Assembly (NCBI GenBank): GCA_027858915.1
Contig: JAQIBT010000111.1
Span: 1-64,000, forward strand
Direction of reading: 5' to 3'
Length of the DNA stretch: 64,000 nt
From: Salinisphaera sp.
Lineage (GTDB): Bacteria; Pseudomonadota; Gammaproteobacteria; Nevskiales; Salinisphaeraceae
Shown: one piece after another, positions 1 to 64,000 of the stretch
Layout: the number at the start of each line of letters is the position of its first letter
Numbering within the stretch: position 1 is the stretch's first letter
Position numbers and translations under genes: made by a program
The notes under the pieces: model-generated
The model's database searches: none
Told to the model about the DNA's origin: nothing
Seen by the model: only the letters and a program-made list of their open reading frames with translations

Positions 1-731
1 GCCGGCACGACATACCAGGGCGCATGATCGGTGCTGGTGGCGGTCAGGCACTGGCCATAGGCCTGCATGTACTGCGGCCAGAACTTGCGTTCCTCCATAT
101 CCGCGCTGCTGAATTTCCAGTTCTTTTCCGGATCATCGATGCGCGCGAGAAAACGCTCGCGCTGCTCCTCCGGCGATAGATGCAGGAAGAACTTGATGAT
201 GCGGGTGCCGTTGGCGTGCAGATGCCGCTCCAGGTTGCGGATCGAACGGTAGCGATGCTTCCAGAGCGTGGCCGCGTGGCGCGGCGTTTCCGGCAGGCCT
301 TCACCCAGCAGGACCTCTGGATGCACGCGCACAATCAATACGTCCTCGTAGTAGGAGCGATTGAAGATGCCGATTCGACCACGCTCGGGCAGATCGCGAC
401 TGCAGCGCCAGAGAAAATCGTGCTGTAGCTCGGTAGCACTCGGATGCTTGTAGCTGAAGACCTGGCAGCCCTGCGGATTGACCCCGGACATCACATGCCG
501 GATCGCCCCGTCCTTGCCGGCCGCATCCATGGCCTGGAATATCAGCAGCACGGCATGCCGGTTCGATGCATACAGCAGCTGCTGCTGGGCGCTCAGCTCG
601 GCCACGTTCTCCTGGAGGCGTGCGCGGTATTTCTTCTGCGAGCCATAGACCGGCTTGACCTGCGTCGGCCACTGATCGAGATCGATCGTTGCCCCCTCGG
701 GAACGCGAAAATCGCCGGGATCAATATTCAT
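1..731 (-). CDS. ppk2: Polyphosphate kinase 2 family protein (3' end outside window)
   Basis: The ATG is at 731 and about 243 codons are visible before the frame leaves the window. PPK2 enzymes transfer phosphate between polyphosphate and nucleotides. The translation has the family's P-loop-like [17 protein letters not shown] near residue 55 and continues with [32 protein letters not shown], the lid-like [21 protein letters not shown] and [13 protein letters not shown], all typical of single-domain PPK2. A GAGG lies about 9 bases upstream of the ATG. The substrate class (ADP, AMP or GDP) cannot be read from this part. It would fit the phosphate-energy theme of the window, but no operon partner is visible because upstream DNA is a 1.3 kb gene-poor stretch. 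Confidence 0.93.
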
Positions 732-1106
732 TGTGGCCGCCTCGACCGCCTGTGTTGCCGCCCTTCGAGTATCGACGCTTGCCTGTCGGCAAGCCGGCCG
801 TTCGTGCGGATTGCTGGATGAGATTCAAGACCCAGAGTACGGCTGCCATGGATCGTGGCCGACGTCTTCCAAGCATCACCGCAAGCGACAGTGATCTCTC
901 CTAGTGAAGCTAGAGGCCGCCACCGAATGTGTCTGTACGCCATCGCACGTAACGACTGCAACCTGCGTCATTTCCGACGCGCTGACAGCCTCAGGTCAGC
1001 TTGACTTGCGGCGCGCGCCCGTGCTTCGATTAAATTGCACGCGGGACTCGGTGAGACCAGCGCACGGATCTGGTTCTCTGCCGTTACAGTAAAACCAGTC
1101 ATTGGC

Positions 1107-1238
1107 ATGTCAGAAACACATCATCTCACGGTGCTCAAACGGCCCCGACTCGAGCAGTTGAGCTGCGAATGCTATGCGGTGGTCAAGAAGGAAACCGACC
1201 GTCTGCTGCCCTACCTGCCGCCGACGCTACGACGCTAG
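1107..1238 (+). pseudogene. Remnant of a Crp/Fnr-type regulator, C-terminal end only
   Basis: The reading frame gives HLTVLKRPRLEQLSCECYA followed by VVKKETDRLLPYL and a stop. This matches the last 35 or so residues of the intact regulator at 15244-15963 (HITVLDREGLEKRTCECYA, VVKKEYDRLLPDL). Nothing upstream encodes the sensor domain or the helix-turn-helix, so the fragment cannot function as a regulator. It shows that a third copy of this gene family once lay here. The 14-bp palindrome that accompanies the intact paralogues lies 67 bases downstream. Confidence 0.75.
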
Positions 1239-1305
1239 ATCGGCAACACGCCCGGGCGATCCGGGCTCGGCACAACGCGGTGGAATATCCTGCGCGCTGG
1301 CATGT

Positions 1306-1319
1306 GTGCGCTAGCGCAC
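1306..1319. promoter_or_regulatory. Perfect 14-bp palindrome GTGCGCTAGCGCAC, putative operator
   Basis: This is the best copy of a palindrome found six times in intergenic DNA of this window (also 14163, 15223, 23415, 31123 and 57580). It touches the -35 element of the promoter-like pair that would drive the RNA at about 1354-1469. A dimeric regulator is expected for such symmetry. The Crp-like proteins encoded at 14.4-16 kb are the obvious candidates, by inference only. Confidence 0.5.
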
Positions 1320-1347
1320 TGAACAGCCGGCACAGGGCGCGCATAAT
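1319..1347 (+). promoter_or_regulatory. Sigma70-like promoter for the candidate small RNA
   Basis: CTGAAC (1319-1324) and CATAAT (1342-1347) are separated by exactly 17 bases. The -10 matches TATAAT at five of six positions; the -35 matches at three of six. A start near 1353-1355 would begin the RNA right at its closing stem. Confidence 0.45.
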
Positions 1348-1353
1348 GCCATG

Positions 1354-1469
1354 ACACTGGATTCGCGGTACCTCCCCCTCCAGCAACAGCCGCCTCGTTC
1401 CCCGAGGCCATTGCTCAGCGCGGATCCAGTCTTTACCCGTTGGCGCCCCCTCGCCAACGGGTCGTTTTG
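1354..1469 (+). ncRNA. Candidate structured small RNA, about 115 nt
   Basis: A 12-bp closing stem pairs ACTGGATTCGCG (1356-1367) with CGCGGATCCAGT (1419-1430), with one G-T wobble. Inside it, AGCAA (1382-1386) can pair with TTGCT (1411-1415) and GCCTCG (1392-1397) with CGAGGC (1403-1408). The single-stranded left part contains CCTCCCCCTCC (1371-1381), which could base-pair with Shine-Dalgarno sequences. A strong terminator hairpin follows at 1436-1469, and a promoter with 17-bp spacing and a palindromic operator precede it. I recognise no known RNA family. The alternative is chance structure in GC-rich DNA, but promoter, closed fold and terminator in register make that less likely. Confidence 0.5.
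1436..1469 (+). terminator. Rho-independent terminator
   Basis: CCCGTTGGCG (1436-1445) and CGCCAACGGG (1452-1461) form a perfect 10-bp stem around a 6-base loop, followed by TCGTTTTG. No protein gene ends just upstream, so it most likely ends the small transcript. Confidence 0.75.
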
Positions 1470-1799
1470 TACGACGTCGGCAACACCAGCGTCCTTGCCA
1501 CAGCGACGCCTGAGCACGCTACAAACAAGGTCGTCGTGTCGGCTCGTTTCGGCAACGATGGATTCGCATGACCCGTCCAACTGAAGCTCTACCCGCCGGA
1601 GGCAGGCTTCGGGCCTTGAATCACCGCTGCAGGCCGGCCACGGAGCCGCGCCTCTGTGCGCTGCTGAACATACGTCGGTGTCTGAATACGTCAATCTGGT
1701 GATGAACCGTCGTTACGCTGCCGGCAAAACGCGTCAACCCATCAGGTGATCTGTATTCATTGGCCGTGTTTATGCCGGTTCGGCGCTGGAGAGAGATCA

Positions 1800-1860
1800 T
1801 GCTGCACAGCCTGAAGAACCTGAAGGATTGCGCGATCCGCGCAATCGATCTGACGCGGCG
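1800..1860 (+). pseudogene. Possible PRC-barrel gene start, decayed
   Basis: After a GAGAGAG sequence the frame reads MLHSLKNLKDCAIRAIDL, which resembles the usual start of PRC-barrel proteins (M-L-x-S-L-K-x-L-x-G-Y-A-I-x-A-x-D-G). After about 20 codons the similarity is lost and no barrel domain follows. If correct it is a truncated remnant; the match is short and could be coincidental. Confidence 0.3.
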
Positions 1861-2058
1861 GGCGAACAACGCGCCGTGCTTCGATGGAGAGAGACCATGG
1901 CGCCTGACGCAGTTAAAACCCCCGATCATTCCGGATCGCCACGGTCTTGTAACCCGACACCCGCAGATCGGCGTGCTGATGCCTCGCCCCAGCGCGTGAT
2001 GGCCGCAGTACACGAACGCGCTTATCGACATTCGCCGGTGACCTAGCCAGGTCTTGCA

Positions 2059-5043
2059 ATGTCCATTTTCCGTGGCATACGGCTCGCTCTGATCAGCTTT
2101 GGGATACTGTGCCTCGTGATCACCGCGGCGCTGGTGATCGCCCCGTCCTTCATCGTGCGTTATCTGCTGATTGATTATCTGCACGAGGCCGGGGTGACCG
2201 CAGATATCGGCCACGTCGACGCTGACATTTTCACCGGTACGGTAGTCACCGACAATGCCCACGGCAAGACAGGCGCCGGCGAGGTTTTCGATATCGGCCA
2301 CGCCGCACTCGATCTACGCTATGCGCCGCTGCTGCATAAACACATCAGCCTGAGTCGGCTTACGCTCGCCGATGCCCGCCTGGACGTGCGTCGCAGCGCC
2401 GACAATACACTCAAAGTGGGCGGGATCACGGTGATATCGGCGAAACCCCGGCAGAGCGCCCCGCTGCAATGGGGCCTCGGGCTCAAGCATCTGGCAATTG
2501 ACCGCGTTGTCATTCATTACCGCCAAGCCGCACAGAGCAGCCAGCCTGCGATTAGCCGCATGCTGAAGATCCACAGCGCCCGCATTCGCCACGTGGCCAC
2601 GTGGCAGCCCGATGCCAACGTACCGTTCAACGCGCATCTGAGCGTCGGTGACAGTCAACTGCGGTTATCTGGCCACGCGCGCCCGTTCGGAGCCACCCAA
2701 ACGGCCCGCTTCAAGCTGGCCACAAAAGACTTCGCGCTCAGTCTGCTGGCGCCGTTCACGCACGTCGGCGGGTTGAACAAGCTCGCCGGCACACTCAATG
2801 GACAACAACAGATCGATGTTGAATACGATCCGCACGAAGCGCTGACCACAACCGTTGACGGCACAGCGCACTGGACCGGAGCCGCGCTTGCCAGCCACAG
2901 CGGCTCGCGTATCGCCAGCCGGGCCATCGACTGGCAAGGCAAGCTCAAAGCCACCCTGTTTCGGGCTAACGGCCAACCGGGCCGGCTCGATACGACATCA
3001 ACCCTCGACGCCCAGGGTGTGAACATAACCCAGCCGAATACGTTGACGTTGAAACAGACCGCAATTCACTGGAAAGGCAGCGCCACGGCCACGCTGGCCG
3101 GCGCATCCACCACCGCGTCGACCCGAGGCCTGCTGGCGACCACCGGCACCCATCTGGAAGCGCCGGGCCGTCTGGATTTCAGCACTGCTCACGACAGCCT
3201 GCAGGGCCTGATTCAGATTGGCCTCACGGCGAAGGCTACCCATATCAAAACCAACGGCACCTTCAAGGCCAGGCATTTGGCGTTCTCGGTGCCCAAGCGC
3301 ATGGCGTTCAGCGGTGATCGGGTGACGTATCACGGTGCGGCCGATACCGCGCTCGAGAACAAGCAGACGCAGATCGATACCCACGGCAAGATGGGGCTCG
3401 ACGGTTTGTCTTTCGCCGTGCCCGGCACCGGCCGCATGAGCGCGCGCCACGTCGACTGGAACGGACACACGAAAATACGCAGCGCGAAACTGTTCGGGCG
3501 CCGCGCCGCCGGCCGGCTGGCCGCGACCGGCATCAAGCTGTACCTGACAGGCCGGCCATTGGCGGTTTCCGCCGATCGCTTTGCCTTCAAAGGCGAGTAC
3601 GGTAAGCAGCCCGATGCCGGCGGGCACGCGCTCAAGCTGACCGTCAACGGCGATTTCAACAGCCACAAGCTGGCGATAACCGACACCCACATCCACGCAC
3701 CGTGGTTCACCGCCCTCCAGACCCACGGCGCCAAGCTTGCCGTCAACGGCCTCGATTCGATCACGCTATCCGCGCTCGAGTGCAGCGGCATACGGATTTT
3801 CGGCGATACCGACACCGATTCGTCGGTGATCCAGGCCGTTGGCCTGACCGCCCGGCAGTTTCAGTTCCAGAACCTGGCTCACTATCACGTCGCCAGTCTC
3901 GGCGTCAGCAGCGCCATTATCCATACCCGTCGCGATCCCGGTGGCCTGGGCGTGTTGAGCGAATTCTTCCCCGGTTCCAAGTCCAAGCAGACTGCCGGCG
4001 CGAACAGTCACAGCACCGGTTCGACCTATGCGATCGACCATCTGCATCTGTCCGGCCCGGCCTTGACGTTCGTCGATACCGCCGTCACCCCAGCGGTGCG
4101 CATCCGCGGCTCGAATCTGGATTTCACGCTGAACAATGTGGATACCGCCAAACCAGGGCACAACGCCAGCTACCGATTGGCGATGGATATCGGCGCCTAC
4201 GGTCATCTCGACAGCCGCGGCACGATCGCGCCGATGGCGCCCGGCGGCGTCGACCTGACTCTGTCCGCCTACCTGCGTTCGCTGGCGATGGCCCCGTTTT
4301 CGGGCTATCTCAACGCCGCGATGGGCCGCGGGATCGCCAGCGGCGCGGCCGACGGTACCCTGCGGATGACCAGCCAACGCGGCCAGTTGGGCGGACAGAT
4401 CAGTACCACATTGGGCAACTTCAGACTGGCCAACGGCTCGGACACGCAAACCGATGTTGCGCTGGGTCTTTCACTCGATACGGCGCTCGCGCTGGTCCGC
4501 GGCCGGAACGACCAGCTTGATTTCAAGACCTCTATTAGCGGCGACCTCGCCGACCCCGGCTTCTCGATCCGGCATCTAATCCGCGAGGCCGTACTCTCCG
4601 GCATTCGCACTGCCCTCCTGAGCAATTATTCGCCGTTGGGCCTGCTCAACAGGGCCAAGAACGCGATATCGGACCTGGGCCATTCGCTGGGGTCGCGGCC
4701 AGCCGTTTTTGTCGTCGGCAAGCACTCTATCCGCGCCGAGGATCGGGACTATCTCGGGCGGCTGGCGCATAGCCTGCTGGGTAATCCCCGATTGATCCTG
4801 ACCATTCAGAGCCATGCCGTGCCCGGTGACGCGGATGCCCTGTCGCCGTGGCAGCGTGCGGCCGCCGGTCGTGACAACAATCGAACCCCACTGGAAAGAC
4901 TGGCGCAGCGGCGCGCACAGGCGGTGCGCGACTATCTCTCCGCGCGTAAAGTCAGCCCCAATCGCATAAAAATTGCCGCCCCGACGATCAATTCGGACAA
5001 AAACGCCAAGCCGGAAGTCACGTTCTCGATTAGCGGGCAATAA
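2059..5043 (+). CDS. AsmA-like DUF748 family envelope protein
   Basis: A 994-residue protein with one N-terminal membrane anchor (about residues 8-30, rich in L, I and V) followed by a long region of beta-rich, Thr/Ser/Gly-rich repeats. The region begins with a segment resembling DUF748/AsmA proteins (YLHEAGVTADIGHVDADIFT). About 130 C-terminal residues look OmpA-like: LAQRRAQAVRDYLSARKVS and NRIKIAAPTINSDKNAKPEV. Family members sit in the inner membrane and reach into the periplasm, and the AsmA clan is linked to lipid transport between membranes. The exact role here is unknown. ATG at 2059 with a weak CAGG upstream. It is a monocistron: the next gene starts 186 bases later with its own upstream DNA. 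Confidence 0.8.
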   Translation: MSIFRGIRLALISFGILCLVITAALVIAPSFIVRYLLIDYLHEAGVTADIGHVDADIFTGTVVTDNAHGKTGAGEVFDIGHAALDLRYAPLLHKHISLSRLTLADARLDVRRSADNTLKVGGITVISAKPRQSAPLQWGLGLKHLAIDRVVIHYRQAAQSSQPAISRMLKIHSARIRHVATWQPDANVPFNAHLSVGDSQLRLSGHARPFGATQTARFKLATKDFALSLLAPFTHVGGLNKLAGTLNGQQQIDVEYDPHEALTTTVDGTAHWTGAALASHSGSRIASRAIDWQGKLKATLFRANGQPGRLDTTSTLDAQGVNITQPNTLTLKQTAIHWKGSATATLAGASTTASTRGLLATTGTHLEAPGRLDFSTAHDSLQGLIQIGLTAKATHIKTNGTFKARHLAFSVPKRMAFSGDRVTYHGAADTALENKQTQIDTHGKMGLDGLSFAVPGTGRMSARHVDWNGHTKIRSAKLFGRRAAGRLAATGIKLYLTGRPLAVSADRFAFKGEYGKQPDAGGHALKLTVNGDFNSHKLAITDTHIHAPWFTALQTHGAKLAVNGLDSITLSALECSGIRIFGDTDTDSSVIQAVGLTARQFQFQNLAHYHVASLGVSSAIIHTRRDPGGLGVLSEFFPGSKSKQTAGANSHSTGSTYAIDHLHLSGPALTFVDTAVTPAVRIRGSNLDFTLNNVDTAKPGHNASYRLAMDIGAYGHLDSRGTIAPMAPGGVDLTLSAYLRSLAMAPFSGYLNAAMGRGIASGAADGTLRMTSQRGQLGGQISTTLGNFRLANGSDTQTDVALGLSLDTALALVRGRNDQLDFKTSISGDLADPGFSIRHLIREAVLSGIRTALLSNYSPLGLLNRAKNAISDLGHSLGSRPAVFVVGKHSIRAEDRDYLGRLAHSLLGNPRLILTIQSHAVPGDADALSPWQRAAAGRDNNRTPLERLAQRRAQAVRDYLSARKVSPNRIKIAAPTINSDKNAKPEVTFSISGQ

Positions 5044-5228
5044 GAGCAATGCGCGGCGCCTGCTGGTCCTGTTCACCTGCCGTGGCCAACGGTCGCTCGG
5101 CCGCGAGGCGGTCCAGGAAATCGCTCACGTGAGTGCCGCGCCGACTTAAAACTCTGACACATTTAAGACAAGCAATATTAAGCCACGCGGGCCTATACTT
5201 ATGGTCCTTATCAAAGGCATTGGACCGG

Positions 5229-6155
5229 ATGGAACAAGATCGCGGCCGTGACGCAGACGCTCCTTGGCAAATACCGGTGCGCGGGTGGCTGGATATCCTG
5301 CGCCGGGCGTGGAAAGGCACGGTCGATAGAAATCTATCGCTCGTTGCAGGCGGGGTGACCTTTTACCTGCTGCTAGCGGTGTTTCCCGGCTTAGCGGCAC
5401 TTGTTTCGGTTTACGGTTTGGTCGCAAACCCGGCAGATGTGGCGAAGGTCGTCCAGTCCTTGTCGGGCATGCTTCCGTCATCGATTGTGGGCCTGGTCGA
5501 CAATGCACTGACCCAGCTGGCCTCCGCGTCGCGCCCGAGGCTAGGCCTTGGTGCCATCATTGGCATCGTGATCGCACTGTGGAGCAGCGTGCGCGGGATG
5601 GCCGGCATGATGGCGGCACTTAATATCGCCTACGATCAACCAGAACGACGGGGTTTCATCAGACTCAACGCAACCGCCGTGGTGCTGACCCTTGTAGTCG
5701 TCATCGGTGGCTTGATCACCTTTGCACTGGTCGCAGGCTTGCCCGTGGCACTCAACCGGGCCGGGATACATGGGCCGAGACGTTGGATCGGCCTGGCCGT
5801 CGAATGGCCGCTGCTGATCGTGTTCGTCATGGGAATGATGGCCCTGATCTACCGCTACGGCCCAGACCGGAGCGCGCAGCAATGGCAATGGGCCTCGCTG
5901 GGCGTGATCGTAGCCACCATCCTATGGGCCTTCGGATCGGTGCTGTTCAGCGCCTATATTTACTACTTCAACAGCTACAATCAGACTTACGGTTCTTTGG
6001 GCCTACCGTTGATTCTGCTGTCCTGGATGTGGCTGTCGGTGTTCGTCGTACTGTTCGGGGCGGAGATCAACGGAGAGATCCAGCGGCAGACCCATCAGAA
6101 TACGGAGGCTCACCCAGGGTCATCGAGCTCCCAACAGGAAGACGAGTCTGCGTGA
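5229..6155 (+). CDS. YihY/BrkB family inner membrane protein
   Basis: A 308-residue protein with about six hydrophobic segments. It contains the family's signature order: NLSLVAGGVTFYLLLAVFPG near residue 35, LWSSVRGMAGMMAALNIAYD near 125, LIYRYGPDR near 218 and YNQTYGSLGLPLILLSWMW near 258. The hydrophilic tail is Glu/Ser/Gln rich. An upstream in-frame start at 5133 would add 32 residues without similarity; the ATG at 5229 follows GGACCGG and places the first helix as in relatives. BrkB proteins were first linked to serum resistance, but their biochemical role is not settled. A TATACT sequence at 5192-5197 could be part of its promoter. Confidence 0.88.
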   Translation: MEQDRGRDADAPWQIPVRGWLDILRRAWKGTVDRNLSLVAGGVTFYLLLAVFPGLAALVSVYGLVANPADVAKVVQSLSGMLPSSIVGLVDNALTQLASASRPRLGLGAIIGIVIALWSSVRGMAGMMAALNIAYDQPERRGFIRLNATAVVLTLVVVIGGLITFALVAGLPVALNRAGIHGPRRWIGLAVEWPLLIVFVMGMMALIYRYGPDRSAQQWQWASLGVIVATILWAFGSVLFSAYIYYFNSYNQTYGSLGLPLILLSWMWLSVFVVLFGAEINGEIQRQTHQNTEAHPGSSSSQQEDESA

Positions 6156-6478
6156 ATGACCATAGATGAACCCGGCAGGCCCTACGTCGTTCTTTGGCCT
6201 CGGCGCTAGCGCCGGCCAGCAGACCGGCACGAGGGTGAGCCGTCAGGGCGGGCAGCGGCATCCGACGCGCCCGTTGCGCCCCGCTTGCTCAGGTGCGCGC
6301 ACGATGAACTGTGCTAAATCTTGTGTATACGGCGCCGGCACGAGCACAAGGCACGGCTGCGCGCCGGCAGGCGGCCGGGTGTTTCGGCGGGCCAATCAAC
6401 TACAAGCCGCGACCGTGGCCCGGCGCAATCGCAAACGCGGCGGGTGGACAACGCGCAACGCTTCTTCGGAGATGCATA
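6156..6478. other. Non-coding interval before the DUF1003 gene
   Basis: No gene is recognisable. A 12-bp perfect palindrome GGCGCTAGCGCC lies at about 6203-6214, shortly after the BrkB stop. It shares its core with the recurrent GTGCGCTAGCGCAC motif but not the outer bases, so I do not count it as a site. GGAG 8 bases before the ATG at 6479 is the only convincing signal near the right end. Confidence 0.5.
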
Positions 6479-6891
6479 ATGGCGCCCAATGCAGATAAAA
6501 CCCCAATCAGACTGGCTCGCGCGGCCCGCTGAGCCGGCATCCACTGCGTTTCCATCATCCCTACCGCCACCTGGCGGCGGTATTCGGCAGCGACTGGTTC
6601 GGCCAGAAAGCCGAAGCGTTCGCGCGCTATTTCGGTACGCCCCATTTCCTGATCACCCAGACACTCATCGTCGCGCTCTGGATCCTCGCCAACGGCGTGG
6701 GCTTTGCCCGCTTCGATCTGTATCCGTTCATTCTGCTCAACCTCGCCTTCAGCCTGCAGGCAGCCTATGCGGCGCCGCTGATCCTGCTGGCCCAGACCCG
6801 GCAGGCCGATCGTGACAAGGCCAACGCCGAAGCCGACGCCCGCCATCGTGAAGAACTGGCTGCGATCAGCGAGCACCGCCAGGACCTGTAA
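6479..6891 (+). pseudogene. DUF1003 membrane protein gene with an N-terminal frameshift
   Basis: An ATG at 6479 behind GGAG gives MAPNADKTPIRLARA and then hits a stop at 6530. The next frame, open from 6499, continues the protein: GPLSRHPLRFHHPYRHLAAV, then helices around LITQTLIVALWILANGVGF and FDLYPFILLNLAFSLQAA, and a charged tail ending at 6891. The paired helices with FDxYPFILLNL are diagnostic of DUF1003. A net loss of one base (or gain of two) between 6499 and 6529 would join the parts. No ATG exists in the second frame before 6697, so translation of the whole domain is unlikely unless the shift is a sequencing error. Function of the family is unknown. Confidence 0.75.
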
Positions 6892-6894
6892 GCG

Positions 6895-7078
6895 CTGTGC
6901 CCCGCCCTGTTCGAAGCCATGCTGGGCGAGACGGTCGGCTATTCCGAGGGCCTTTGGAGGCCTGGCACCAAGACGCTCAACCAGGCGAAATTCAACAACT
7001 ATGAATATGTCTGCCAAAAGCTTCGGCTGGAGCCCGGCATGACGGTTCTGGAGGTTTGGGGAAAGTGGTCACAGTCGG
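6895..7078 (+). pseudogene. Cyclopropane fatty acid synthase remnant
   Basis: The frame through 6901 gives LFEAMLGETVGYSEGLW, then TKTLNQAKFNNYEYVCQKL and LRLEPGMTVLEV. In CFA synthases this is the stretch just before and into the SAM-binding glycine loop. The loop itself is changed (expected V-G-C-G-W-G, here VWGKWS), and similarity ends there. Both the N-terminal domain and the catalytic remainder are missing. The fragment sits between a broken DUF1003 gene and a desaturase gene, so a membrane-lipid modification group once stood here. Confidence 0.7.
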
Positions 7079-7201
7079 CAAAGGTGGCGTCAATCCGCCG
7101 ATGTAGATAGGCGGCCCGATACAACGTGACGAGTGGCCCCTCTAGTAACATCTGGGTGGCGGAATGCCGAATCTGCTCAATGCGCCCGTACGATATGCGC
7201 A

Positions 7202-8185
7202 TCAGCCCAGCTCCATTACCCGCGCATAGATAAAGTCGAAGGAGAAGCTTTTGCTCCGGGTGCGTTTTTCCAGAATGTCGGCCAGCCGGTTCAGGCGCGC
7301 GGGCACGGCCATCAGCTGGTCCTGGGCTTTGCGGCCGGCGTCGTCGTCGGGGCTGAGCCGGCCGATTTTCCAAGCGTCCAGGCATTCGGCCACTACCTTG
7401 CGGTAGTGGCGTGGGCCATAGATCTCGGCGCGGCCGACCACTTCGGCCATTTCCATGTAGCCCGGGATGGTATGGCCGGGCATGGCCAGCCGCGGCACTA
7501 CCTTGAGGGCAGCCTGCAGCGCGCGCGTGCAGTCGATCTCGAGAATGCCGCGGAAGATATCGCGATAAAAGCGAAAATGCCGCGACTCGTCGTTTGCCAC
7601 CCGGGCCAGCAGTCGCTGGATGATCGGTTCGTGACGGCCCGCCACCCGCGCAGTGTTGGCATGCGCGGCTTGAGTGGCGCGCTCCTGCAAAGTGGTATAG
7701 GCCATTATCTGGTAGGGGTCGCCACTCGCTTCCGGGTCGAAGCCGGCCTCGATGTACTGGTATTGCAGCACCTCGAAGGCGCGCATGTCGAACAGGCGGG
7801 CGTCGCGCACGTAGTCATGCAAGGCGCAGCCGTGGCGGTCTTCCTCTGCGGTCCACATATAGTTCCAGCGCGACCAAGCGTTGTCGCTGCCCATGGTCAC
7901 GGCCAGCAGCCGGTGAAAATGCGGCAGGCCCTCCTCGGTTAGCAGGTTGAGCGCCAACGCAACGCGCACGGCATCGGGCATGCCGCGGGCGCGCTCCGGC
8001 AGCTCGGCCATATCGCGCGCCTGTTCATCGGTCATCTGTTCGTTGGCGGGCAGAAAATCGCCAGGGAACCACAGCCGGCGTTTCTCTTTATGCCGGGCCA
8101 TCAGTTGGTCGGCCAGCGGTTCCAGCGTAGCCATGGCTTCCGACTTGATCTTCAGGGAGCGAACATCGTTGGCGGACTTAGACAT
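7202..8185 (-). CDS. Acyl-ACP desaturase (ferritin-like di-iron family)
   Basis: A 327-residue soluble desaturase of the plant stearoyl-ACP/DesA type, which inserts a double bond into acyl chains bound to acyl carrier protein. The di-iron ligand motifs are visible: EEDRHG (residues about 120-125) and DESRHFRFY (about 202-210). The N-terminal half also shows SRWNYMWTAEE. I chose the ATG at 8185 (MSKSANDVRS); a TTG 30 bases further upstream would only add MKINELRPFP. An operator-like palindrome lies 45-69 bases upstream. The gene is separate from the H+-ATPase operon and reads in the same direction. It probably tunes membrane unsaturation; the electron donor is not encoded nearby. Confidence 0.9.
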   Translation of the reverse strand: MSKSANDVRSLKIKSEAMATLEPLADQLMARHKEKRRLWFPGDFLPANEQMTDEQARDMAELPERARGMPDAVRVALALNLLTEEGLPHFHRLLAVTMGSDNAWSRWNYMWTAEEDRHGCALHDYVRDARLFDMRAFEVLQYQYIEAGFDPEASGDPYQIMAYTTLQERATQAAHANTARVAGRHEPIIQRLLARVANDESRHFRFYRDIFRGILEIDCTRALQAALKVVPRLAMPGHTIPGYMEMAEVVGRAEIYGPRHYRKVVAECLDAWKIGRLSPDDDAGRKAQDQLMAVPARLNRLADILEKRTRSKSFSFDFIYARVMELG

Positions 8186-8229
8186 TGGGAATGGCCGTAA
8201 TTCGTTAATCTTCAATCAACGCGTTGTTT

Positions 8230-8254
8230 GTACTACTGTCCAACGACAGTGTAC
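8230..8254. promoter_or_regulatory. Operator-like palindrome upstream of the desaturase
   Basis: ACTGTC and GACAGT form a perfect 6-bp inverted repeat around CAAC, and both arms are flanked by GTAC (offset by one base). The spacing to the desaturase ATG (45-69 bases) suits a promoter-blocking site. TetR-family regulators of unsaturated fatty acid genes use palindromes of this kind; no such regulator is in the window. Confidence 0.4.
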
Positions 8255-8521
8255 CTTTTATGAAGCCGTAGACAAAGCATAACGCAATCGCATCCAAAAT
8301 TCGGCGAACACGATTCCAGCCGGGCGACTCGGGTTACGACCGAGTCGCACGAGAAGAGACTGAACAAGACGGCGCTTTCGCTCCACTGCCATGACAGCCG
8401 CTGCATCACTACTACGCGCCATTCCGCCATTCCGCCGTGGACAATGATGGGATCCCGGTTTTGACATCGGCACCCTTTACCGACGCCTCATCTCGGCGCC
8501 GTTGGGGCCGGCGGCGGCGCT
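8255..8521. other. Non-coding interval between desaturase and H+-ATPase genes
   Basis: No gene is recognisable on either strand. The interval lies upstream of the desaturase and downstream of the ATPase operon, and presumably holds the desaturase promoter. Confidence 0.4.
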
Positions 8522-8591
8522 AGGAGGCTGTCGGACTCAAGGTCATTCTCTCGCCTTGCTCGCTACGATCGCTTGAGTCCGACAGCCTCCT
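8522..8591. repeat. 20-bp perfect inverted repeat around the H+-ATPase stop codon
   Basis: The arms 8522-8541 and 8572-8591 are perfect complements (AGGAGGCTGTCGGACTCAAG and its reverse complement) separated by 30 bases. The ATPase stop codon lies in the loop, so the last codons form one arm. It may stop or protect the xfp-ATPase transcript, although no T-run follows. An IS-end relic is possible. Confidence 0.6.
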
Positions 8592-11500
8592 GGTCCTGCG
8601 TCCTGGGGGCGGCTTTGCGCGGTTGGCTAGCCTGTTCGGATCGTTCCACGGCCTGGACCTCTTCGCGCCCGAGCTGCTCATAGAGTTGATGAACTCGCTC
8701 GATCTGCTGCGGCGTCGCAGCGGGCGGCGTTCCTGCTTCTGATTTGGAAGACGACACCTGGGCGGCGGGTTCGGGCGGCGCCGGTTTTGACGTCTGAGCC
8801 GTTGTCGGTTCTGGCGGCCCATCCGCTTCGGGACCGGCCTCGGAATTGGCTACCGGTACGGCCGTGGTATCGGGCGTCGCGGCAACCTCGACATCAGGCG
8901 TCGCCGCAGGAACGGCGTCAGCCGCAGGCACGTCGACCGCCCTGGCGTCTGGCGCGGCAGCTGACTTGCCGGGCTCGGGCTGAGCAGCCGGCTTGGAACC
9001 GGCCGCCGGCGTTGTCTCATTCTTCGCCTCAGCTGCGTTCGCAGCCTTGGGATCTGGCGCCGCTTTTGCCGCCTTGGCGTCCGAGACGTCGTCGGGCGGC
9101 GCATCAGGCTTGGCTGTGGGTTCGGGTTCGGCCGTCGCCTCATGGCTATCGAGCAGCCGATAGGCCAACAGTTTCACCGGGTCGGTGATGAGAAACCATA
9201 GCAGCGCATAGCCCCAGACGAAGGCTGCCCAGCCCCAGCCCAGCGGCGTCATCAGGAAGCCGTAGACGGCGATCAGGGTCGCCAGAATCTGGGTGCCGAG
9301 CACCGCCATCCACAATATCCGCGCTGGGCGGATCGACCAGAACGGGCCGCGCGTGCGGGCCTGAAAGATGGTCAGGTGGCCGGCCACCGACAGCATCAGG
9401 TACATCATCGGCTGCAAATGGGCGTGGTCGAGATGAAACACGCGATCGCCGAGAAAGAACAGGCCGAAGGCCGCGATTGGCCCCACCACACCCAGCACCG
9501 TGGCCACCCCCAGCACCAGACGCATGTTCCACGCCTCGGGCTGGTTCTTGTAGTGCACGTTGTCGTAGGCGATCGACAGAATAGCGCCGTCGTTGAGCAG
9601 CGCCAACATCACGATCATCACCGCGGTCAGCGGATAGAAATTGAATACCAGAATCGCCAGGGTCATGAACAGGAGCACGCGCAGAGTCTCGGCGATGCGA
9701 TAGATCGCGTAGCTGGTCATGCGCTGGAAGATCTTTCGGCTCTCCTTGATGGCATCGATGATCACCGCCAGACCGGGCGTGGTCAGCACGATGGCCGCCG
9801 CGGCGTTGGCTGCGTCGGTCGCGCCGGACACGGCAATCCCGCAATCGGCCTTTTTCAGAGCCGGCGCGTCGTTGACGCCGTCGCCGGTCATGCCGACGAT
9901 ATGGCCGCGCTGCTGCAGCACGTCGACGATATGGAACTTGTGTTCCGGGAACACCTGGGCAAAGCCATCGGCGTTGTCTATGCCAGCGGCCACCGTATCG
10001 CTTTCTTTCTTCTTGACATCTCCGAGGCTCGCGGCATCGAGGATGTGGGCACCCAAGCCGAGTTTTTTCGCGGTCTCCACGGCAATCGCCAAGGCGTCGC
10101 CGGTGACCATCTTGATCGTCACGCCCATATCACGCGCGGCATCGATAGTAGCTTTGGCGTCTTCCCGCGGCGGGTCGAACAGCGGCAGCACGCCCAGGAA
10201 CTGCCAGTCGTCGTCGCCCTCGGCGCGGGCCACGCCCAGCGACCGGAAGCCACGCGCGGCGAAGGCGTTGACCGCTTCGTCAACCGCTGTCTTGACCTGA
10301 TCCGCATTGACAGCCAGTGCCAGAATCACCTGCGGCGCGCCCTTGGTCACCTTGAACGTCGTGCCGTCCTTGTCCTTGACCGTGGCCTCGGTACGTTTGT
10401 GCACCGGGTCGAACGGCTGGAAGTGCTGCACCTGATAGGTTTTCAGCGCGGCGTCGTCGCTGACGCCGCCGAGCACGGCAAGATCGATGGTGTCCTTGTT
10501 GTCGGCGCGTGAGCACAGCGCCGCACTGAGAATCACCTGCGCGGCATCGATACCCTCGACGCCGAAGGGATCGCCCAGGGTCAACTTGTTCTGGGTCAGC
10601 GTGCCGGTCTTGTCGGCGCACAGCACATCGACCCCGGCCAGTTCCTCGATCGCCACCAGCTTGCTGACGATCGCCTGTTTCTTCGACAACAGACGCGCAC
10701 CGACTGCCATGGTCACCGACAGCACGGTGGGCATCGCTACCGGAATCGCCGCCACCGTCAGCACCAGGGCGAATTGCAGCGTGGTGAGGATCGGATCACC
10801 GCGATAGATGGCCACTCCAATGATCACCGCCACCAGCACTACTGCCAGCATGATCAGGTAGTTGCCGATCTTCAGCACGGCTTTCTGGAAGTGGCTGGCG
10901 GTATGCGCGCCCTGTACCAGTTGCGCGGTCTTGCCGAAGTAGGTTTTGGACCCCGTGGCGTAGACCATTGCACCCGCCTCGCCCTGGCGGATGATCGAGC
11001 CGGAGAACACCGCCTCGCCGACCTTGCGCGTGGCCGGCAGCGATTCGCCGGTCAGCGCCGATTGATCGACCTCCACCGGATCGCCGTCCAGCAGACGCGC
11101 ATCGGCCGGCACGATATCGCCCAGACGCAGGCGGATGACATCGCCCGGAACCAGCTCACGCGCTGCCGGAGTCAGCCATTTGCCATCGCGCAGAACGCGC
11201 GCCTTGATCGCCAGCCGCGCCTTGAGCGCGTCGATCGCATTGCCTGCCTGGCGCTCTTCCCAGAAGCCGACCGTGGCATTGGCTACCAGCAACAACAAAA
11301 TGATGAAGAAATCCGGCCAGTGCCCCACCACGCCCGACAGGACAACCGCTACCTCGATCATCCACGGGATCGGCCCCCAGAAATAGCCGAGGAACTTGAG
11401 CCAGGCATTGGTATTTTTCTCTTCGATCTTGTTGGGGCCATACTGGTCCAGCCGCTTGTCTGCCTCGGCCTGGGTCAGGCCGTCTGGCGAGGCTTGCAAT

Positions 11501-11607
11501 TTCTTCTGCAGGTCCGGCAGCGACAGGGTTTGCAGATCGTCCTTGGCAGCGGGTGCCGCCTCCGGTTGTGGCGCATCCGGTGCGGCGGCATCATTCTTGG
11601 CATTCAT
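8563..11607 (-). CDS. Plasma-membrane-type H+-translocating P-type ATPase with a long C-terminal tail
   Basis: A 1014-residue P3A-type proton pump, which couples ATP hydrolysis to H+ export. Visible motifs are TGES near residue 186, the phosphorylation site DKTGT with Asp near 332, [16 protein letters not shown] in the hinge, and about ten membrane helices. Residues after about 820 form a 193-residue Ala/Pro/Glu-rich tail ending in a short charged helix ([17 protein letters not shown]); family members usually stop soon after the last helix, and in fungal and plant pumps the tail is autoinhibitory. The ATG at 11607 follows GGGGAG and overlaps the phosphoketolase stop as ATGA. A GTG five codons upstream is less likely. 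The coupling implies the pump is made together with acetyl-phosphate-producing phosphoketolase. Confidence 0.95.
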
Positions 11608-13991
11608 ACCGGGCTCCCCCACTGCCAGTCGCGGACCTGGGGCATGTCCTGACCGTGCTTGTGGATGTAGTGCTTGTGCTCGATCAGCGTGTCGCGCATC
11701 TGCTGTTTCAAATAAGCGCCCTTGGAGCCCAGCTGCGGCAGGCGGTCAATCACGTCCTGCACCAGATGGAAACGATCCAGCTCATTCTGCACCCGGATAT
11801 CGAAGGGGGTGGTGATAGTGCCCTCTTCCTTGTAACCACGGACATGCAGATTGCGGTTGCGCCGGCGATAGGTCAGCCGGTGGATCAGCCACGGATAGCC
11901 GTGGAAGGCAAAGATGATGTGTTTGTCGGTGGTGAACAGCGAATCGTAGTCGGCATCGCTCAGGCCGTGCGGGTGTTCAGACTCGGACTGCAGTTTCATG
12001 AGATCGACGACGTTCACCACCCGGATCTTCAGCTCCGGCAGATGCGCACGCAGGATGGATACGGCCGCCATCACTTCCAGCGTGGGTGTATCACCGCAGC
12101 AGGCCATCACCACGTCGGGTTCGCTGTCCTGGTCGTTGCTGGCCCATGACCAGATGCCGACGCCCTGGGTGCAGTGCACCACTGCCTGTTCCATGGTCAG
12201 CCACTGCGGCAGTGCGTGCTTGCCGGCCACCACGACGTTGACGTAATGTCGGCTGCGCAGGCAATGATCGAACACCGACAGCAGGCAGTTGGCATCGGGC
12301 GGTAGATACACGCGCACGATGTCGGCCTTCTTGTTGATCACATGATCGAGAAAGCCCGGATCCTGGTGGGTGAAGCCGTTGTGGTCCTGCTGCCAGACGT
12401 GCGACGCCAGCAGATAATTGAGCGAGGCGATCGGCCGGCGCCACGGCAGCTCACGGGTCACCTTCAGCCATTTGGCGTGCTGGCTGAACATGGAGTCGAC
12501 AATGCGAATGAACGCTTCGTAGCTATTGAACACGCCATGGCGGCCAGTCAGCAGATAGCCTTCCAGCCAGCCCTGGCACTGATGCTCGCTGAGCATGGAA
12601 TCCAGCACGCCACCCTTCGGCGCCAGGAATTCGTCATTGGCCTCGTGGGTCGTATCCCACTGCCGGTTCGTGACCTCAAACACCGCGCCCAACATGTTGG
12701 ACAGGGTTTCGTCCGGGCCGAAGACCCGGAAATGCCGGCGATCGTCGTTCAGCCGGAGCACGTCACGCAGAAAACCGCCCAACACCGACGTGTCCTTGGC
12801 TTCCACGGCCCCCGGCACTGGCACGGCCACGGCATGGGCGTGGAAGTCCGGCATGCGTAGGTCGCGCAGCAGCAGCCCACCGTTGGCATGCGGATTGGCG
12901 CCCATGCGCCGCTCGCCCACCGGTGCAAGCTCGGCGAGTTCGGGCCGCAGACGGCCATTGTCGTCGAACAGTTCTTCCGGGCGATAGCTTTTCATCCAGG
13001 CTTCGAGTTGATAGAGGTGATCGGGATGGGCTGCGTCAACCAGCAGCGGCACCTGATGAGATCGGAATGTCCCCTCGTTCGGCAGCCCATCGACCTCTTT
13101 TGGCCCGGTCCAGCCCTTGGGCGAACGCAGCACGATCATTGGCCAGCGCGGGCGGCTGGTCTGACTGGCTCGACCTGTCTCTCGTGCCTGATGGCGGATG
13201 GCCTGAATATCCGCAATGACCTGATCCAGCGTGGCCGCCATCTGCTCGTGCATGGTGGCTGGATCGTCGCCCTCGACGAAGTACGGCGTCCAGCCACAGC
13301 CATGAAAGAACTGCTCCAGTTCGTCGTGATCGATACGCGCCAGCAACGTCGGGTTGCTGATCTTGTAGCCGTTGAGATGCAGGATCGGCAGCACCACGCC
13401 GTCACTGAGCGGGTTGAGCAGCTTGTTGGACTGCCAGGCGGTCGCCAGCGGCGCGGTTTCGGCCTCGCCGTCGCCGACCACGCAGGCCACGATCAGGTCG
13501 GGGTTGTCGAACACCGCGCCGAAGGCATGACTGAGCGAATAGCCCAGTTCGCCGCCCTCGTGGATCGAGCCGGGCGTGGTCGGTGCGACGTGGCTGGAGA
13601 TGCCGCCGGGCCAGGAAAACTCGGTGAACAAGCGCTTCAAACCGGCCTCGTCCTGGGTGACGTCGGGATAGACCTCGCTCCAGGTCCCTTCGAGGTAGAC
13701 GTTGCCCACCAGCGCCGGCCCGCCGTGGCCGGGCCCGGCTATATAGATCATGTTCAGATCGTATTTCTTGATGATCCTGTTCAGATGCACATAGATGAAA
13801 TTCTGACCCGGCGTAGTCCCCCAGTGGCCCACCACCAGCGGTTTGACGTGATCCAGTGACAACGGCGCTTTCAACAACGGATTGTCGTAGAGATAGATCT
13901 GGCCCACGGACAGATAGTTGGCGGCCCGCCAGTAGGCGTCCATGCGTTCGAGGATTTCGGATCTCGACACGTTCAGTGGGTTTTTCGTCAT
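11604..13991 (-). CDS. xfp: Phosphoketolase (xylulose 5-phosphate/fructose 6-phosphate)
   Basis: A 795-residue ThDP enzyme that splits xylulose 5-phosphate or fructose 6-phosphate with inorganic phosphate into acetyl phosphate plus glyceraldehyde 3-phosphate or erythrose 4-phosphate. Signatures are [18 protein letters not shown] (near residue 55), [12 protein letters not shown] (near 83), SWPGGISSH, the ThDP/Mg site [16 protein letters not shown], and [18 protein letters not shown] in the second half. The ATG at 13991 is preceded by GGAG and gives the family N-terminus; an upstream in-frame extension has no similarity. It overlaps the H+-ATPase start. Acetate kinase at 55.3 kb would complete the path to acetate and ATP, and transketolase and transaldolase in this window supply its substrates. 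A GTGCGCTAGACCAC palindrome lies upstream. Confidence 0.97.
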
Positions 13992-14265
13992 TTCAATCTC
14001 CGCGGTACCAGCGTTTGAGCGTCGCCGAATCACGGCGATGACCGACCGCGCTGCTCGCGCGCCGTCAGCAGGATGTGGATCGATTCCGGATCGACGCATC
14101 GCCTCGTAGCCGATCACGGCGACTTACGGTGCTAGTTCTACCGCACCGCCAGCTTGTCATCTGTGCGCTAGACCACGGACACGCAAAAGGGGAGCCGTTG
14201 CCCACGCGCCCGGCGGCAGAGCGATGCTCGTAAGTGTCTGCCGAAGCTCTGCTACCGCAGCCTGT
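13992..14265. other. Upstream region of the phosphoketolase operon
   Basis: No intact gene. The region contains one copy of the recurrent palindrome at 14163-14176, about 170 bases upstream of xfp. No clear -35/-10 pair could be fixed. It adjoins the transketolase fragment that starts at 14266. Confidence 0.4.
14163..14176. promoter_or_regulatory. Palindrome copy GTGCGCTAGACCAC upstream of xfp
   Basis: Matches the 14-bp palindrome at 12 positions. On the reverse strand the similarity to the copies at 23.4 and 31.1 kb extends outward: GTCCGT, three bases, then CTAGCGCACAGA. The position upstream of xfp suggests regulation of the phosphoketolase/H+-ATPase operon. Confidence 0.45.
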
Positions 14266-14390
14266 TCAGGATGCTCGTGCTGTTTGGACCGGCAGGATCA
14301 GCGCCGGCAGCTCATTATCCGTGTGTTCCGGCGAACACGGCATCAGGATATAGGCACCCCGGCGCAGGCCCTCGGCACTATCATCATGGC
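14266..14390 (-). pseudogene. Transketolase fragment
   Basis: The reverse-strand frame reads [20 protein letters not shown] and NELPALIL. The intact transketolase at 21154-23274 has [20 protein letters not shown] and NELPGLIL at the same place, about two thirds into the protein. Only about 40 codons survive, directly downstream of the Crp-type gene ending at 14394. It is a duplicated and decayed piece. Confidence 0.75.
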
Positions 14391-14393
14391 CCG

Positions 14394-15149
14394 CTACAGC
14401 GTCGTCTCGATCGAATGCACGCGGGCCAGACGCTGTCGAGCGCGACGCCGCGCCGGCAGCTCGAGAACTTCGGCATAGCTCTTTCGATCCGCCGCGTAGC
14501 AGTCGCATGCTGCCGACTCGAGGCCGGCCCGATCGAGCACCGTCACTTTGCCGCGGCGGTATTCGATATGCCGGGTGCGCTGCAACTCGATCGCGGCCCG
14601 GGTGACGCCGACGCGGCGCACACCGAGCATGTAGGCGAGAAATTCATGCGTGACGCGAAACTGATTGGCATGGGCACGGTCTTGAGTCATCAGCAGCCAT
14701 CGGGCCAGCCGTGGGCCGATTTCGTGATACCGCAAGCACGCTGCCGAGCCGGCCTGCTGCTGCATCAGCACATAGGTGTAGCGGCCCAGCGCCTTGTGCA
14801 AGGGTGCGCTGCGCGCCAGCTCGCGCTTGAACGTGCTCGCTCGAACGCGCCAGCCCGAGCCTGACCCCTGGACCACGGCATGCACCGGAGCGGCCATCAC
14901 GCCCAAAGCGAGTTGCACGCCGAGCATGCCTTCGCGCCCCACCATGCCGACCTCAAGGGCGACCTTGCCGTCGATCTGGGTCAACAGCGAAATGAAGCCG
15001 TCGACTGGAAAATACACATATCGCGTTCGTTCTCCGGGCTCGCACAACACGTCGGCGAAGACAAGATTGATCGGCTCGCACACGGCGAGCAGGTGCCGGC
15101 GTTCCTTGCGCGGGAGGAACTCGATGAGATAGTTCTGGGTGTTGGACAT
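14394..15149 (-). CDS. Crp/Fnr family transcriptional regulator (first of a tandem pair)
   Basis: A 251-residue protein with an N-terminal cyclic-nucleotide-binding-like barrel (YVYFPVDGFISLLTQIDG near residue 44, EVGMVGREGMLGV near 67) and a C-terminal winged helix (HEFLAYMLGVRRVGVTRAAI near 167). There is no N-terminal cysteine cluster, so it is not an oxygen-sensing FNR. The glycine/glutamate/arginine pocket for cAMP is not evident, so the ligand is unknown. ATG at 15149. It is a paralogue of the next gene upstream, read in the same direction with a 94-bp gap that contains a copy of the recurrent palindrome, which suggests auto- or cross-regulation. Confidence 0.9.
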   Translation of the reverse strand: MSNTQNYLIEFLPRKERRHLLAVCEPINLVFADVLCEPGERTRYVYFPVDGFISLLTQIDGKVALEVGMVGREGMLGVQLALGVMAAPVHAVVQGSGSGWRVRASTFKRELARSAPLHKALGRYTYVLMQQQAGSAACLRYHEIGPRLARWLLMTQDRAHANQFRVTHEFLAYMLGVRRVGVTRAAIELQRTRHIEYRRGKVTVLDRAGLESAACDCYAADRKSYAEVLELPARRRARQRLARVHSIETTL

Positions 15150-15222
15150 GGGCTCTCACCGGCGTTCCCGATGCGAAAGGCGGATGATCAACCGAGTATG
15201 GTCAAGTCCCAGGCTCCGGACT

Positions 15223-15236
15223 GTCTGTTAGCGCAC
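15223..15236. promoter_or_regulatory. Palindrome copy GTCTGTTAGCGCAC between the two Crp-type genes
   Basis: Eleven of 14 positions match the palindrome, and flanking bases (CTGTCTG and GGAG) echo the copies at 23.4 and 31.1 kb. It lies 74-87 bases upstream of the ATG of the regulator at 14394-15149, where an autoregulatory site would be expected. Confidence 0.4.
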
Positions 15237-15243
15237 GGAGCAC

Positions 15244-15963
15244 TCAAGTCGCCTGGAGATCCGGAAGCAGGCGATCGTATTCCTTCTTCACGACCGCATA
15301 GCATTCACACGTGCGCTTTTCCAGTCCCTCGCGGTCCAGCACCGTGATGTGGCCCCGCGCATAGCGGATCAAGCCGGCCGTCTGCAGCTTGAGCGCGCTT
15401 CCGGTCACACCCTCACGTCGCACGCCGAGCATGTTGGCGATGAGTTCCTGGGTCATCACGAGCTCGTTGGCGTGCAGGCGATCCAGGCTCAGCAGCAGCC
15501 AGCGGCAGAGTTGCTGATCGAGGGTGTGGTGCCGGTTGCAGACCGCCGTCTGCGACATTTGCGTAATCAGCGCCTGTGTGTAGCGGAGCAACACGTGCAT
15601 GACGGGGGCTGAGCGGTTGAACTCATCCTTGATCACGCTGGCCGGGAGGCGAAACCCCTGCCCTGCGCTTTGCACAACGGCGCGACTCGGCGTCGACTCT
15701 CCGCCCATGAAGAGGGAAATGCCAACCGCGCCTTCGTTGCCCACCACCGCGATCTCGGCTGATGCGCCGCTTTCCATGACATAGAGCAGGGAGACGATTG
15801 CCGTCGTCGGAAAGTAAAGGTGCGTCTGCTGCGTGCCCGACTCGTAGAGCACTTCGCCGAGGGGCATCTTGATCCACTCCAGCTGGGCACACCAACGCGT
15901 CCATTCGGCCTCGGGAAGCGCCGCGAGCAGGTGGTTGGACTTGGGCTCATGGCCGATCGGCAT
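15244..15963 (-). CDS. Crp/Fnr family transcriptional regulator (second of a tandem pair)
   Basis: A 239-residue paralogue of its neighbour: effector barrel (TQQTHLYFPTTAIVSLLYVM near residue 45, EIAVVGNEGAVGISLF near 70) and winged helix (QELIANMLGVRREGVTGSAL near 175). It ends in CECYAVVKKEYDRLLPDL, the segment preserved in the remnant at 1107-1238. The ATG at 15963 follows GGAG; upstream in-frame codons have no similarity. It lacks FNR-type cysteines. Its ligand and targets are unknown. The palindrome shared by xfp, GH94/tkt and the small RNA makes this pair the leading candidates for control of the carbon genes (inference). Confidence 0.9.
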   Translation of the reverse strand: MPIGHEPKSNHLLAALPEAEWTRWCAQLEWIKMPLGEVLYESGTQQTHLYFPTTAIVSLLYVMESGASAEIAVVGNEGAVGISLFMGGESTPSRAVVQSAGQGFRLPASVIKDEFNRSAPVMHVLLRYTQALITQMSQTAVCNRHHTLDQQLCRWLLLSLDRLHANELVMTQELIANMLGVRREGVTGSALKLQTAGLIRYARGHITVLDREGLEKRTCECYAVVKKEYDRLLPDLQAT

Positions 15964-16220
15964 GGGATTCTCCAGCGAGCGCGGCCCCGTAGAAAACCGG
16001 ATCAAGCATTGAAGCTCAGCGCTAGGGGTACACGATAAATGGTTTGCCGTATGTGTGACAGCGCACCGACGACAGGGGCCCGAAGCGTACATCTCGTTAG
16101 AGCCATAAACTACGCAACTCTTATTGCGGACAACTACGTGCGATCCCGCGAATCACAAGACTCTATAACAAAGCCCACCTTACCCAATGCCGCAGCGAAT
16201 CGTCTCGTCGGGACCTCGTC

Positions 16221-16466
16221 ATGACGAGTGCCGCACCTGCGATCGGTGTCGACCTCGAAGCGCTTCAACGCAAAACGTTCGCCTACTGCTTGAACGAAGC
16301 GAATCCGGTAAACGGTCTGGTGATCAAGACCGCGGAGGACTGGCCTTGCCTTGGCCCGTTATTCGGTCAGCGTCGAGCGCGGCTTCATGACGCGATCGGC
16401 GGCTGTATAGCGCGGGGCATGGCCACGTTGCGATTCTTTTGGAACAGTCATGGCGCGCGCGTATGA
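16221..16466 (+). pseudogene. Remnant of a glycoamylase-domain gene, N-terminal end
   Basis: The frame from the ATG at 16221 reads LQRKTFAYCLNEANPVNGLV, matching LQRTAFDYFLQFANLDNGLL near the start of the intact gene at 39078-40430. About 40 bases on, another frame gives VERGFMTRSAAV and a stop (intact: VERGWMKRTDAV), and then RGMATLRFFWNS returns in the first frame (intact: RTLASLHFFMAS). The order is preserved but frames shift and a stop interrupts, so this is a decayed copy covering about the first 100 codons. The rest was lost before the DUF4396 gene. Confidence 0.75.
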
Positions 16467-16504
16467 ACGGTAGGCTGGACCCATACATGACCGGAGACCC
16501 CACC

Positions 16505-17338
16505 ATGCTCGAAGGCATCATGCTGCTGTGGTTTGTAATGACCGCATTGTCAGTGACGTTTGTGGCCATAGATATCCGCTCCACGCCGGAGTCACCGGTG
16601 CTCAAGTGGGGCTTCGTTCTGCTGACCGCCTACACCGGCCCACTGGGCGCCTTTCTTTACGTGCTGGGCTGTCGTGAACCCCTGCCGGGGCTACACGAAC
16701 GCTATGTAGCCATACGCTGGCGGCAGGTACTTGGCTCGACCATGCATTGCGTGGCTGGCGATGGTGTAGGCATTTTGGCTGGCGCGGTTATCGCGAGCGT
16801 GATGCAGTTGGCCGGTGTTCTGGATGTGGCACTGGAATACCTGCTCGGCTTCGGCTTCGGTTGGACGATATTCCAGTCGTTGTTCATGCGCAGCGAGGCG
16901 GGGGGCTCCTACACAGCCGCCTTGCGCAACACGTTCTCCCCCGAGCTGTTGTCCATGAACGTGCTGATGGCCGGCATGGTGCCGACCATGATGCTGGCGA
17001 TGAAACACATTCCTGCGGCACGCGACCCTGCCGCACCGGCGTTCTGGTTCGTGATGTCGATGGCGCTGCTGGTGGGGTTTATAGTCGCCTATCCGATGAA
17101 CTGGTGGCTGGTGTCCCGACATCTCAAGCACGGCATGATGACGGTGCGCCAGCAAGACGATGCAGCCAGCTCGACCCATGCCGGCCACGCATCGGGTGAA
17201 CATGCAGACGCAGCATCCGCAGCGCACGGCCCGTCCCCCAAGGTTTCCGCAGGCTACCTGGCGGTCATGACGGTGCTGTCATTGGCTCTGTTCGCCGCTG
17301 GCCTGGCGCTGACGGCACTGTTTGGCGGCTTCGCGTGA
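16505..17338 (+). CDS. DUF4396 family membrane protein
   Basis: A 277-residue protein with about six membrane segments. The DUF4396-like core includes YLLGFGFGWTIFQSLFMR, FSPELLSMNVLMAGMVP and IVAYPMNWWLVSRHLKHGM. A His/Ala/Ser-rich loop (HAGHASGEHADAASAAHG) separates the core from a last helix. The ATG at 16505 follows GGAGA; an earlier in-frame ATG at 16439 lies inside the decayed glycoamylase sequence and is not needed. DUF4396 genes often occur near copper or heavy-metal genes in my experience of such loci, which would fit the copper-type ATPase next door, but its function is unknown. Confidence 0.85.
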   Translation: MLEGIMLLWFVMTALSVTFVAIDIRSTPESPVLKWGFVLLTAYTGPLGAFLYVLGCREPLPGLHERYVAIRWRQVLGSTMHCVAGDGVGILAGAVIASVMQLAGVLDVALEYLLGFGFGWTIFQSLFMRSEAGGSYTAALRNTFSPELLSMNVLMAGMVPTMMLAMKHIPAARDPAAPAFWFVMSMALLVGFIVAYPMNWWLVSRHLKHGMMTVRQQDDAASSTHAGHASGEHADAASAAHGPSPKVSAGYLAVMTVLSLALFAAGLALTALFGGFA

Positions 17339-18207
17339 GCGCAACGCCCGACCACCCAAGCGATCTCACCTTGTGAAAGCCATGACTGCCAGAAAAAGCC
17401 AACACGTTGATCTATATCGAATGTTGATAGACAAACACATCTGAACCGTCCCGGACTTCAGGGTGATCGGCCGGTTCTCGGCGTACGCGCCGGCAATCGC
17501 GTTAAAGGCCGATAGAGCATCGACACTGAAGGTCATGACGGCAACGCAACGGCTGCGGCGACGACGGCCCCGGCGCGAGCGTAGCCCTCTGCACTGAAAC
17601 CACAGCTGAGTTTGTTGAAGCAACAGGCCCTAGTGGTGCAGCGAGGCGAGGTTACGGCACTGCGCCGTCCGGGCGTGTCTATGGGTGAGGCGCTCCGCGT
17701 GAGATCGCTAGACCCGGATCCATCGGGAACTGCCGACCCCCATGTCGGCCGAGCCAGGAGGATCGCAAATATTCCGACCAACGGAGCCGCCAACCATGCA
17801 AAGCCGGTCAGGACGAAGCGGCGCGAGGGCACTTTTTCCAAGAGAGCGGTGAAGAAGAGCCATGCGTTCACGGCCAACATCCCAAGGACGTGGCTCGCGC
17901 ACTTCAAGACTTAGGTCTAGTCCTGGGTCATCGCCTATAATCTAATCTTGTTGGCCCGGCTCAAACCCGCTTAGCGCTGACGCTAAATCCCGCCTTGCCG
18001 CAGCGCCGGTTGACACGGTGCAACCTCGGTGTGCCTCCCATTCGCGCAAACGGGCCGTTTTACTGGCCAAGGCCCGAGACTCGGCGTCACCACACTGCGC
18101 GTTCGCCAAGGCGCCGGTATACAAACGGAACGCGAGGCCGAAAACAGCCGTTTCTGGACGGGCATTATTTATTCCGCTGTCGGTGCGATCGAGGCAATGG
18201 GTAACCG
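17339..18207. other. Long intergenic region with an orphan FNR-like box and a possible small membrane ORF
   Basis: No conserved gene is recognisable in 869 bases. TTGATCTATATCGA (17407-17420) is one base short of an FNR box but has no gene in the right position. On the reverse strand an ORF from 17880 to 17533 begins MLAVNAWLFFTALLEKVPSR, has two hydrophobic segments, and loses protein-like composition after about 55 codons. It may be a small membrane protein or a remnant. CTAGGGCCTGTTGC at about 17625-17638 (reverse strand) recurs in the hairpin at 30101. Confidence 0.45.
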
Positions 18208-20487
18208 CTAAAGCTGTGAGCGCCGCAAGCGCAGCGCATTCGTGATCACGGACACCGAAGAAAAACTCATGGCTGCCGCCGCCACCATGGGCGATAACAG
18301 GACGCCGAACAGCGGATAGAGCACACCGGCGGCGACCGGTACGCCGGCGCCGTTGTAGATGAAAGCGAAAAACAGGTTCTGCCGAATATTGCGCATGCTC
18401 TGTTCGGATAATCGGCGCGCCTTGGCGATACCGCGCAGGTCGCCCTTGACCAGGGCGATACGCGCGGACTCCATGGCCACGTCGGTACCGGTGCCCATGG
18501 CGATGCCAACATTGGCTTTCGCGAGCGCCGGCGCATCGTTGATCCCATCGCCGGCCATGGCCACCTTGTGGCCCTCGCGCTGCAGCTTCTCGACCAGCGC
18601 ATGCTTGTCTTCGGGCAGCGCGCCGGCGTGGACCTCGTCGATAGCCAGCTGTCGGGCCACGGACCGCGCCGTGTTTTCGTTATCACCGGTGAGCATGATG
18701 ATCCGCAGGCCGGCCTCGTGCAGGATGCGGACGGCTTCCGGCGTGGTCTGCTTGACCGGGTCCGCGACCGCGATCAGGCCCGCGATCCGGCCGTCCACAG
18801 CGCTCAGCATGACGGTCTCGCCCTCGTCGCGCCGCTTGTCTGCGGCCTCCTCCAGCGCGCTGGGGTCGATATCGTTGTCTGTCATCAGGCGGCTGTTTCC
18901 AACGAGCACACGGCGGCCGTCGATCGTGCCGCGCACGCCCTGACCGGTGATCGACTCGAAGTCGCTGACCGCAACCGGCTTCAAGCCTCTTTCGGCCGCT
19001 CCCTCCACGATCGAGCGAGCCAACGGATGTTCGCTGGCGTTTTCCAGCGAAGCCACCAGGCGGACCAGCTCGGACTCATCGAATCCGCCCGCGGTTTCGA
19101 CGGCGACGAGTACCGGCCGACCCTCGGTCAGGGTGCCGGTCTTGTCGACCAGCAGCACATCCACCTGTTCCATCAGTTCGAGTGCTTCGGCATCCCGAAT
19201 GAGGATGCCCTCGCGCGCCCCGCGGCCGACGCCGACCATCACCGACATGGGCGTGGCCAGACCCAGCGCACAGGGGCAGGCAACGATCAGCACCGAAATG
19301 GCCGCTACCAGAGCGTAAGCCAGGCTTGGCGCCGGCCCCACCAGCGCCCAGACGACGAACGCGACAACAGCGCTGCCCACGACGGCGGGCACGAAGACGC
19401 CGGCGACCTTGTCCGCAAGCCCCTGGATCGGCGCGCGCGAGCGTTGCGCCTGGGCAACCATGTCCACGATACGGGCCAGCACGGTATCCTCGCCGACGCG
19501 GGCCACGTTCATCACGAAGCTGCCGGTCTGATTGACGGTGCCGCCGGTGACCGCATCGCCCCCGCTTTTTTCCTGCGGGATGGGCTCCCCGGTGATCATG
19601 GATTCGTCCAGGGTCGAGTGCCCCTCAAGGATCTCGCCGTCCACCGGCACTTTTTCGCCCGGGCGTACCCGCAGATGATCGCCTGCTTCCAGCGTATCCA
19701 GCGCGACCTCTTCATCGTTACCGTCGGCGTCGATCCGGTGCGCGCTGGGCGGCACTAGATCCAGCAGGGATTTCATTGCCTGCGAGGTCTCACCGCGGGC
19801 GCGGGCCTCCATGACCTGGCCCAGCAGGATTAGCGTAATGATCACCGCCGCCGCCTCGAAATAGATCGGCGCGTTGCCGTGGCTCTTGAAGGCAGCCGGC
19901 AGCAGCTCGGGGGCCACCAGGGCGAAGACCGAAAAGCCGTAGGCCGCGCCGACCCCGAGCATGATGAGCGTCCACATATTCGGACTGACATTGACGACGG
20001 ATTTCCAGCCGCGCTTGAAAGCGAAGCCACCGCACCAGAGCACTACCGGCGTGGCCAGCGCGAACTGAATCCAGCCGAAGGCGGCACCCAGCAGGTCGCG
20101 AATACCCAGGCCCGGCACCATCTCGCCCATGGCCAGCAGCAGCACCGCCGCGGAGAGCGGCACGCTTACCCAGAAGCGTCGGCGCATGGCCTTGAGTTCG
20201 GCGTCGTCTTCCGAACCGCTGGATATGGTGATCGGTTCCAGTGTCATGCCGCACTTGGGGCAATCGCCGGGCGCGTCCTGGACGATCTCGGGATGCATGG
20301 GACAGGTGTATTGTGTCTGCCGTTGCGGCGGCGCACTCGCCGCCAGCGCCATCCCGCATTTTGGGCAGTCGCCGGGTTGGTCCTGCTCGACCTCCGGATG
20401 CATGGGACAGGTGTAGACGGCGCTTGTGCGTGACGGCCCCGGGTGGGGCAGCGGATCGGTTTGATTCCGGGCTTGAAGCATAGTCAT
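18208..20487 (-). CDS. copA: Copper-type P1B ATPase with two YCPMHP metal-binding modules
   Basis: A 759-residue heavy-metal pump. Two short N-terminal modules, YTCPMHPE...CPKCGM (residues about 25-46 and 60-81), replace the usual HMA domains. The core has ITGEP near 298, the transmembrane CPC motif at 404-406, the phosphorylation site DKTGT at 448, SEHPLA and [14 protein letters not shown] with the YN and MxxxS motifs of the last helices ([29 protein letters not shown]) is the Cu+-exporting signature. ATG at 20487 (a second ATG two codons later is possible). It follows the SHOCT gene by 49 bases in the same direction and is probably co-transcribed from the FNR-like promoter at 20923-20964. 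Confidence 0.94.
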
Positions 20488-20536
20488 ACAATGGGTCCTC
20501 GGCGTGCTATGCAAGCCGTTGCGATATTTCAATTTA

Positions 20537-20884
20537 TCAATCGGATAAGTGCTTCTTCTTATCCTGAAACTCCTCCTTATCGATCTCCCCCCGCGCAAAG
20601 CGCTCCTTCAGAATCTCGAGCGCCTTATTCTTCTGCGGGTCCGCGTCCGGGTGAGTGTGGTGAGCGCCCATCCCGGTCAGCCAGCGGATCGCAACCACCA
20701 CCAGTACGATGACGGCGCCGAAGAAGATAATCATCATCAGAGGGGCAAAGAACATCCCGATCCAGCCTCCATTCCACATCATGCCCGGGCCGTAATAGCC
20801 ATTCCCGGTTTGGGCCCAGGCCGGTGTGGCCACGCCCGTAGCAGTGACCAACAGGGTCGACGGCAGTTTCCTGATTCCACCCAT
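20537..20884 (-). CDS. Secreted or membrane SHOCT-domain protein
   Basis: A 115-residue protein with a signal peptide (cleavage likely after TPAWA, residue 24), a Gly/Tyr/Met-rich segment ([17 protein letters not shown]), one membrane helix (about 48-67) and a C-terminal SHOCT motif ([19 protein letters not shown]). SHOCT is a short oligomerisation module common in proteins encoded beside heavy-metal ATPases. The Met/His-rich region may bind copper (inference). ATG at 20884; it leads the operon with the copper ATPase. Confidence 0.88.
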
Positions 20885-20922
20885 GGCAGCACTCCAACAA
20901 GGTTCCTGGATGACATGGGGTG

Positions 20923-20964
20923 ATTAGACCATGGCTGCCGAGCCTAGACCGTGATCTGCGTCAA
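20923..20964 (-). promoter_or_regulatory. FNR-type class II promoter of the SHOCT-copA operon
   Basis: Reading the reverse strand, TTGACGCAGATCAC (20964-20951) is two bases from the FNR consensus TTGAT-N4-ATCAA. A -10 hexamer TCTAAT lies at 20928-20923. With the transcript starting at about 20916, the box centre is at -41.5, the canonical activator position, leaving a 31-base leader before the ATG at 20884. No CueR-type repeat was found. Confidence 0.5.
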
Positions 20965-21153
20965 TAAATGAGCGGCGCGGGTGGTATTTCGACACGCCTG
21001 GTTGTTCCGATCCCCCAGCCAGCCGCCAATAATCATCGAAGACAACGGCTGGTGCGTTGGCAGCGGTCAATGCAGCATTCGTCAGGCGTGTCGAGAATGA
21101 TTCCCGGAGTGCACGCATCGCACGTTAGCCGGGATCATCCCCTCTCTGTTGGA
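20965..21153. other. Intergenic region with a 12-bp long-range inverted repeat
   Basis: TCGACACGCCTG (20989-21000) and CAGGCGTGTCGA (21083-21094) are perfect complements 82 bases apart, and CCAGCC/GGCTGG can pair inside. This lies between the transketolase stop and the SHOCT promoter. It may be a structured 3' region or part of a small reverse-strand ORF (21118 to 20924, 64 codons) that I do not recognise. Confidence 0.4.
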
Positions 21154-23274
21154 TCAGTCGCTGGGCTCCAGCGCCGTCGGCACAGAATGCGTACCGTATG
21201 AACCGCCATTAACGGCGACGAATCGGAGGGCACGCGCCACCACCGCCTCGACCGTGAAGCCGTACTCGGGCAGCAGAATGTCGGCAGGCGCCGATGCGCC
21301 GAAGCTGTCGATACCCAGCACATCGCCGCGATCGCCTACATAACGGTGCCAGCCCTGCGTCGCTCCGAGTTCCACCGCCAGGCGGGCCGATACCGCAGGC
21401 GGCAATATCTCCTCGCGATACGTCAGCGACTGGGCATCGAACAAATCCCAACTCGGCATCGAGACGCAGCGCACAGCAACACCCTGGCTCTGGAGCACCT
21501 CGGCTGCCGCCAGAATCAACCCGACTTCGGAACCACTGGCAAGCAGAATCAGCCCGGGAAGCTCGTTGTCCGCGCCGTCGTCTGGCGCAGGCGGCATCAG
21601 GATGTAGGCGCCGCGGCGCAGGCCCTCGGCGTTGCCATATCGAGTGCGATCGAGCGTGGGCAGATTCTGGCGTGTCAGCACGAGCAGCACCGGGCGATCG
21701 CTCGTTTGCACGGCAACCTGCCATGCAACGGCCGTTTCGTTGGCGTCGGCCGGCCGGATCACGCTGAGATGGGGAATGGCCCGCAAGCTCGCCAGCTGCT
21801 CCACGGGTTGGTGCGTTGGCCCGTCTTCGCCCACCGCGATGCTGTCGTGCGTGAACACGTGAATCACGTGCAGCCCCATCAGCGCAGCAAGCCGGATCGC
21901 CGGGCGCATGTAGTCGGAAAAGATCAGAAATGTCGAGCCATAGGGCAGGAAACCGCCATGGGCCGCCAGGCCGTTCACGGTCGCGCCCATGGCATGTTCG
22001 CGCACGCCGAAATGCAGGTTTCGCCCGGCCCGGCTCCAGCCGCCGCCATCGCTGCCCTGGGTGTCGACGGCGGCCATCTCGGCCGGTTCAAAGTCGCCCA
22101 GCGCCTTGAGCTCGGTATGGGTGGACGGGTCGAGATCGGCCGAGCCGCCTATCAATGCCGGCAAGCGCGGCGCGATGGCGTTCATCACGGTGCCGCCGGC
22201 TACGCGCGTCGCCATGCCCTTGGCATCGGCCGGGAAGACCGGCATATCTGTATCCCAGCCCGCCGGCAGATCGCCGCACAGCCGCCCTTCGAGTTCCGCG
22301 GCCAATTCCGGAAAAGCGCGCTCATAGGCGCTCATGCGCGCGTTCCAATCCGCCTCGGCCTGCGCTCCGCGTTCACACGCCTGTCGAAAGAACGCCAGCG
22401 CCGAGTCGGGCACGAGAAAGGACGGATCGACCGGCCAGCCGAGCGTCTCCTTGGTCTGTTTCACGTCCTCCACGCCCAATGGCGAGCCATGTGCCTTGTA
22501 GCTATCCTGCTCGGGCGAACCGAAGCCGATATGGGTCCGCACGACAATCAGCGTCGGCCGGCCCGTGTCGGCGCGGGCGGTCTCCAGAGCCGCGCCTATA
22601 GCCGCCACGTCGTTGCCGTCGGCCACGCTCAGGATCTGCCATCCGTAGGCGGCGAAACGTTGCGCGCGGTCTTCCGAGAACGTGATGTCGGTGCCGGCCG
22701 ACAATGTCACGCGATTGTCGTCGTAGAGGCAGATCAGCTTGCCGAGCCGCAGATGTCCCGCCAGCGAGGCCGCCTCGGAGGCAAGGCCTTCCATGAGATC
22801 GCCATCGCTGACGATCGCCCAGGTGTGATGATTGATCGGTACATGGCCCTCGCGGTTGTAACACGCTGCGAGATGCGCTTCGCCGATGGCCATGCCGACC
22901 GCATTCGCCAAGCCCTGGCCAAGAGGGCCCGTAGTGATTTCGACGCCCGGCGTATGCCCGCGTTCCGGGTGCCCCGGCGTCTTGCTGCCCCATTGCCGAA
23001 AGTGTTTGAGATCATCCAGCGACAGGTCGTAGCCGGTCACGTGCAGCAGGCTGTACAGCAGCGCCGAGCCGTGCCCGGCCGACAGCACGAAGCGATCACG
23101 ATCGGCCCATTGCGGGTTGCTCGGGTGGTGCTTGAGCTGCTGCGTCCACAGCGTATAGGCCATGGGCGCGGCACCCAGCGGCAGGCCGGGATGGCCACTG
23201 TTGGCCTTCTGCACCATATCGACCGCCAGAAAGCGCAGCGTATTGATGCATTCCAACTCGAGTGAACGAGACAT
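21154..23274 (-). CDS. tkt: Transketolase
   Basis: A 706-residue ThDP enzyme that moves two-carbon units between sugar phosphates (xylulose 5-P with ribose 5-P or erythrose 4-P). The N-terminal ThDP domain has [55 protein letters not shown] and the metal site [16 protein letters not shown]. The middle domain has [19 protein letters not shown] and [23 protein letters not shown] at 23274 behind GAGG; it is divergent from the GH94 gene across 215 bases that contain one copy of the recurrent palindrome. Together with transaldolase and phosphoketolase it forms the non-oxidative part of the sugar phosphate network encoded here. A decayed partial copy lies at 14266-14390. Confidence 0.97.
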
Positions 23275-23414
23275 AAGGCCACCTCTGGCGTGAAACGGTG
23301 GGAGTGCGTCGTTGGCTAGCATCGACGCCGGGCATTCGTGATGGCGCGCGAACCGCGGATCGGAAAACAGCGCTATCCATCGCCAAACTCTGGGCCGGCG
23401 CCACCGCCGCGTCC

Positions 23415-23428
23415 GTCTGCTAGCGCAC
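23415..23428. promoter_or_regulatory. Palindrome copy GTCTGCTAGCGCAC between tkt and GH94
   Basis: Twelve of 14 positions match. CGTCTG and CAGACG flank the core as an additional 6-bp inverted repeat. The whole 29-bp block 23406-23434 is identical to 31114-31142. It sits in the divergent tkt/GH94 region, 62-75 bases before the GH94 ATG, and could control both genes. Confidence 0.5.
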
Positions 23429-23489
23429 AGACGCGCGGCGGCGGCGAACGCATCTTGAGTATCTGGATGCTCTGCGAGTTACTTCAGTC

Positions 23490-26400
23490 ATGCCCGACAT
23501 TCAATTGCTGTCGAACGGTGCCTACCACGTGATGATCACGGAGGCCGGCGGGGGGTACAGCCGCTGGAAGGGCCTGGCGATCATGCGCTGGCGCGAAGAC
23601 GCAGCGCACGATCCCTGGGGGACATTCTGTTATCTGCGCGACGAGACCTGCGAGGCGAGCTGGTCGACCACGTTACAACCGTCCTGGCGGCCGCCCGACG
23701 ACTGCGGGCATGACTTTGCGGCTGGTCACACCACATTCCTGCGTTTCGACCACGACATCGAGGCGCGCACCGAGATTGCGATTTCAGGTGATGCCGACGT
23801 CGAGCTGCGCCGTCTCATCGTCACCAATCATTCCGACCAAAAACGAACGCTCAGCGCCACCAGTTATGCCGAAATCGTTCTGGCCCCAGCGGCCACCGAT
23901 TCCACGCACCCGGCATTCAGCAAACTGTTCATCCAGACCGAAATCGACCCGGAACTCGAGGCTATCCTGGCGACCCGGCGCGCGAGTACGCCCGACGACC
24001 CCACGCCATGGCTGTTCCATCTCGCGCGGCTCCGCAGCGTAGAGGCGAGTTCGCTTTCCTACGAGACCGACCGCAAGCGCTTTATCGGTCGTGGGCGCAG
24101 CAGCGTCGATCCACAAGCACTGGATAGCGGTGCGCCGCTGTCGGGCAGCGCTGGCCCGGTGCTCGACGCCGTCGCGGCCATCCGTGTTCCGTTTATTCTC
24201 GAGCCGGGTGCGTCAGTGACTATCGACTGGATCACGGGCGTTGCAGCAACGCGTGAGGCCTGCGTCAAGTTGGCGCGCACGGTCTGCGACGAACGCGCCA
24301 GCGCGGCCATTCTTGAACAGGCCGGCGCCTATCGAGCAACCACACTGCAGGCATTGCAGGCGAGCGACGCCGATGCGCTGACCTATGCGCGGATAGCCGC
24401 AGCCATTCTTTATGCCGACCGCGGCCTGCGGGCCGATGCGAACGTCATCGCACAGAACCGCCGCGGCCAATCGGATCTTTGGAAATTCGGCATCTCCGGC
24501 GATGTCGCTATCGTGTTGCTGTGCTTGAGCGATCCCGAGCGCCTCGACCTCGTGCGGCAACTGGTTCAGGCCCACGCGTACTGGCAAGCGCACGGTCTCG
24601 CAAGCGAACTGGCGATCCTTTGCGCGCCGGGCACCGACCGCGAGCCGACGCTGATCAGCCAAGTGCGCGAGTTGCTCGGCTCAAGTCCCGGCGCGGCTTC
24701 ACTCGACAAGCCCGGCGGTATTGTCGTGCTCGACGACGCGCAGCTCGACGCTGGCGATCAGATCCTGTTGCAAAGCGCCGCGCGCGTCGTTGTGCATGAC
24801 ACCGCCGAAACCCTCGCGGACCAGGTCATGCGGCGGTATGCCGCAGCGGACGCCGTACGCGCCGGTAGTAGACCCACGCCCTCTTCCTGGGCTGGCGCCC
24901 GCAGCCATGCCGCAGGCAACGAGATACCGGCCGACCACGGCTTCACGCCTGACGCGCGCGAGTACGTCATCACGGCATCAACCGCGCAGATGACGCCCGC
25001 CCCCTGGGTCAACGTCATCGCGAACCCGGACTTCGGCACCGTGGTATCGGAAAGTGGCAGCGCGACCACCTGGAGCGAAAACGCGCACGAGTTTCGCCTG
25101 ACGCCCTGGTCGAACGATCCGGTCAGCGACGCCAATACCGAGGCCTTCTACATCAGAGACGAGACCAGCGGTCGCTTCTGGTCGCCCACCCTGCTCCCCG
25201 CGCCTGGCGCTGGACAATACGTCACACGCCACGGCTTCGGCTATAGCCTGTTCGAACACACCGAGGACGAGATCGAGTCCGAACTGTCGATCCATGTGGC
25301 GATCGACGCGCCGATCAAGTTCTCGGTATTGACCTTGCGCAACCCCACGCGACAAGCTCGCCGACTCTCGGTGACCGGCTATCTCGACTGGGTACTCGGC
25401 GACGAACGCGCGAAGACGCTGATGCACGTCGTCACCGAACTGGACCCCGTAACCGGCGCGCTGTTCGCCCGCAATGCATACAACACCGACTTCGCCGGCC
25501 GCACGGTGTTCTTCGCCGTCGACACGCCCGATCCCGATAGCGCTGTAGAGGCCTGCGCCGACCGCGGCGACTTTCTTGGTTCCGGCGGCTCCCTGGCTAC
25601 ACCAGCCGCGCTCACTGAGGCACAGCTAACCGGTCGCGTCGGCGCGGCGCTCGATCCCTGCGCCGCGCTGCGCGTCGTGTTCGATCTGGCCCCCGGACAG
25701 GAACGGGTGGTCATCTTTCGGCTCGGTGCAGGCAAGACATCGGCCGACGCGCATGAACGGGTCAACGCCTCCCGCGGCGACGCAGCCGCACATGAGACGC
25801 TCGATGCAGTGCACGCCTATTGGCGGCAGACGCTGGGCGCGGTCCAGGTACAGACTCCCGACCGGCAATTGAATGCGCTGGCCAACGGCTGGCTGCTCTA
25901 CCAGGTCATCACCTCGCGCCTCTGGGGCCGCACCGGGTTCTATCAATCCAGCGGCGCGTTCGGTTTTCGCGATCAGTTGCAGGATGTGATGGCGCTCGTC
26001 CACGCCGCGCCGGCGCTGGTGCGCGAGCATCTGTTGCGCGCCGCATCGCGTCAGTTCGTCGAAGGCGACGCCCAGCACTGGTGGCATCCGCCCACCGGCA
26101 AGGGCGTGCGCACGCGTTGTGCCGACGATTTCCTGTGGCTACCGCTGGCGATCTGCCGCTACGTCGAGACCACCGGCGACGACGGCGTACTCGACGAATC
26201 CTGCCCGTTTCTTGCAAGCCGACCGCTGCATGCGGGCGAAGTATCGAACTACGAAAATCCCGGCCAGTCGGCCGAGCCCGCGAGCCTGTACGAGCACGGC
26301 GTGCGTGCGATCCAGCGCGGCCTCTCCTATGGCGAGCACGGTCTGCCGCTGATGGGGTCGTGCGACTGGAACGACGGCATGAATCTGGTAGGCGTCGGCG

Positions 26401-27368
26401 GCAAGGGCGAAAGCGTCTGGATGGCCTTTTTCCTGATCACGGTGCTGAAACGCTTCGCACCGCTGGCCCGGGATGCTGCCGACCCGGACTTCGCCGACCT
26501 GTGTGAACATGAGGCGCAACAGCTGGTCGAACGGGTGAACGCCTGCGGCTGGGACGGTGCGTGGTATCGGCGCGCCTGGTTCGATGACGGCACACCGCTC
26601 GGCACGGCCGCCAATACCGAATGCCGGATTGACTCGATCGCCCAGAGCTGGGCGGTATTGTCGGGCGCCGCGCCACCGGAACGAGCGCAGGCTGCGATGG
26701 ACGCTCTCGACCAACACCTGGTACACCGCGACACACGGCTGGTTCAGTTGCTGGCACCGCCGTTCGATACCGCAAAGCCATCGCCGGGTTATATCCAAGG
26801 CTATGTGCCCGGCGTGCGAGAAAACGGCGGCCAGTACACGCACGCTGCGATGTGGGCGGCGATGGCCTTCGCGTCACTCGACGATCAGAAACGCGCATGG
26901 GACTTGTTCGCACTGTTGAACCCGCTGAGCCACGCGGGCGATGCGGCTGCCGTGGCCACCTACCAGGTGGAGCCTTATGTCGTGGTCGGCGACGTCTATG
27001 CCGTCGCACCACACGCTGGTCGCGGCGGCTGGACCTGGTACACGGGCTCGGCAGGCTGGATGTATCAATTGATCGTTGAGTCGCTGCTCGGCCTGCGACG
27101 GCGCGGTAACCAACTCACCATGCGACCGCTGCTACCGAAAGACTGGACCTCGTTCAGTCTGCAATATCGCTTCGGCGCCACGACATACGCCATCGCTTGC
27201 CACTCGGACGAACCGGCGCTCTCTTGCACCACGCTCGACGGTATGGAGACCCCGGACGGCACACTAACGCTGACCGATGACGGCGAATCACATTCGATCG
27301 TCGTGACCGTGAGCAGCAATCCCGATCGGCGTCAGACTAGCCGGCGAGAGCCATGTAACTTGGGATGA
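23490..27368 (+). CDS. Stand-alone GH94-type protein, probable beta-oligoglucan phosphorylase
   Basis: A 1292-residue protein equivalent to the C-terminal part of cyclic beta-1,2-glucan synthases, without their glucosyltransferase and glycoamylase parts. It has two related N-terminal beta-sandwich segments starting QLLSNGAYHVMITEAGGGYS (residue 4) and PWVNVIANPDFGTVVSESGS (about residue 505), then the (alpha/alpha)6 catalytic domain with GFRDQLQDVMALVHAAP, QHWWHPPTGKGVRTRC and SCDWNDGMNLVG, which carries the family's general acid Asp. GH94 enzymes phosphorolyse beta-glucosides to glucose 1-phosphate; 1,2-beta-oligoglucan phosphorylases have this size. No signal peptide, so it is cytoplasmic. 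ATG at 23490. Its last codons overlap a gnd start remnant, so it once headed the gnd-zwf operon. The linkage specificity is inferred, not shown. Confidence 0.85.
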   Translation: MPDIQLLSNGAYHVMITEAGGGYSRWKGLAIMRWREDAAHDPWGTFCYLRDETCEASWSTTLQPSWRPPDDCGHDFAAGHTTFLRFDHDIEARTEIAISGDADVELRRLIVTNHSDQKRTLSATSYAEIVLAPAATDSTHPAFSKLFIQTEIDPELEAILATRRASTPDDPTPWLFHLARLRSVEASSLSYETDRKRFIGRGRSSVDPQALDSGAPLSGSAGPVLDAVAAIRVPFILEPGASVTIDWITGVAATREACVKLARTVCDERASAAILEQAGAYRATTLQALQASDADALTYARIAAAILYADRGLRADANVIAQNRRGQSDLWKFGISGDVAIVLLCLSDPERLDLVRQLVQAHAYWQAHGLASELAILCAPGTDREPTLISQVRELLGSSPGAASLDKPGGIVVLDDAQLDAGDQILLQSAARVVVHDTAETLADQVMRRYAAADAVRAGSRPTPSSWAGARSHAAGNEIPADHGFTPDAREYVITASTAQMTPAPWVNVIANPDFGTVVSESGSATTWSENAHEFRLTPWSNDPVSDANTEAFYIRDETSGRFWSPTLLPAPGAGQYVTRHGFGYSLFEHTEDEIESELSIHVAIDAPIKFSVLTLRNPTRQARRLSVTGYLDWVLGDERAKTLMHVVTELDPVTGALFARNAYNTDFAGRTVFFAVDTPDPDSAVEACADRGDFLGSGGSLATPAALTEAQLTGRVGAALDPCAALRVVFDLAPGQERVVIFRLGAGKTSADAHERVNASRGDAAAHETLDAVHAYWRQTLGAVQVQTPDRQLNALANGWLLYQVITSRLWGRTGFYQSSGAFGFRDQLQDVMALVHAAPALVREHLLRAASRQFVEGDAQHWWHPPTGKGVRTRCADDFLWLPLAICRYVETTGDDGVLDESCPFLASRPLHAGEVSNYENPGQSAEPASLYEHGVRAIQRGLSYGEHGLPLMGSCDWNDGMNLVGVGGKGESVWMAFFLITVLKRFAPLARDAADPDFADLCEHEAQQLVERVNACGWDGAWYRRAWFDDGTPLGTAANTECRIDSIAQSWAVLSGAAPPERAQAAMDALDQHLVHRDTRLVQLLAPPFDTAKPSPGYIQGYVPGVRENGGQYTHAAMWAAMAFASLDDQKRAWDLFALLNPLSHAGDAAAVATYQVEPYVVVGDVYAVAPHAGRGGWTWYTGSAGWMYQLIVESLLGLRRRGNQLTMRPLLPKDWTSFSLQYRFGATTYAIACHSDEPALSCTTLDGMETPDGTLTLTDDGESHSIVVTVSSNPDRRQTSRREPCNLG

Positions 27369-27455
27369 TGAGTCTTCGGCGGATGGGTACCAGCATGGTG
27401 CGGCGCCTTGTGAGCCACCGGCACGCATCCATCGCCCACAACAGGCACTCGAACT
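27353..27455 (+). pseudogene. gnd 5' remnant overlapping the end of the GH94 gene
   Basis: Bases from 27353 align with the first about 33 codons of gnd at 31447: after an ATG followed by a stop codon the frame reads LGMMSLRRMGTSMVRRLV (intact: [18 protein letters not shown]). The remnant starts inside the GH94 stop region exactly as the intact gnd starts inside the second GH94 remnant. It is a broken duplicate of the GH94-gnd junction. Confidence 0.75.
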
Positions 27456-27686
27456 GACCAACAATTCATGGGAGTGTGACCCTCGTATCTGAAAGCAACG
27501 ACCCGCCACCGATCCATATCGTAGTCCCGGCTACCGTCACGACATAAACCGGTTGCCATCAAATCGAAGCCCAACAAGAACGACGGCCTTGAAAACGACC
27601 ATAAAAGCACCGGTGCAAAGGCATCGATATTCATTTTGCTGATGTAAATCAGTAACCCAAACCGACGAAACCGACAGGCTGAACAA
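27456..27686. other. Upstream region of the FNR gene
   Basis: No gene. It contains the FNR-like box at 27639-27652 and an AT-richer stretch (27530-27670) that marks the left edge of the FNR/Usp cassette. Confidence 0.4.
27639..27652. promoter_or_regulatory. FNR-like box CTGATGTAAATCAG
   Basis: The core TGAT-N4-ATCA is intact with both outermost bases changed. Its centre lies 41 bases before the ATG of the FNR gene, too close for activation of a transcript with a leader, so autorepression is more likely. Confidence 0.5.
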
Positions 27687-28505
27687 ATGAGCTTCAAAAT
27701 CGTCATTGCCGAGAAAGCCGGAGGATGTGATGTCAAATTCGAACGCCAAATTGATGCTAGCTGGCCAAGGATCCGTCCTCATTCAGGAAATACGTGTATC
27801 AGACACGGAGATAGTTCGAAACCCGTGCTCGCGGACTGCCCTAACTGTCTATTCAAGCCACGTTGCCTACCCGCTGGAATCGATGGCGAAAGACTCACGC
27901 GCTTTTCACACTGTGTATTGCGACCGAATCGTCCAGTGAAAGCGGGCGACGTCCTGGTTCGTCAGGGCGACGCCATGAACACGCTGTATGCACTTCGCGC
28001 CGGCTCCCTGAAAGCTGTTTTCGACGATGCGAGCGGGTACGAACGGGTACTCGGCTTTCGCTTTCCTGGCACTGTCATCGGCTTGGCGGAATCAGGCAAT
28101 TCAGTATGGACGCGGACTTTTATTGCTTTGGAGGATACTTGGCTGTGCCGCATCCCGCTGCCGGGCATCGGCGACGATGCGCTTCAGCGTCAGCTGATAA
28201 GGCTTATGGGCGAGCGCTTGCGTTCTGAGTGCGACACACATCTGATGTTGGCCGTCAACGACGGATCGCGAAAAGTCGTGACTTTTCTTGTCGAAATCAG
28301 CGCCAGTTTCAGTGCACTCGGACTGTCCGCTTATCGCCTGCATTTACCGATGCACTATCTGGACATCGCCAGCTATCTCGGTATGCGGCACGAATCAGTC
28401 TCACGCACTCTCACCAAGTTACAGAATCGCGGTTTTTTGCGTAGAAAAGGACGACATATTGTTATTCTGGATTTCGACGCACTGTGCCAAGTCAGGAACG
28501 AGTGA
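27687..28505 (+). CDS. fnr: FNR-type oxygen-sensing transcriptional regulator
   Basis: A 272-residue Crp-fold protein. Cysteines C51, C54 and C60 (CPNCLFKPRC) plus C154 (TWLCRIPL) match the four [4Fe-4S] ligands of E. coli FNR in spacing (C51 to C154 is 103; 102 in E. coli). The recognition helix contains HESVSR (residues 235-240), carrying the Glu, Ser and Arg that read TTGAT half-sites. It should activate or repress genes under low oxygen. The start is uncertain: the ATG at 27687 gives about 30 more residues before the cysteine cluster than E. coli FNR, but no later ATG in frame precedes the cluster. FNR boxes lie upstream of this gene, both Usp genes and the copper pump. Confidence 0.92.
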   Translation: MSFKIVIAEKAGGCDVKFERQIDASWPRIRPHSGNTCIRHGDSSKPVLADCPNCLFKPRCLPAGIDGERLTRFSHCVLRPNRPVKAGDVLVRQGDAMNTLYALRAGSLKAVFDDASGYERVLGFRFPGTVIGLAESGNSVWTRTFIALEDTWLCRIPLPGIGDDALQRQLIRLMGERLRSECDTHLMLAVNDGSRKVVTFLVEISASFSALGLSAYRLHLPMHYLDIASYLGMRHESVSRTLTKLQNRGFLRRKGRHIVILDFDALCQVRNE

Positions 28506-28636
28506 TCATGGATCAGCTGAAAAGCCGTAGCACGGGCTGCCTTTGCCGCCGGTTTCCGCGTGATGCTGACAAGCCGGTTCCCTCCTCCGAGACATCCCTG
28601 GATGCTTGATTTTTCCTTCAATCAGAGGGCACCTAA
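28506..28636. other. Short intergenic interval after fnr
   Basis: No gene seen; the FNR box at its right end belongs to the next gene. Confidence 0.3.
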
Positions 28637-28678
28637 TTGATCCAAATCAATCGCACGACAGGCAGACTGACTTAACGT
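28637..28678 (+). promoter_or_regulatory. FNR-dependent promoter of the first Usp gene
   Basis: TTGATCCAAATCAA (28637-28650) is a perfect FNR consensus box. Its centre at 28643.5 places a class II start at 28685, and TAACGT (28673-28678) occupies the -10 position with the key T, A and T. The leader would be about 77 bases. Confidence 0.65.
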
Positions 28679-28761
28679 AAAGGATACAAACAACATATGT
28701 TTCGGTATTTGCAGGGGGTTACTAAACGCTCAGCGCGACTATTCCATCCAGGAGGATTGAG

Positions 28762-29610
28762 ATGAGCTACAAAAGCATAGTGGTTTCTGCCCACAGCCTG
28801 CACAACCAGCGCACCCTGAATACAGCTGCTTCAGTTGCCGCACAGTTCGATGCACATTTATCCGGATCGTTCGTATACGAGCCGATTTATCTCCGTTACC
28901 CAATGGCATATGGAGTTTATCTGCCACCCGACCTGGACAAGGACCGGTCTAAGGCAGAAAAACGGGCCAGCGTGGCTAAAACCGCGTTCGAAAAAGCCTG
29001 TGAAAGCTATGGCGTGAATAATAATGACTGGCAATTCGCCAAGGGTGAAACTCTGAGTACCCTCGACTTGCAGGCACGCTGTGCGGACGTAATTTTTCTC
29101 ACGCAGGCAGAGATCGAGCGCACCACCGACTCGCAGCACAACGATCCGGATCTTCCGGCCAAATTGGCGATTGCGTCTGCGCGGCCTGTGATCACAGTGC
29201 CGTGCGTCGGCGAGTTCAAAACGCTCGGGAAACGGATACTGGTGGCCTGGAATGGCTCTCGCGAAGCCACACGCGCCGTACGTGAAGCTTTGCCTTTGCT
29301 ACGTACGGCGGATCAGGTGGTAATCCTGACGATAAATCCGAAAACTAGCGACTACCGAGGCTTGGCTGAAGAGCCTGGAGCGGACATCGCCCGTTACCTG
29401 GCGCGCCACGGCGTCAATGTGGAAGTCACTCAAACAGTGCACGAAGGCAGCAATGTGACCGACACCCTGCTGTCACGGGCAGCCGACCTCAGTGCTGATC
29501 TTATTTGCATGGGAGCCTATGGCCATTCCCGACTACGAGAACTGGCACTCGGCGGCGTGACACGAAAAATCATGCGGCAAATGCCGGTGCCAGTCTTGTT
29601 GGCTCATTAA
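28762..29610 (+). CDS. Tandem-domain universal stress protein
   Basis: A 282-residue protein of two UspA domains. The C-terminal domain keeps the ATP-binding signature GAYGHSRLRELALGGVTRKI (G-x2-G-x9-G pattern, residues about 254-273) and the beta-1 strand KRILVAWNGSREATRAV (about 158). The N-terminal domain (SYKSIVVSAHSLHNQRTL) lacks the glycine loop. Perfect GGAGG Shine-Dalgarno before the ATG at 28762. A consensus FNR box and class II promoter precede it, which points to induction at low oxygen, as for anaerobically induced Usp proteins elsewhere. Paralogous to the gene at 30158-31006. Confidence 0.93.
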   Translation: MSYKSIVVSAHSLHNQRTLNTAASVAAQFDAHLSGSFVYEPIYLRYPMAYGVYLPPDLDKDRSKAEKRASVAKTAFEKACESYGVNNNDWQFAKGETLSTLDLQARCADVIFLTQAEIERTTDSQHNDPDLPAKLAIASARPVITVPCVGEFKTLGKRILVAWNGSREATRAVREALPLLRTADQVVILTINPKTSDYRGLAEEPGADIARYLARHGVNVEVTQTVHEGSNVTDTLLSRAADLSADLICMGAYGHSRLRELALGGVTRKIMRQMPVPVLLAH

Positions 29611-29752
29611 AAAGGCCAAAACGGTGGCACAGAGACAACGCTGTCAAGGATTCGGTCGGCGGTATGGCCCTAGAATGTATACTACTCATTATCGCATGTA
29701 CGCGGTGGCCGGGTGTATTATTTCTGCGGCCGCAGCGTACTGAGCTTGATAC

Positions 29753-29986
29753 ATGATCAACTCGAACCTTGCAGAATCCCAGTCGCGATCCCACACAGTG
29801 GATATCGTAATCGTGGACGAGAGCGAGCATCTTTCAAAAGGGCGTAGCGAGGAATCCGGCGCCGAAATCGCATTTTGTCTGGCATGCCACGGCGTCGATG
29901 TCTCCGTTTCACAGGTATCTCCGGGGTCGATCGAGCGTGAGCGACGTGCTTCTGGCCTGCTGAATCTCACGTATCACTATGATTGA
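29753..29986 (+). pseudogene. Universal stress protein remnant
   Basis: The frame reads GAEIAFCLACHGVDVSVSQ and SPGS, matching GADIARYLARHGVNVEVTQ and HEGS in the second domain of the preceding Usp gene, but it stops before the glycine-rich ATP-binding segment. It covers about 75 codons from the middle of the second domain. TTGATACATGATCAA (29746-29760), an FNR-like repeat with a 5-base instead of 4-base spacer, overlaps its ATG. This is a third, decayed Usp copy. Confidence 0.65.
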
Positions 29987-30100
29987 TAATCGGTGACCGG
30001 TCCAATCCGACTGCCCGTATGCGGCTCTACACGTTCGGTGCATATTCGGAACGCCCCTGGCCGCAATCGGGAATCAGGCGGGTCAATATCGAACTCCAGC
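29987..30100. other. Intergenic interval
   Basis: Nothing recognisable between the Usp remnant and the hairpin. Confidence 0.3.
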
Positions 30101-30160
30101 TAGGGCCTGTTGCCGTTTCATACGACAACACGGGGCCGTATGAAACGGCAACAGGCCCTA
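30101..30160. repeat. 23-bp perfect inverted repeat abutting a stop codon
   Basis: Arms 30101-30123 and 30138-30160 are perfect complements around a 14-base loop. The outer part is TAGGGCCTGTTGCCG. The right arm contains the TAG stop of the reverse-strand Usp gene. CTAGGGCCTGTTGC also occurs at about 17625. It probably acts as a terminator or transcript-end hairpin; an IS or MITE relic is the alternative. Confidence 0.6.
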
Positions 30161-31006
30161 ATGAGCCAGCAGGAGTGGTATCGGCATATCGCGCATAAGC
30201 TCTCGAGTTACACCGCCCAGCACCAATTCGCGCAAGCGGGAATGACCGTAGGCACCCATGCAGATCAGATTGGCATCCAACTCTACCGTCCCCTGATATA
30301 GTGTTTCTGCGACGCTGTCACGAGCGCTCTCGACGTGAATCGCGTCGACGATGACCTGGTGCCGCGATAGATAAAGCGCAATGTCTGATCCCGGATCGTC
30401 CCCATGTCCTTTGTCATCGGTTTTCGGATTAATGACCAAGATGCTGACCTTTTCCGCACATCGAAGCAGCGGCAAGGCAGCCGTGACGGCGCGCGTCGCC
30501 TCCCGACTGGCGTTCCACGCCAACAATATCCGGCTGCCCACCGTATTGAAGTGACCCTCACGCGGAACCGCGATTACCGGCCGAGCGGACGCGATCGCTA
30601 CTTTGGCGGGTAGATCGGGATCATCGCTTCCCGGTTCTGTGGTATCACCAGTGTCTCCTTGTGGCATAAGTACGACATCGGCATAACGAGCGTGCAGGCT
30701 CAGGGTACGAAGAGGCTCACCCTTGACGAACCGCCACTCGGTCTTGTTCACACCAGAAGCACGGCAGGCTACCTCGAAAGCCGCTTCAGATTCCTCCGCT
30801 AGCTTCTGCGATTTCTGCTCGTAATCTTCAAAATCGGGTGGCGTAGTGGTCTGATAGGCCAGCGGATAACGGTAGTAAGCCGGCTCGTGTATGAATATGC
30901 CCGTGAGATGAGCATCGAAACGGGCCGCGATGTCTGAGGCCACCTCCAGGGTACGGGCGCTGCGCTCAGGATCGCTGACGTAGACGAGCAAGCTTTGATA
31001 GTTCAC
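30158..31006 (-). CDS. Tandem-domain universal stress protein
   Basis: A 282-residue paralogue of the gene at 28762. The second domain has SRILLAWNASREATRAV (about residue 158) and the ATP-binding GAYGHSRLRELVLGGVTREL (about 254-273). The start is GTG at 31006, preceded by AGAGG at good spacing. A perfect FNR box TTGATCTGGATCAA lies immediately upstream and overlaps the ribosome-binding region, so FNR could repress it or act on another promoter. The two Usp genes converge on the 23-bp inverted repeat. Confidence 0.93.
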   Translation of the reverse strand: MNYQSLLVYVSDPERSARTLEVASDIAARFDAHLTGIFIHEPAYYRYPLAYQTTTPPDFEDYEQKSQKLAEESEAAFEVACRASGVNKTEWRFVKGEPLRTLSLHARYADVVLMPQGDTGDTTEPGSDDPDLPAKVAIASARPVIAVPREGHFNTVGSRILLAWNASREATRAVTAALPLLRCAEKVSILVINPKTDDKGHGDDPGSDIALYLSRHQVIVDAIHVESARDSVAETLYQGTVELDANLICMGAYGHSRLRELVLGGVTRELMRDMPIPLLLAH

Positions 31007-31017
31007 GGAAAATCCTC

Positions 31018-31031
31018 TTGATCTGGATCAA
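31018..31031. promoter_or_regulatory. Perfect FNR box TTGATCTGGATCAA
   Basis: Both half-sites match consensus. The box is only 12 bases from the GTG start of the reverse-strand Usp gene, so a class II activator geometry would place the transcript start inside the gene. Repression or a different start codon must be considered. Confidence 0.55.
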
Positions 31032-31122
31032 TGGCTCAGGCCAGGTACGAAGATTGGCTGTCGGCGAGTCGAAGCCGTGGGGTGGCATCAGCCGACTCTG
31101 AGCCGGCTCGCCGGCCGCGTCC

Positions 31123-31136
31123 GTCTGCTAGCGCAC
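31123..31136. promoter_or_regulatory. Palindrome copy GTCTGCTAGCGCAC before the GH94 remnant
   Basis: Lies in a 29-bp block (31114-31142) identical to 23406-23434. It is the duplicated upstream region of the GH94 gene and may now drive the gnd operon. Confidence 0.5.
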
Positions 31137-31195
31137 AGACGCAAGCTCAAGTGCACGCGCATGTTAATTGTCAGACCCCGTGCGAGCTTCTTCTC

Positions 31196-31462
31196 ATGCC
31201 CGAAATCCAGCTGCTATCGAACGGAGCCTGCAGTCGCCGGCCTTCATTGCGCGCGCCCTATTGCTTCCGCGCCACCCCCTACGACATCGCCTGCCACGCA
31301 GGCCAATCGGCGGCAGCGAGCACCACGCTCGATGGCATCGCGGCCCCGGACGGCAAGCTCACGCTGACCGATGACGGCGAATCACATTCGATCGTCGTGT
31401 CCGTGGCCAACGACCGCGATCAGCAGCAGACAACCCGGAGAGACACATGCAACTCGGAATGA
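31196..31462 (+). pseudogene. Internally deleted second copy of the GH94 gene
   Basis: From the ATG at 31196 the frame reads MPEIQLLSNGA (intact GH94: MPDIQLLSNGA), then jumps to the C-terminal end with YDIACHAGQSAAASTTLDGI and [14 protein letters not shown] (intact: YAIACHSDEPALSCTTLDGM and [14 protein letters not shown]). About 1200 codons are missing. The frame still overlaps gnd, whose ATG is at 31447. It shows the operon order GH94-gnd before the deletion. Confidence 0.85.
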
Positions 31463-32472
31463 TCGGTCTGGGCCGGATGGGCGCGAGCATGGTACGGCGC
31501 CTGATGAACAACGGACAAAGCTGCGTCGTCCACGACACCCAGCCCGAGGCGATGGCTCCGTTGTGCACACTTGGCGCGGTGGGCGCGCCCTCTATCGGGG
31601 AACTGGTAACGAAGATGGACTCACCGCGCGCGATATGGTTGATGGTCCCGGCGGCTGTGGTGGATGCAGCGCTCGACGAACTCACCGTCCACCTCGAACC
31701 CGGTGACATCGTGATCGACGGCGGCAATTCCTATTACCGCGACGATGTCCGCCGAGCGCAACAGATGACCTTGTGCGGCACCCATTATATCGATGTCGGC
31801 ACCAGCGGCGGCGTGGCCGGCGAAACGCGCGGCTATTGCCTGATGATCGGCGGCGAGAACGAGATCGTCGCCCACCTGGAACCCATCTTCTCCGCACTCG
31901 CCCCCGGCGTCGGCTCGGTCATACGTACCCGCGGCCGCAGCGGCAACGCAGGCTCGGCCGAGCAGGGCTTTCTGCACTGCGGCCCGACCGGCGCCGGGCA
32001 TTTCGTCAAGATGGTGCACAACGGCATCGAATACGGCGTGATGGCGGCCTATGCCGAAGGGCTCGAAATACTCTGCCATGCCGATATCGGCCTAGGCACC
32101 CAAACCAGCGACGCCGAGACCACGCCGCTGCGCGATCCCGAGTTCTACCAATACCAGCTGGACCTGCCGGAGATCGCCGAAGTCTGGCGCCGTGGCAGCG
32201 TTATCGGCTCCTGGCTGCTCGATCTGACCGCCGATGCGCTGCTCGAAGATCCGAAGCTGTCTGCCTACGACGGCCGCGTGTCGGATTCGGGCGAAGGCCG
32301 CTGGACCATCCAGGCGGCGATAGACGAGGCAGTGCCGGCGCAGGTGCTCACCGCCGCGTTGTACGAGCGTTTTGCCTCACGAGGCGAAGCCGGCTTTGCC
32401 AACCGCCTGCTCTCAGCCATGCGCCACGAGTTCGGTGGCCATGTCGAAAAATCGCAGGAGGCGTCCGAATGA
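31447..32472 (+). CDS. gnd: 6-phosphogluconate dehydrogenase, decarboxylating (short type)
   Basis: A 341-residue enzyme that oxidises 6-phosphogluconate to ribulose 5-phosphate and CO2 with a nicotinamide cofactor. The Rossmann loop is [30 protein letters not shown] (about 90-100), [20 protein letters not shown] (about 116-135) and [18 protein letters not shown] with the catalytic Lys are typical. The length is that of the short GndA/YqeC-type enzymes (about 300-340 residues, not 470). ATG at 31447 inside the GH94 remnant. Its stop overlaps the zwf start as ATGA. It begins a chain of overlapping genes to 42495. Confidence 0.96.
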
Positions 32473-33908
32473 GCCCGGCCACGCTATCGCAGTCAACCGA
32501 CGACGTTGCGCACTCGGACGCGCTGGTGATCTTCGGTTTCAGCGGCGATCTGGCCAGCAAGAAGATCTTTCCGGCGCTCTATGCCATGGTCAAGAAAGGC
32601 GTGCTGAGCGTGCCGGTGATCGGCGTCGCCTCATCGCCCTGGGGCAGCGACGAGTGGCACCGCCACGTGCGCGCCAGTGTGGAACACGACGCCGCCATCG
32701 ACGACGAAGCGGCCTTTGATCGGCTGCTGTCGCTGATCGATTATGTTGCCGGCGACTATGCCGATGAGAGCACGTTCGACGCGCTGAAAAAAGCGCTGGG
32801 AACGGCCGAACGCCCGGCCCATTACCTGGCGATACCGCCCTCGCTATTCGCCACGGTGATCCGCGGTCTCGGTGCCACCGGGCTGGCCGATAACGCCCGC
32901 GTCATCGTCGAAAAACCGTTCGGTCGAGACCTTGCTTCCGCCCGCGAACTCAACGCCATGGCGCTCTCGGTGTTCCCGGAGGACGCGATTTTTCGCATCG
33001 ATCATTATCTTGGCAAGGATGCGATCATGAACATCCTTTATTTTCGCTTCGCCAATTCGTTTCTCGAGCCGATCTGGAACCGCAATCACGTAGCAAGCGT
33101 GCAGGTGACGCTGGCCGAAGAGTTCGGTGTTGGCGAACGCGGCGGCTTCTATGAAAGTGCCGGCTGTCTGCGCGATGTGGTCGAGAATCACCTGTTCCAG
33201 ATCCTCGCCCTGCTGGCGATGGAACCGCCCGCCTTTCAGGATTTCGCGGCTGTGCACAGCGCCAAAGCCAGCGTGTTGCGGGCTATGCAGCCGCTGGCGG
33301 CCGACGCCCTGGTGCGCGGACAATACGACGGCTATCGCCAAGAGGCGAACGTGGCGCCCGATTCGGATATCGAGACTTTCTGCGCAGCACGCTTGTTCAT
33401 CGATTCCTGGCGCTGGGGCGGCGTGCCTTGGTATCTGCGGGCCGGCAAGCGGCTGCCCACGACCGCCGTCGAAGTGCGGGTCCAGCTACACGCGCCGCCA
33501 CAGAAACTGTTCGATGATTCCGGGCGGGAGGCGGGCAACGCCAACTATCTGCGCTTCAAGCTGCAACCCGGATCCGCGATTGCCCTGGCCGCCCGGATCA
33601 AGCAGCCGGGCAAGGCATTTCTCGGTGAGTTGCGCGAACTCTATCTTCATGAGGACGAGGGCCAGGAAGACGAAAGCCACGTAGAAACCACCTACGAGCG
33701 GTTGCTGGGCGATGCGATGGCCGGCGACGGCGCGCTGTTCACGAGCCAGGACGCAGTTGAGGCGGCCTGGGCCGTAGTCGAGCCCGTCCTCAACGATCAC
33801 GATCCTGCCCTGCCCTATGCGCCAGGAAGCTGGGGGCCGGCGGCCGCCGACGCGCTGATCGCCGGTGATGGCGCCTGGCACAACCCGCAACCCGAGGAGC
33901 AACCGTGA
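32469..33908 (+). CDS. zwf: Glucose-6-phosphate 1-dehydrogenase
   Basis: A 479-residue enzyme that oxidises glucose 6-phosphate to 6-phosphogluconolactone, making NADPH. The nucleotide loop [20 protein letters not shown] (near residue 21), [11 protein letters not shown] (near 145) and the substrate-binding [20 protein letters not shown] (near 177) are all present, as is [16 protein letters not shown] took the ATG at 32469 that overlaps the gnd stop; the frame is open far upstream, but that part is gnd read in another frame. No lactonase (pgl) gene is in the operon, so lactone hydrolysis must come from elsewhere or be spontaneous. Confidence 0.97.
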
Positions 33909-34636
33909 TGACACCAGATCGGGTCTTTCTGCTCGATGTCGACAACACCCTGGTCGACAACGATCGTTTCGTCGCCGACCTGCGCCGCCACCTCGAACAT
34001 GGCTTCGGCACCGCCAGCGCGGCTCGTTACTGGGCCGCCTTCGAAGCGCTGCGAGCCGAACTGGGCTATGCCGATTATCTCGGCGCATTACAGCGCTACC
34101 GGGCCGATATCGAGGACGGCGGTCTCCAGGCACAGCGTCTGCTGCGCCTGTCGAACTTCCTGATCGACTACCCCTTCGCCGACTGCCTGTATCCGGGCGC
34201 ACTCGACGTCATCGCCCATCTGGCTCGGTACGGGCCGACCGTGATACTGAGCGACGGCGACGTGGTATTCCAGCCCCGCAAGATACAGCGCTCGGGCCTA
34301 TGGGATGCGGTCGACGGCCGTGTGCTCATCGATGTCCACAAGGAGCAGCAACTCGCCGCAGTCCAGGAGCAGTACCCGGCACGGCGCTATGTGATCATCG
34401 ACGACAAGCTGCGACTGCTCGCCGCCATCAAGCAGTTCTGGGGCGAGCGCGTGGTCACCGTCTTTCCGCGTCAGGGCCACTACGCCCTCGATTCAGCGGC
34501 GAACGCCGCGTATCCGCCAGCGGATCGCAGCATCGAGCACATCGGCGAGCTGAAATCTATCGACATCACGCGCTGGCTCGACGTCGCATACGCGCCCACC
34601 CACGACGTCACATCGAAAACCCAGGACACCCCATGA
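33908..34636 (+). CDS. HAD-superfamily hydrolase, possible sugar phosphatase
   Basis: A 242-residue haloacid-dehalogenase-type protein. HAD motif I is FLLDVDNTLVDND (nucleophile Asp near residue 10), motif II is TVILSDGD (near 115), motif III a Lys near RKIQRSG, and motif IV RRYVIIDDKL (near 160). A helical cap lies between motifs I and II. The start is ATG 33908, overlapping the zwf stop (TGATG) with GAGGAG upstream; a GTG one codon earlier is equally placed. Its stop overlaps the transaldolase start. Position in a sugar phosphate operon suggests a phosphosugar substrate, possibly removal of a damaged or inhibitory phosphate, but the substrate cannot be read from sequence. Confidence 0.85.
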   Translation: MTPDRVFLLDVDNTLVDNDRFVADLRRHLEHGFGTASAARYWAAFEALRAELGYADYLGALQRYRADIEDGGLQAQRLLRLSNFLIDYPFADCLYPGALDVIAHLARYGPTVILSDGDVVFQPRKIQRSGLWDAVDGRVLIDVHKEQQLAAVQEQYPARRYVIIDDKLRLLAAIKQFWGERVVTVFPRQGHYALDSAANAAYPPADRSIEHIGELKSIDITRWLDVAYAPTHDVTSKTQDTP

Positions 34637-35727
34637 ACCCCAACACACAGGCCCTCCACGAGCTGGGCCAGAGCCTCTGGCTCGACAATATCACTCGTCG
34701 CCTGCTCGACGACGGCACATTAGCCACCTATATCGCCGACTTGTCGGTCACCGGCTTGACCTCGAACCCGACGATCTTCGAACACGCGATCGGCCAGGGC
34801 GACGATTACGACAGCGCGATTGCCAGACTCGCTCGCGAGCGTCACTCGACGATCGAGCAGATCTTCTTTGCGCTGGCGATAAACGACCTGCGCCGGGCCG
34901 CCGACCTGCTGCGGCCGGCCTTTGATGCAAGCGAGGGTGTGGATGGCTGGGTCTCGCTGGAAGTTTCGCCGCTGCTGGCCGACGATGCCGACGCCACAAT
35001 CGCAGCCGCTGCACAACTGCATGCGACGGCCGCACGCGACAATCTGTTCATCAAGATTCCGGGCACGGCGGCCGGCCTGACGGCCATCGAGGCATCGATC
35101 TTCGCCGGCATTCCGGTCAATGTCACGCTGCTGTTCTCTCGCGAGCAGTATCTGGCGGCGGTCGACGCCTATATGCGCGGCATCGAACGCCGTATCGATG
35201 CAGGCCTGGATCCGAAGGTGGCATCGGTCGCGTCGCTGTTCATCAGCCGCTGGGACGTCGCCGCCAACAAGGAAGTTCCGACAGATCTCCAGAACCGCCT
35301 GGGCATCGCCATCGCCGGGCGTACGTATCGGGCCTATCGTGAACTGTTGGCCTCCGACCGCTGGCAGGCGCTGGCCAAGGCCGGTGCGCGTCCGCAACGA
35401 CTGCTGTGGGCCAGCACCGGCACCAAGGACCCAGCCGCACCGGACACGCTCTATATCGAGGCGCTCGCCGCCCCCGACACCATCAATACGATGCCGGAGA
35501 AGACACTGCATGCGTTCGCTGACCACGGCCAGGTGGGCGAGCCGATGGCCGTCGACGGAGGCGATGCCGACACCGTGCTGCAGGCATTCGCGCATGTGGG
35601 CGTCGATGCCGACGCGCTCGCCGCGCGTCTGCAGCACGAAGGCGCCGAGTCCTTCTCGACCTCGTGGCAAGCGCTGCTGACGCAGATCGAAGATAAGCGC
35701 GCCGCCGTTGCCGAGCCCGCCCAATGA
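34633..35727 (+). CDS. tal: Transaldolase
   Basis: A 364-residue barrel enzyme that transfers dihydroxyacetone units between sedoheptulose 7-phosphate and glyceraldehyde 3-phosphate. Visible are [15 protein letters not shown] (near residue 38), [15 protein letters not shown] (near 107), the Schiff-base Lys in NLFIKIPGT (near 140), NVTLLFS and [15 protein letters not shown] at 34633 overlaps the HAD stop as ATGA. The length fits the long transaldolase type found fused to or next to glucose-6-phosphate isomerase; here the two are separate but overlap by four bases. Confidence 0.96.
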
Positions 35728-37418
35728 GCGCCGCGAAGTCGCAAGCCTGTGCCCCAGAGTCCGACGCACTGACCGCGCGCCCGGCGTGGCAGGCCTTGGC
35801 CGCACACCATGCCGAGATCGGCGATGCCCACCTGCGCGAGCTGTTTGCGGCCGATCCCGAGCGCGGTACGACCTTCACGGCCGAAGCCGCCGGCTGGTTC
35901 CTCGACTACTCGAAGAACCGCGTCACCGCGCACACGCTCGAACTGCTGACCGCGTTGGCGAACGACTGCGGCCTGGCCGGGCGCAGGGATGCCATGTTCC
36001 GCGGTGACGCGATCAACACCACTGAACAGCGCGCCGTATTGCACGTGGCGTTGCGGACGCCAGCGAGCCAGAAGATCGTAGTCGACGGCCAGAATGTGGT
36101 CGCCGAGGTCCATGCGGTGCTAGCGCGCATGTCAGTGTTCGCCGAAGACGTGCGCGGCGGGCGATGGCTCGGCTACAGCGGAAAGCGTATTCGCAACATC
36201 GTGAACATCGGTATCGGCGGTTCCGACCTCGGGCCGGTGATGGCATTCGAGGCGCTGCGTTATTACAGCCAGCGTGATCTGACCGTACGTTTTGTCTCGA
36301 ACGTCGACGCCACCGACCTGATTGAGGCGCTCCGCGATTTCGACGCGGCCGAGACCCTGTTTATCGTGTGCTCCAAGACCTTTACGACCCAGGAAACACT
36401 CACCAATGCGCATGCCGCTCGCGACTGGTGTGTTGCCCAGCTCGGTGATGAAACGGCCGTGGCGCGACACTTCGTCGCGGTCTCCACCAATGTCGAAGGC
36501 GTCACCGAATTCGGCATCGCTGCCGAGCAGATGTTCGGCTTCTGGGACTGGGTCGGCGGGCGCTACTCGATGGATTCGGCGATCGGGCTGGCCAATATGA
36601 TTGCCATCGGGCCCGAGAACTTTCGCGCCATGCTCGCCGGCTTCCACGCAATGGACCAGCATTTCCAAAACGCACCGATGGCGCACAACCTACCGGTACT
36701 GCTGGCGCTGCTGGCGATCTGGAACAACAATTTTCTGGGCGCGACCACGGTGGCGGTGCTGCCCTACGCGCAGTACCTCAAGCGCTTTCCGGCCTACCTG
36801 CAGCAGTTGACCATGGAGAGCAACGGCAAGCACGTCACCCGCGCCGGCAACCCGGTGGCCATCGAGACCGCCCCGATCCTCTGGGGCGAGCCCGGCACCA
36901 ACGGCCAGCACTCGTTCTACCAGCTGATCCACCAGGGCACGCGACTGGTGCCCTGCGACTTCATCGGCTTCTGCCAGAGCCTGAACCCGCTACGCGGCCA
37001 GCACGACCTGTTGACGGCCAACCTGTTCGCGCAGAGCCAGGCGCTGGCGTTCGGCAAGACCGCTGATGAAGTCTCGGCCGAAGGTATATCAGAGGCGCTG
37101 GCGCCCCACCGCGTCTTCGAGGGCAACCGCCCAAGCAATACCCTGCTGGCCGAACGGCTGACGCCGGCCACCCTAGGGGCGCTGGTCGCACTCTACGAGC
37201 ACAGCGTGTTCACCCAGGGCGTGATCTGGGATATCGATTCGTTCGACCAGTGGGGCGTGGAACTGGGCAAGGCACTGGCACAACGTCTGTTGCCAGAACT
37301 CACGCCCGACGACGCCGTAGCACTCGCCCATGACAGCTCGACCAACGCACTGATCGAACGCTATCGGCGCCAGCGGATCGACGAGGACGCGGACCGTTTA
37401 CCCGCCGCAGTGGATTGA
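35724..37418 (+). CDS. pgi: Glucose-6-phosphate isomerase
   Basis: A 564-residue enzyme that interconverts glucose 6-phosphate and fructose 6-phosphate, the latter a phosphoketolase substrate. Motifs: [18 protein letters not shown] (near residue 155), [17 protein letters not shown] (near 213), [15 protein letters not shown] (near 274), the catalytic-site [12 protein letters not shown] (near 368), and [13 protein letters not shown]. The GGRYS(M)DSAIGL variant replaces the common WS; this is a mild change. ATG at 35724 overlaps the tal stop. Linking Pgm (below) to Zwf and to phosphoketolase is its evident role. Confidence 0.97.
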
Positions 37419-37428
37419 GGAACGCCCC

Positions 37429-39081
37429 ATGGCCACCCTGATCAGCCCCCTCGCCGGCAAACCTGCCCCGCAAGACCTGCTCGTCGATGTGCCCCGGCTG
37501 GTGAGCGCCTATTACACCGGGCTGCCCGATCCGGCGGTGCCGGCGCAGCGTGTGGTCTTCGGCACCTCCGGACATCGTGGCTCGTCGTTCGCACTGTCGT
37601 TCAACGAGCCGCACGTGCTCGCGATTACCCAGGCGATCTGCGCCTATCGCAAAAGCCAGGGCATCGACGGGCCGCTGTTTCTCGGTATCGACACCCACGC
37701 GCTGTCGGAACCCGCGCGGGCCAGCGCCATCGAAGTGTTGGCGGGCAACGGCGTCGAGACCATGCTCGCCACCGGCGATGAATACACGCCGACGCCCGCG
37801 GTCTCGCACGCGATCCTGACTTATAACCGCGGCCGTACCTCCGGGCTGGCGGACGGCATTGTGGTAACGCCCTCGCACAATCCGCCCGACAACGGCGGCT
37901 TCAAATACAACCCGCCGAACGGCGGGCCAGCCGATGAGCACATCACCGACACCATCGAGGCCGCGGCCAACGCCCTGCTCGAACAGGATCTGGCTGGGGT
38001 CAGGCGGATGCCCTACGACAGGGCGCTGCAGGCGGCGACGACGCATCGCCACGATTTCCTGACCGCCTATGTCGCCGATCTCGGCCAGGTCATCGACATG
38101 GATGCGATCCGCGAGGCCCAACTTCATATGGGCGTCGACCCGCTGGGCGGCGCCGGCGTGCACTACTGGGCGCGCATCGCCGAACACTATCGGCTCGACC
38201 TGACCGTGGTCAGCGACGTGGTGGATCGGACGTTCGCTTTCATGACGGTCGACTGGGACGGCAAGATCCGCATGGATCCGTCGTCGCCCTATGCCATGCA
38301 GCGGCTGATCGATATCAAGGATCATTACGATATCGCCTTTGCCTGCGACACCGACCATGACCGCCACGGTATCGTCACCGCCCAGGCCGGATTGCTGGCA
38401 CCCAATCATTATCTGGCCGTCGCCATCGATTATCTGTTCGGCCACCGCCCGCAATGGAGCGCGCAGGCTGCGGTGGGCAAGACCGTGGTCAGTACCGGCC
38501 TGATCGACCGGGTGAGCGCACGGCTGGGACGCAAGCTGGTCGAAGTGCCGGTCGGCTTCAAGTGGTTCTCTGCCGGGCTGTTCGATGGATCCCTCGGCTT
38601 CGGCGGTGAGGAAAGCGCCGGGGCGTCGTTCCTGCGCCGCGACGGGTCGGTCTGGACCACCGACAAGGATGGCATCGCGCCTGCCCTGCTGGCAGCCGAG
38701 ATCACCGCGCGCTGCGGCCACGACCCTGGCGTCCTGTACAGCACGCTCACCGAGGAACTGGGTCGCCCGATAGCCGACCGCGTCGAGGCCAAGGCAACCT
38801 CGCAGCAGAAACAAGCGCTGGCGGCACTCACGCCCCAATGCATCAACGCGCAGGAACTCGCCGGCGAACCGATTACCGGCGTCAGCGACACCGCGCCCGG
38901 CAACGGCGCGCCGATCGGCGGCATCAAGGTGATGACCGCCAACGGCTGGTTCGCTGCCCGCCCGTCGGGCACCGAAGACATCTACAAGATCTACGCCGAG
39001 AGTTTCAACGACGATGCCCACCTGCAACGCATCCTGAAAGAAGCTCAGGCCATCGTCGACCACGCAATTGCCGCACCGTGA
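37429..39081 (+). CDS. pgm: Phosphoglucomutase (alpha-D-glucose 1-phosphate specific type)
   Basis: A 550-residue enzyme interconverting glucose 1-phosphate and glucose 6-phosphate. Domains in order: FGTSGHRGSS (near residue 43), the phosphoserine loop VVTPSHNPPDNGGF (near 145), the metal loop CDTDHDRHGIV (near 307), the sugar-binding [16 protein letters not shown] (near 387) and the phosphate-binding [16 protein letters not shown] (near 510). ATG at 37429, ten bases after the pgi stop. The stop overlaps the next gene as GTGA. In context it would convert glucose 1-phosphate from GH94 phosphorolysis to glucose 6-phosphate. A C-terminal half copy lies at 58764-59561. Confidence 0.97.
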   Translation: MATLISPLAGKPAPQDLLVDVPRLVSAYYTGLPDPAVPAQRVVFGTSGHRGSSFALSFNEPHVLAITQAICAYRKSQGIDGPLFLGIDTHALSEPARASAIEVLAGNGVETMLATGDEYTPTPAVSHAILTYNRGRTSGLADGIVVTPSHNPPDNGGFKYNPPNGGPADEHITDTIEAAANALLEQDLAGVRRMPYDRALQAATTHRHDFLTAYVADLGQVIDMDAIREAQLHMGVDPLGGAGVHYWARIAEHYRLDLTVVSDVVDRTFAFMTVDWDGKIRMDPSSPYAMQRLIDIKDHYDIAFACDTDHDRHGIVTAQAGLLAPNHYLAVAIDYLFGHRPQWSAQAAVGKTVVSTGLIDRVSARLGRKLVEVPVGFKWFSAGLFDGSLGFGGEESAGASFLRRDGSVWTTDKDGIAPALLAAEITARCGHDPGVLYSTLTEELGRPIADRVEAKATSQQKQALAALTPQCINAQELAGEPITGVSDTAPGNGAPIGGIKVMTANGWFAARPSGTEDIYKIYAESFNDDAHLQRILKEAQAIVDHAIAAP

Positions 39082-40430
39082 CCGCCCGTCCCGCCACGCA
39101 GCCAGGCCATGCCGCCGTCGCAGCAGACGGTGAATCCGACGATGCGATGCTCGACCGCCTGCAGCGCACGGCCTTCGATTATTTCCTGCAATTCGCCAAC
39201 CTGGACAACGGCCTGCTCGCCGACACCACGCGCGACGGCGCGCCCTCGAGTATCGCGGTGGTCGGCTTTGCCTTGTCGTCCTACCCGATCGGGGTCGAGC
39301 GCGGCTGGATGAAACGCACCGATGCGGTACAGCGCACGCTCGCCAGCCTGCATTTTTTCATGGCCAGCGATCAGTCGGGCAGCGCCGAAGCAACCGGTTA
39401 TCGCGGTTTCTATTTTCACTTTCTGGATATGCAACGCGGCACCCGCGTCTGGCGGTGCGAACTCTCGCCGATCGATACGACCATCCTGATCGCCGGCATG
39501 CTCAGCGCCGCTGCCTACTTCGACGCCGACACACCCGACGAAACCGAACTACGCCGGCTCGCCAACGCCCTCTATGAACGGGTCGACTGGCTCTGGATGC
39601 AACACGACGGCGTTACGGTCATGCAGGGCTGGAAACCGGAATGCGGCTTCCTGCACTACGGCTGGGAAGGTTATAGCGAAGCCCTCCTGCTCTATGCGCT
39701 CGGCCTGGGTTCGCCGACCCACGCGCTGACCGAACAAAGTTTTCATGCCTGGACCATGACCTATCAATGGGAAAATCTGTACGGGACCGATTTCCTGTAC
39801 GCCGGACCATTGTTCATTCACCAGTTCTCGCACGCCTGGATCGATTTCCGCGGCATCCGTGATGCGTTCATGCGCGAGAAGAACTGCGACTATTTCGAGA
39901 ACAGCCGGCGTGCGACCTATATCCAGCGCAAATATGCGATCCTCAACCCTAGGAGCTTCGTCGGCTACGACGCCGAGCACTGGGGCCTTTCGGCCGGCGA
40001 CGGCCCCAGCGCCGATGCACGCCAGGTAGCCGGACGCCAGCAAGCGTTTTATGGCTATGCCGCGCGTGGCCTGCCCTATGGCCCGGACGATGGCACCATC
40101 GCCGGCTCGGCGACCGCCTCGTCGCTGGTCTTTGCGCCCGAGATCGTGTTGCCGGCGTTGCGTGCGCTACTGGCAGACGGCGTTGCGGGCAACGTCGATC
40201 TCATCCATGCCAGCGGCTTCAATGCCACGCTTGGCGAGGCGCCGGGGAAAGTCTGGATCACGACTGATATCTTCGGTCTCGACCAGGGCATGATCGTGTT
40301 GATGATCGAAAACTACCGATCCGGGCAGCCTTGGCGTCTGATGCGAGATCTGTCCTGTATTCGCGACGGCCTGCGCCGCGCGGACTTCTCAGGCGGCTGG
40401 CTCGAGCAGCGCCCGGGGGCTCAGCCATGA
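39078..40430 (+). CDS. Glycoamylase-domain protein (PF10091/GH144-like)
   Basis: A 450-residue protein of the family that includes GH144 endo-beta-1,2-glucanases and the middle domain of cyclic beta-1,2-glucan synthases. It starts LDRLQRTAFDYFLQFANLDN (near residue 25) and has SSIAVVGFALSSYPIGVERG, GYRGFYFHFLDMQRGTRVW, CELSPIDTTILIAGML, GFLHYGWEGYSEALLLYALG and GPLFIHQFSHAWIDFRG, as family members do. No signal peptide is seen, unlike secreted GH144 enzymes. The start is a GTG overlapping the pgm stop. It may hydrolyse or trim beta-1,2-glucans so that GH94 can act on the ends; substrate and linkage are inferred from family and context. A decayed copy is at 16221-16466. Confidence 0.85.
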   Translation: MTARPATQPGHAAVAADGESDDAMLDRLQRTAFDYFLQFANLDNGLLADTTRDGAPSSIAVVGFALSSYPIGVERGWMKRTDAVQRTLASLHFFMASDQSGSAEATGYRGFYFHFLDMQRGTRVWRCELSPIDTTILIAGMLSAAAYFDADTPDETELRRLANALYERVDWLWMQHDGVTVMQGWKPECGFLHYGWEGYSEALLLYALGLGSPTHALTEQSFHAWTMTYQWENLYGTDFLYAGPLFIHQFSHAWIDFRGIRDAFMREKNCDYFENSRRATYIQRKYAILNPRSFVGYDAEHWGLSAGDGPSADARQVAGRQQAFYGYAARGLPYGPDDGTIAGSATASSLVFAPEIVLPALRALLADGVAGNVDLIHASGFNATLGEAPGKVWITTDIFGLDQGMIVLMIENYRSGQPWRLMRDLSCIRDGLRRADFSGGWLEQRPGAQP

Positions 40431-41923
40431 CGCAAGTCCGCCCGACGCTCGAGGATCAGGGCGCGAACCCTTACGACCGCGAACGCTGGGCCCAGGTGCG
40501 GCCGCCGGCCTGGCACAACCCGCGGCCACGCGCATGCTACGACTGGCTGGTAATCGGCGCCGGGCCCGCCGGCCTGACCGCCGCACGCAGCGCCGCGGCC
40601 CTCGGCGCGCGCGTCGCGCTGGTCGAAAATCATCTGCTCGGCGGCGTTTCGCTGAACTACGGCACGGTATCGTCTCAGTCGCTGATCAGAACCTCACGGC
40701 TGTACGCAGAGATGCGCGATGCCGCTTGCTACGGCGCCCGCGCACCAACACATATCGAAGTCGATTTCCCGCTCGCGATGGAACGCATGCGTCGCATCCG
40801 CGCGCGCCTGGCCCATCTCGACTCCGCCGCGAACATTGCTGCCCTGGGCATCGACCTGTTTTTCGGTACTGCGCGCTTTGTCAGCGACGATACGATCGAT
40901 CTCGACGGCATCCGGCTGCAGTTCAAGAAAGCGCTGATCGCCACGGGCTCGCGTTCCTTGCTTCCAACACTGCCCGGACTGACGGAAGCCGGTTACCTGA
41001 CCAACGAAACGGTGTTCGACCTGACCACCCTGCCGGCTAGCCTGCTGGTGATCGGCGGCGGCCCGGTGGGCTGCGAGCTGGCCCAGGCGTTTTCCCGCCT
41101 CGGCTCGCGCACCGTCCTTGTCCACGACCAGCCCCTGTTCCTGCCCAAGGAAGAACGCGATGCCGCCCAGCTGCTCAGCGCCGCGTTGGCCCAGGACGGC
41201 GTCGAGATGCATCTGAATACGACCGCCGTCAACGTACGCATGAAAAAAGGCAAGAAGGTCGTCGAAATAGTCAACGACGGCGACGTGGCAACCATCACGG
41301 CCGACGTGGTATTGACCGGCATCGGCCGCACGCCCGCCGTGGCCGGACTGGATCTCGAAGCGGCGGGCGTCGTCTTCGACACGGCGGCCGGCATCCAGGT
41401 GAATGACTTCCTGCGCACGAGCAACAAGCGAATCTTCGCGGCCGGCGATGTCTGCATGGAACACATGTTCGTCGATACCGCCAATGCCTCGGCGCGCATC
41501 GCCACGCACAATGCATTGTGTCGCGGGCGCCAGCGCCTGAGTGCCCTGACCATCCCCTGGTGTACCTATACCGATCCGGAAATCACCCACGTCGGTCTAT
41601 ACGTGCGCCAGGCGCGCGCGCGCGGTATCCCGATCAAGACCTTCACGGTCCCGATGCACGAGGTCGATCGCGCCCTCGTCGACGGCGGCGAAGAAGGGTT
41701 CGTAAAAATCCACGTGCGCGAAGGCACCGACACCATCCTGGGCGCGACCGTGGTGGGGCGCCACGCCAGCGAAATGATCAACGGCCTGTCGCTGGCGATG
41801 GTCGCGGGGATCGGACTGCACACCATCGCACGCGTGATTCATACCTATCCCACCCAGGCCGAAGCGATCAGGAAAGCCGCGCAGGCCTGTCGTGAGAGCG
41901 ATCGCCCGCGCGGGCGCACATGA
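40427..41923 (+). CDS. SthA-like FAD pyridine nucleotide oxidoreductase lacking redox cysteines
   Basis: A 498-residue protein with the fold of dihydrolipoamide/mercuric reductases: FAD loop WLVIGAGPAGLTAARSAAAL (residues 40-59), NAD(P) loop LLVIGGGPVGCELAQAFSRL (near 205), FAD loop RIFAAGDVC (near 340) and C-terminal IHTYPTQAEAIRKAA. The active-site segment reads GGVSLNYGTVSSQ, with Ser75 and Thr80 where the C-x4-C disulfide belongs. E. coli SthA transhydrogenase also lacks the second cysteine (Thr), so disulfide chemistry is excluded and hydride transfer between NADPH and NADH is plausible. Encoding with zwf and gnd supports that. ATG overlaps the preceding stop as ATGA. A diaphorase role is the alternative. 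Confidence 0.82.
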   Translation: MTQVRPTLEDQGANPYDRERWAQVRPPAWHNPRPRACYDWLVIGAGPAGLTAARSAAALGARVALVENHLLGGVSLNYGTVSSQSLIRTSRLYAEMRDAACYGARAPTHIEVDFPLAMERMRRIRARLAHLDSAANIAALGIDLFFGTARFVSDDTIDLDGIRLQFKKALIATGSRSLLPTLPGLTEAGYLTNETVFDLTTLPASLLVIGGGPVGCELAQAFSRLGSRTVLVHDQPLFLPKEERDAAQLLSAALAQDGVEMHLNTTAVNVRMKKGKKVVEIVNDGDVATITADVVLTGIGRTPAVAGLDLEAAGVVFDTAAGIQVNDFLRTSNKRIFAAGDVCMEHMFVDTANASARIATHNALCRGRQRLSALTIPWCTYTDPEITHVGLYVRQARARGIPIKTFTVPMHEVDRALVDGGEEGFVKIHVREGTDTILGATVVGRHASEMINGLSLAMVAGIGLHTIARVIHTYPTQAEAIRKAAQACRESDRPRGRT

Positions 41924-42495
41924 CTGCAATGAAAACGAAAGCAAGCAACCAGGCACTCGCTTCGTATGCAGCGACGGACAGGCTCCGAGACGGGCGCGAA
42001 GTGCTGATACGTGCGATACGTCCTGATGACAAACAAGCGCTACAGGAGGCGATGCACCGACTAAGCGCCGAGTCCTCTTATTTTAGATTCTTTCAAGCGA
42101 AGCACAACCTATCGCCGGAGGAACTCATCTACTTTACGGAGCTGGATTTTCGCGATCATGTGGGTCTGGTGGCTATTCTCGATGAAGACGGCATAGCCGT
42201 AATGGTTGGCGTTGCGCGCTATATCGTCTCCGAACATGTGCTCGCACCGGTTGCGGAACTGGCATTTGCAGTGGACGACACGCACCACGAGTTGGGTATT
42301 GCGACAACGTTGTTTACTCATCTAATCAAACTCGCACGGGCAGCGGGTCTGTCGGGGTTCAAGGCATGTGTTCTGGCAAAGAACAGAAAAATGCTCGAAG
42401 TGTTTTCCCACTGCGATCTACCGCATGAATCCTCGCGCGTGGATGGCGTTGTTGAGCTACGGCTTTCGCTGCTTGCGGTTGCCGATCCTGCTTGA
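41920..42495 (+). CDS. GNAT family N-acetyltransferase
   Basis: A 191-residue acetyltransferase. LRDGREVLIRAIRPDDKQAL (near residue 22) and LSAESSYFRFFQ (near 48) are shared with the GNAT domain of Pat-type protein acetyltransferases, followed by the GNAT core (ELAFAVDDTHHELGIATTLF, near 107). The acetyl-CoA loop, normally Q/R-x-x-G-x-G/A, is degenerate (HHELGIA). ATG at 41920 overlaps the preceding stop as ATGA and closes the gnd operon. It might acetylate metabolic enzymes encoded upstream, as Pat does (inference). Confidence 0.85.
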   Translation: MTAMKTKASNQALASYAATDRLRDGREVLIRAIRPDDKQALQEAMHRLSAESSYFRFFQAKHNLSPEELIYFTELDFRDHVGLVAILDEDGIAVMVGVARYIVSEHVLAPVAELAFAVDDTHHELGIATTLFTHLIKLARAAGLSGFKACVLAKNRKMLEVFSHCDLPHESSRVDGVVELRLSLLAVADPA

Positions 42496-42508
42496 ATTTG
42501 AGCCGCAC

Positions 42509-42530
42509 CTGGCGCCCTTCACGGCGCCAG
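42509..42530. terminator. Hairpin between convergent operons
   Basis: CTGGCGCC (42509-42516) and GGCGCCAG (42523-42530) form a perfect 8-bp stem with a 6-base loop, between the GNAT stop and the gadB stop. No T-run follows on either strand, so it is a weak or Rho-assisted bidirectional terminator. Confidence 0.55.
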
Positions 42531-42537
42531 AGCTGAC

Positions 42538-43935
42538 TTACTCATGATGGACTCCCCCATGATGGAACCCCGGTTTTGCAGTGGAGTTCGGCACCGGGTT
42601 CTTCGACAGGTGCTCAATCGCGCGTTTGATGTCATCCAGAAGAAGTTGCACCAGATCGCGACTGACTCCGTGGCGAATCAGGATGCGTTGCACAACGGTT
42701 TCCTGGCGGTTCGACGGTAGCGGATAGGACGCGATCTGCCATCCACGCATCCGCACCCGTTCCGACAGGTCATAGAGCGTGAAGCCGTGATCGACGTCGG
42801 TCAGCTTGTAGGCGACCGCGGGCAGACCGCCGTGGCCGTCATAGACCATTTCGAAACGCTCGATCTCTGCCAGCTGTTCACCCAGCCAGTGGGCCGTATC
42901 GGAACAGGCTTGCTGGACTGCCGTATACCCTTCCCGACCGAGGCGCAGAAAATTGTAGTATTGCGCGATGATCTCGCCACCGGGTCGCGAGAAGTTCAGC
43001 GCAAAAGTGGGCATGTTGCCGCCCAGATAATCCACATAGAAAATCAGCTCTTCGGGTAGATCTTCCTTCGATGCCCAGATCACCCAACCCACACCGAGGG
43101 GGGCGAGGCCGTATTTGTGGCCGGAGGCGTTGATCGACCGGACCCGCTCGATCTGGAAATCCCAGGCCAGGTCGCGCTGAATGAATGGCGCGATGAACCC
43201 CCCCGAGGCAGCATCGACATGGATCGGAATATCAAGCCCGAGATCGCGCTCCATCGCGTCCAGCTCACCCGCCAAAGCCTCTACAGGTTCGTAAATACCA
43301 GTGAAGGTGACACCCAGCGTCGCCACCACACCGATCGTGTTTTCGTCGCAGTATTGGCGCAGGTCTTCGGGCTTCAATCCAAGGGCGTCGCCTTCCAGCG
43401 GCACCTCGCGGATCTCGACATCGAAATAGCGGGCAAATTTCTTCCAGCAGATCTGCACGGGGCCGGTCACGATATTCGGCTTGCTCGTATCCTTGCCATC
43501 GGCTTCCCGGCGCTTGCGCCACTGCCACTTGAAAGCAAGACCGCCCAGCATGGCCGCTTCGCTTGACCCGGTGGTCGAGCAGCCCACCGTCTCCCATGAT
43601 TTCTGGGCGTGCCAGAGGTCGGCAAGAATGTGTACGCAGCGGTTCTCAAGCTCGGCGGTCTGGGGATATTCGTCCTTGTCGATCATGTTCTTGTAGACCG
43701 CATCCGCCATCAACTGCTTGACCTCATCCTCCACCCAGGTCGTACAGAACGTGGCGAGGTTCTGACGGGCATTCCCGTCCAACAGAAGCTCATCGCGGAT
43801 GAGGGCATAGGCGGCACGCGGCTCGGTGGGGCCTTTCGGCAACCGAAACTTTGGCAGATTGTCTGCCGGGGCATTCGTTGCATAAATGTCTCGCAGACTG
43901 GATTGGTCATTCAAATCAACGCGATGGATGGGCAT
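42538..43935 (-). CDS. gadB: Glutamate decarboxylase
   Basis: A 465-residue PLP enzyme that converts glutamate to GABA while consuming a proton, a classic acid-resistance reaction. It has YPQTAELENRCVHILADLWH, GCSTTGSSEAAMLGGLAFKW (near residue 124), HVDAASGGFIAPF (near 240) and the PLP-Lys motif INASGHKYGLAPLGVGW (near 270). The C-terminus is His-rich (GFHHGGVHHE); in E. coli GadB a C-terminal His closes the site at neutral pH. I chose the ATG at 43935, which has AAGAG nine bases upstream; an ATG three codons earlier lacks room for a ribosome site. No GadC-type antiporter is adjacent; the antiporter at 50.9 kb is closer to arginine systems. Confidence 0.96.
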   Translation of the reverse strand: MPIHRVDLNDQSSLRDIYATNAPADNLPKFRLPKGPTEPRAAYALIRDELLLDGNARQNLATFCTTWVEDEVKQLMADAVYKNMIDKDEYPQTAELENRCVHILADLWHAQKSWETVGCSTTGSSEAAMLGGLAFKWQWRKRREADGKDTSKPNIVTGPVQICWKKFARYFDVEIREVPLEGDALGLKPEDLRQYCDENTIGVVATLGVTFTGIYEPVEALAGELDAMERDLGLDIPIHVDAASGGFIAPFIQRDLAWDFQIERVRSINASGHKYGLAPLGVGWVIWASKEDLPEELIFYVDYLGGNMPTFALNFSRPGGEIIAQYYNFLRLGREGYTAVQQACSDTAHWLGEQLAEIERFEMVYDGHGGLPAVAYKLTDVDHGFTLYDLSERVRMRGWQIASYPLPSNRQETVVQRILIRHGVSRDLVQLLLDDIKRAIEHLSKNPVPNSTAKPGFHHGGVHHE

Positions 43936-44119
43936 TCTGAACATCTCTTTAGGGTCGTTTTGTAGTGCCTCGATCGGCGCCTGCTGGTTCTCAGATGGGC
44001 ACCTGTCGCATGCCCACCCTGGTACTGAGTTACACCGAACAGACTGGCCCCGATCAGAGCCAGCTAATAGACGGATGGGTCGGACGACAGTCAGCAGATC
44101 GACGTCGCGTCGCTGTTCA
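43936..44119. other. gadB upstream region
   Basis: No gene; it presumably holds the gadB promoter. No FNR box or recurrent palindrome was found. Confidence 0.3.
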
Positions 44120-44356
44120 CTACTTGGCCGCCATCTCCTGCTTCATCCGCCGGTATTCGTCACGGTCAATGTCGCCACGCACATAGCGCTCGTTGAGGAT
44201 ATCGAGCGCATTCTTGGCGGGCGGGACGAGATAGCGCTGGTTGACGCGGTAGGCATAGCCCCAGTGGCCGAAGCTCGAGATCAACAGGAAACAGACGCCG
44301 AACCAGAGGAGCCAGCTCCAGCCGAAATTCCAGTTGGCCAGATAGTCGTGTGTCAT
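44120..44356 (-). CDS. Small membrane SHOCT-domain protein, copy A
   Basis: A 78-residue protein: one membrane helix (WLLWFGVCFLLISSFGHWGY, about residues 14-33), a short linker and a SHOCT motif (ALDILNERYVRGDIDRDEYR). ATG at 44356, with a GTG three codons earlier. It is nearly identical to copy B at 54933-55169, including 100 bases upstream. SHOCT is an oligomerisation module; the helix would anchor it in the inner membrane with the SHOCT part on one side. Role unknown. Confidence 0.85.
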   Translation of the reverse strand: MTHDYLANWNFGWSWLLWFGVCFLLISSFGHWGYAYRVNQRYLVPPAKNALDILNERYVRGDIDRDEYRRMKQEMAAK

Positions 44357-44459
44357 TGCGATCACCGATGCTGCTCAATCGATGGCGAACGCCATCGCGG
44401 CGTCCTGGCACGGCCCTTGAAGGACCGAACTCTTACGCTAACGATTCGACTATGGGCGC
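44172..44459. repeat. 288-bp direct repeat, left copy
   Basis: Nearly identical to 54985-55272, offset 10813 bases, with only a few differences, all inside the SHOCT coding part; the 100 bases upstream of the ATG are identical. Within it CGATGGCG-AA-CGCCATCG (44380-44397) is a perfect palindrome upstream of the gene. The two copies bracket the arginine/ornithine operon. Confidence 0.9.
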
Positions 44460-45159
44460 AATTTTTCTCGGGCTCTGTTCGCTGCCACACGTTAGGTCGA
44501 CCCTTCGCGCTCAATCAGCGACCGTGCGGCGGCGAACGCCCACGGGGCTTCCCGGAATGCGTTCCGTGCCAACGTCACCTGCGCGCCGGTTACTTTGGGC
44601 CTGCGGACGTACGGTATCGATCAGCGCAGGCCGCGCCGAAAACAAAACGACACGGGCTGAGTTGTCTTAGCCGATGTGGCCGATCTCATCCTCGCGATCA
44701 TATTGGCCCATGACGACCGGATCGGAAGCGCGGGCATGGCGAGTCATGGTATCCGCCAGAATGGGCACCGCCTGCGGGTTCGGCTGATCGCGCCGGTGGT
44801 GTGCCGCCTGACGCCGTGGACATGCCGCCTATGTGGCCAATTCCGCTATCAATGCGGCGTTGCGTTATCGTGCTTTTTTGCCGGCTTTCTCATCAGTCAG
44901 CCGCCATTGCACTTGTCGGTCTATCTGTCGGCCGGACGCAGCATCTCAGGGTATAAGCTGATTACATCGGCGTCGCAGACGTAGCCGAGCGCACTCGCGG
45001 TGTGGATCGTCGACCGCATCCACCAGAATACGGACGTCGCCCATTGCGATCTTGCTGGAACCAGACGCGCTATCGCATGACAGTTATTTCGATTCATGCT
45101 GATACCCCACAGCCTGACATCATGTCGGCGAGTTCCTCGATGATCCCGGCCTGCCGGTT
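44460..45159. other. Gene-poor interval between the SHOCT gene and arcC
   Basis: No gene is recognised in 700 bases. Two reverse-strand stretches look protein-like without a start: one ending ARASDPVVMGQYDREDEIGH before a stop at about 44670, and one around 44520-44610 reading NAFREAPWAFAAARSLIERE. They may be remnants, but I cannot name a family. No operator motif stands out. Confidence 0.4.
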
Positions 45160-46095
45160 TTAATCGTAGTAGTCGAATGCGCCGTCGCCGGCGTCGATGC
45201 GGGTACCCACGGTGGCTTCGATAAGCGCACCCGCATCCTGAAGCCGGCCGATTGCCGCGAAGCCGCCGGTATCGCGCACGAACGCCTGGGAGGCGCGGAC
45301 TTTGGGTCCCATCGAACCCGCGCTGAAGCCGATCGTGTCGAAGGTATCACTGCCAGCACGGCGGATCCGCCGGGCCGTAGGCTTACCCCAGTCTGTCTGG
45401 ACGGCATCGACATCAGTCAGCAACAGCAGTGCGTCGGCACCCAGGTCCCGGGCAAGCAGCGCGCTGGTTGCGTCCTTGTCCACAACGGCTTCCACGCCTT
45501 CGAGGTGGCCGTCGGGCCTGGCGATAACCGGAATACCTCCGCCGCCGGCGCAAATCGTGATCACGCCCTCGCGGGTGAGCAACTCTATAACACCGATCTC
45601 CAGAATTCGCTGCGGCACGGGCGAAGCTACCACGCGTCGATAGCCCGCACCATCAGCGGCGATCGCCCATTGGTTGGCCGCCGCGATACGCTCGGCCTCC
45701 TGCTGCGCGTAGACCGGCCCGACTGGTTTGGTCGGCGCATCAAAGGCCGGGTCGGCGGCATCGACTCTCACCTGGGTCAACAGGGTGGCGACCGGCCTAT
45801 CCCACCCCAGTTGATTGCCTAGCTCCTGTTCGATCAGATAGCCGATCATGCCTTCTGTTTCTGCGCCCAGTACGTCCAACGGATAGGCTTCGTCAGCGCG
45901 ATAGGCGGCGCCCTGCAAGGCCAGCAAACCGACCTGCGGTCCGTTGCCATGAGAAACGACGAGCTGATGCCCGGCACGGACAAGCTCGGCCAGGGCCTGG
46001 GCTGCTATGGCGGCATTGCTGCGCTGGTTGGCCGCGGTTGGCGGCTCGCCGCGACGCAGTAGCGCATTCCCACCCAGGGCCGCGACGATGCGCAA
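45160..46095 (-). CDS. arcC: Carbamate kinase
   Basis: A 311-residue kinase that turns carbamoyl phosphate and ADP into ATP, CO2 and ammonia, the energy-yielding last step of the arginine deiminase pathway. Motifs: RIVAALGGNALLRRGEPP at the start, VVSHGNGPQVGLLALQ (near residue 42), GAETEGMIGYLIEQEL (near 77), ICAGGGGIPVI (near 203) and VDKDATSALLARDLGAD (near 222). The start is TTG at 46095, one base after the arcB stop; no ATG exists near the conserved N-terminus. It is the last gene of the operon. Confidence 0.95.
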   Translation of the reverse strand: MRIVAALGGNALLRRGEPPTAANQRSNAAIAAQALAELVRAGHQLVVSHGNGPQVGLLALQGAAYRADEAYPLDVLGAETEGMIGYLIEQELGNQLGWDRPVATLLTQVRVDAADPAFDAPTKPVGPVYAQQEAERIAAANQWAIAADGAGYRRVVASPVPQRILEIGVIELLTREGVITICAGGGGIPVIARPDGHLEGVEAVVDKDATSALLARDLGADALLLLTDVDAVQTDWGKPTARRIRRAGSDTFDTIGFSAGSMGPKVRASQAFVRDTGGFAAIGRLQDAGALIEATVGTRIDAGDGAFDYYD

Positions 46096-46096
46096 C

Positions 46097-47098
46097 TCAG
46101 TATCCCAGAGTTGCGACCATGATCGCCTTGATGGTGTGCAGGCGGTTTTCGGCTTGATCGAAGACGATGCTGGCCGCCGATTCGAACACCTCATCGGTGA
46201 CTTCCATGCCGTCGAGGCCATAGGTCTGAAAGAGTTTTTCCCCGTAGACCGTGTCGCGGTTGTGGAATGCCGGCAAACAGTGCATCACGCAGGTCTTGGG
46301 GTTGCCCGTGCGCGCAAGCGTCTCCCGGCTGATCTGGTAGGGGCGGAGCAACTCGATACGTTCCTCCCACGTCGATTCCGGCTCGCCCATCGAGACCCAG
46401 ACGTCCGTATACAGAAAATCGGCGTCGGCCACCGCCTCATCGAGATCATCGGTGACCGTGATCCTTGCGCCACTGGCTGCGGCCAGTGTTTCGATCTGTT
46501 CGCGTTTTTTCGGATCGGGCTGGCGCTGGGCGGGCGCGGCAATACGACAGTCCATGCCGAGCTTCGCGGCCCCGACCATTAATGACTCGGCCACGTTGTT
46601 ATGGCCGTCGCCCAGAAAACAGAACGCCGTTTGCTCGAGCGCCTTACCGCTATGCTCGCGCATGGTCAGAAAATCCGCCAGCACCTGCGTCGGATGGAAT
46701 TCGTCGGTCAGACCATTCCAGACCGGGATGCCGGCGTGAGCGGCCAGATCCTCGACGATCGATTGGCCGAAGCCACGATACTCGATGGCATCGAACATAC
46801 GGCCGAGCACGCGCGCGGTGTCCTTGACCGTTTCCGTGACGCCCATATGTGACCCCTTGGGGCCGAGATAGGTGACGTGGGCGCCCTGGTCGTGGGCGGC
46901 CACTTCGAAAGCGCAGCGCGTACGGGTGCTGTCTTTTTCGAAGACCAGCGCGATGTTGCGCCCCGACAGCATGGGCTGTTCGGTATGTGTGTTCTTAGCT
47001 ATCTTGAGCTGGGCCGCGAGCTCGATCAGATCGGTGATTTCGCGCGCTGAGAAGTCAAGAAGAGTCAGAAAACTGCGGTTATGTAAATTCAAAGCCAT
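46097..47098 (-). CDS. arcB: Ornithine carbamoyltransferase (catabolic in context)
   Basis: A 333-residue enzyme that in the ADI pathway splits citrulline into ornithine and carbamoyl phosphate. It has the carbamoyl phosphate site [11 protein letters not shown] (near residue 56), [14 protein letters not shown] (near 165), DVWVSMGE (near 232) and [11 protein letters not shown] (near 275). ATG at 47098 with GGAG upstream; a GTG two codons before is less likely. Sequence alone does not separate anabolic ArgF from catabolic ArcB; position between arcA and arcC decides for ArcB. Confidence 0.95.
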
Positions 47099-47119
47099 GA
47101 TCACTCCGGGTTGAATGCG

Positions 47120-48340
47120 TCAGATCGGGTCACGTTGCAGCGGGCAGCTCATGCAGTGCGCGCCGCCGCGTCCGCGCGAGAGTTCGAAACCCGGGATGGT
47201 GATGACTTCTATACCGACCTTGCGCATCTGGGTATTGCTGTAGACGTTGCGGTCGTAGCCAATGACGACGCCCGGTGCGACCGCCAGCACGTTGTTGCCG
47301 TCGTCCCACTGTTCGCGTTCGGCCTCGTACTCGTCGCCGCCGGTGGGGATCACGCGCAGCTTGTCGAGCCCTAGCGCATCGGTCACGGCATCAACGAAAC
47401 TCGTTTCGGCGCGCAGATCCAGCGTGCCGGCGCGCTCGCCCCGGCGCAAACTCCAGACCCGGAAGGCGTCCACGACCGGAGGAAACATGGTCGCGGCGTC
47501 ATGATCCAGCAGCGTGAATACTGTATCCAGATGCATGGATGAACGCGCTTTGGGAAACGCGGCTGCAATCACTCGCTCGGCCCCGCCGGCAGCAAAAATA
47601 TTCAGCGTGAGGGCTTCCACGGCCTGCGGCGTTGTGCGCTCCCCCATGCCGATCAGCACCGTGCCACGCCCAATGGGCATGACATCGCCGCCTTCGATGG
47701 TCTGGCCGTCATAGTCGAGCGGCTCGTTGCCGAACCAGAATTCGAAAGGTTGCTCGGCAAACAACGGATGGAAAAGATAAATGACCTGGCAGTTCAGCGC
47801 TTCGGGCCGACGCGCCCGCTTGGCCATCGGATTAACCGACACCCCGCCGTAGATCCAGCAGGATGTATCGCGGGTGAATAGATGATTGGGCAGCGGCGGC
47901 AGGATGAAGTCGTGGCCGTCCATGGCCTCCGTGGTCAACCCGTGGCCCTGAAAAGGACTTTCGGCACGCGCCAAGCCGCCGATGAGCAGTTCCGCCAGCC
48001 TGGTCGCCGGCAGCTCGGCCAGATAGGCGCGTGCCTCAGCACACAGGGTGCTACCCAGATTGCCGGGGGTGATGGCCCGCTCCAACAGCCAGTGCCGCGC
48101 CTCGTGGATGGCCAGTGTCTCGGCCAGCAGCTCCTGCAGGTAGAGCACTTCCACCCCGCGTTCACGCAGCGAATCGACGAACACGTCGTGTTCCTCGCGG
48201 GCTCGCTTGACCCAGAGTACATCGTCGAACAGTAGCGCTTCGCGGTTACCCGGCGTCAGTCGGCGCAGGCTCAGGTCAGGACGGTGCACCAGCACGCGCC
48301 GTAGTGTGCCGACTTCGGATTGGGTACCCAACTGGCTCAT
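47120..48340 (-). CDS. arcA: Arginine deiminase
   Basis: A 406-residue hydrolase converting arginine to citrulline and ammonia, which also raises pH. Motifs: [20 protein letters not shown] near the start, [17 protein letters not shown] (near residue 150), [20 protein letters not shown] (near 213), [10 protein letters not shown] (near 267) and the catalytic Cys in [10 protein letters not shown] close to the C-terminus. ATG at 48340 behind AAGGAG. It lies 72 bases after the ornithine decarboxylase gene and 21 before arcB. Confidence 0.97.
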
Positions 48341-48412
48341 GATAGAACTCCTTGAACACGACTCGATGCCGTGGCGGATAACAGTCTTGAAAGCGCGCGC
48401 CAACCCCGTGGG

Positions 48413-50779
48413 TCAGATCACGTTGTCGCGCACCACATAGGTATAGAGCCGCGTCGTCCCGTCGGCTTCTGCGACTGGATACAGGCCCTGGATCTCGTTC
48501 GCGAAGCCCGGGAAGCGGTTAGCGGCGGCCTCGAATAAGGTGAAGTAATCGAGCATCGGCTGGGCGCGCGCGTCGTAGAGTTCGCCGGGCACGACCACCC
48601 CGATGCCAGGCGGATAGACCAGTGCCAGGGTGGCAGCGATACGACCGTCGATCTGATCGATGGGCAGGAAATCCACGTCGTTGGCCGCCATGCGGTCCGT
48701 GGCCTGCTTGGGCGTCATGGCAGGCTCGGGACAATGTGCGGCCTTGAATTGATCGCTTTGCAGCGTCGAGGTGCACGCCTTGCGGTAGAAGTCGTGCATG
48801 TCAGCACACAGATCCCGTAGGCCCTGTCCGTCATACCGTGTACCGTGGCGATCAACCAACGTAGGAATGACCGTGTCCAGCGGCGCGTTGGCATCGTGCA
48901 GTCGCTTGAATGCCACCAGTGCACTCAGCAATGTCCCGGCCTTGCTCGACTCCAGGCCGGGCGTGAGCAAAAAAAGCAGACTGTTGAGATCGTTCTTTTC
49001 GGGCACGATCCGGTGTTCGCGCAGATATTCGGCGACCACCGCAGCAAACACGCCGTACTCGCTATAGGCGCCGGCCGTGCGCTCCGGTCCCGGCAGGAGC
49101 AGCGTCAGCTTGTTGGGGTCGGTCATGATGTAATCGGGCTCGGTATGCCCGAATCCGTGCCACTCGGCGCCCGGTTGCATCATCCAGCAGGCCGGATCCG
49201 TGGCCAGGCGGTCGGTGTCCACATCTTCCCAGGGCATGTCGCGTATTTCCGGCCCTATATCGGAAGCCGGCACGCTGAGGTGGTCCGGCACAAACGGATC
49301 GAAGAACCATTGCTTGCGCGAATCCGTTTCGGTCTGTTCGAAATGCCGTTTGAGCTGGCGGATCTTCTTGCGCAGCTCGATGCCGAGCCGGATCGTGTCG
49401 TCCCAGAGGGCCTGTCCGGAACGCCCCTTCATCATCTGTGCGCCGACATCCAGCGAGGCGAACAGCGGGTAGTAGGGCGAGGTCGAGGCATGCAGCATGT
49501 ACGTCTCGTTGAAGCGCAGATGTTCGACATGCCGGCGCTGGCCGGAAATATGACTGTCGCGGACATGAATCTGCGATGCCTGGGAAAAGCCGGCAAGCTG
49601 CTTATGCGTCGACTGGGTCGCGAAAATACCCGGCTGGTCGGCGCCGAGATTCTCCAGCCCCATGGCGAAACGGCCATGGAACAGGGGATGAAATTTCATG
49701 AAACCGGCCCAGGCTTCGTCGAAGAGGATGTAGTCGCACAACGGGCCAATTTTTTCGAGGATCGTCTGCGCGTTATAGATGGTGCCGTCGTAGCTGCACT
49801 GTTCGATCACGGCGACCCGGAACGGCCGTTCCCTGTCGGCGATCGCCGGGTCGCTAACCAGCGGATGGCGCCGGATGCTCTCGCGAATACGCTCAGCGTC
49901 GAGCGCGTCGTGATCGATTGGCCCGATCAAACCGTAGCCGTTGCGCTGAGTCGGCAAATAGACCGGGATACCACCGGCCAAGACCAGGGCCCCGTGGTGT
50001 GCCGACTTATGGTTGTTGCGGTCGAACAACACGAGATCGCCCTGCGCGACCAGCGAACTCAGCACGACCTTGTTGGAAGTCGAGGTGCCGTTGAGCACGA
50101 AGTAAGTGCGTTCAGCCCCGAATATCTTCGCCGCCGATTTTTGCGCGGCCAGTGCTGGCCCTTGGTGGGTAAGCAGATCGCCCAGTTCGACGACCGAATT
50201 GTCCAGATCGTTGCGAAAGATCGCCTCGCCGAAATGTTCCACAAACACCCGCCCGATCGGGCTTTTGCTATAAAACACGCCGCCGTTATGTCCCGGGCAA
50301 GTCCAAACCTGGTTGCCTTGTTCGGCGTAATCCACCATGGCACCAAAAAATGGCGTTTTGAGCGTGTCGGCATAGGCCTGCAGGTGGCTTGCCAGATTTT
50401 CGGCGATGAACTGCGGCGAATCCTCATCCAGGAAGATATAGCCGGTGACCTGGCTCAGCGTCGCCTCCGAAATCTGCTCAAGATGCCATCGCCAAGTCAG
50501 CAGAAAGATCGGACATTCGAGCCCGCGCAGGCGTATCCAGTCGACCAGCGCCTCGGTCTGCTCTGCGTCGCTCTCCCAGTCCCATTGCAGCACGAGGCAA
50601 CCAAAGGTGGCATTGCTGCGGATCGCGAACTTCGCATCGTCGACTGAATGTGTTTGAACCACATCGTAAGCGGTCGAATCGAGCGCTTGCATGATGCCCA
50701 GCAGTTGTCGTGATTCCGGGCGGCCGGGCGCCAGATTCGCAGCACAGAACAGGAACTGGAATAGATGGTCGTATTGCAT
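48413..50779 (-). CDS. speF: Ornithine decarboxylase, SpeF-like fold-type I
   Basis: A 788-residue PLP decarboxylase with an N-terminal wing domain (about 1-130), PLP core (FVLNGTSTSNKVVLSSLVAQ near 228, FDEAWAGFMKFHPLFHGR near 350, PLP-Lys in ATQSTHKQLAGFSQ near 388) and a C-terminal domain. The latter (LRDLCADMHDFYRKA, GRIAATLALVYPPGIGVVVP, GFANEIQGLY) resembles biodegradative ornithine decarboxylase SpeF rather than AdiA or CadA. It would turn ornithine from the ADI pathway into putrescine, consuming a proton. ATG at 50779 with AGGA upstream. It is flanked by antiporter and arcA in one operon. Lysine as substrate is not excluded. Confidence 0.85.
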   Translation of the reverse strand: MQYDHLFQFLFCAANLAPGRPESRQLLGIMQALDSTAYDVVQTHSVDDAKFAIRSNATFGCLVLQWDWESDAEQTEALVDWIRLRGLECPIFLLTWRWHLEQISEATLSQVTGYIFLDEDSPQFIAENLASHLQAYADTLKTPFFGAMVDYAEQGNQVWTCPGHNGGVFYSKSPIGRVFVEHFGEAIFRNDLDNSVVELGDLLTHQGPALAAQKSAAKIFGAERTYFVLNGTSTSNKVVLSSLVAQGDLVLFDRNNHKSAHHGALVLAGGIPVYLPTQRNGYGLIGPIDHDALDAERIRESIRRHPLVSDPAIADRERPFRVAVIEQCSYDGTIYNAQTILEKIGPLCDYILFDEAWAGFMKFHPLFHGRFAMGLENLGADQPGIFATQSTHKQLAGFSQASQIHVRDSHISGQRRHVEHLRFNETYMLHASTSPYYPLFASLDVGAQMMKGRSGQALWDDTIRLGIELRKKIRQLKRHFEQTETDSRKQWFFDPFVPDHLSVPASDIGPEIRDMPWEDVDTDRLATDPACWMMQPGAEWHGFGHTEPDYIMTDPNKLTLLLPGPERTAGAYSEYGVFAAVVAEYLREHRIVPEKNDLNSLLFLLTPGLESSKAGTLLSALVAFKRLHDANAPLDTVIPTLVDRHGTRYDGQGLRDLCADMHDFYRKACTSTLQSDQFKAAHCPEPAMTPKQATDRMAANDVDFLPIDQIDGRIAATLALVYPPGIGVVVPGELYDARAQPMLDYFTLFEAAANRFPGFANEIQGLYPVAEADGTTRLYTYVVRDNVI

Positions 50780-50865
50780 GTCATTTCCTGTTTAGTGGCC
50801 AATGCAGGCCCGAATGTCGCGTTCGTCTTGCCTGCTTTGAAGCGACGTGTACTCAGGAGCTGTCG

Positions 50866-52332
50866 TTATCCAATGCTCACGACGCCCATGGTGATAAGCA
50901 GCGCGGCGGCAATTGCCGCGACCACAAGCACGGCGGCGGCTATCGCCTCGACGCGATCGAACACCGGCGTACCGGGCGCTTTACGCTTTCGCGTGTACCA
51001 GAACACCGGAATGCCGAGTGCGAAAATGATCGTCGACAGAAGAATGAACTGCGGGCCGGCCGCATAGAGCATCCAGATCGCGTAGATCGTGCCAAGCGCA
51101 CCGGTCAGGAGCGCAGGCAGCCGATGTTCGTGCCCGTGTGCTTGGATGAAATCGGGTGTTCTGGCGTAGCGCCACAAATAGGCTGTGCTGGCAAGATACG
51201 GCGGCAGGACCGTCACCCCGGTGATCGCGATGAGCCACAGCCAGGCGTCGTGGGCAAACAACACCACGAACATGGCGGCCTGCATCACCAGCGAAGACAG
51301 CCACAAGGAAGCCGACGGCGTGTGAAACCGGTTCTCATGTGAAAGTACTTCGGGAAACACGCCGTCCTTTGCGCCCTCGAACGGTAGTTCCGCGACCATG
51401 ATGGTCCAGGCCAGCCAACAACTCAGCAGCGAGACCAAAGTGGCAATGATCATGAGGAGCGCGCCCCATTCGCCGACCGCATGCTTGAGCACGTAGGCAG
51501 TTGACGGGCTTTTCAGACCGGCGAGTTCGGGCTGTGACAGCAACGCGAACGGCAGAACCGAAATCAGAAAATACAACAGCAGGCAAAACAGCAGGCCGAT
51601 GAAGGTCGCTCTGCCGACGTCCTCGCTGCTGCGCGCACGGCCAGAAATCACCACCGCGCCTTCGATGCCGATGAACACCCACAGGGTGACCATCATGGTG
51701 CTCTTGACCTGGCTGGCGATGTTGCCCAGATGGGCCTGCACGCCCCAGATATCTGTTGTGAATCGCACGTGGCTGAACAACACGGCGACGATAACGATAA
51801 ACGCCAGGATCGGAATGATCTTGGTCGCGGTGGCGACCGCATTCAAAGACGCGGCGCGCTGCACGCCGAACAGGACGATGAAGTGCATCACCCAGATCAG
51901 GATCGAACCGCCGACAACCGCCTGCCAGCCCTGGCCGACACTTGGGAAAAAGTACCCCAGCGTCGACATGATCAGCACGGCGAACGCCACATTGCCGAAC
52001 GCCGCACTCAGCCAGTAACCCCAGGCCATCTCGAAGCCGGCGAAGCGTCCGAATCCTTCGCGCGCATAGGTATAGATACCGGCGCTCAATTCCGGGCGCT
52101 TGTCCGCCAGGGTCCGGAACGTGTTGGCCAAAAACCCTATACCGATACCGGTGACAATCCAGGCGATCACCACCGCGCCCAAAGAAGCGCCTACCGCCAT
52201 GTTCTGGGGCAGGCTGAATACGCCGCCCCCAATCATGGCGCCCACAACCAGGCCGATCAGACTGAGCAGTCCGACCTTGCGGGTCTTCGGCTGGCTGTCA
52301 ACGGCCCCATTCTTGGTTGGAATATCACTCAT
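50866..52332 (-). CDS. arcD: APC-family amino acid antiporter, ArcD-like
   Basis: A 488-residue protein with about 12 membrane helices. The first helix carries LIGLVVGAMIGGGVFSLPQN (near residue 26), the APC substrate-binding signature. WVFIGIEGAVVISGRARSSE (near 222) and a basic C-terminal part also fit the basic amino acid/polyamine antiporter subgroup (ArcD, LysP-like YjdE/AdiC). In context it exchanges arginine for ornithine, agmatine or putrescine. ATG at 52332 behind AAGGA, overlapping the upstream decarboxylase stop by eight bases. The N-terminus MSDIPTKNGA is shared with that unrelated decarboxylase. Confidence 0.88.
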   Translation of the reverse strand: MSDIPTKNGAVDSQPKTRKVGLLSLIGLVVGAMIGGGVFSLPQNMAVGASLGAVVIAWIVTGIGIGFLANTFRTLADKRPELSAGIYTYAREGFGRFAGFEMAWGYWLSAAFGNVAFAVLIMSTLGYFFPSVGQGWQAVVGGSILIWVMHFIVLFGVQRAASLNAVATATKIIPILAFIVIVAVLFSHVRFTTDIWGVQAHLGNIASQVKSTMMVTLWVFIGIEGAVVISGRARSSEDVGRATFIGLLFCLLLYFLISVLPFALLSQPELAGLKSPSTAYVLKHAVGEWGALLMIIATLVSLLSCWLAWTIMVAELPFEGAKDGVFPEVLSHENRFHTPSASLWLSSLVMQAAMFVVLFAHDAWLWLIAITGVTVLPPYLASTAYLWRYARTPDFIQAHGHEHRLPALLTGALGTIYAIWMLYAAGPQFILLSTIIFALGIPVFWYTRKRKAPGTPVFDRVEAIAAAVLVVAAIAAALLITMGVVSIG

Positions 52333-54685
52333 CGAATGTTCCTTCTGAATTGTTTTTCCGGCTTTCTAGGACACAACTCACCGTGTAAGCGTTATGGTCG
52401 GTATCCGTGGCGGTCGCCACGCCATGGACTTCGCTGCCAAAGCCCGGAAAAGCGTTTACGCTGCCTTGGCAGAACGCCAAGTAGTCGCGAATCGCATGGT
52501 TCTGGGAATTGAAACGTTCGCCGGGCATGATCAGCGGGATGCCCGGTGGATAAGGCACAACCATGACCGCGGCAGTCCGTCCGTCCAGGGCGTCGATATC
52601 GATGGCCTCGACCTGCCCACGCACCAGCTGCTCATAGGCAGCGGCTGGGGTCATGGTCGGCTCGGGAATTTCGGTATACACATCCCGCATGAGCCGTAAG
52701 GCATCGAAGCGTGTGATCAGTTGATGCATTTGCCGGCACAGATCGGCCAGACCCAGGCCGGCGTAGCCGCCCGGATGCTCTCGACTAAGGGCGGGAAAGA
52801 CCTGCTCAAGCGGCGCGTTGGCATCGAACAACGATTTGAACTCGAACAGCTCGGCAAGCAGACTGCCCCACTTGCCCTTGGTCACGCCAATCGAAAACAG
52901 GATCAGAAACGAGTACAGGCCGGTCTTTTCCACTACCAGGCCGCGATTCCACAAAAAACGAGCCACGATCGCCGCTGGAATGCCCCAGTCGGCCACGCCG
53001 CCATTGTCATTGACGCCCGGCGTCAGCACGGTGACCTTGGTCGGATCGAGCAGCGCATAACCGCTATCGGCGATATCGAAGCCGTGCCATTTGGCCGCCG
53101 GCGTCAGTAGCCAGGCGCGCGGATCGCTGGCGTCGTATTCGCCGCCATGCGTATCCGCTGGATTGCCCGCCACCGGCGGTTGCCAGAGACTGAACCACCA
53201 ATCGTTTGCCGGCAGTTCGGTGCTGACCTGAGCGAAGCGCCGTCGAAACAGCAGCGCCTCGTCCAGCACATCTTCGATCAGTGCCTGCCCGGCCGCGCCG
53301 GCCATCATCCGCGAGGCGACGTCCAGTGAAGCGATAATGCCGTACTGCGGCGAGGTCGAGGTATGCATCATGAACGCTTCATTGAAGCGGTCCGCATCCA
53401 GTGGTTGTTTATCGCTCTCGCGGACGTGCACCATCGAGGCCTGCGACAGCGCGGCCAACAACTTGTGCGTGGACTGGGTCGCAAAGATTGTGGGATGGCC
53501 CGCTCGATCGGCGGTCGCGGACATGCCGAAGCGCCCGCTATAGAAGGGATGGAAACGCGCATAGGCGAACCAGGCCTCGTCGAAATGGAGCACGTTGACG
53601 GTGTCCGCGAGTGTTTCGCTCACGGCATGGACGTCGTAGGCCAGACCGTCGTAGGTGGAATTGGTCATAACAGCCAGACGTGCGCGCGCCAGCCTGCCAT
53701 CCAGCAGCGGATGCTCGGCGAGCCGCTGCGCGATACGCGCCGGCGCCAGTTCTGCTTTCGGGATAGGACCGATGATGCCGTAGGCATTGCGCGTGGTCGG
53801 CAGATAGACCGGTACCGCCCCCGTCATGATGATGGCGTGCAGGATCGACTTGTGGCAGTTGCGGTCGACCAGTACCGCGTCGCCGCGAGTCACGTTTGCG
53901 TGCCAGACGATCTTGTTCGCGGTCGAGGTGCCATTGGTCACGAAATAGGTCCGGTCCGCGCCGAAGGTACGCGCCGCCTCGCGCTCGGCATCGCCGATGA
54001 CGCCGGAATGTTCGAGTAGCGAACCCAGCTCCGGCACAGACACGGACAGATCCGCGCGGAGCATGTTTTCGCCGAAAAACTGAAAGTAGGCTTGGCCGAC
54101 CGGCGATTTCAAAAACGCCACACCGCCGCTGTGCCCGGGCGTATGCCAGGAGTATTTGTATTCGCCGCTGTACTTGACCAGTTCGGAGAAAAAAGGCGGC
54201 AACAAGCGATCCAGATACTCGGTAACCGCTTCATCGATATGGCCGGCGATGAAGGCCGGCGTATCCTCCTGTTTCCAGAAGTAGCCTCGCACGTGCCGCA
54301 GCGCCTCGATAGAAACCTGAGCAAGCGCGAGCTTGTCGGTACACAGAAAGATCGGCACGTCCGAGTTGCGGCTCCGGATACGGGCGATCAAGTATTCCGC
54401 CGGGTGCCGGTCGCTCTTAGTGTCGATGTCGGCATTGATGATCACGGCGCTGGCATTTGAATGCGCCTGTATCAAGGCCTCTCGGTCCGGTGTCGATTGC
54501 GCGCTCAGCACTTCGTGGCCCAGCTCAATCAACCTTGACGCGAGGGCATGGATCATCTGGCTGCCGACGCCGTTTTCAGACCACTCCGGGTCGATTATCA
54601 AGATCGGGAAGTGCTTTCGCCACGGCACCGCGCGCCTCCCCGGCTGGCCCTCGTCAGCGCTATTCTTGGTTGGGATATCAGTCAT
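52325..54685 (-). CDS. adiA: Arginine decarboxylase, AdiA-like (biodegradative type)
   Basis: A 786-residue PLP decarboxylase. It opens MTDIPTKNSA, then a wing domain, then FSELVKYSGEYKYSWHTPGH (near residue 175), TYFVTNGTSTANKIVWHANV, VLVDRNCHKSILHAIIMTGA, HFDEAWFAYARFHPFYSGRF, and PLP-Lys in ATQSTHKLLAALSQAS (near 410). FSIGVTKGKWGSLLAELFEF and the C-terminal PYPPGIPLIMPGERF match AdiA better than CadA/LdcC. It would make agmatine from arginine and consume a proton. The ATG at 54685 follows AAGGA; a long in-frame upstream extension has no similarity. First gene of the operon ending in arcC. The 247 bases upstream show no clear promoter. Confidence 0.87.
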   Translation of the reverse strand: MTDIPTKNSADEGQPGRRAVPWRKHFPILIIDPEWSENGVGSQMIHALASRLIELGHEVLSAQSTPDREALIQAHSNASAVIINADIDTKSDRHPAEYLIARIRSRNSDVPIFLCTDKLALAQVSIEALRHVRGYFWKQEDTPAFIAGHIDEAVTEYLDRLLPPFFSELVKYSGEYKYSWHTPGHSGGVAFLKSPVGQAYFQFFGENMLRADLSVSVPELGSLLEHSGVIGDAEREAARTFGADRTYFVTNGTSTANKIVWHANVTRGDAVLVDRNCHKSILHAIIMTGAVPVYLPTTRNAYGIIGPIPKAELAPARIAQRLAEHPLLDGRLARARLAVMTNSTYDGLAYDVHAVSETLADTVNVLHFDEAWFAYARFHPFYSGRFGMSATADRAGHPTIFATQSTHKLLAALSQASMVHVRESDKQPLDADRFNEAFMMHTSTSPQYGIIASLDVASRMMAGAAGQALIEDVLDEALLFRRRFAQVSTELPANDWWFSLWQPPVAGNPADTHGGEYDASDPRAWLLTPAAKWHGFDIADSGYALLDPTKVTVLTPGVNDNGGVADWGIPAAIVARFLWNRGLVVEKTGLYSFLILFSIGVTKGKWGSLLAELFEFKSLFDANAPLEQVFPALSREHPGGYAGLGLADLCRQMHQLITRFDALRLMRDVYTEIPEPTMTPAAAYEQLVRGQVEAIDIDALDGRTAAVMVVPYPPGIPLIMPGERFNSQNHAIRDYLAFCQGSVNAFPGFGSEVHGVATATDTDHNAYTVSCVLESRKNNSEGTFDE

Positions 54686-54932
54686 CGTAAGTCCTTTGAA
54701 TGTTCTAATCACGAAATGACCGGTTCCACGTCCCATGCGAACGGGCTGGACGCCGCGGTCGAGTACCCCAGACACCAACGTGGCGATTACCGCGTTGGCT
54801 GGCCCTGTGACCTGGAGCCTCCGGCTCGCGTCGTTCCTGCAATTGCGGCTGCCAATTACGCGGTTCATCGCGATCATTGGCGCCTGGCGGTTCTATGTTC
54901 AGCACCCGTTCGGATTCCAGTGTCGCTGGGCG

Positions 54933-55169
54933 CTATTCGGCGGCTAAATCCTGTTTCATGCGGCTGTATTCCTCGCGCGGGACATCGCCACGGGCATAGC
55001 GCTCGTTGAGGATATCGAGCGCATTCTTGGCGGGCGGGACGAGATAGCGCTGGTTGACGCGGTAGGCATAGCCCCAGTGGCCGAAGCTCGAGATCAGCAG
55101 GAACCAGACGCCGAACCAGAGGAGCCAGCTCCAGCCGAAATTCCAGTGGGTCATATAGTCGTGTGTCAT
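54933..55169 (-). CDS. Small membrane SHOCT-domain protein, copy B
   Basis: A 78-residue near-twin of the protein at 44120-44356: same helix (WLLWFGVWFLLISSFGHWGY) and SHOCT part (ALDILNERYARGDVPREEYS). Differences cluster at the N-terminus (MTHW for LANW) and the last 15 residues. ATG at 55169. It precedes the arginine decarboxylase operon by 247 bases in the same direction and may share its promoter. Confidence 0.85.
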   Translation of the reverse strand: MTHDYMTHWNFGWSWLLWFGVWFLLISSFGHWGYAYRVNQRYLVPPAKNALDILNERYARGDVPREEYSRMKQDLAAE

Positions 55170-55272
55170 TGCGATCACCGATGCTGCTCAATCGATGGCG
55201 AACGCCATCGCGGCGTCCTGGCACGGCCCTTGAAGGACCGAACTCTTACGCTAACGATTCGACTATGGGCGC
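54985..55272. repeat. 288-bp direct repeat, right copy
   Basis: Counterpart of 44172-44459. The palindrome CGATGGCG-AA-CGCCATCG recurs at 55193-55210. Same orientation as the left copy, so recombination would delete the 10.8 kb between them, including the arginine/ornithine operon. Confidence 0.9.
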
Positions 55273-55351
55273 GATGCGACGCCCGTTCCGTGCGTCATCA
55301 CACTTAGCGGTTCAATATATGAAACTGGGTCACGGAAGCCGTCGGCACGGA

Positions 55352-56548
55352 TCACGCCGAGCTCAATACACGACACACCAGGGTCGCGATCATCTGTTCT
55401 TCGTCGGTAGCGATGACGCGTACCGCAACCCGGGCCGAAGAGTGGGAAATCAGCGCGGTACCGGCTTCGTTTTGCACCGAGTCGAGCGTGATGCCAAGAA
55501 AGTCCAGCCGGTCGCAGATGCGGGCACGGATGGCGGGTGCGTTCTCGCCGATACCGCCGGCGAAGACCAGCGTGTCCAGACCGCCGAGGGCCGCGGCATA
55601 GGCGCCGATCGTCTTCTTTGCCTGATAGCAGAACAGATCGATCGCCTCCACGGCTCTTGGATCATCGGCCTCGCTGGCCAGCAGATCGCGGATATCGCTG
55701 CTGGTTTCGGACAGGCCGAGCAGCCCGGATTCGTGATTCACCAGTTGGTCGAACTGGGTCGGCGTCATCGCCTGTTCGTCGGCCAGAAAACGCACCAGAC
55801 CGGGGTCGATATCGCCGGTGCGGGTGCCCATGGGCAGGCCCGAGGCCGGGGTGAAGCCCATGCTGGTATCGATGCTGCGGCCGTCGCGCACCGCGGCCAG
55901 GCTCGCGCCGCTGCCCAGATGGGCCAGGATCACGCGGCCACGGGTCGCTGCCGGGTCGCCCAGTCGCGCCAGTTCCTCGATCAGATAGGCATACGATAGG
56001 CCGTGAAAACCGTAGCGCTGTATGCCGAGCGCCTCAAAGCGGCGCGGCAGCGCGATCTGGGTAGCCACCCGTGGCATGTGGCGATGAAAAGCGGTATCGA
56101 AACAGGCGATCTGCGGGCAGTCCGGCAAACGTTTTCCGAATGCCTCGATCAGTTCGAGCTCGCGCGGCATATGCTCGGGATCACGCGGGCGCAGGCGTTC
56201 GAGCTCGGTTCGCAGGTCTGAGGTGATATAGACCGGCTCGGCGTGCAGCAGGCCATGCACCACGCGGTGGCCAATCGCATCGATGCCGGCGAATATGTCG
56301 CGCTGTTCAAACCAGTCGATCAGCTGGGTGACGGCCGCCCCATGATCGCTGCCATCGAGGCCGACCTCGCCCGATTCGGCCGTGTCCGCCTCGCTGAATG
56401 ACAGCGTCGCGCCTGCCTGACCGATACGATCAATCTTGCCGCGAAGCCGCAATTCTGGCGGTTCACTCCGCGCGTAAAGGCCAAACCGGATGCTCGACGA
56501 GCCGCCGTTGAGGGTGAGAATTGACGGCTCGGCGCCGGCTCGTGTCAT
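55352..56548 (-). CDS. ackA: Acetate kinase
   Basis: A 398-residue ASKHA-fold kinase that converts acetyl phosphate and ADP to acetate and ATP. It has LTLNGGSSSIRFGLY (residues 11-25), GHRVVHG (near 92), FDTAFHRHMP (near 149), YGFHGLSYAYLIEEL (near 179), HLGSGASLAAVRDGRSIDTS (near 210), GLPMGTRTGDIDPGL and FAGGIGENAPAIR. The usual L-N-x-G-S-S-S-x-K has Arg for Lys (SSIRF), a small change. ATG at 56548. No phosphotransacetylase gene is adjacent; with phosphoketolase in the window it would drain acetyl phosphate directly. It reads in the same direction as the slipin gene 69 bases upstream. Confidence 0.96.
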   Translation of the reverse strand: MTRAGAEPSILTLNGGSSSIRFGLYARSEPPELRLRGKIDRIGQAGATLSFSEADTAESGEVGLDGSDHGAAVTQLIDWFEQRDIFAGIDAIGHRVVHGLLHAEPVYITSDLRTELERLRPRDPEHMPRELELIEAFGKRLPDCPQIACFDTAFHRHMPRVATQIALPRRFEALGIQRYGFHGLSYAYLIEELARLGDPAATRGRVILAHLGSGASLAAVRDGRSIDTSMGFTPASGLPMGTRTGDIDPGLVRFLADEQAMTPTQFDQLVNHESGLLGLSETSSDIRDLLASEADDPRAVEAIDLFCYQAKKTIGAYAAALGGLDTLVFAGGIGENAPAIRARICDRLDFLGITLDSVQNEAGTALISHSSARVAVRVIATDEEQMIATLVCRVLSSA

Positions 56549-56617
56549 GACATACCCCTGCTAGGGATTGCGACTCGGACGTTATGGCCCCTGAGCAAAG
56601 GCCCCGGGACGGATGGA

Positions 56618-57514
56618 TCAGGCGGGCGCCGGCTTCGGCTCGGGTTTGCGTGTCACGCCGGCGTCCGGGTCCGGCACGCCCTTGCCGGCAAGGGCCAATG
56701 CCACGGTGGCCGCCGACGGATTGAGGCTGTCGACCATGGAACTGGGCAGTAGAATCGTGGCGCCACGTTCCTTGGTGGTCTCGTAGATGATGTTCATGGC
56801 CCGCAGCTGCAGCGCCTGCGGATGTCCGTCATAGGTCTGGGCGGCCTCGACGAACTTGCCGGCGATCGCGGCCTCCGCCGAGCCCAGAATTACGCGCGCC
56901 TGTTTCTCGCGCTCGGCCTGGGCCTGGCGCGACATGGCGTCCTGCAGGGCTTCTGGAATGGCGACGTCGCGAATCTCCACCGAGCTGACCGTAATACCCC
57001 AAGGCGCGGTCTTGGCACCGATCTCCAGCTTGAGCTGTTCGTCGGCGTCCTTGCGGTCGGACAGCAGCGACGCCAGCATCGATGAGCCGATCATCTCGCG
57101 CAGCGAAGTCTGGGCGACCTGATCGATGGCCTGGCGATAATTGGTGATCGCCAGCGCCGCCTTTTCGGCGTCGTGGACGTGCCAGAAGATGATGGCATCG
57201 ACGTTGACTGGCACCGTATCCCGGGTCAACGCCTCTTCGGCGTTGAAGCCGGTGGTCTGAATGCGCTGATCGATCACGGCCACGATCGTATCCAGTATCG
57301 GGATGATGGCGAACATGCCCTCGCCGTGCACGCTCTGCAGCTTGCCCATGCGCAGGATGACGAACTTCTGCCAGACATTGGCCATCTTTAGCGACAGCGC
57401 GATGACCACCGCGGCCAAAACAAAGACGCCGGCCAGATACGGGCTGACCCACAAGCCGGCAGCCGCGGCGGCGGCGAGACACAAGGCAACGAGGAATGCA
57501 GTGATCGGATTCAT
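56618..57514 (-). CDS. Slipin/stomatin-like SPFH (Band 7) protein
   Basis: A 298-residue protein: N-terminal hydrophobic region (about residues 4-43), SPFH domain (FVILRMGKLQSVHGEGMFAI near 53; VDQRIQTTGFNAEE-like segment near 80; REMIGSSMLASLLSDRKDAD near 138), coiled region (DAMSRQAQAEREKQARVI near 185) and a Pro/Lys-rich end. SPFH proteins form membrane-associated oligomeric rings, often with a NfeD-like protease partner, which is absent here. ATG at 57514. GTGCGCTAGCCCAC, a near-perfect copy of the recurrent palindrome, lies 66-79 bases upstream. Role unknown, possibly membrane organisation. Confidence 0.88.
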   Translation of the reverse strand: MNPITAFLVALCLAAAAAAGLWVSPYLAGVFVLAAVVIALSLKMANVWQKFVILRMGKLQSVHGEGMFAIIPILDTIVAVIDQRIQTTGFNAEEALTRDTVPVNVDAIIFWHVHDAEKAALAITNYRQAIDQVAQTSLREMIGSSMLASLLSDRKDADEQLKLEIGAKTAPWGITVSSVEIRDVAIPEALQDAMSRQAQAEREKQARVILGSAEAAIAGKFVEAAQTYDGHPQALQLRAMNIIYETTKERGATILLPSSMVDSLNPSAATVALALAGKGVPDPDAGVTRKPEPKPAPA

Positions 57515-57579
57515 GATGAATACGTCTATGGCGACGTGAATGACGTATTCGACGATGCGCCGGTTAGCCGTCGGCGTCG

Positions 57580-57593
57580 GTGCGCTAGCCCAC
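57580..57593. promoter_or_regulatory. Palindrome copy GTGCGCTAGCCCAC upstream of the slipin gene
   Basis: Thirteen of 14 positions match the palindrome at 1306. It lies between the HDAC-family stop and the slipin ATG, at a distance suited to promoter control. Confidence 0.45.
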
Positions 57594-57636
57594 GCTGGCG
57601 AGCGCTGGTCGTCACGCCCGGCAAACGCCGGCCTAC

Positions 57637-58767
57637 TCAGGGCGACAGTGCGGCGATGGACTCGGCGTGGAAGGCTGCTGCTTCGCAAACCGCCGCACAA
57701 CCGGGGTCGCTGGCCAGGACATTGAGCGCATTGACCGGATTACCCGCCAGCACGCTGACCACAGCGCACGCGCTGTCGGCCAGAGCCTGGGCGTTGTAGC
57801 CGCCTTCGAGCAGCAACACCAGACGGCCGTCGCAGAATTCGTCGGCCAGCGCGCACATGCGCTGGGTGATGGCGGCATAGCCGGTCTCGTCCATGGCGCA
57901 GGTCATGTCGAGATAATGACAATCAAAGCCGCTGGATACGAGAATAATATCGGGCCGGAACGCGCGCGCCGCCGGGGCCACAACCTGTTCGAAGACCTCG
58001 ATCAGGGCAGCATTACCGCTGCCCGTGGGCAAGGGTACGTTGAGGTTGGTCCCCTCGCCTGCCCCCGTCCCGGTTTCGGCCAGCAAGCCGGTGCCCGGAT
58101 AGAACGGCGCTGCACAGTGGCTGTCCACCACCAACACATTCGGGTCGGCATAGAAGATAGCCTGGGTGCCGTTGCCGTGGTGCATGTCCCAGTCCCAGAT
58201 CATGACCCGTTCATAGCCGAGCCCGCTGCGGGCATGGGCGGCCGCAACCGCCATGTTGTTGTAGAGACAAAACCCCATGGCACGATCGGCAGACGCATGA
58301 TGGCCCGGAGGGCGTCCGACACAGAACGCGCGTCGGGCGTCGCCAGCGGCTACGGCGTCGATCGCGCTGATGCCCGCCCCCGCCGTCAGGCCCGCCGCCA
58401 CGACACTGCCCGGCGAGACTGCGGTCGTGTCCTCAGCCAGCCAGCCGGATTGGCCTTCCAGCGACTGGATAGACGCGACGTAGGCCGCGTCATGCGCCTG
58501 CTCGAGCTGGGCCGCGCTGGCAGGCACCGGCAGCATCCAGCGCACATCATCGATGGGCTCGAGGAACAGCCGATCCACGATCGCGGTCAGCCGCTCCGGG
58601 CGCTCGGGATGGCTGTAGGTGGCCAGATTGGCGGCCGGATATTGCAGCGCGATCATCGTCTTGACGGCGTCGGTCCATTCGGGGTGATCCGGGTCCCACC
58701 CGTGCGGATTATGGCCGAGCATGCGCGCGTCGTAATAGATCAATACTGGGGTCGTCATAGCTGTCAT
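57637..58767 (-). CDS. Histone deacetylase/acetoin utilisation family hydrolase
   Basis: A 376-residue zinc hydrolase. The catalytic features are [20 protein letters not shown] (near residue 152), the zinc site [16 protein letters not shown] (near 190), [11 protein letters not shown] (near 287) and EGGYNAQAL (near 330). Bacterial members remove acetyl groups from acetylpolyamines or protein lysines. In a region with ornithine and arginine decarboxylases an acetylpolyamine substrate is conceivable, but not shown. ATG at 58767 overlaps the stop of the truncated pgm as ATGA, so it was built as part of the ndvB-pgm operon. Confidence 0.92.
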
Positions 58768-59561
58768 TCCGTTTGCGCGTGGGGAGCCGCCGCGCGGTCG
58801 ACTATCTGCTGAGCCTCGGCGAGGATCGCCGCCAAGTGCGCAGAGTCGCGAAAACTTTCGGCGTAGATCTTGTAGATATCCTCGGTGCCCGACGACCGGG
58901 CGGTAAACCAGCCATTGGCCGTGCTCACCTTGATGCCACCAATCGGCGCGTTGTTGCCGGGCGCGCTATCGACAATGCTGTCGACCCGTTCACCCGCGAG
59001 GCTGCGGCAATCAATCTGTTGGCGGGTCAGCGCGCCGAATGCCGCTTTCTGGGCCGCGTTTGCCGGAGCTTCAACGCGCTCTGCGATTGGCTCCCCGAGG
59101 GCGCCAATCATCCGCTGGTAAAACACGCCCGGATCGCGTCCGGTGCGCGCGGTGATCTCGGCCGCCAGCAGACCGGCAATCATGCCGTCCTTGTCAATGG
59201 TCCAGACGGTGCCGTCGCGCCGCAGGAAGCTCGCGCCGGCACTTTCCTCGCCGGCAAAACCGAGGCTGGCATCGCCCAGCCCCTCGGCAAACCATTTGAA
59301 GCCGGCCGGCACCTCGTAGATCTTGCAACCGAGGCGCTTGGCGACGCGATTAATCAACGCGCTGCTCACCACTGTCTTGCCGATTGTCGCGGTAAGTCGC
59401 CACTGTGGAAGATGGCGAAACAGGTGGTCGATCATCACGCACAGATAGTGATTGGGTTCGACCAACCCGGCGCCCGGCGTCACGATACCGTGGCGATCGG
59501 GGTCGGTATCGCAGGCAGACAGGCAGAGTTGCTGAACACCCGGCATGAGGGCAGGCATCAC
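58764..59561 (-). pseudogene. C-terminal half of phosphoglucomutase
   Basis: A 265-codon frame aligned with residues about 305-550 of the intact Pgm at 37429: metal loop [32 protein letters not shown] and [15 protein letters not shown]. The catalytic phosphoserine loop and the whole N-terminal half are absent, so it cannot be a mutase. It starts directly after the beta-glucan synthase stop (GTG 59561 or ATG 59558) and is translationally coupled to the HDAC-family gene. The frame is intact despite truncation, so a stable fragment or recent origin is possible. Confidence 0.85.
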
Positions 59562-59564
59562 GGC

Positions 59565-62500
59565 TCATGCCACAGGCTCGCCGAGGTCTTGTTCGTCACC
59601 AGTGATGGCCGCCGTTGCGGCGCGATCATGGCCGAGCAGCAACTGGTGCGCCCGAGATCCGTTGATATCGATCCCGTCCGCTACGACCGTACGCAGGGAG
59701 ACTGCGACGGCGTGGGCCTGCCCGTCATCAACCAGTGCGATCTCTGCCTCGCTCTGCATAACGCCATCCAGCGACAGCCGCTGCGTGGACGCGCCAGCGG
59801 CGATCAGGGTCTGGGTGACTTCGATATGATAGACCGTGGCGCCATAGCGATAATCCAGGGCATAGCGTCGCCATTCAGCCGGCACGCAAGGCACGATCTG
59901 CAGACGGTCGCCCACGCGCCGCAGCCCGAGCAGCGATTCCACGATCAACCGGTACGCCCAGCCGGCCGAGCCCGTATACCAGGTCCAGCCGCCGCGCCCG
60001 GTATGCGGGGCCAGCGCATAGACGTCGGCGGCCAGCACATAAGGCTCGGTCTTGTAGACAGCCACTCCGGCGTCGGTCAGCGCGTGGTTGACCGGGTTGA
60101 TGATCGCCAGCAACTCCCAGGCGCGGCGGCTGTCGCCCAGGCGCGCAAAGGCCATGGCAGCCCACACCGCGGCATGCGTGTATTGGCCGCCGTTCTCGCG
60201 CACGCCCGGCACATAGCCCTTGATATAGCCGGGGTTCATGGGCGTGGTGTCGAACGGCGGATCAAGCAGTTGGATCAGGCCGCCGCTGTGTTCCGTGCTA
60301 CGTCGCACCAGCCGCTCGTCCACCGCATCCATCGCCCGACGTGAGCGTTTGGACTCGCCGGCGCCGGACAGCACCGACCAGCTCTGCGCGATAGAGTCGA
60401 TGGTGCATTCGCTATTCGCGCTGGAGCCCAGCGGCGTGCCGTCGTCGAACCAGGCACGCCGGTACCAGTCGCCGTCCCAGGCGTGGTGATTGATGTTGAC
60501 GCGCAGCTGCTGGGCCTGGCTGACGCAGCGCTCGGCAAACGCGTTATCACCGCGCTCGCTGGCCAGGGCAGCGAAATCCTCCAGCACATGATAGAGAAAG
60601 AATCCCAGCCACACGCTCTCGCCCTGGCCGTGGATTCCGACCAGATTCATGCCGTCGTTCCAGTCGCCCGAGCCCATCAGTGGCAGGCCGCGCTCACCCA
60701 GGCGCAGCCCGTGTTCGACGGCGCGCACGCAGTGCTGATAGAGGCTGGCAGTTTCCGCCGCACGTCCCGGCAGTTCGTAGTACGACTCTTCACCTGACTC
60801 TAGCGGCCGGCCTTCCAGGAAATGTAGATCCTCGTCGAGCACCATGCGGTCGCCAGTGCTGCGCACATAACGACAGACCGCCAGCGGCAGCCACAGATAA
60901 TCATCCGAGCAGCGCGTGCGTACGCCGCGCCCGACCGGCGGATGCCACCAATGCTGGACATCGCCTTCGGGATACTGGCGCTCGGCCGCGCGCAGCAGAT
61001 GCGCGCGCACCAGATCGGGTGCTGCATGCACCAGCGCCATGCCGTCCTGCAACTGGTCGCGGAAACCGAAGGCGCCACCCGACTGGTAATAGCCACTGCG
61101 CGCCCAGACGCGACAGGCCAGGGTCTGATACAGCAGCCAGCCGTTGGCCATGACGTTGACCGCCGCATCCGGCGTATGCACCTGGACCGTGCCGAGCGTG
61201 TCACGCCAGTACTGGCGTACCGTGGCCAGCGCGGCACGCGCCGAGCCAGGCTGGCGTAGCGTCAGGGCCAGCTCGCGGGCCTGGTCGATATCGGCCGCCG
61301 CGCCCAGACGGAACACAATCTCGCGGCTTGCGCCGACTTCCAGTTCGAAGGGAATACGGATTGCGCCGCAGGGGTCCAGGCCAGCGCCGAGCCGGCTCGA
61401 TAGCCCGGCACGGGTCATCGCGTCGGGGGCGGCCAGTCTGCCGTTGCGGCCGATGAAGGCAGTACGATCGCCGGTCAGCGTGCGCGCCGGATCCTCGGCG
61501 TCCAGAAAGGCAATACGGCCGGCGAATTCGGTGTTGTAGGCATTGCGTGCGAACAGCGCGCCGCTGGCCGGATCGATCTCGGTGACGACGTGCATGGCTG
61601 ATTTGGACCGTAGATCACCCAGCACCCATTCCACATAGGCAGTCGCCGACAGCCGCCGTCGGCGCCCCGAGATGTTGCGTACCTTGAGCACCGAGAACTT
61701 CACCGCGGCGTGGCGATCGACATAAACCCAGAGCTGCGAGCGCACGCCCTGGGCGACGTGCTCGAACACCGAGTAACCGAACCCATGACGGGTGCGATAC
61801 GCGCCGCCGTCGGGGCTGGGCAGCGGCGTCGGCGACCAGTAGTCGCCGCTGTCCTCGTCACGCAGATAGAAGGCTTCGCCGGCCGCGGCGCCGATGCCAT
61901 CGTTGCTCCAGGGCGTGAGCCGGAACTCATGGGCATTCTCGCGCCAGCTGTAGGCCGGCCCGCTTTCACTGACCACGGCCCCGAAGTCCGGATTGGCCAG
62001 CACGTTGACCCACGGCGCCGGCGTCTGCTGGCCGGCGCGCAGGGTGATGACATACTCGCGCCCGTTGGCCGCAAAGCCGCCCAGCGCGGTGCCCAGAATA
62101 AGCTTGTCGCGCGGCGCCTCGGCCGCCGCTGGCACCACTGGTATCGCTTCGCTCGAGGCACCACGCACGCTGCGGGCGGACACCAGCCGGTCGCCGCGCC
62201 TGGCCACGAACGGCCGCCGCGCGACTTGATCGGCCAGGCTGCCACGGCCGTCGGTGATGATCACCCGTGCCACCGCCTGCAGCAGGATGCGGTCCTCGTA
62301 GGAGATCTGCTCGGCCAATCGTACGAAGATACCGCCCGGCCGATCGATGGACTTACCCTCGGTGCCGGTGGCGATCAGCCCCATGATCTCGTCCTGCAAG
62401 CGCTGGCGATAGCCGACGTGATCCTCATTCCAGATCACCAGATCGACCATCAGGCCTTTCAGCCGCCAGTAGGCATGGCACCGGATCACCTGTCTGGCCA

Positions 62501-64000
62501 GTTCGATATGTTCGCTGCTGGCAATCTTGAGCAACACGATCGGCAGGTCGCCGGAGATGGCATAGCCCCAAAGCCCGGGCTGGCCGCGCCGATTCTGGGC
62601 CAGCAGGCCGGCATCGGCGCGTAGGCGGGCATTGGCATAGATCACCGAGCCGGCCAGCCGGCGATAGAGCTGGGCATCGATCTCGCTGGCATTGATCTGG
62701 CGCAGGGTTACACCGCTGTGGGTAACCGCGATATCGTGCACCCGATCGGCGAAATGCCGATCCTGATATTTACCCACCAGCGTCATGCAGGCCGCGCGAT
62801 CGTCGGCCGCGCCGCTGATGATATCGATGGTCGCCGACTGCTCGGAGGCGAGAGTGACCCGACAGCGGATAGCCACGATTGGATCGAGCACCGAGCCATC
62901 GGTGCCCGACAACGGCCCGGATTCATCCAGCACCGCGGGTGCGGCTAGACTCCGCCCGCGGCCGATGAAGCGCATACGATCGGTCTCGCAGGAAACCCTG
63001 CCCAGGGCCGTACCGTTGGCCGCCATCAGATGGAACATCCAGGGCGTAGCCTCGTCGGGCGCGCGCGGGCGCCGGGTACACAGGATGGCGCGATGGGATG
63101 CCAGGATCTCGGTCTGCACAAACAGATTGCCGAAGGCCGGCTGGGTCATGTCGGACGCCTGGGACGCCAGCACCACCTCGGCATAACTGGTGATCTCGAT
63201 CGTACGCGGCATGGGCGAGCCGTTGGTGAGACGGATCCGGCGCAACTCGATATCGTCCTCCGGCGAGACTACGATCTCGGTGTAGGTCTCGATCGAATGA
63301 TCGCGACGACGGTATTCGGCCCGGCCTTCCGAGAACATCGCCTGATACTCGCTCGCGATGGCCCGCGTCGGCTGGTGGGCGGCCGACCAGACTGCGCCGC
63401 TGTCGACATCGCGTAGATAGATGAAGGTGCCCCAGTCGTCGCAGGTCACGTCCTCGCGCCAGCGGCTGACGGCGAAATCCTTCCAACGGCTGTAGCCGCC
63501 GCCGGCGTTGGTCACCATCACCTGATAGCGGCCGTTCGATAACAGTTGTACCTCCGGCGCCGGCGTATGCGCGCCGATCGGCGTGCGTACAGGGGTGCCG
63601 GCTGCGTCTTCGAGCACGTCGGGGCGCGCTAGCTCGGCAACATGGGTATGCACCACTGGGGTCTTGGGGATGCGTTCCTGCAGCAGCAGCAGCGTCGCCT
63701 GGCACAGCGGATCGGATTCGAAGCGCTGCTGCATACGCGGTCCCAGCAGCAGTGAACCCAGCGCCAGCAGGCTCATGCCCTGGTGATGGGCCATGAACGA
63801 GCGCACGATCACGCTGGATTGGCCGGCGATCAGCCGGGTCGGCGTGTAATCGATGGCCTCGTAGAAACCGTAGCGACCTTCCATACCCTCGGTGGCCAAC
63901 CGCTGCAGATTGGCGCAGGCCGCTTCCGGGGCGACCAGCAACGCCAGCGCCGAGGCATAGGGGGCGACCACGGCATCCTCGGCCAGGCCGCGCTTGAGAC
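59565..64000 (-). CDS. ndvB: Cyclic beta-1,2-glucan synthase, C-terminal part (5' end outside window)
   Basis: About 1478 codons are visible, entering from the right edge. The first about 90 residues (VVAPYASALALLVAPEAACA, MEGRYGFYEAIDYTPTRL, SFMAHHQGMSLLALG) are the end of the glycoamylase/transglycosylase domain. Then follow the GH94 parts: VQLLSNGRYQVMVTNAGGGY (near 170), PWVNVLANPDFGAVVSESGP, the catalytic region with GFRDQLQDGMALVHAAPDLV, GDVQHWWHPPVGRGVRTRCS and SGDWNDGMNLVG. In NdvB-type enzymes the missing N-terminal GT84 domain makes beta-1,2-glucan and the GH94 domain controls chain length. It is the likely source of substrate for the stand-alone GH94 and glycoamylase proteins. Stop at 59565 abuts the pgm fragment. 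Confidence 0.93.
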   Translation of the reverse strand, partial: LKRGLAEDAVVAPYASALALLVAPEAACANLQRLATEGMEGRYGFYEAIDYTPTRLIAGQSSVIVRSFMAHHQGMSLLALGSLLLGPRMQQRFESDPLCQATLLLLQERIPKTPVVHTHVAELARPDVLEDAAGTPVRTPIGAHTPAPEVQLLSNGRYQVMVTNAGGGYSRWKDFAVSRWREDVTCDDWGTFIYLRDVDSGAVWSAAHQPTRAIASEYQAMFSEGRAEYRRRDHSIETYTEIVVSPEDDIELRRIRLTNGSPMPRTIEITSYAEVVLASQASDMTQPAFGNLFVQTEILASHRAILCTRRPRAPDEATPWMFHLMAANGTALGRVSCETDRMRFIGRGRSLAAPAVLDESGPLSGTDGSVLDPIVAIRCRVTLASEQSATIDIISGAADDRAACMTLVGKYQDRHFADRVHDIAVTHSGVTLRQINASEIDAQLYRRLAGSVIYANARLRADAGLLAQNRRGQPGLWGYAISGDLPIVLLKIASSEHIELARQVIRCHAYWRLKGLMVDLVIWNEDHVGYRQRLQDEIMGLIATGTEGKSIDRPGGIFVRLAEQISYEDRILLQAVARVIITDGRGSLADQVARRPFVARRGDRLVSARSVRGASSEAIPVVPAAAEAPRDKLILGTALGGFAANGREYVITLRAGQQTPAPWVNVLANPDFGAVVSESGPAYSWRENAHEFRLTPWSNDGIGAAAGEAFYLRDEDSGDYWSPTPLPSPDGGAYRTRHGFGYSVFEHVAQGVRSQLWVYVDRHAAVKFSVLKVRNISGRRRRLSATAYVEWVLGDLRSKSAMHVVTEIDPASGALFARNAYNTEFAGRIAFLDAEDPARTLTGDRTAFIGRNGRLAAPDAMTRAGLSSRLGAGLDPCGAIRIPFELEVGASREIVFRLGAAADIDQARELALTLRQPGSARAALATVRQYWRDTLGTVQVHTPDAAVNVMANGWLLYQTLACRVWARSGYYQSGGAFGFRDQLQDGMALVHAAPDLVRAHLLRAAERQYPEGDVQHWWHPPVGRGVRTRCSDDYLWLPLAVCRYVRSTGDRMVLDEDLHFLEGRPLESGEESYYELPGRAAETASLYQHCVRAVEHGLRLGERGLPLMGSGDWNDGMNLVGIHGQGESVWLGFFLYHVLEDFAALASERGDNAFAERCVSQAQQLRVNINHHAWDGDWYRRAWFDDGTPLGSSANSECTIDSIAQSWSVLSGAGESKRSRRAMDAVDERLVRRSTEHSGGLIQLLDPPFDTTPMNPGYIKGYVPGVRENGGQYTHAAVWAAMAFARLGDSRRAWELLAIINPVNHALTDAGVAVYKTEPYVLAADVYALAPHTGRGGWTWYTGSAGWAYRLIVESLLGLRRVGDRLQIVPCVPAEWRRYALDYRYGATVYHIEVTQTLIAAGASTQRLSLDGVMQSEAEIALVDDGQAHAVAVSLRTVVADGIDINGSRAHQLLLGHDRAATAAITGDEQDLGEPVA

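Follow-up and report, generated by a model that had tools for sequence, protein, structure and literature searches.

A probable family of structured small RNAs with a Crp-type operator in Salinisphaera and scattered other proteobacteria

FnrS of E. coli and AniS of Neisseria are small RNAs activated by FNR, and the CcsR or 'cuckoo' RNAs of Rhodobacter are multi-copy, C-rich small RNAs. Another RNA, sX13, has three stem-loops with 4C/5C loops, is always located downstream of polA, and uses its C-rich loops to repress mRNAs via G-rich sites near start codons without Hfq (PMC3771888). We analysed a 64,000-nucleotide stretch of Salinisphaera DNA (the whole stretch is hereafter the window), in which the segment 1305–1469 on the forward strand is likely the gene of a small regulatory RNA; copies sharing its fold and its kind of operator occur in scattered other proteobacteria. 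Like sX13 of Xanthomonadaceae (115-position model), this RNA is heavily structured, with C-rich loops and an intrinsic terminator, but it is built as one closing stem with nested stems and is often found beside crp genes. It would share with FnrS and AniS control by an activator of the Crp/Fnr family, as we propose here, but differs from them in its operator (GTGCG-N4-CGCAC), in its regulators and in having no Rfam match at gathering score. C-rich loops and tandem or multiple copies are features in common with the CcsR/'cuckoo' RNAs and with Burkholderia anti-hemB (RF02837), although the window has no RF02837 match at gathering score.

No family in Rfam 15 matched the window at gathering score, consistent with the new RNA put forward in an earlier note on this DNA. 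A lax scan of 1200–1600 returned two weak matches, the better of them to sX13 (RF02232; 17.2 bits and E 0.49, compared to the 50 bits of the gathering score required for membership), and an sX13 match at E 0.5 was found in none of the 14 other member loci, which hold 15 copies. Neither the polA context nor the three stem-loops of sX13 were found: the neighbours identified were crpA/crpB, PRC-barrel/OmpA-like, Ysc84 and DUF883 genes, and the topology differs. As judged by these comparisons, the RNA is one that would work like sX13 and is placed like the FNR-activated small RNAs, yet it falls outside sX13 and outside all Rfam families at gathering score. Among the titles and abstract openings listed from the open-access literature, none described the RNA or its link to crpA/crpB. 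In another genome of the same order, two tandem RNAs (L030, 1273–1367 and 1477–1573) scored near anti-hemB RF02837 (45.4 and 39.1 bits; gathering score 49.5); this pair, probably a distant branch of the anti-hemB family, was rejected from the family described here as anti-hemB-like. A weak Rfam match to sX6 was also noted in L066, 11 kb from the RNA.

The earlier note had described, from the letters alone, a perfect palindrome, a promoter, a closed fold with a 12-bp closing stem and two nested stems, a terminator hairpin and a large unpaired part with an anti-Shine–Dalgarno-like sequence, all lying between decayed genes, and nearly all of this was recovered (Table 1). The palindrome GTGCGCTAGCGCAC is present, folding gave the closing stem at the positions stated there together with two nested stems, and the large unpaired part does hold CCTCCCCCTCC. 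The terminator stem has 11 pairs rather than 10, and of the claimed −35/−10 pair the hexamers TGAACA and CATAAT stood, whereas the 17-bp spacer proved one base off (16 in the register of our tool). The window RNA folds at −51.9 kcal/mol, compared to −32.4 ± 3.45 kcal/mol for 200 dinucleotide shuffles (z −5.65), none of which folded as well. Between 700 and 2200 there are two promoter-like sites versus 0.5 in shuffles, and two terminator-like sites versus 1.3, which is unremarkable as a count. Taken together, 1305–1469 would constitute the entire gene of a trans-acting small RNA of ~116 nt, in which a closed stem holds open C-rich segments and transcription would end at the intrinsic terminator.

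Table 1. Coordinates of the candidate small RNA gene and of related features in the window
Feature	Position	Strand	Details
Palindrome GTGCGCTAGCGCAC	1306–1319		perfect, 14 bp
Operator TGTGCGCTAGCGCACT	1305–1320	+	20.1 bits; centre 41.5 bp before the predicted transcription start (~1354)
−10-like hexamer CATAAT	1342–1347	+	starts 22 bp after the right half-site
Putative small RNA, ~116 nt	1354–1469	+	5′ end placed from the −10 box; fold z and 16-member family with compensatory changes
Closing stem, 12 pairs	1356–1367 with 1419–1430	+	fold and 16-copy alignment
Open C-rich segment CCTCCCCCTCC = CCUCCCCCUCC	1371–1381	+	proposed seed against Shine–Dalgarno sequences
Two nested stems	1382–1415 (1382–1386/1411–1415 and 1392–1397/1403–1408)	+	C-rich apical loop UUCCC
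Intrinsic terminator	1435–1469	+	11-pair stem 1435–1445/1452–1462, then CGTTTTG and U-rich tail; consensus scan
crpA remnant	1108–1238	+	first codons fused to the last ~38 codons; ~590 bp gone
Second operator-like site	934–949	+	before the crpA remnant; 17.1 bits
CrpA-like regulator	15244–16092	−	71% identical to the C157 copy; true start probably near 15966; operator-like site at 16052, 15.2 bits
CrpB-like regulator, HTH_Crp_2 domain	14394–15149	−	operator-like site at 15222, 11.97 bits

Covariance-model searches from this one starting sequence brought the total to 16 copies in 12 genomes, that is, the window copy and 15 copies in 11 other genomes. A single-sequence model found L027, L028 and L029 in 85 genomes of the order (E 7e-6 to 2e-4). 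A four-sequence model, run on 369 genomes of the class, then gave two tandem copies in L031 and a single one in L032, and it gave one copy, L066, among 80 named CrpA-relative loci; an eight-sequence model added eight copies in the order (L114, L131, L137, L115, L132, L116, L118 and L120; 36.9–61.5 bits). L066 is in a Gammaproteobacteria MAG that was taken as the same genome as G174 because the coordinates are equal, and in L118 the contig ends within the 3′ tail of the copy. Of the 85 genomes of the order, 21 had a match of some kind at E 0.01, and after the exclusions given below nine of them hold 12 copies (three in one genome, two in another). A full-length copy occurs in four of the 369 class genomes, the own genome included, with a 66-nt match in a fifth (L141), and at 1e-6 the own genome was the sole match in the phylum sample (1/398); such large searches score just the best first-pass candidates, and copies may be missed. 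The other 13 genomes of the genus, searched by model, lack a full-length copy. At the DNA level one of 61 genomes matched, the own one, and plasmids gave no match. Inspection by eye of the regions downstream of crpB in 26 loci revealed no copy beyond those found by the models.

Final selection drew on 24 of 26 loci (L135 and L136, which overlap L124 and L117, were left out) plus seven earlier ones; scores, lengths and operators were all known when 16 of the 35 matches were retained and 19 discarded. The kept copies have operator scores of 10–13/14. Those dropped were 16 matches shorter than 100 nt, which by eye are mainly terminator (L124 counted on both strands; operators of 7–9/14 in the 15 that were scored), L138 (119 nt, 29.4 bits, operator 8/14) and opposite-strand matches in L117 and L006. 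A hit of the single-sequence model within the genus, L007, was rejected because by eye it lies inside a protein gene.

Judging from the aligned copies, the structure is kept through compensatory changes across all 16, the outcome in related genomes on which the earlier note had made its proposal depend. In the 16-copy alignment, 28 of 34 pairs have changed on both sides, a figure reached by none of 500 shuffles, doubly changed cells number 94 compared to 31.5 in shuffles, and 88.9% of cells are paired compared to 28–45% in slid controls, while an eight-copy alignment has both-side changes in 26 of the 34 pairs; both are covariance-model alignments fitted to the structure and hence biased towards it, and the members were chosen by models of the same structure, the final cut being made with operators already in view. 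By helix, 86% of cells are paired in the closing stem (both-side changes in 9/12 pairs), 82% and 86% in nested helices 2 and 3, and 97% in terminator helix 4. An alignment made from sequence only with MAFFT gave 19 pairs, 17 of them with double changes, and recovered the closing stem and the terminator, the two nested stems being absent from it. Individually, the 16 copies fold with z of −3.2 to −7.9 (mean ~−4.9); in another run L029 reached a z of only −2.79, with 2/200 shuffles equally good.

An operator-like match (7–10/10 to GTGCG-N4-CGCAC, within 100 nt) precedes each of the 16 copies, 28–50 nt before its model start, and the homologue searches made no use of promoter sequence. Its shuffle p is below 0.03 in 14 of the 16 copies and weaker in L028 (0.10) and L118 (0.06); taking copies as independent, the combined p is 3e-9 for the eight copies found last and 5e-16 for the 15 non-window copies. 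Counting from where the right half-site ends, the average similarity to TATAAT across the 16 copies is highest at offset 22 (3.19/6), with offset 20 second (2.56) among offsets 0–37. This fixed offset of a −10-like box places the operator centre at −41.5, the position that defines class II promoters of Crp/Fnr activators. Over the 16 copies we thus find a two-fold symmetric site near −41.5 together with a −10 box, as in Crp/Fnr class II promoters, the transcription start being the one predicted from the box. We infer that a Crp/Fnr-type activator of the CrpA/CrpB kind would bind TGTGCG-NTAN-CGCACA centred at about −41.5 and there activate, rather than repress, transcription of the RNA from a class II start.

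With a weight matrix built from the 15 non-window operators, the RNA operator ranks first among all sites in the window, and at a threshold of 12 the window has 12 sites, whereas 20 shuffles preserving composition in 300-base blocks gave 1.35 on average and 3 at most. They include those before the crpA remnant (934), the intact crpA (16052), phosphoketolase (14162), tkt/GH94 (23414) and usp/gnd (31122), while several fall within genes (26761, 60712); the crpB site at 15222, scoring 11.97 bits, narrowly misses the threshold. Control of phosphoketolase, tkt/GH94 and the Crp-like genes through a shared palindrome, as the earlier note had suggested, thereby gains sequence-level support from the sites at 14162, 23414, 16052 and 15222, scored with a motif trained without the window. 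The strict palindrome was not over-represented, neither in the window with two mismatches (10 versus 7.85 expected) nor in the whole genome with one (27 sites per strand versus 57 in the reversed control). The 16-bp sites at 23414 (tkt–GH94 gap) and 31122 (gap between a stress-protein gene and gnd; gene names by reading) are identical (CGTCTGCTAGCGCACA). Three further operator-like sites, at 44476, 44523 and 44608 (14.4, 12.3 and 11.6 bits), lie within 150 bp of one another, some 530–680 bp upstream of a decarboxylase-like gene (42538–43944).

Upstream of named crpA genes the motif was present in 42 of 79 loci (the 80th had too little upstream DNA), compared to 39 of 1313 segments taken at random, a sign of self-regulation by CrpA. 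In these loci (L034–L113) it lies within 220 bp of crpA, for example in Pseudomonas, Nitrosomonas and Rheinheimera. Because such sites are enriched upstream of crpA and linked to crpA/crpB, CrpA, CrpB or both are the most likely proteins to bind the motif, as predicted from the distribution of these sites. A domain scan found HTH_Crp_2 in both CrpA and CrpB, a little-studied pair, and all five CrpA/CrpB proteins that were scanned scored below the cut-offs of the NCBIfam models. The window also encodes an FNR-like protein, but the FNR site, TTGAT-N4-ATCAA, is unlike the window operator.

Comparison of the loci links the RNA to crpA/crpB. In 7 of the 16 copies (L028, L032, L066, L114, L115, L118 and L137) crpB lies directly upstream on the same strand; L131 has crpA as its divergent neighbour, and the window has a crpA remnant. 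Among the other copies, apart from L116 and the L031 pair, whose neighbours were left unscanned, the RNA adjoins a PRC-barrel gene and, by eye, an OmpA-like gene (L027), Ysc84 (L029 and, by sequence likeness, L120) or DUF883/holin-like genes (L132). Since just 1 of the 80 named crpA loci (L066) has it, the RNA appears to be an occasional partner of CrpA/CrpB. The decayed genes to either side of the window copy, seen as such in the earlier note, are, on the left, a crp-like remnant with an internal deletion (87% identity over CrpA residues 205–242 by tblastn) and, on the right, at 1854–1962, DNA with weak similarity (68% over 109 nt, E 9e-5) to the 5′ region of a DUF1003-like gene; a suspected PRC-barrel remnant at 1801 was not confirmed by sequence search. 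By blastn, 813–1341 is a decayed copy of a locus on another contig of the same genome, C157, which has the order crpA (242 aa, P0001), operator and DUF1003-like gene (named by reading). Between the operator region and the next similarity the window has ~510 bp, including the RNA, and C157 ~25. The C157 operator (L005, ~2550–2570) persists downstream of crpA with one palindrome base changed, but inspection by eye showed no −10 box or RNA after it; this operator may be what remains of a lost RNA copy, or it may drive the DUF1003-like gene. A further crpA fragment is present in the same genome (C44:3343–3495, L011; 80% identity over query residues 6–56). At 1e-20 CrpA had no match in the 13 remaining genomes of the genus, and the region was therefore probably acquired from outside. 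Its remaining genes, by reading of translations, include phosphoketolase, acetate kinase, arginine-deiminase-type genes, universal stress proteins and the FNR-like protein (domain-scanned proteins were the regulators, PPK2 and DUF748), and this gene content suggests a region concerned with survival or fermentation.

In the window RNA, the 6-mers of 1371–1381 have a mean unpaired probability of 0.90–0.96, and at least one open pyrimidine 6-mer with at least four C is present in all 16 copies, weakly so in L132 (0.67, near the 5′ end); accessible C-rich segments within a structured RNA that has its own terminator are thus found throughout. Over the RNA bodies C, U and A are about equally open (0.48, 0.52 and 0.46, respectively). 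Given that the C-rich loops of sX13 act on G-rich start sites, we propose Shine–Dalgarno pairing: by binding G-rich ribosome-binding sites, the C-rich segments would reduce the translation of other mRNAs. In this way the RNA probably blocks the ribosome-binding sites of other messages. Among 34 start regions of the window (some at guessed starts) no convincing target emerged: the best, a P-type ATPase, was equalled by 1.8% of 400 random segments, which is unremarkable among 34. The own genome has 18 sites GAGGGGG-N3-12-ATG, of mixed quality, compared to eight in the reversed control, and those at plausible starts include sites at flgF-like, lipoprotein-like and CoA-transferase-like genes (names by eye), which are candidates only.

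Could the segment be something other than the gene of an RNA acting on messages? A cis-acting leader or attenuator, its terminator controlling the next gene, would account for a terminator that comes straight after the fold and for the operator-like sites that precede several protein genes near the CrpA/CrpB regulators. However, in L027 and L028 the terminator is followed by a gene that runs on the opposite strand, no intact same-strand gene follows in the window until 2059, and the two tandem L031 copies each have their own operator and terminator, so that we regard a leader as quite unlikely. We hold it to be very unlikely that the transcript is a messenger for a small protein: an ATG at 1351 in the window does open a frame through the whole RNA, and frames of at least 36 codons begin with ATG near the 5′ end in L027, L137 and one L031 copy, but start positions and frames vary between copies, most frames continue past the terminator, L066 and L120 lack any 12-codon frame inside the RNA, and the changes follow base pairing.

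A real small RNA might also act on a protein instead of on mRNAs, as a decoy for CsrA/RsmA or a sponge for Hfq, and its closed, stable fold would suit that role. CsrA decoys need open GGA motifs, however, and these should be rare where most G residues are paired (in the bodies their mean unpaired probability is 0.12), which leaves a decoy unlikely. The decay of the neighbouring genes, together with the paralogous C157 locus that keeps an operator but by eye no −10 box or RNA, would fit a chance fold beside a relic operator in DNA crumbling between pseudogenes; yet 15 relatives have the same fold and kind of operator, and the window copy itself keeps all 12 closing-stem pairs, the operator and the −10 box, making chance highly improbable. 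We favour as the likely reading a new small RNA family activated by CrpA/CrpB at class II promoters and acting by Shine–Dalgarno pairing in the manner of sX13.

Somewhat beyond this, and with about an even chance of being right, CrpA, CrpB and the RNA may form a regulatory module, in which the paralogues would read TGTGCG-NTAN-CGCACA and control themselves and survival/fermentation genes, with the small RNA as a repressing arm in some lineages, sometimes in multiple copies. Motif sites near phosphoketolase, transketolase/GH94, stress-protein and regulator genes make it testable whether one circuit covers much of the region. A small RNA family new to Rfam 15 and with strong covariation would give a widespread pair of Crp-like proteins a concrete operator and a testable output.
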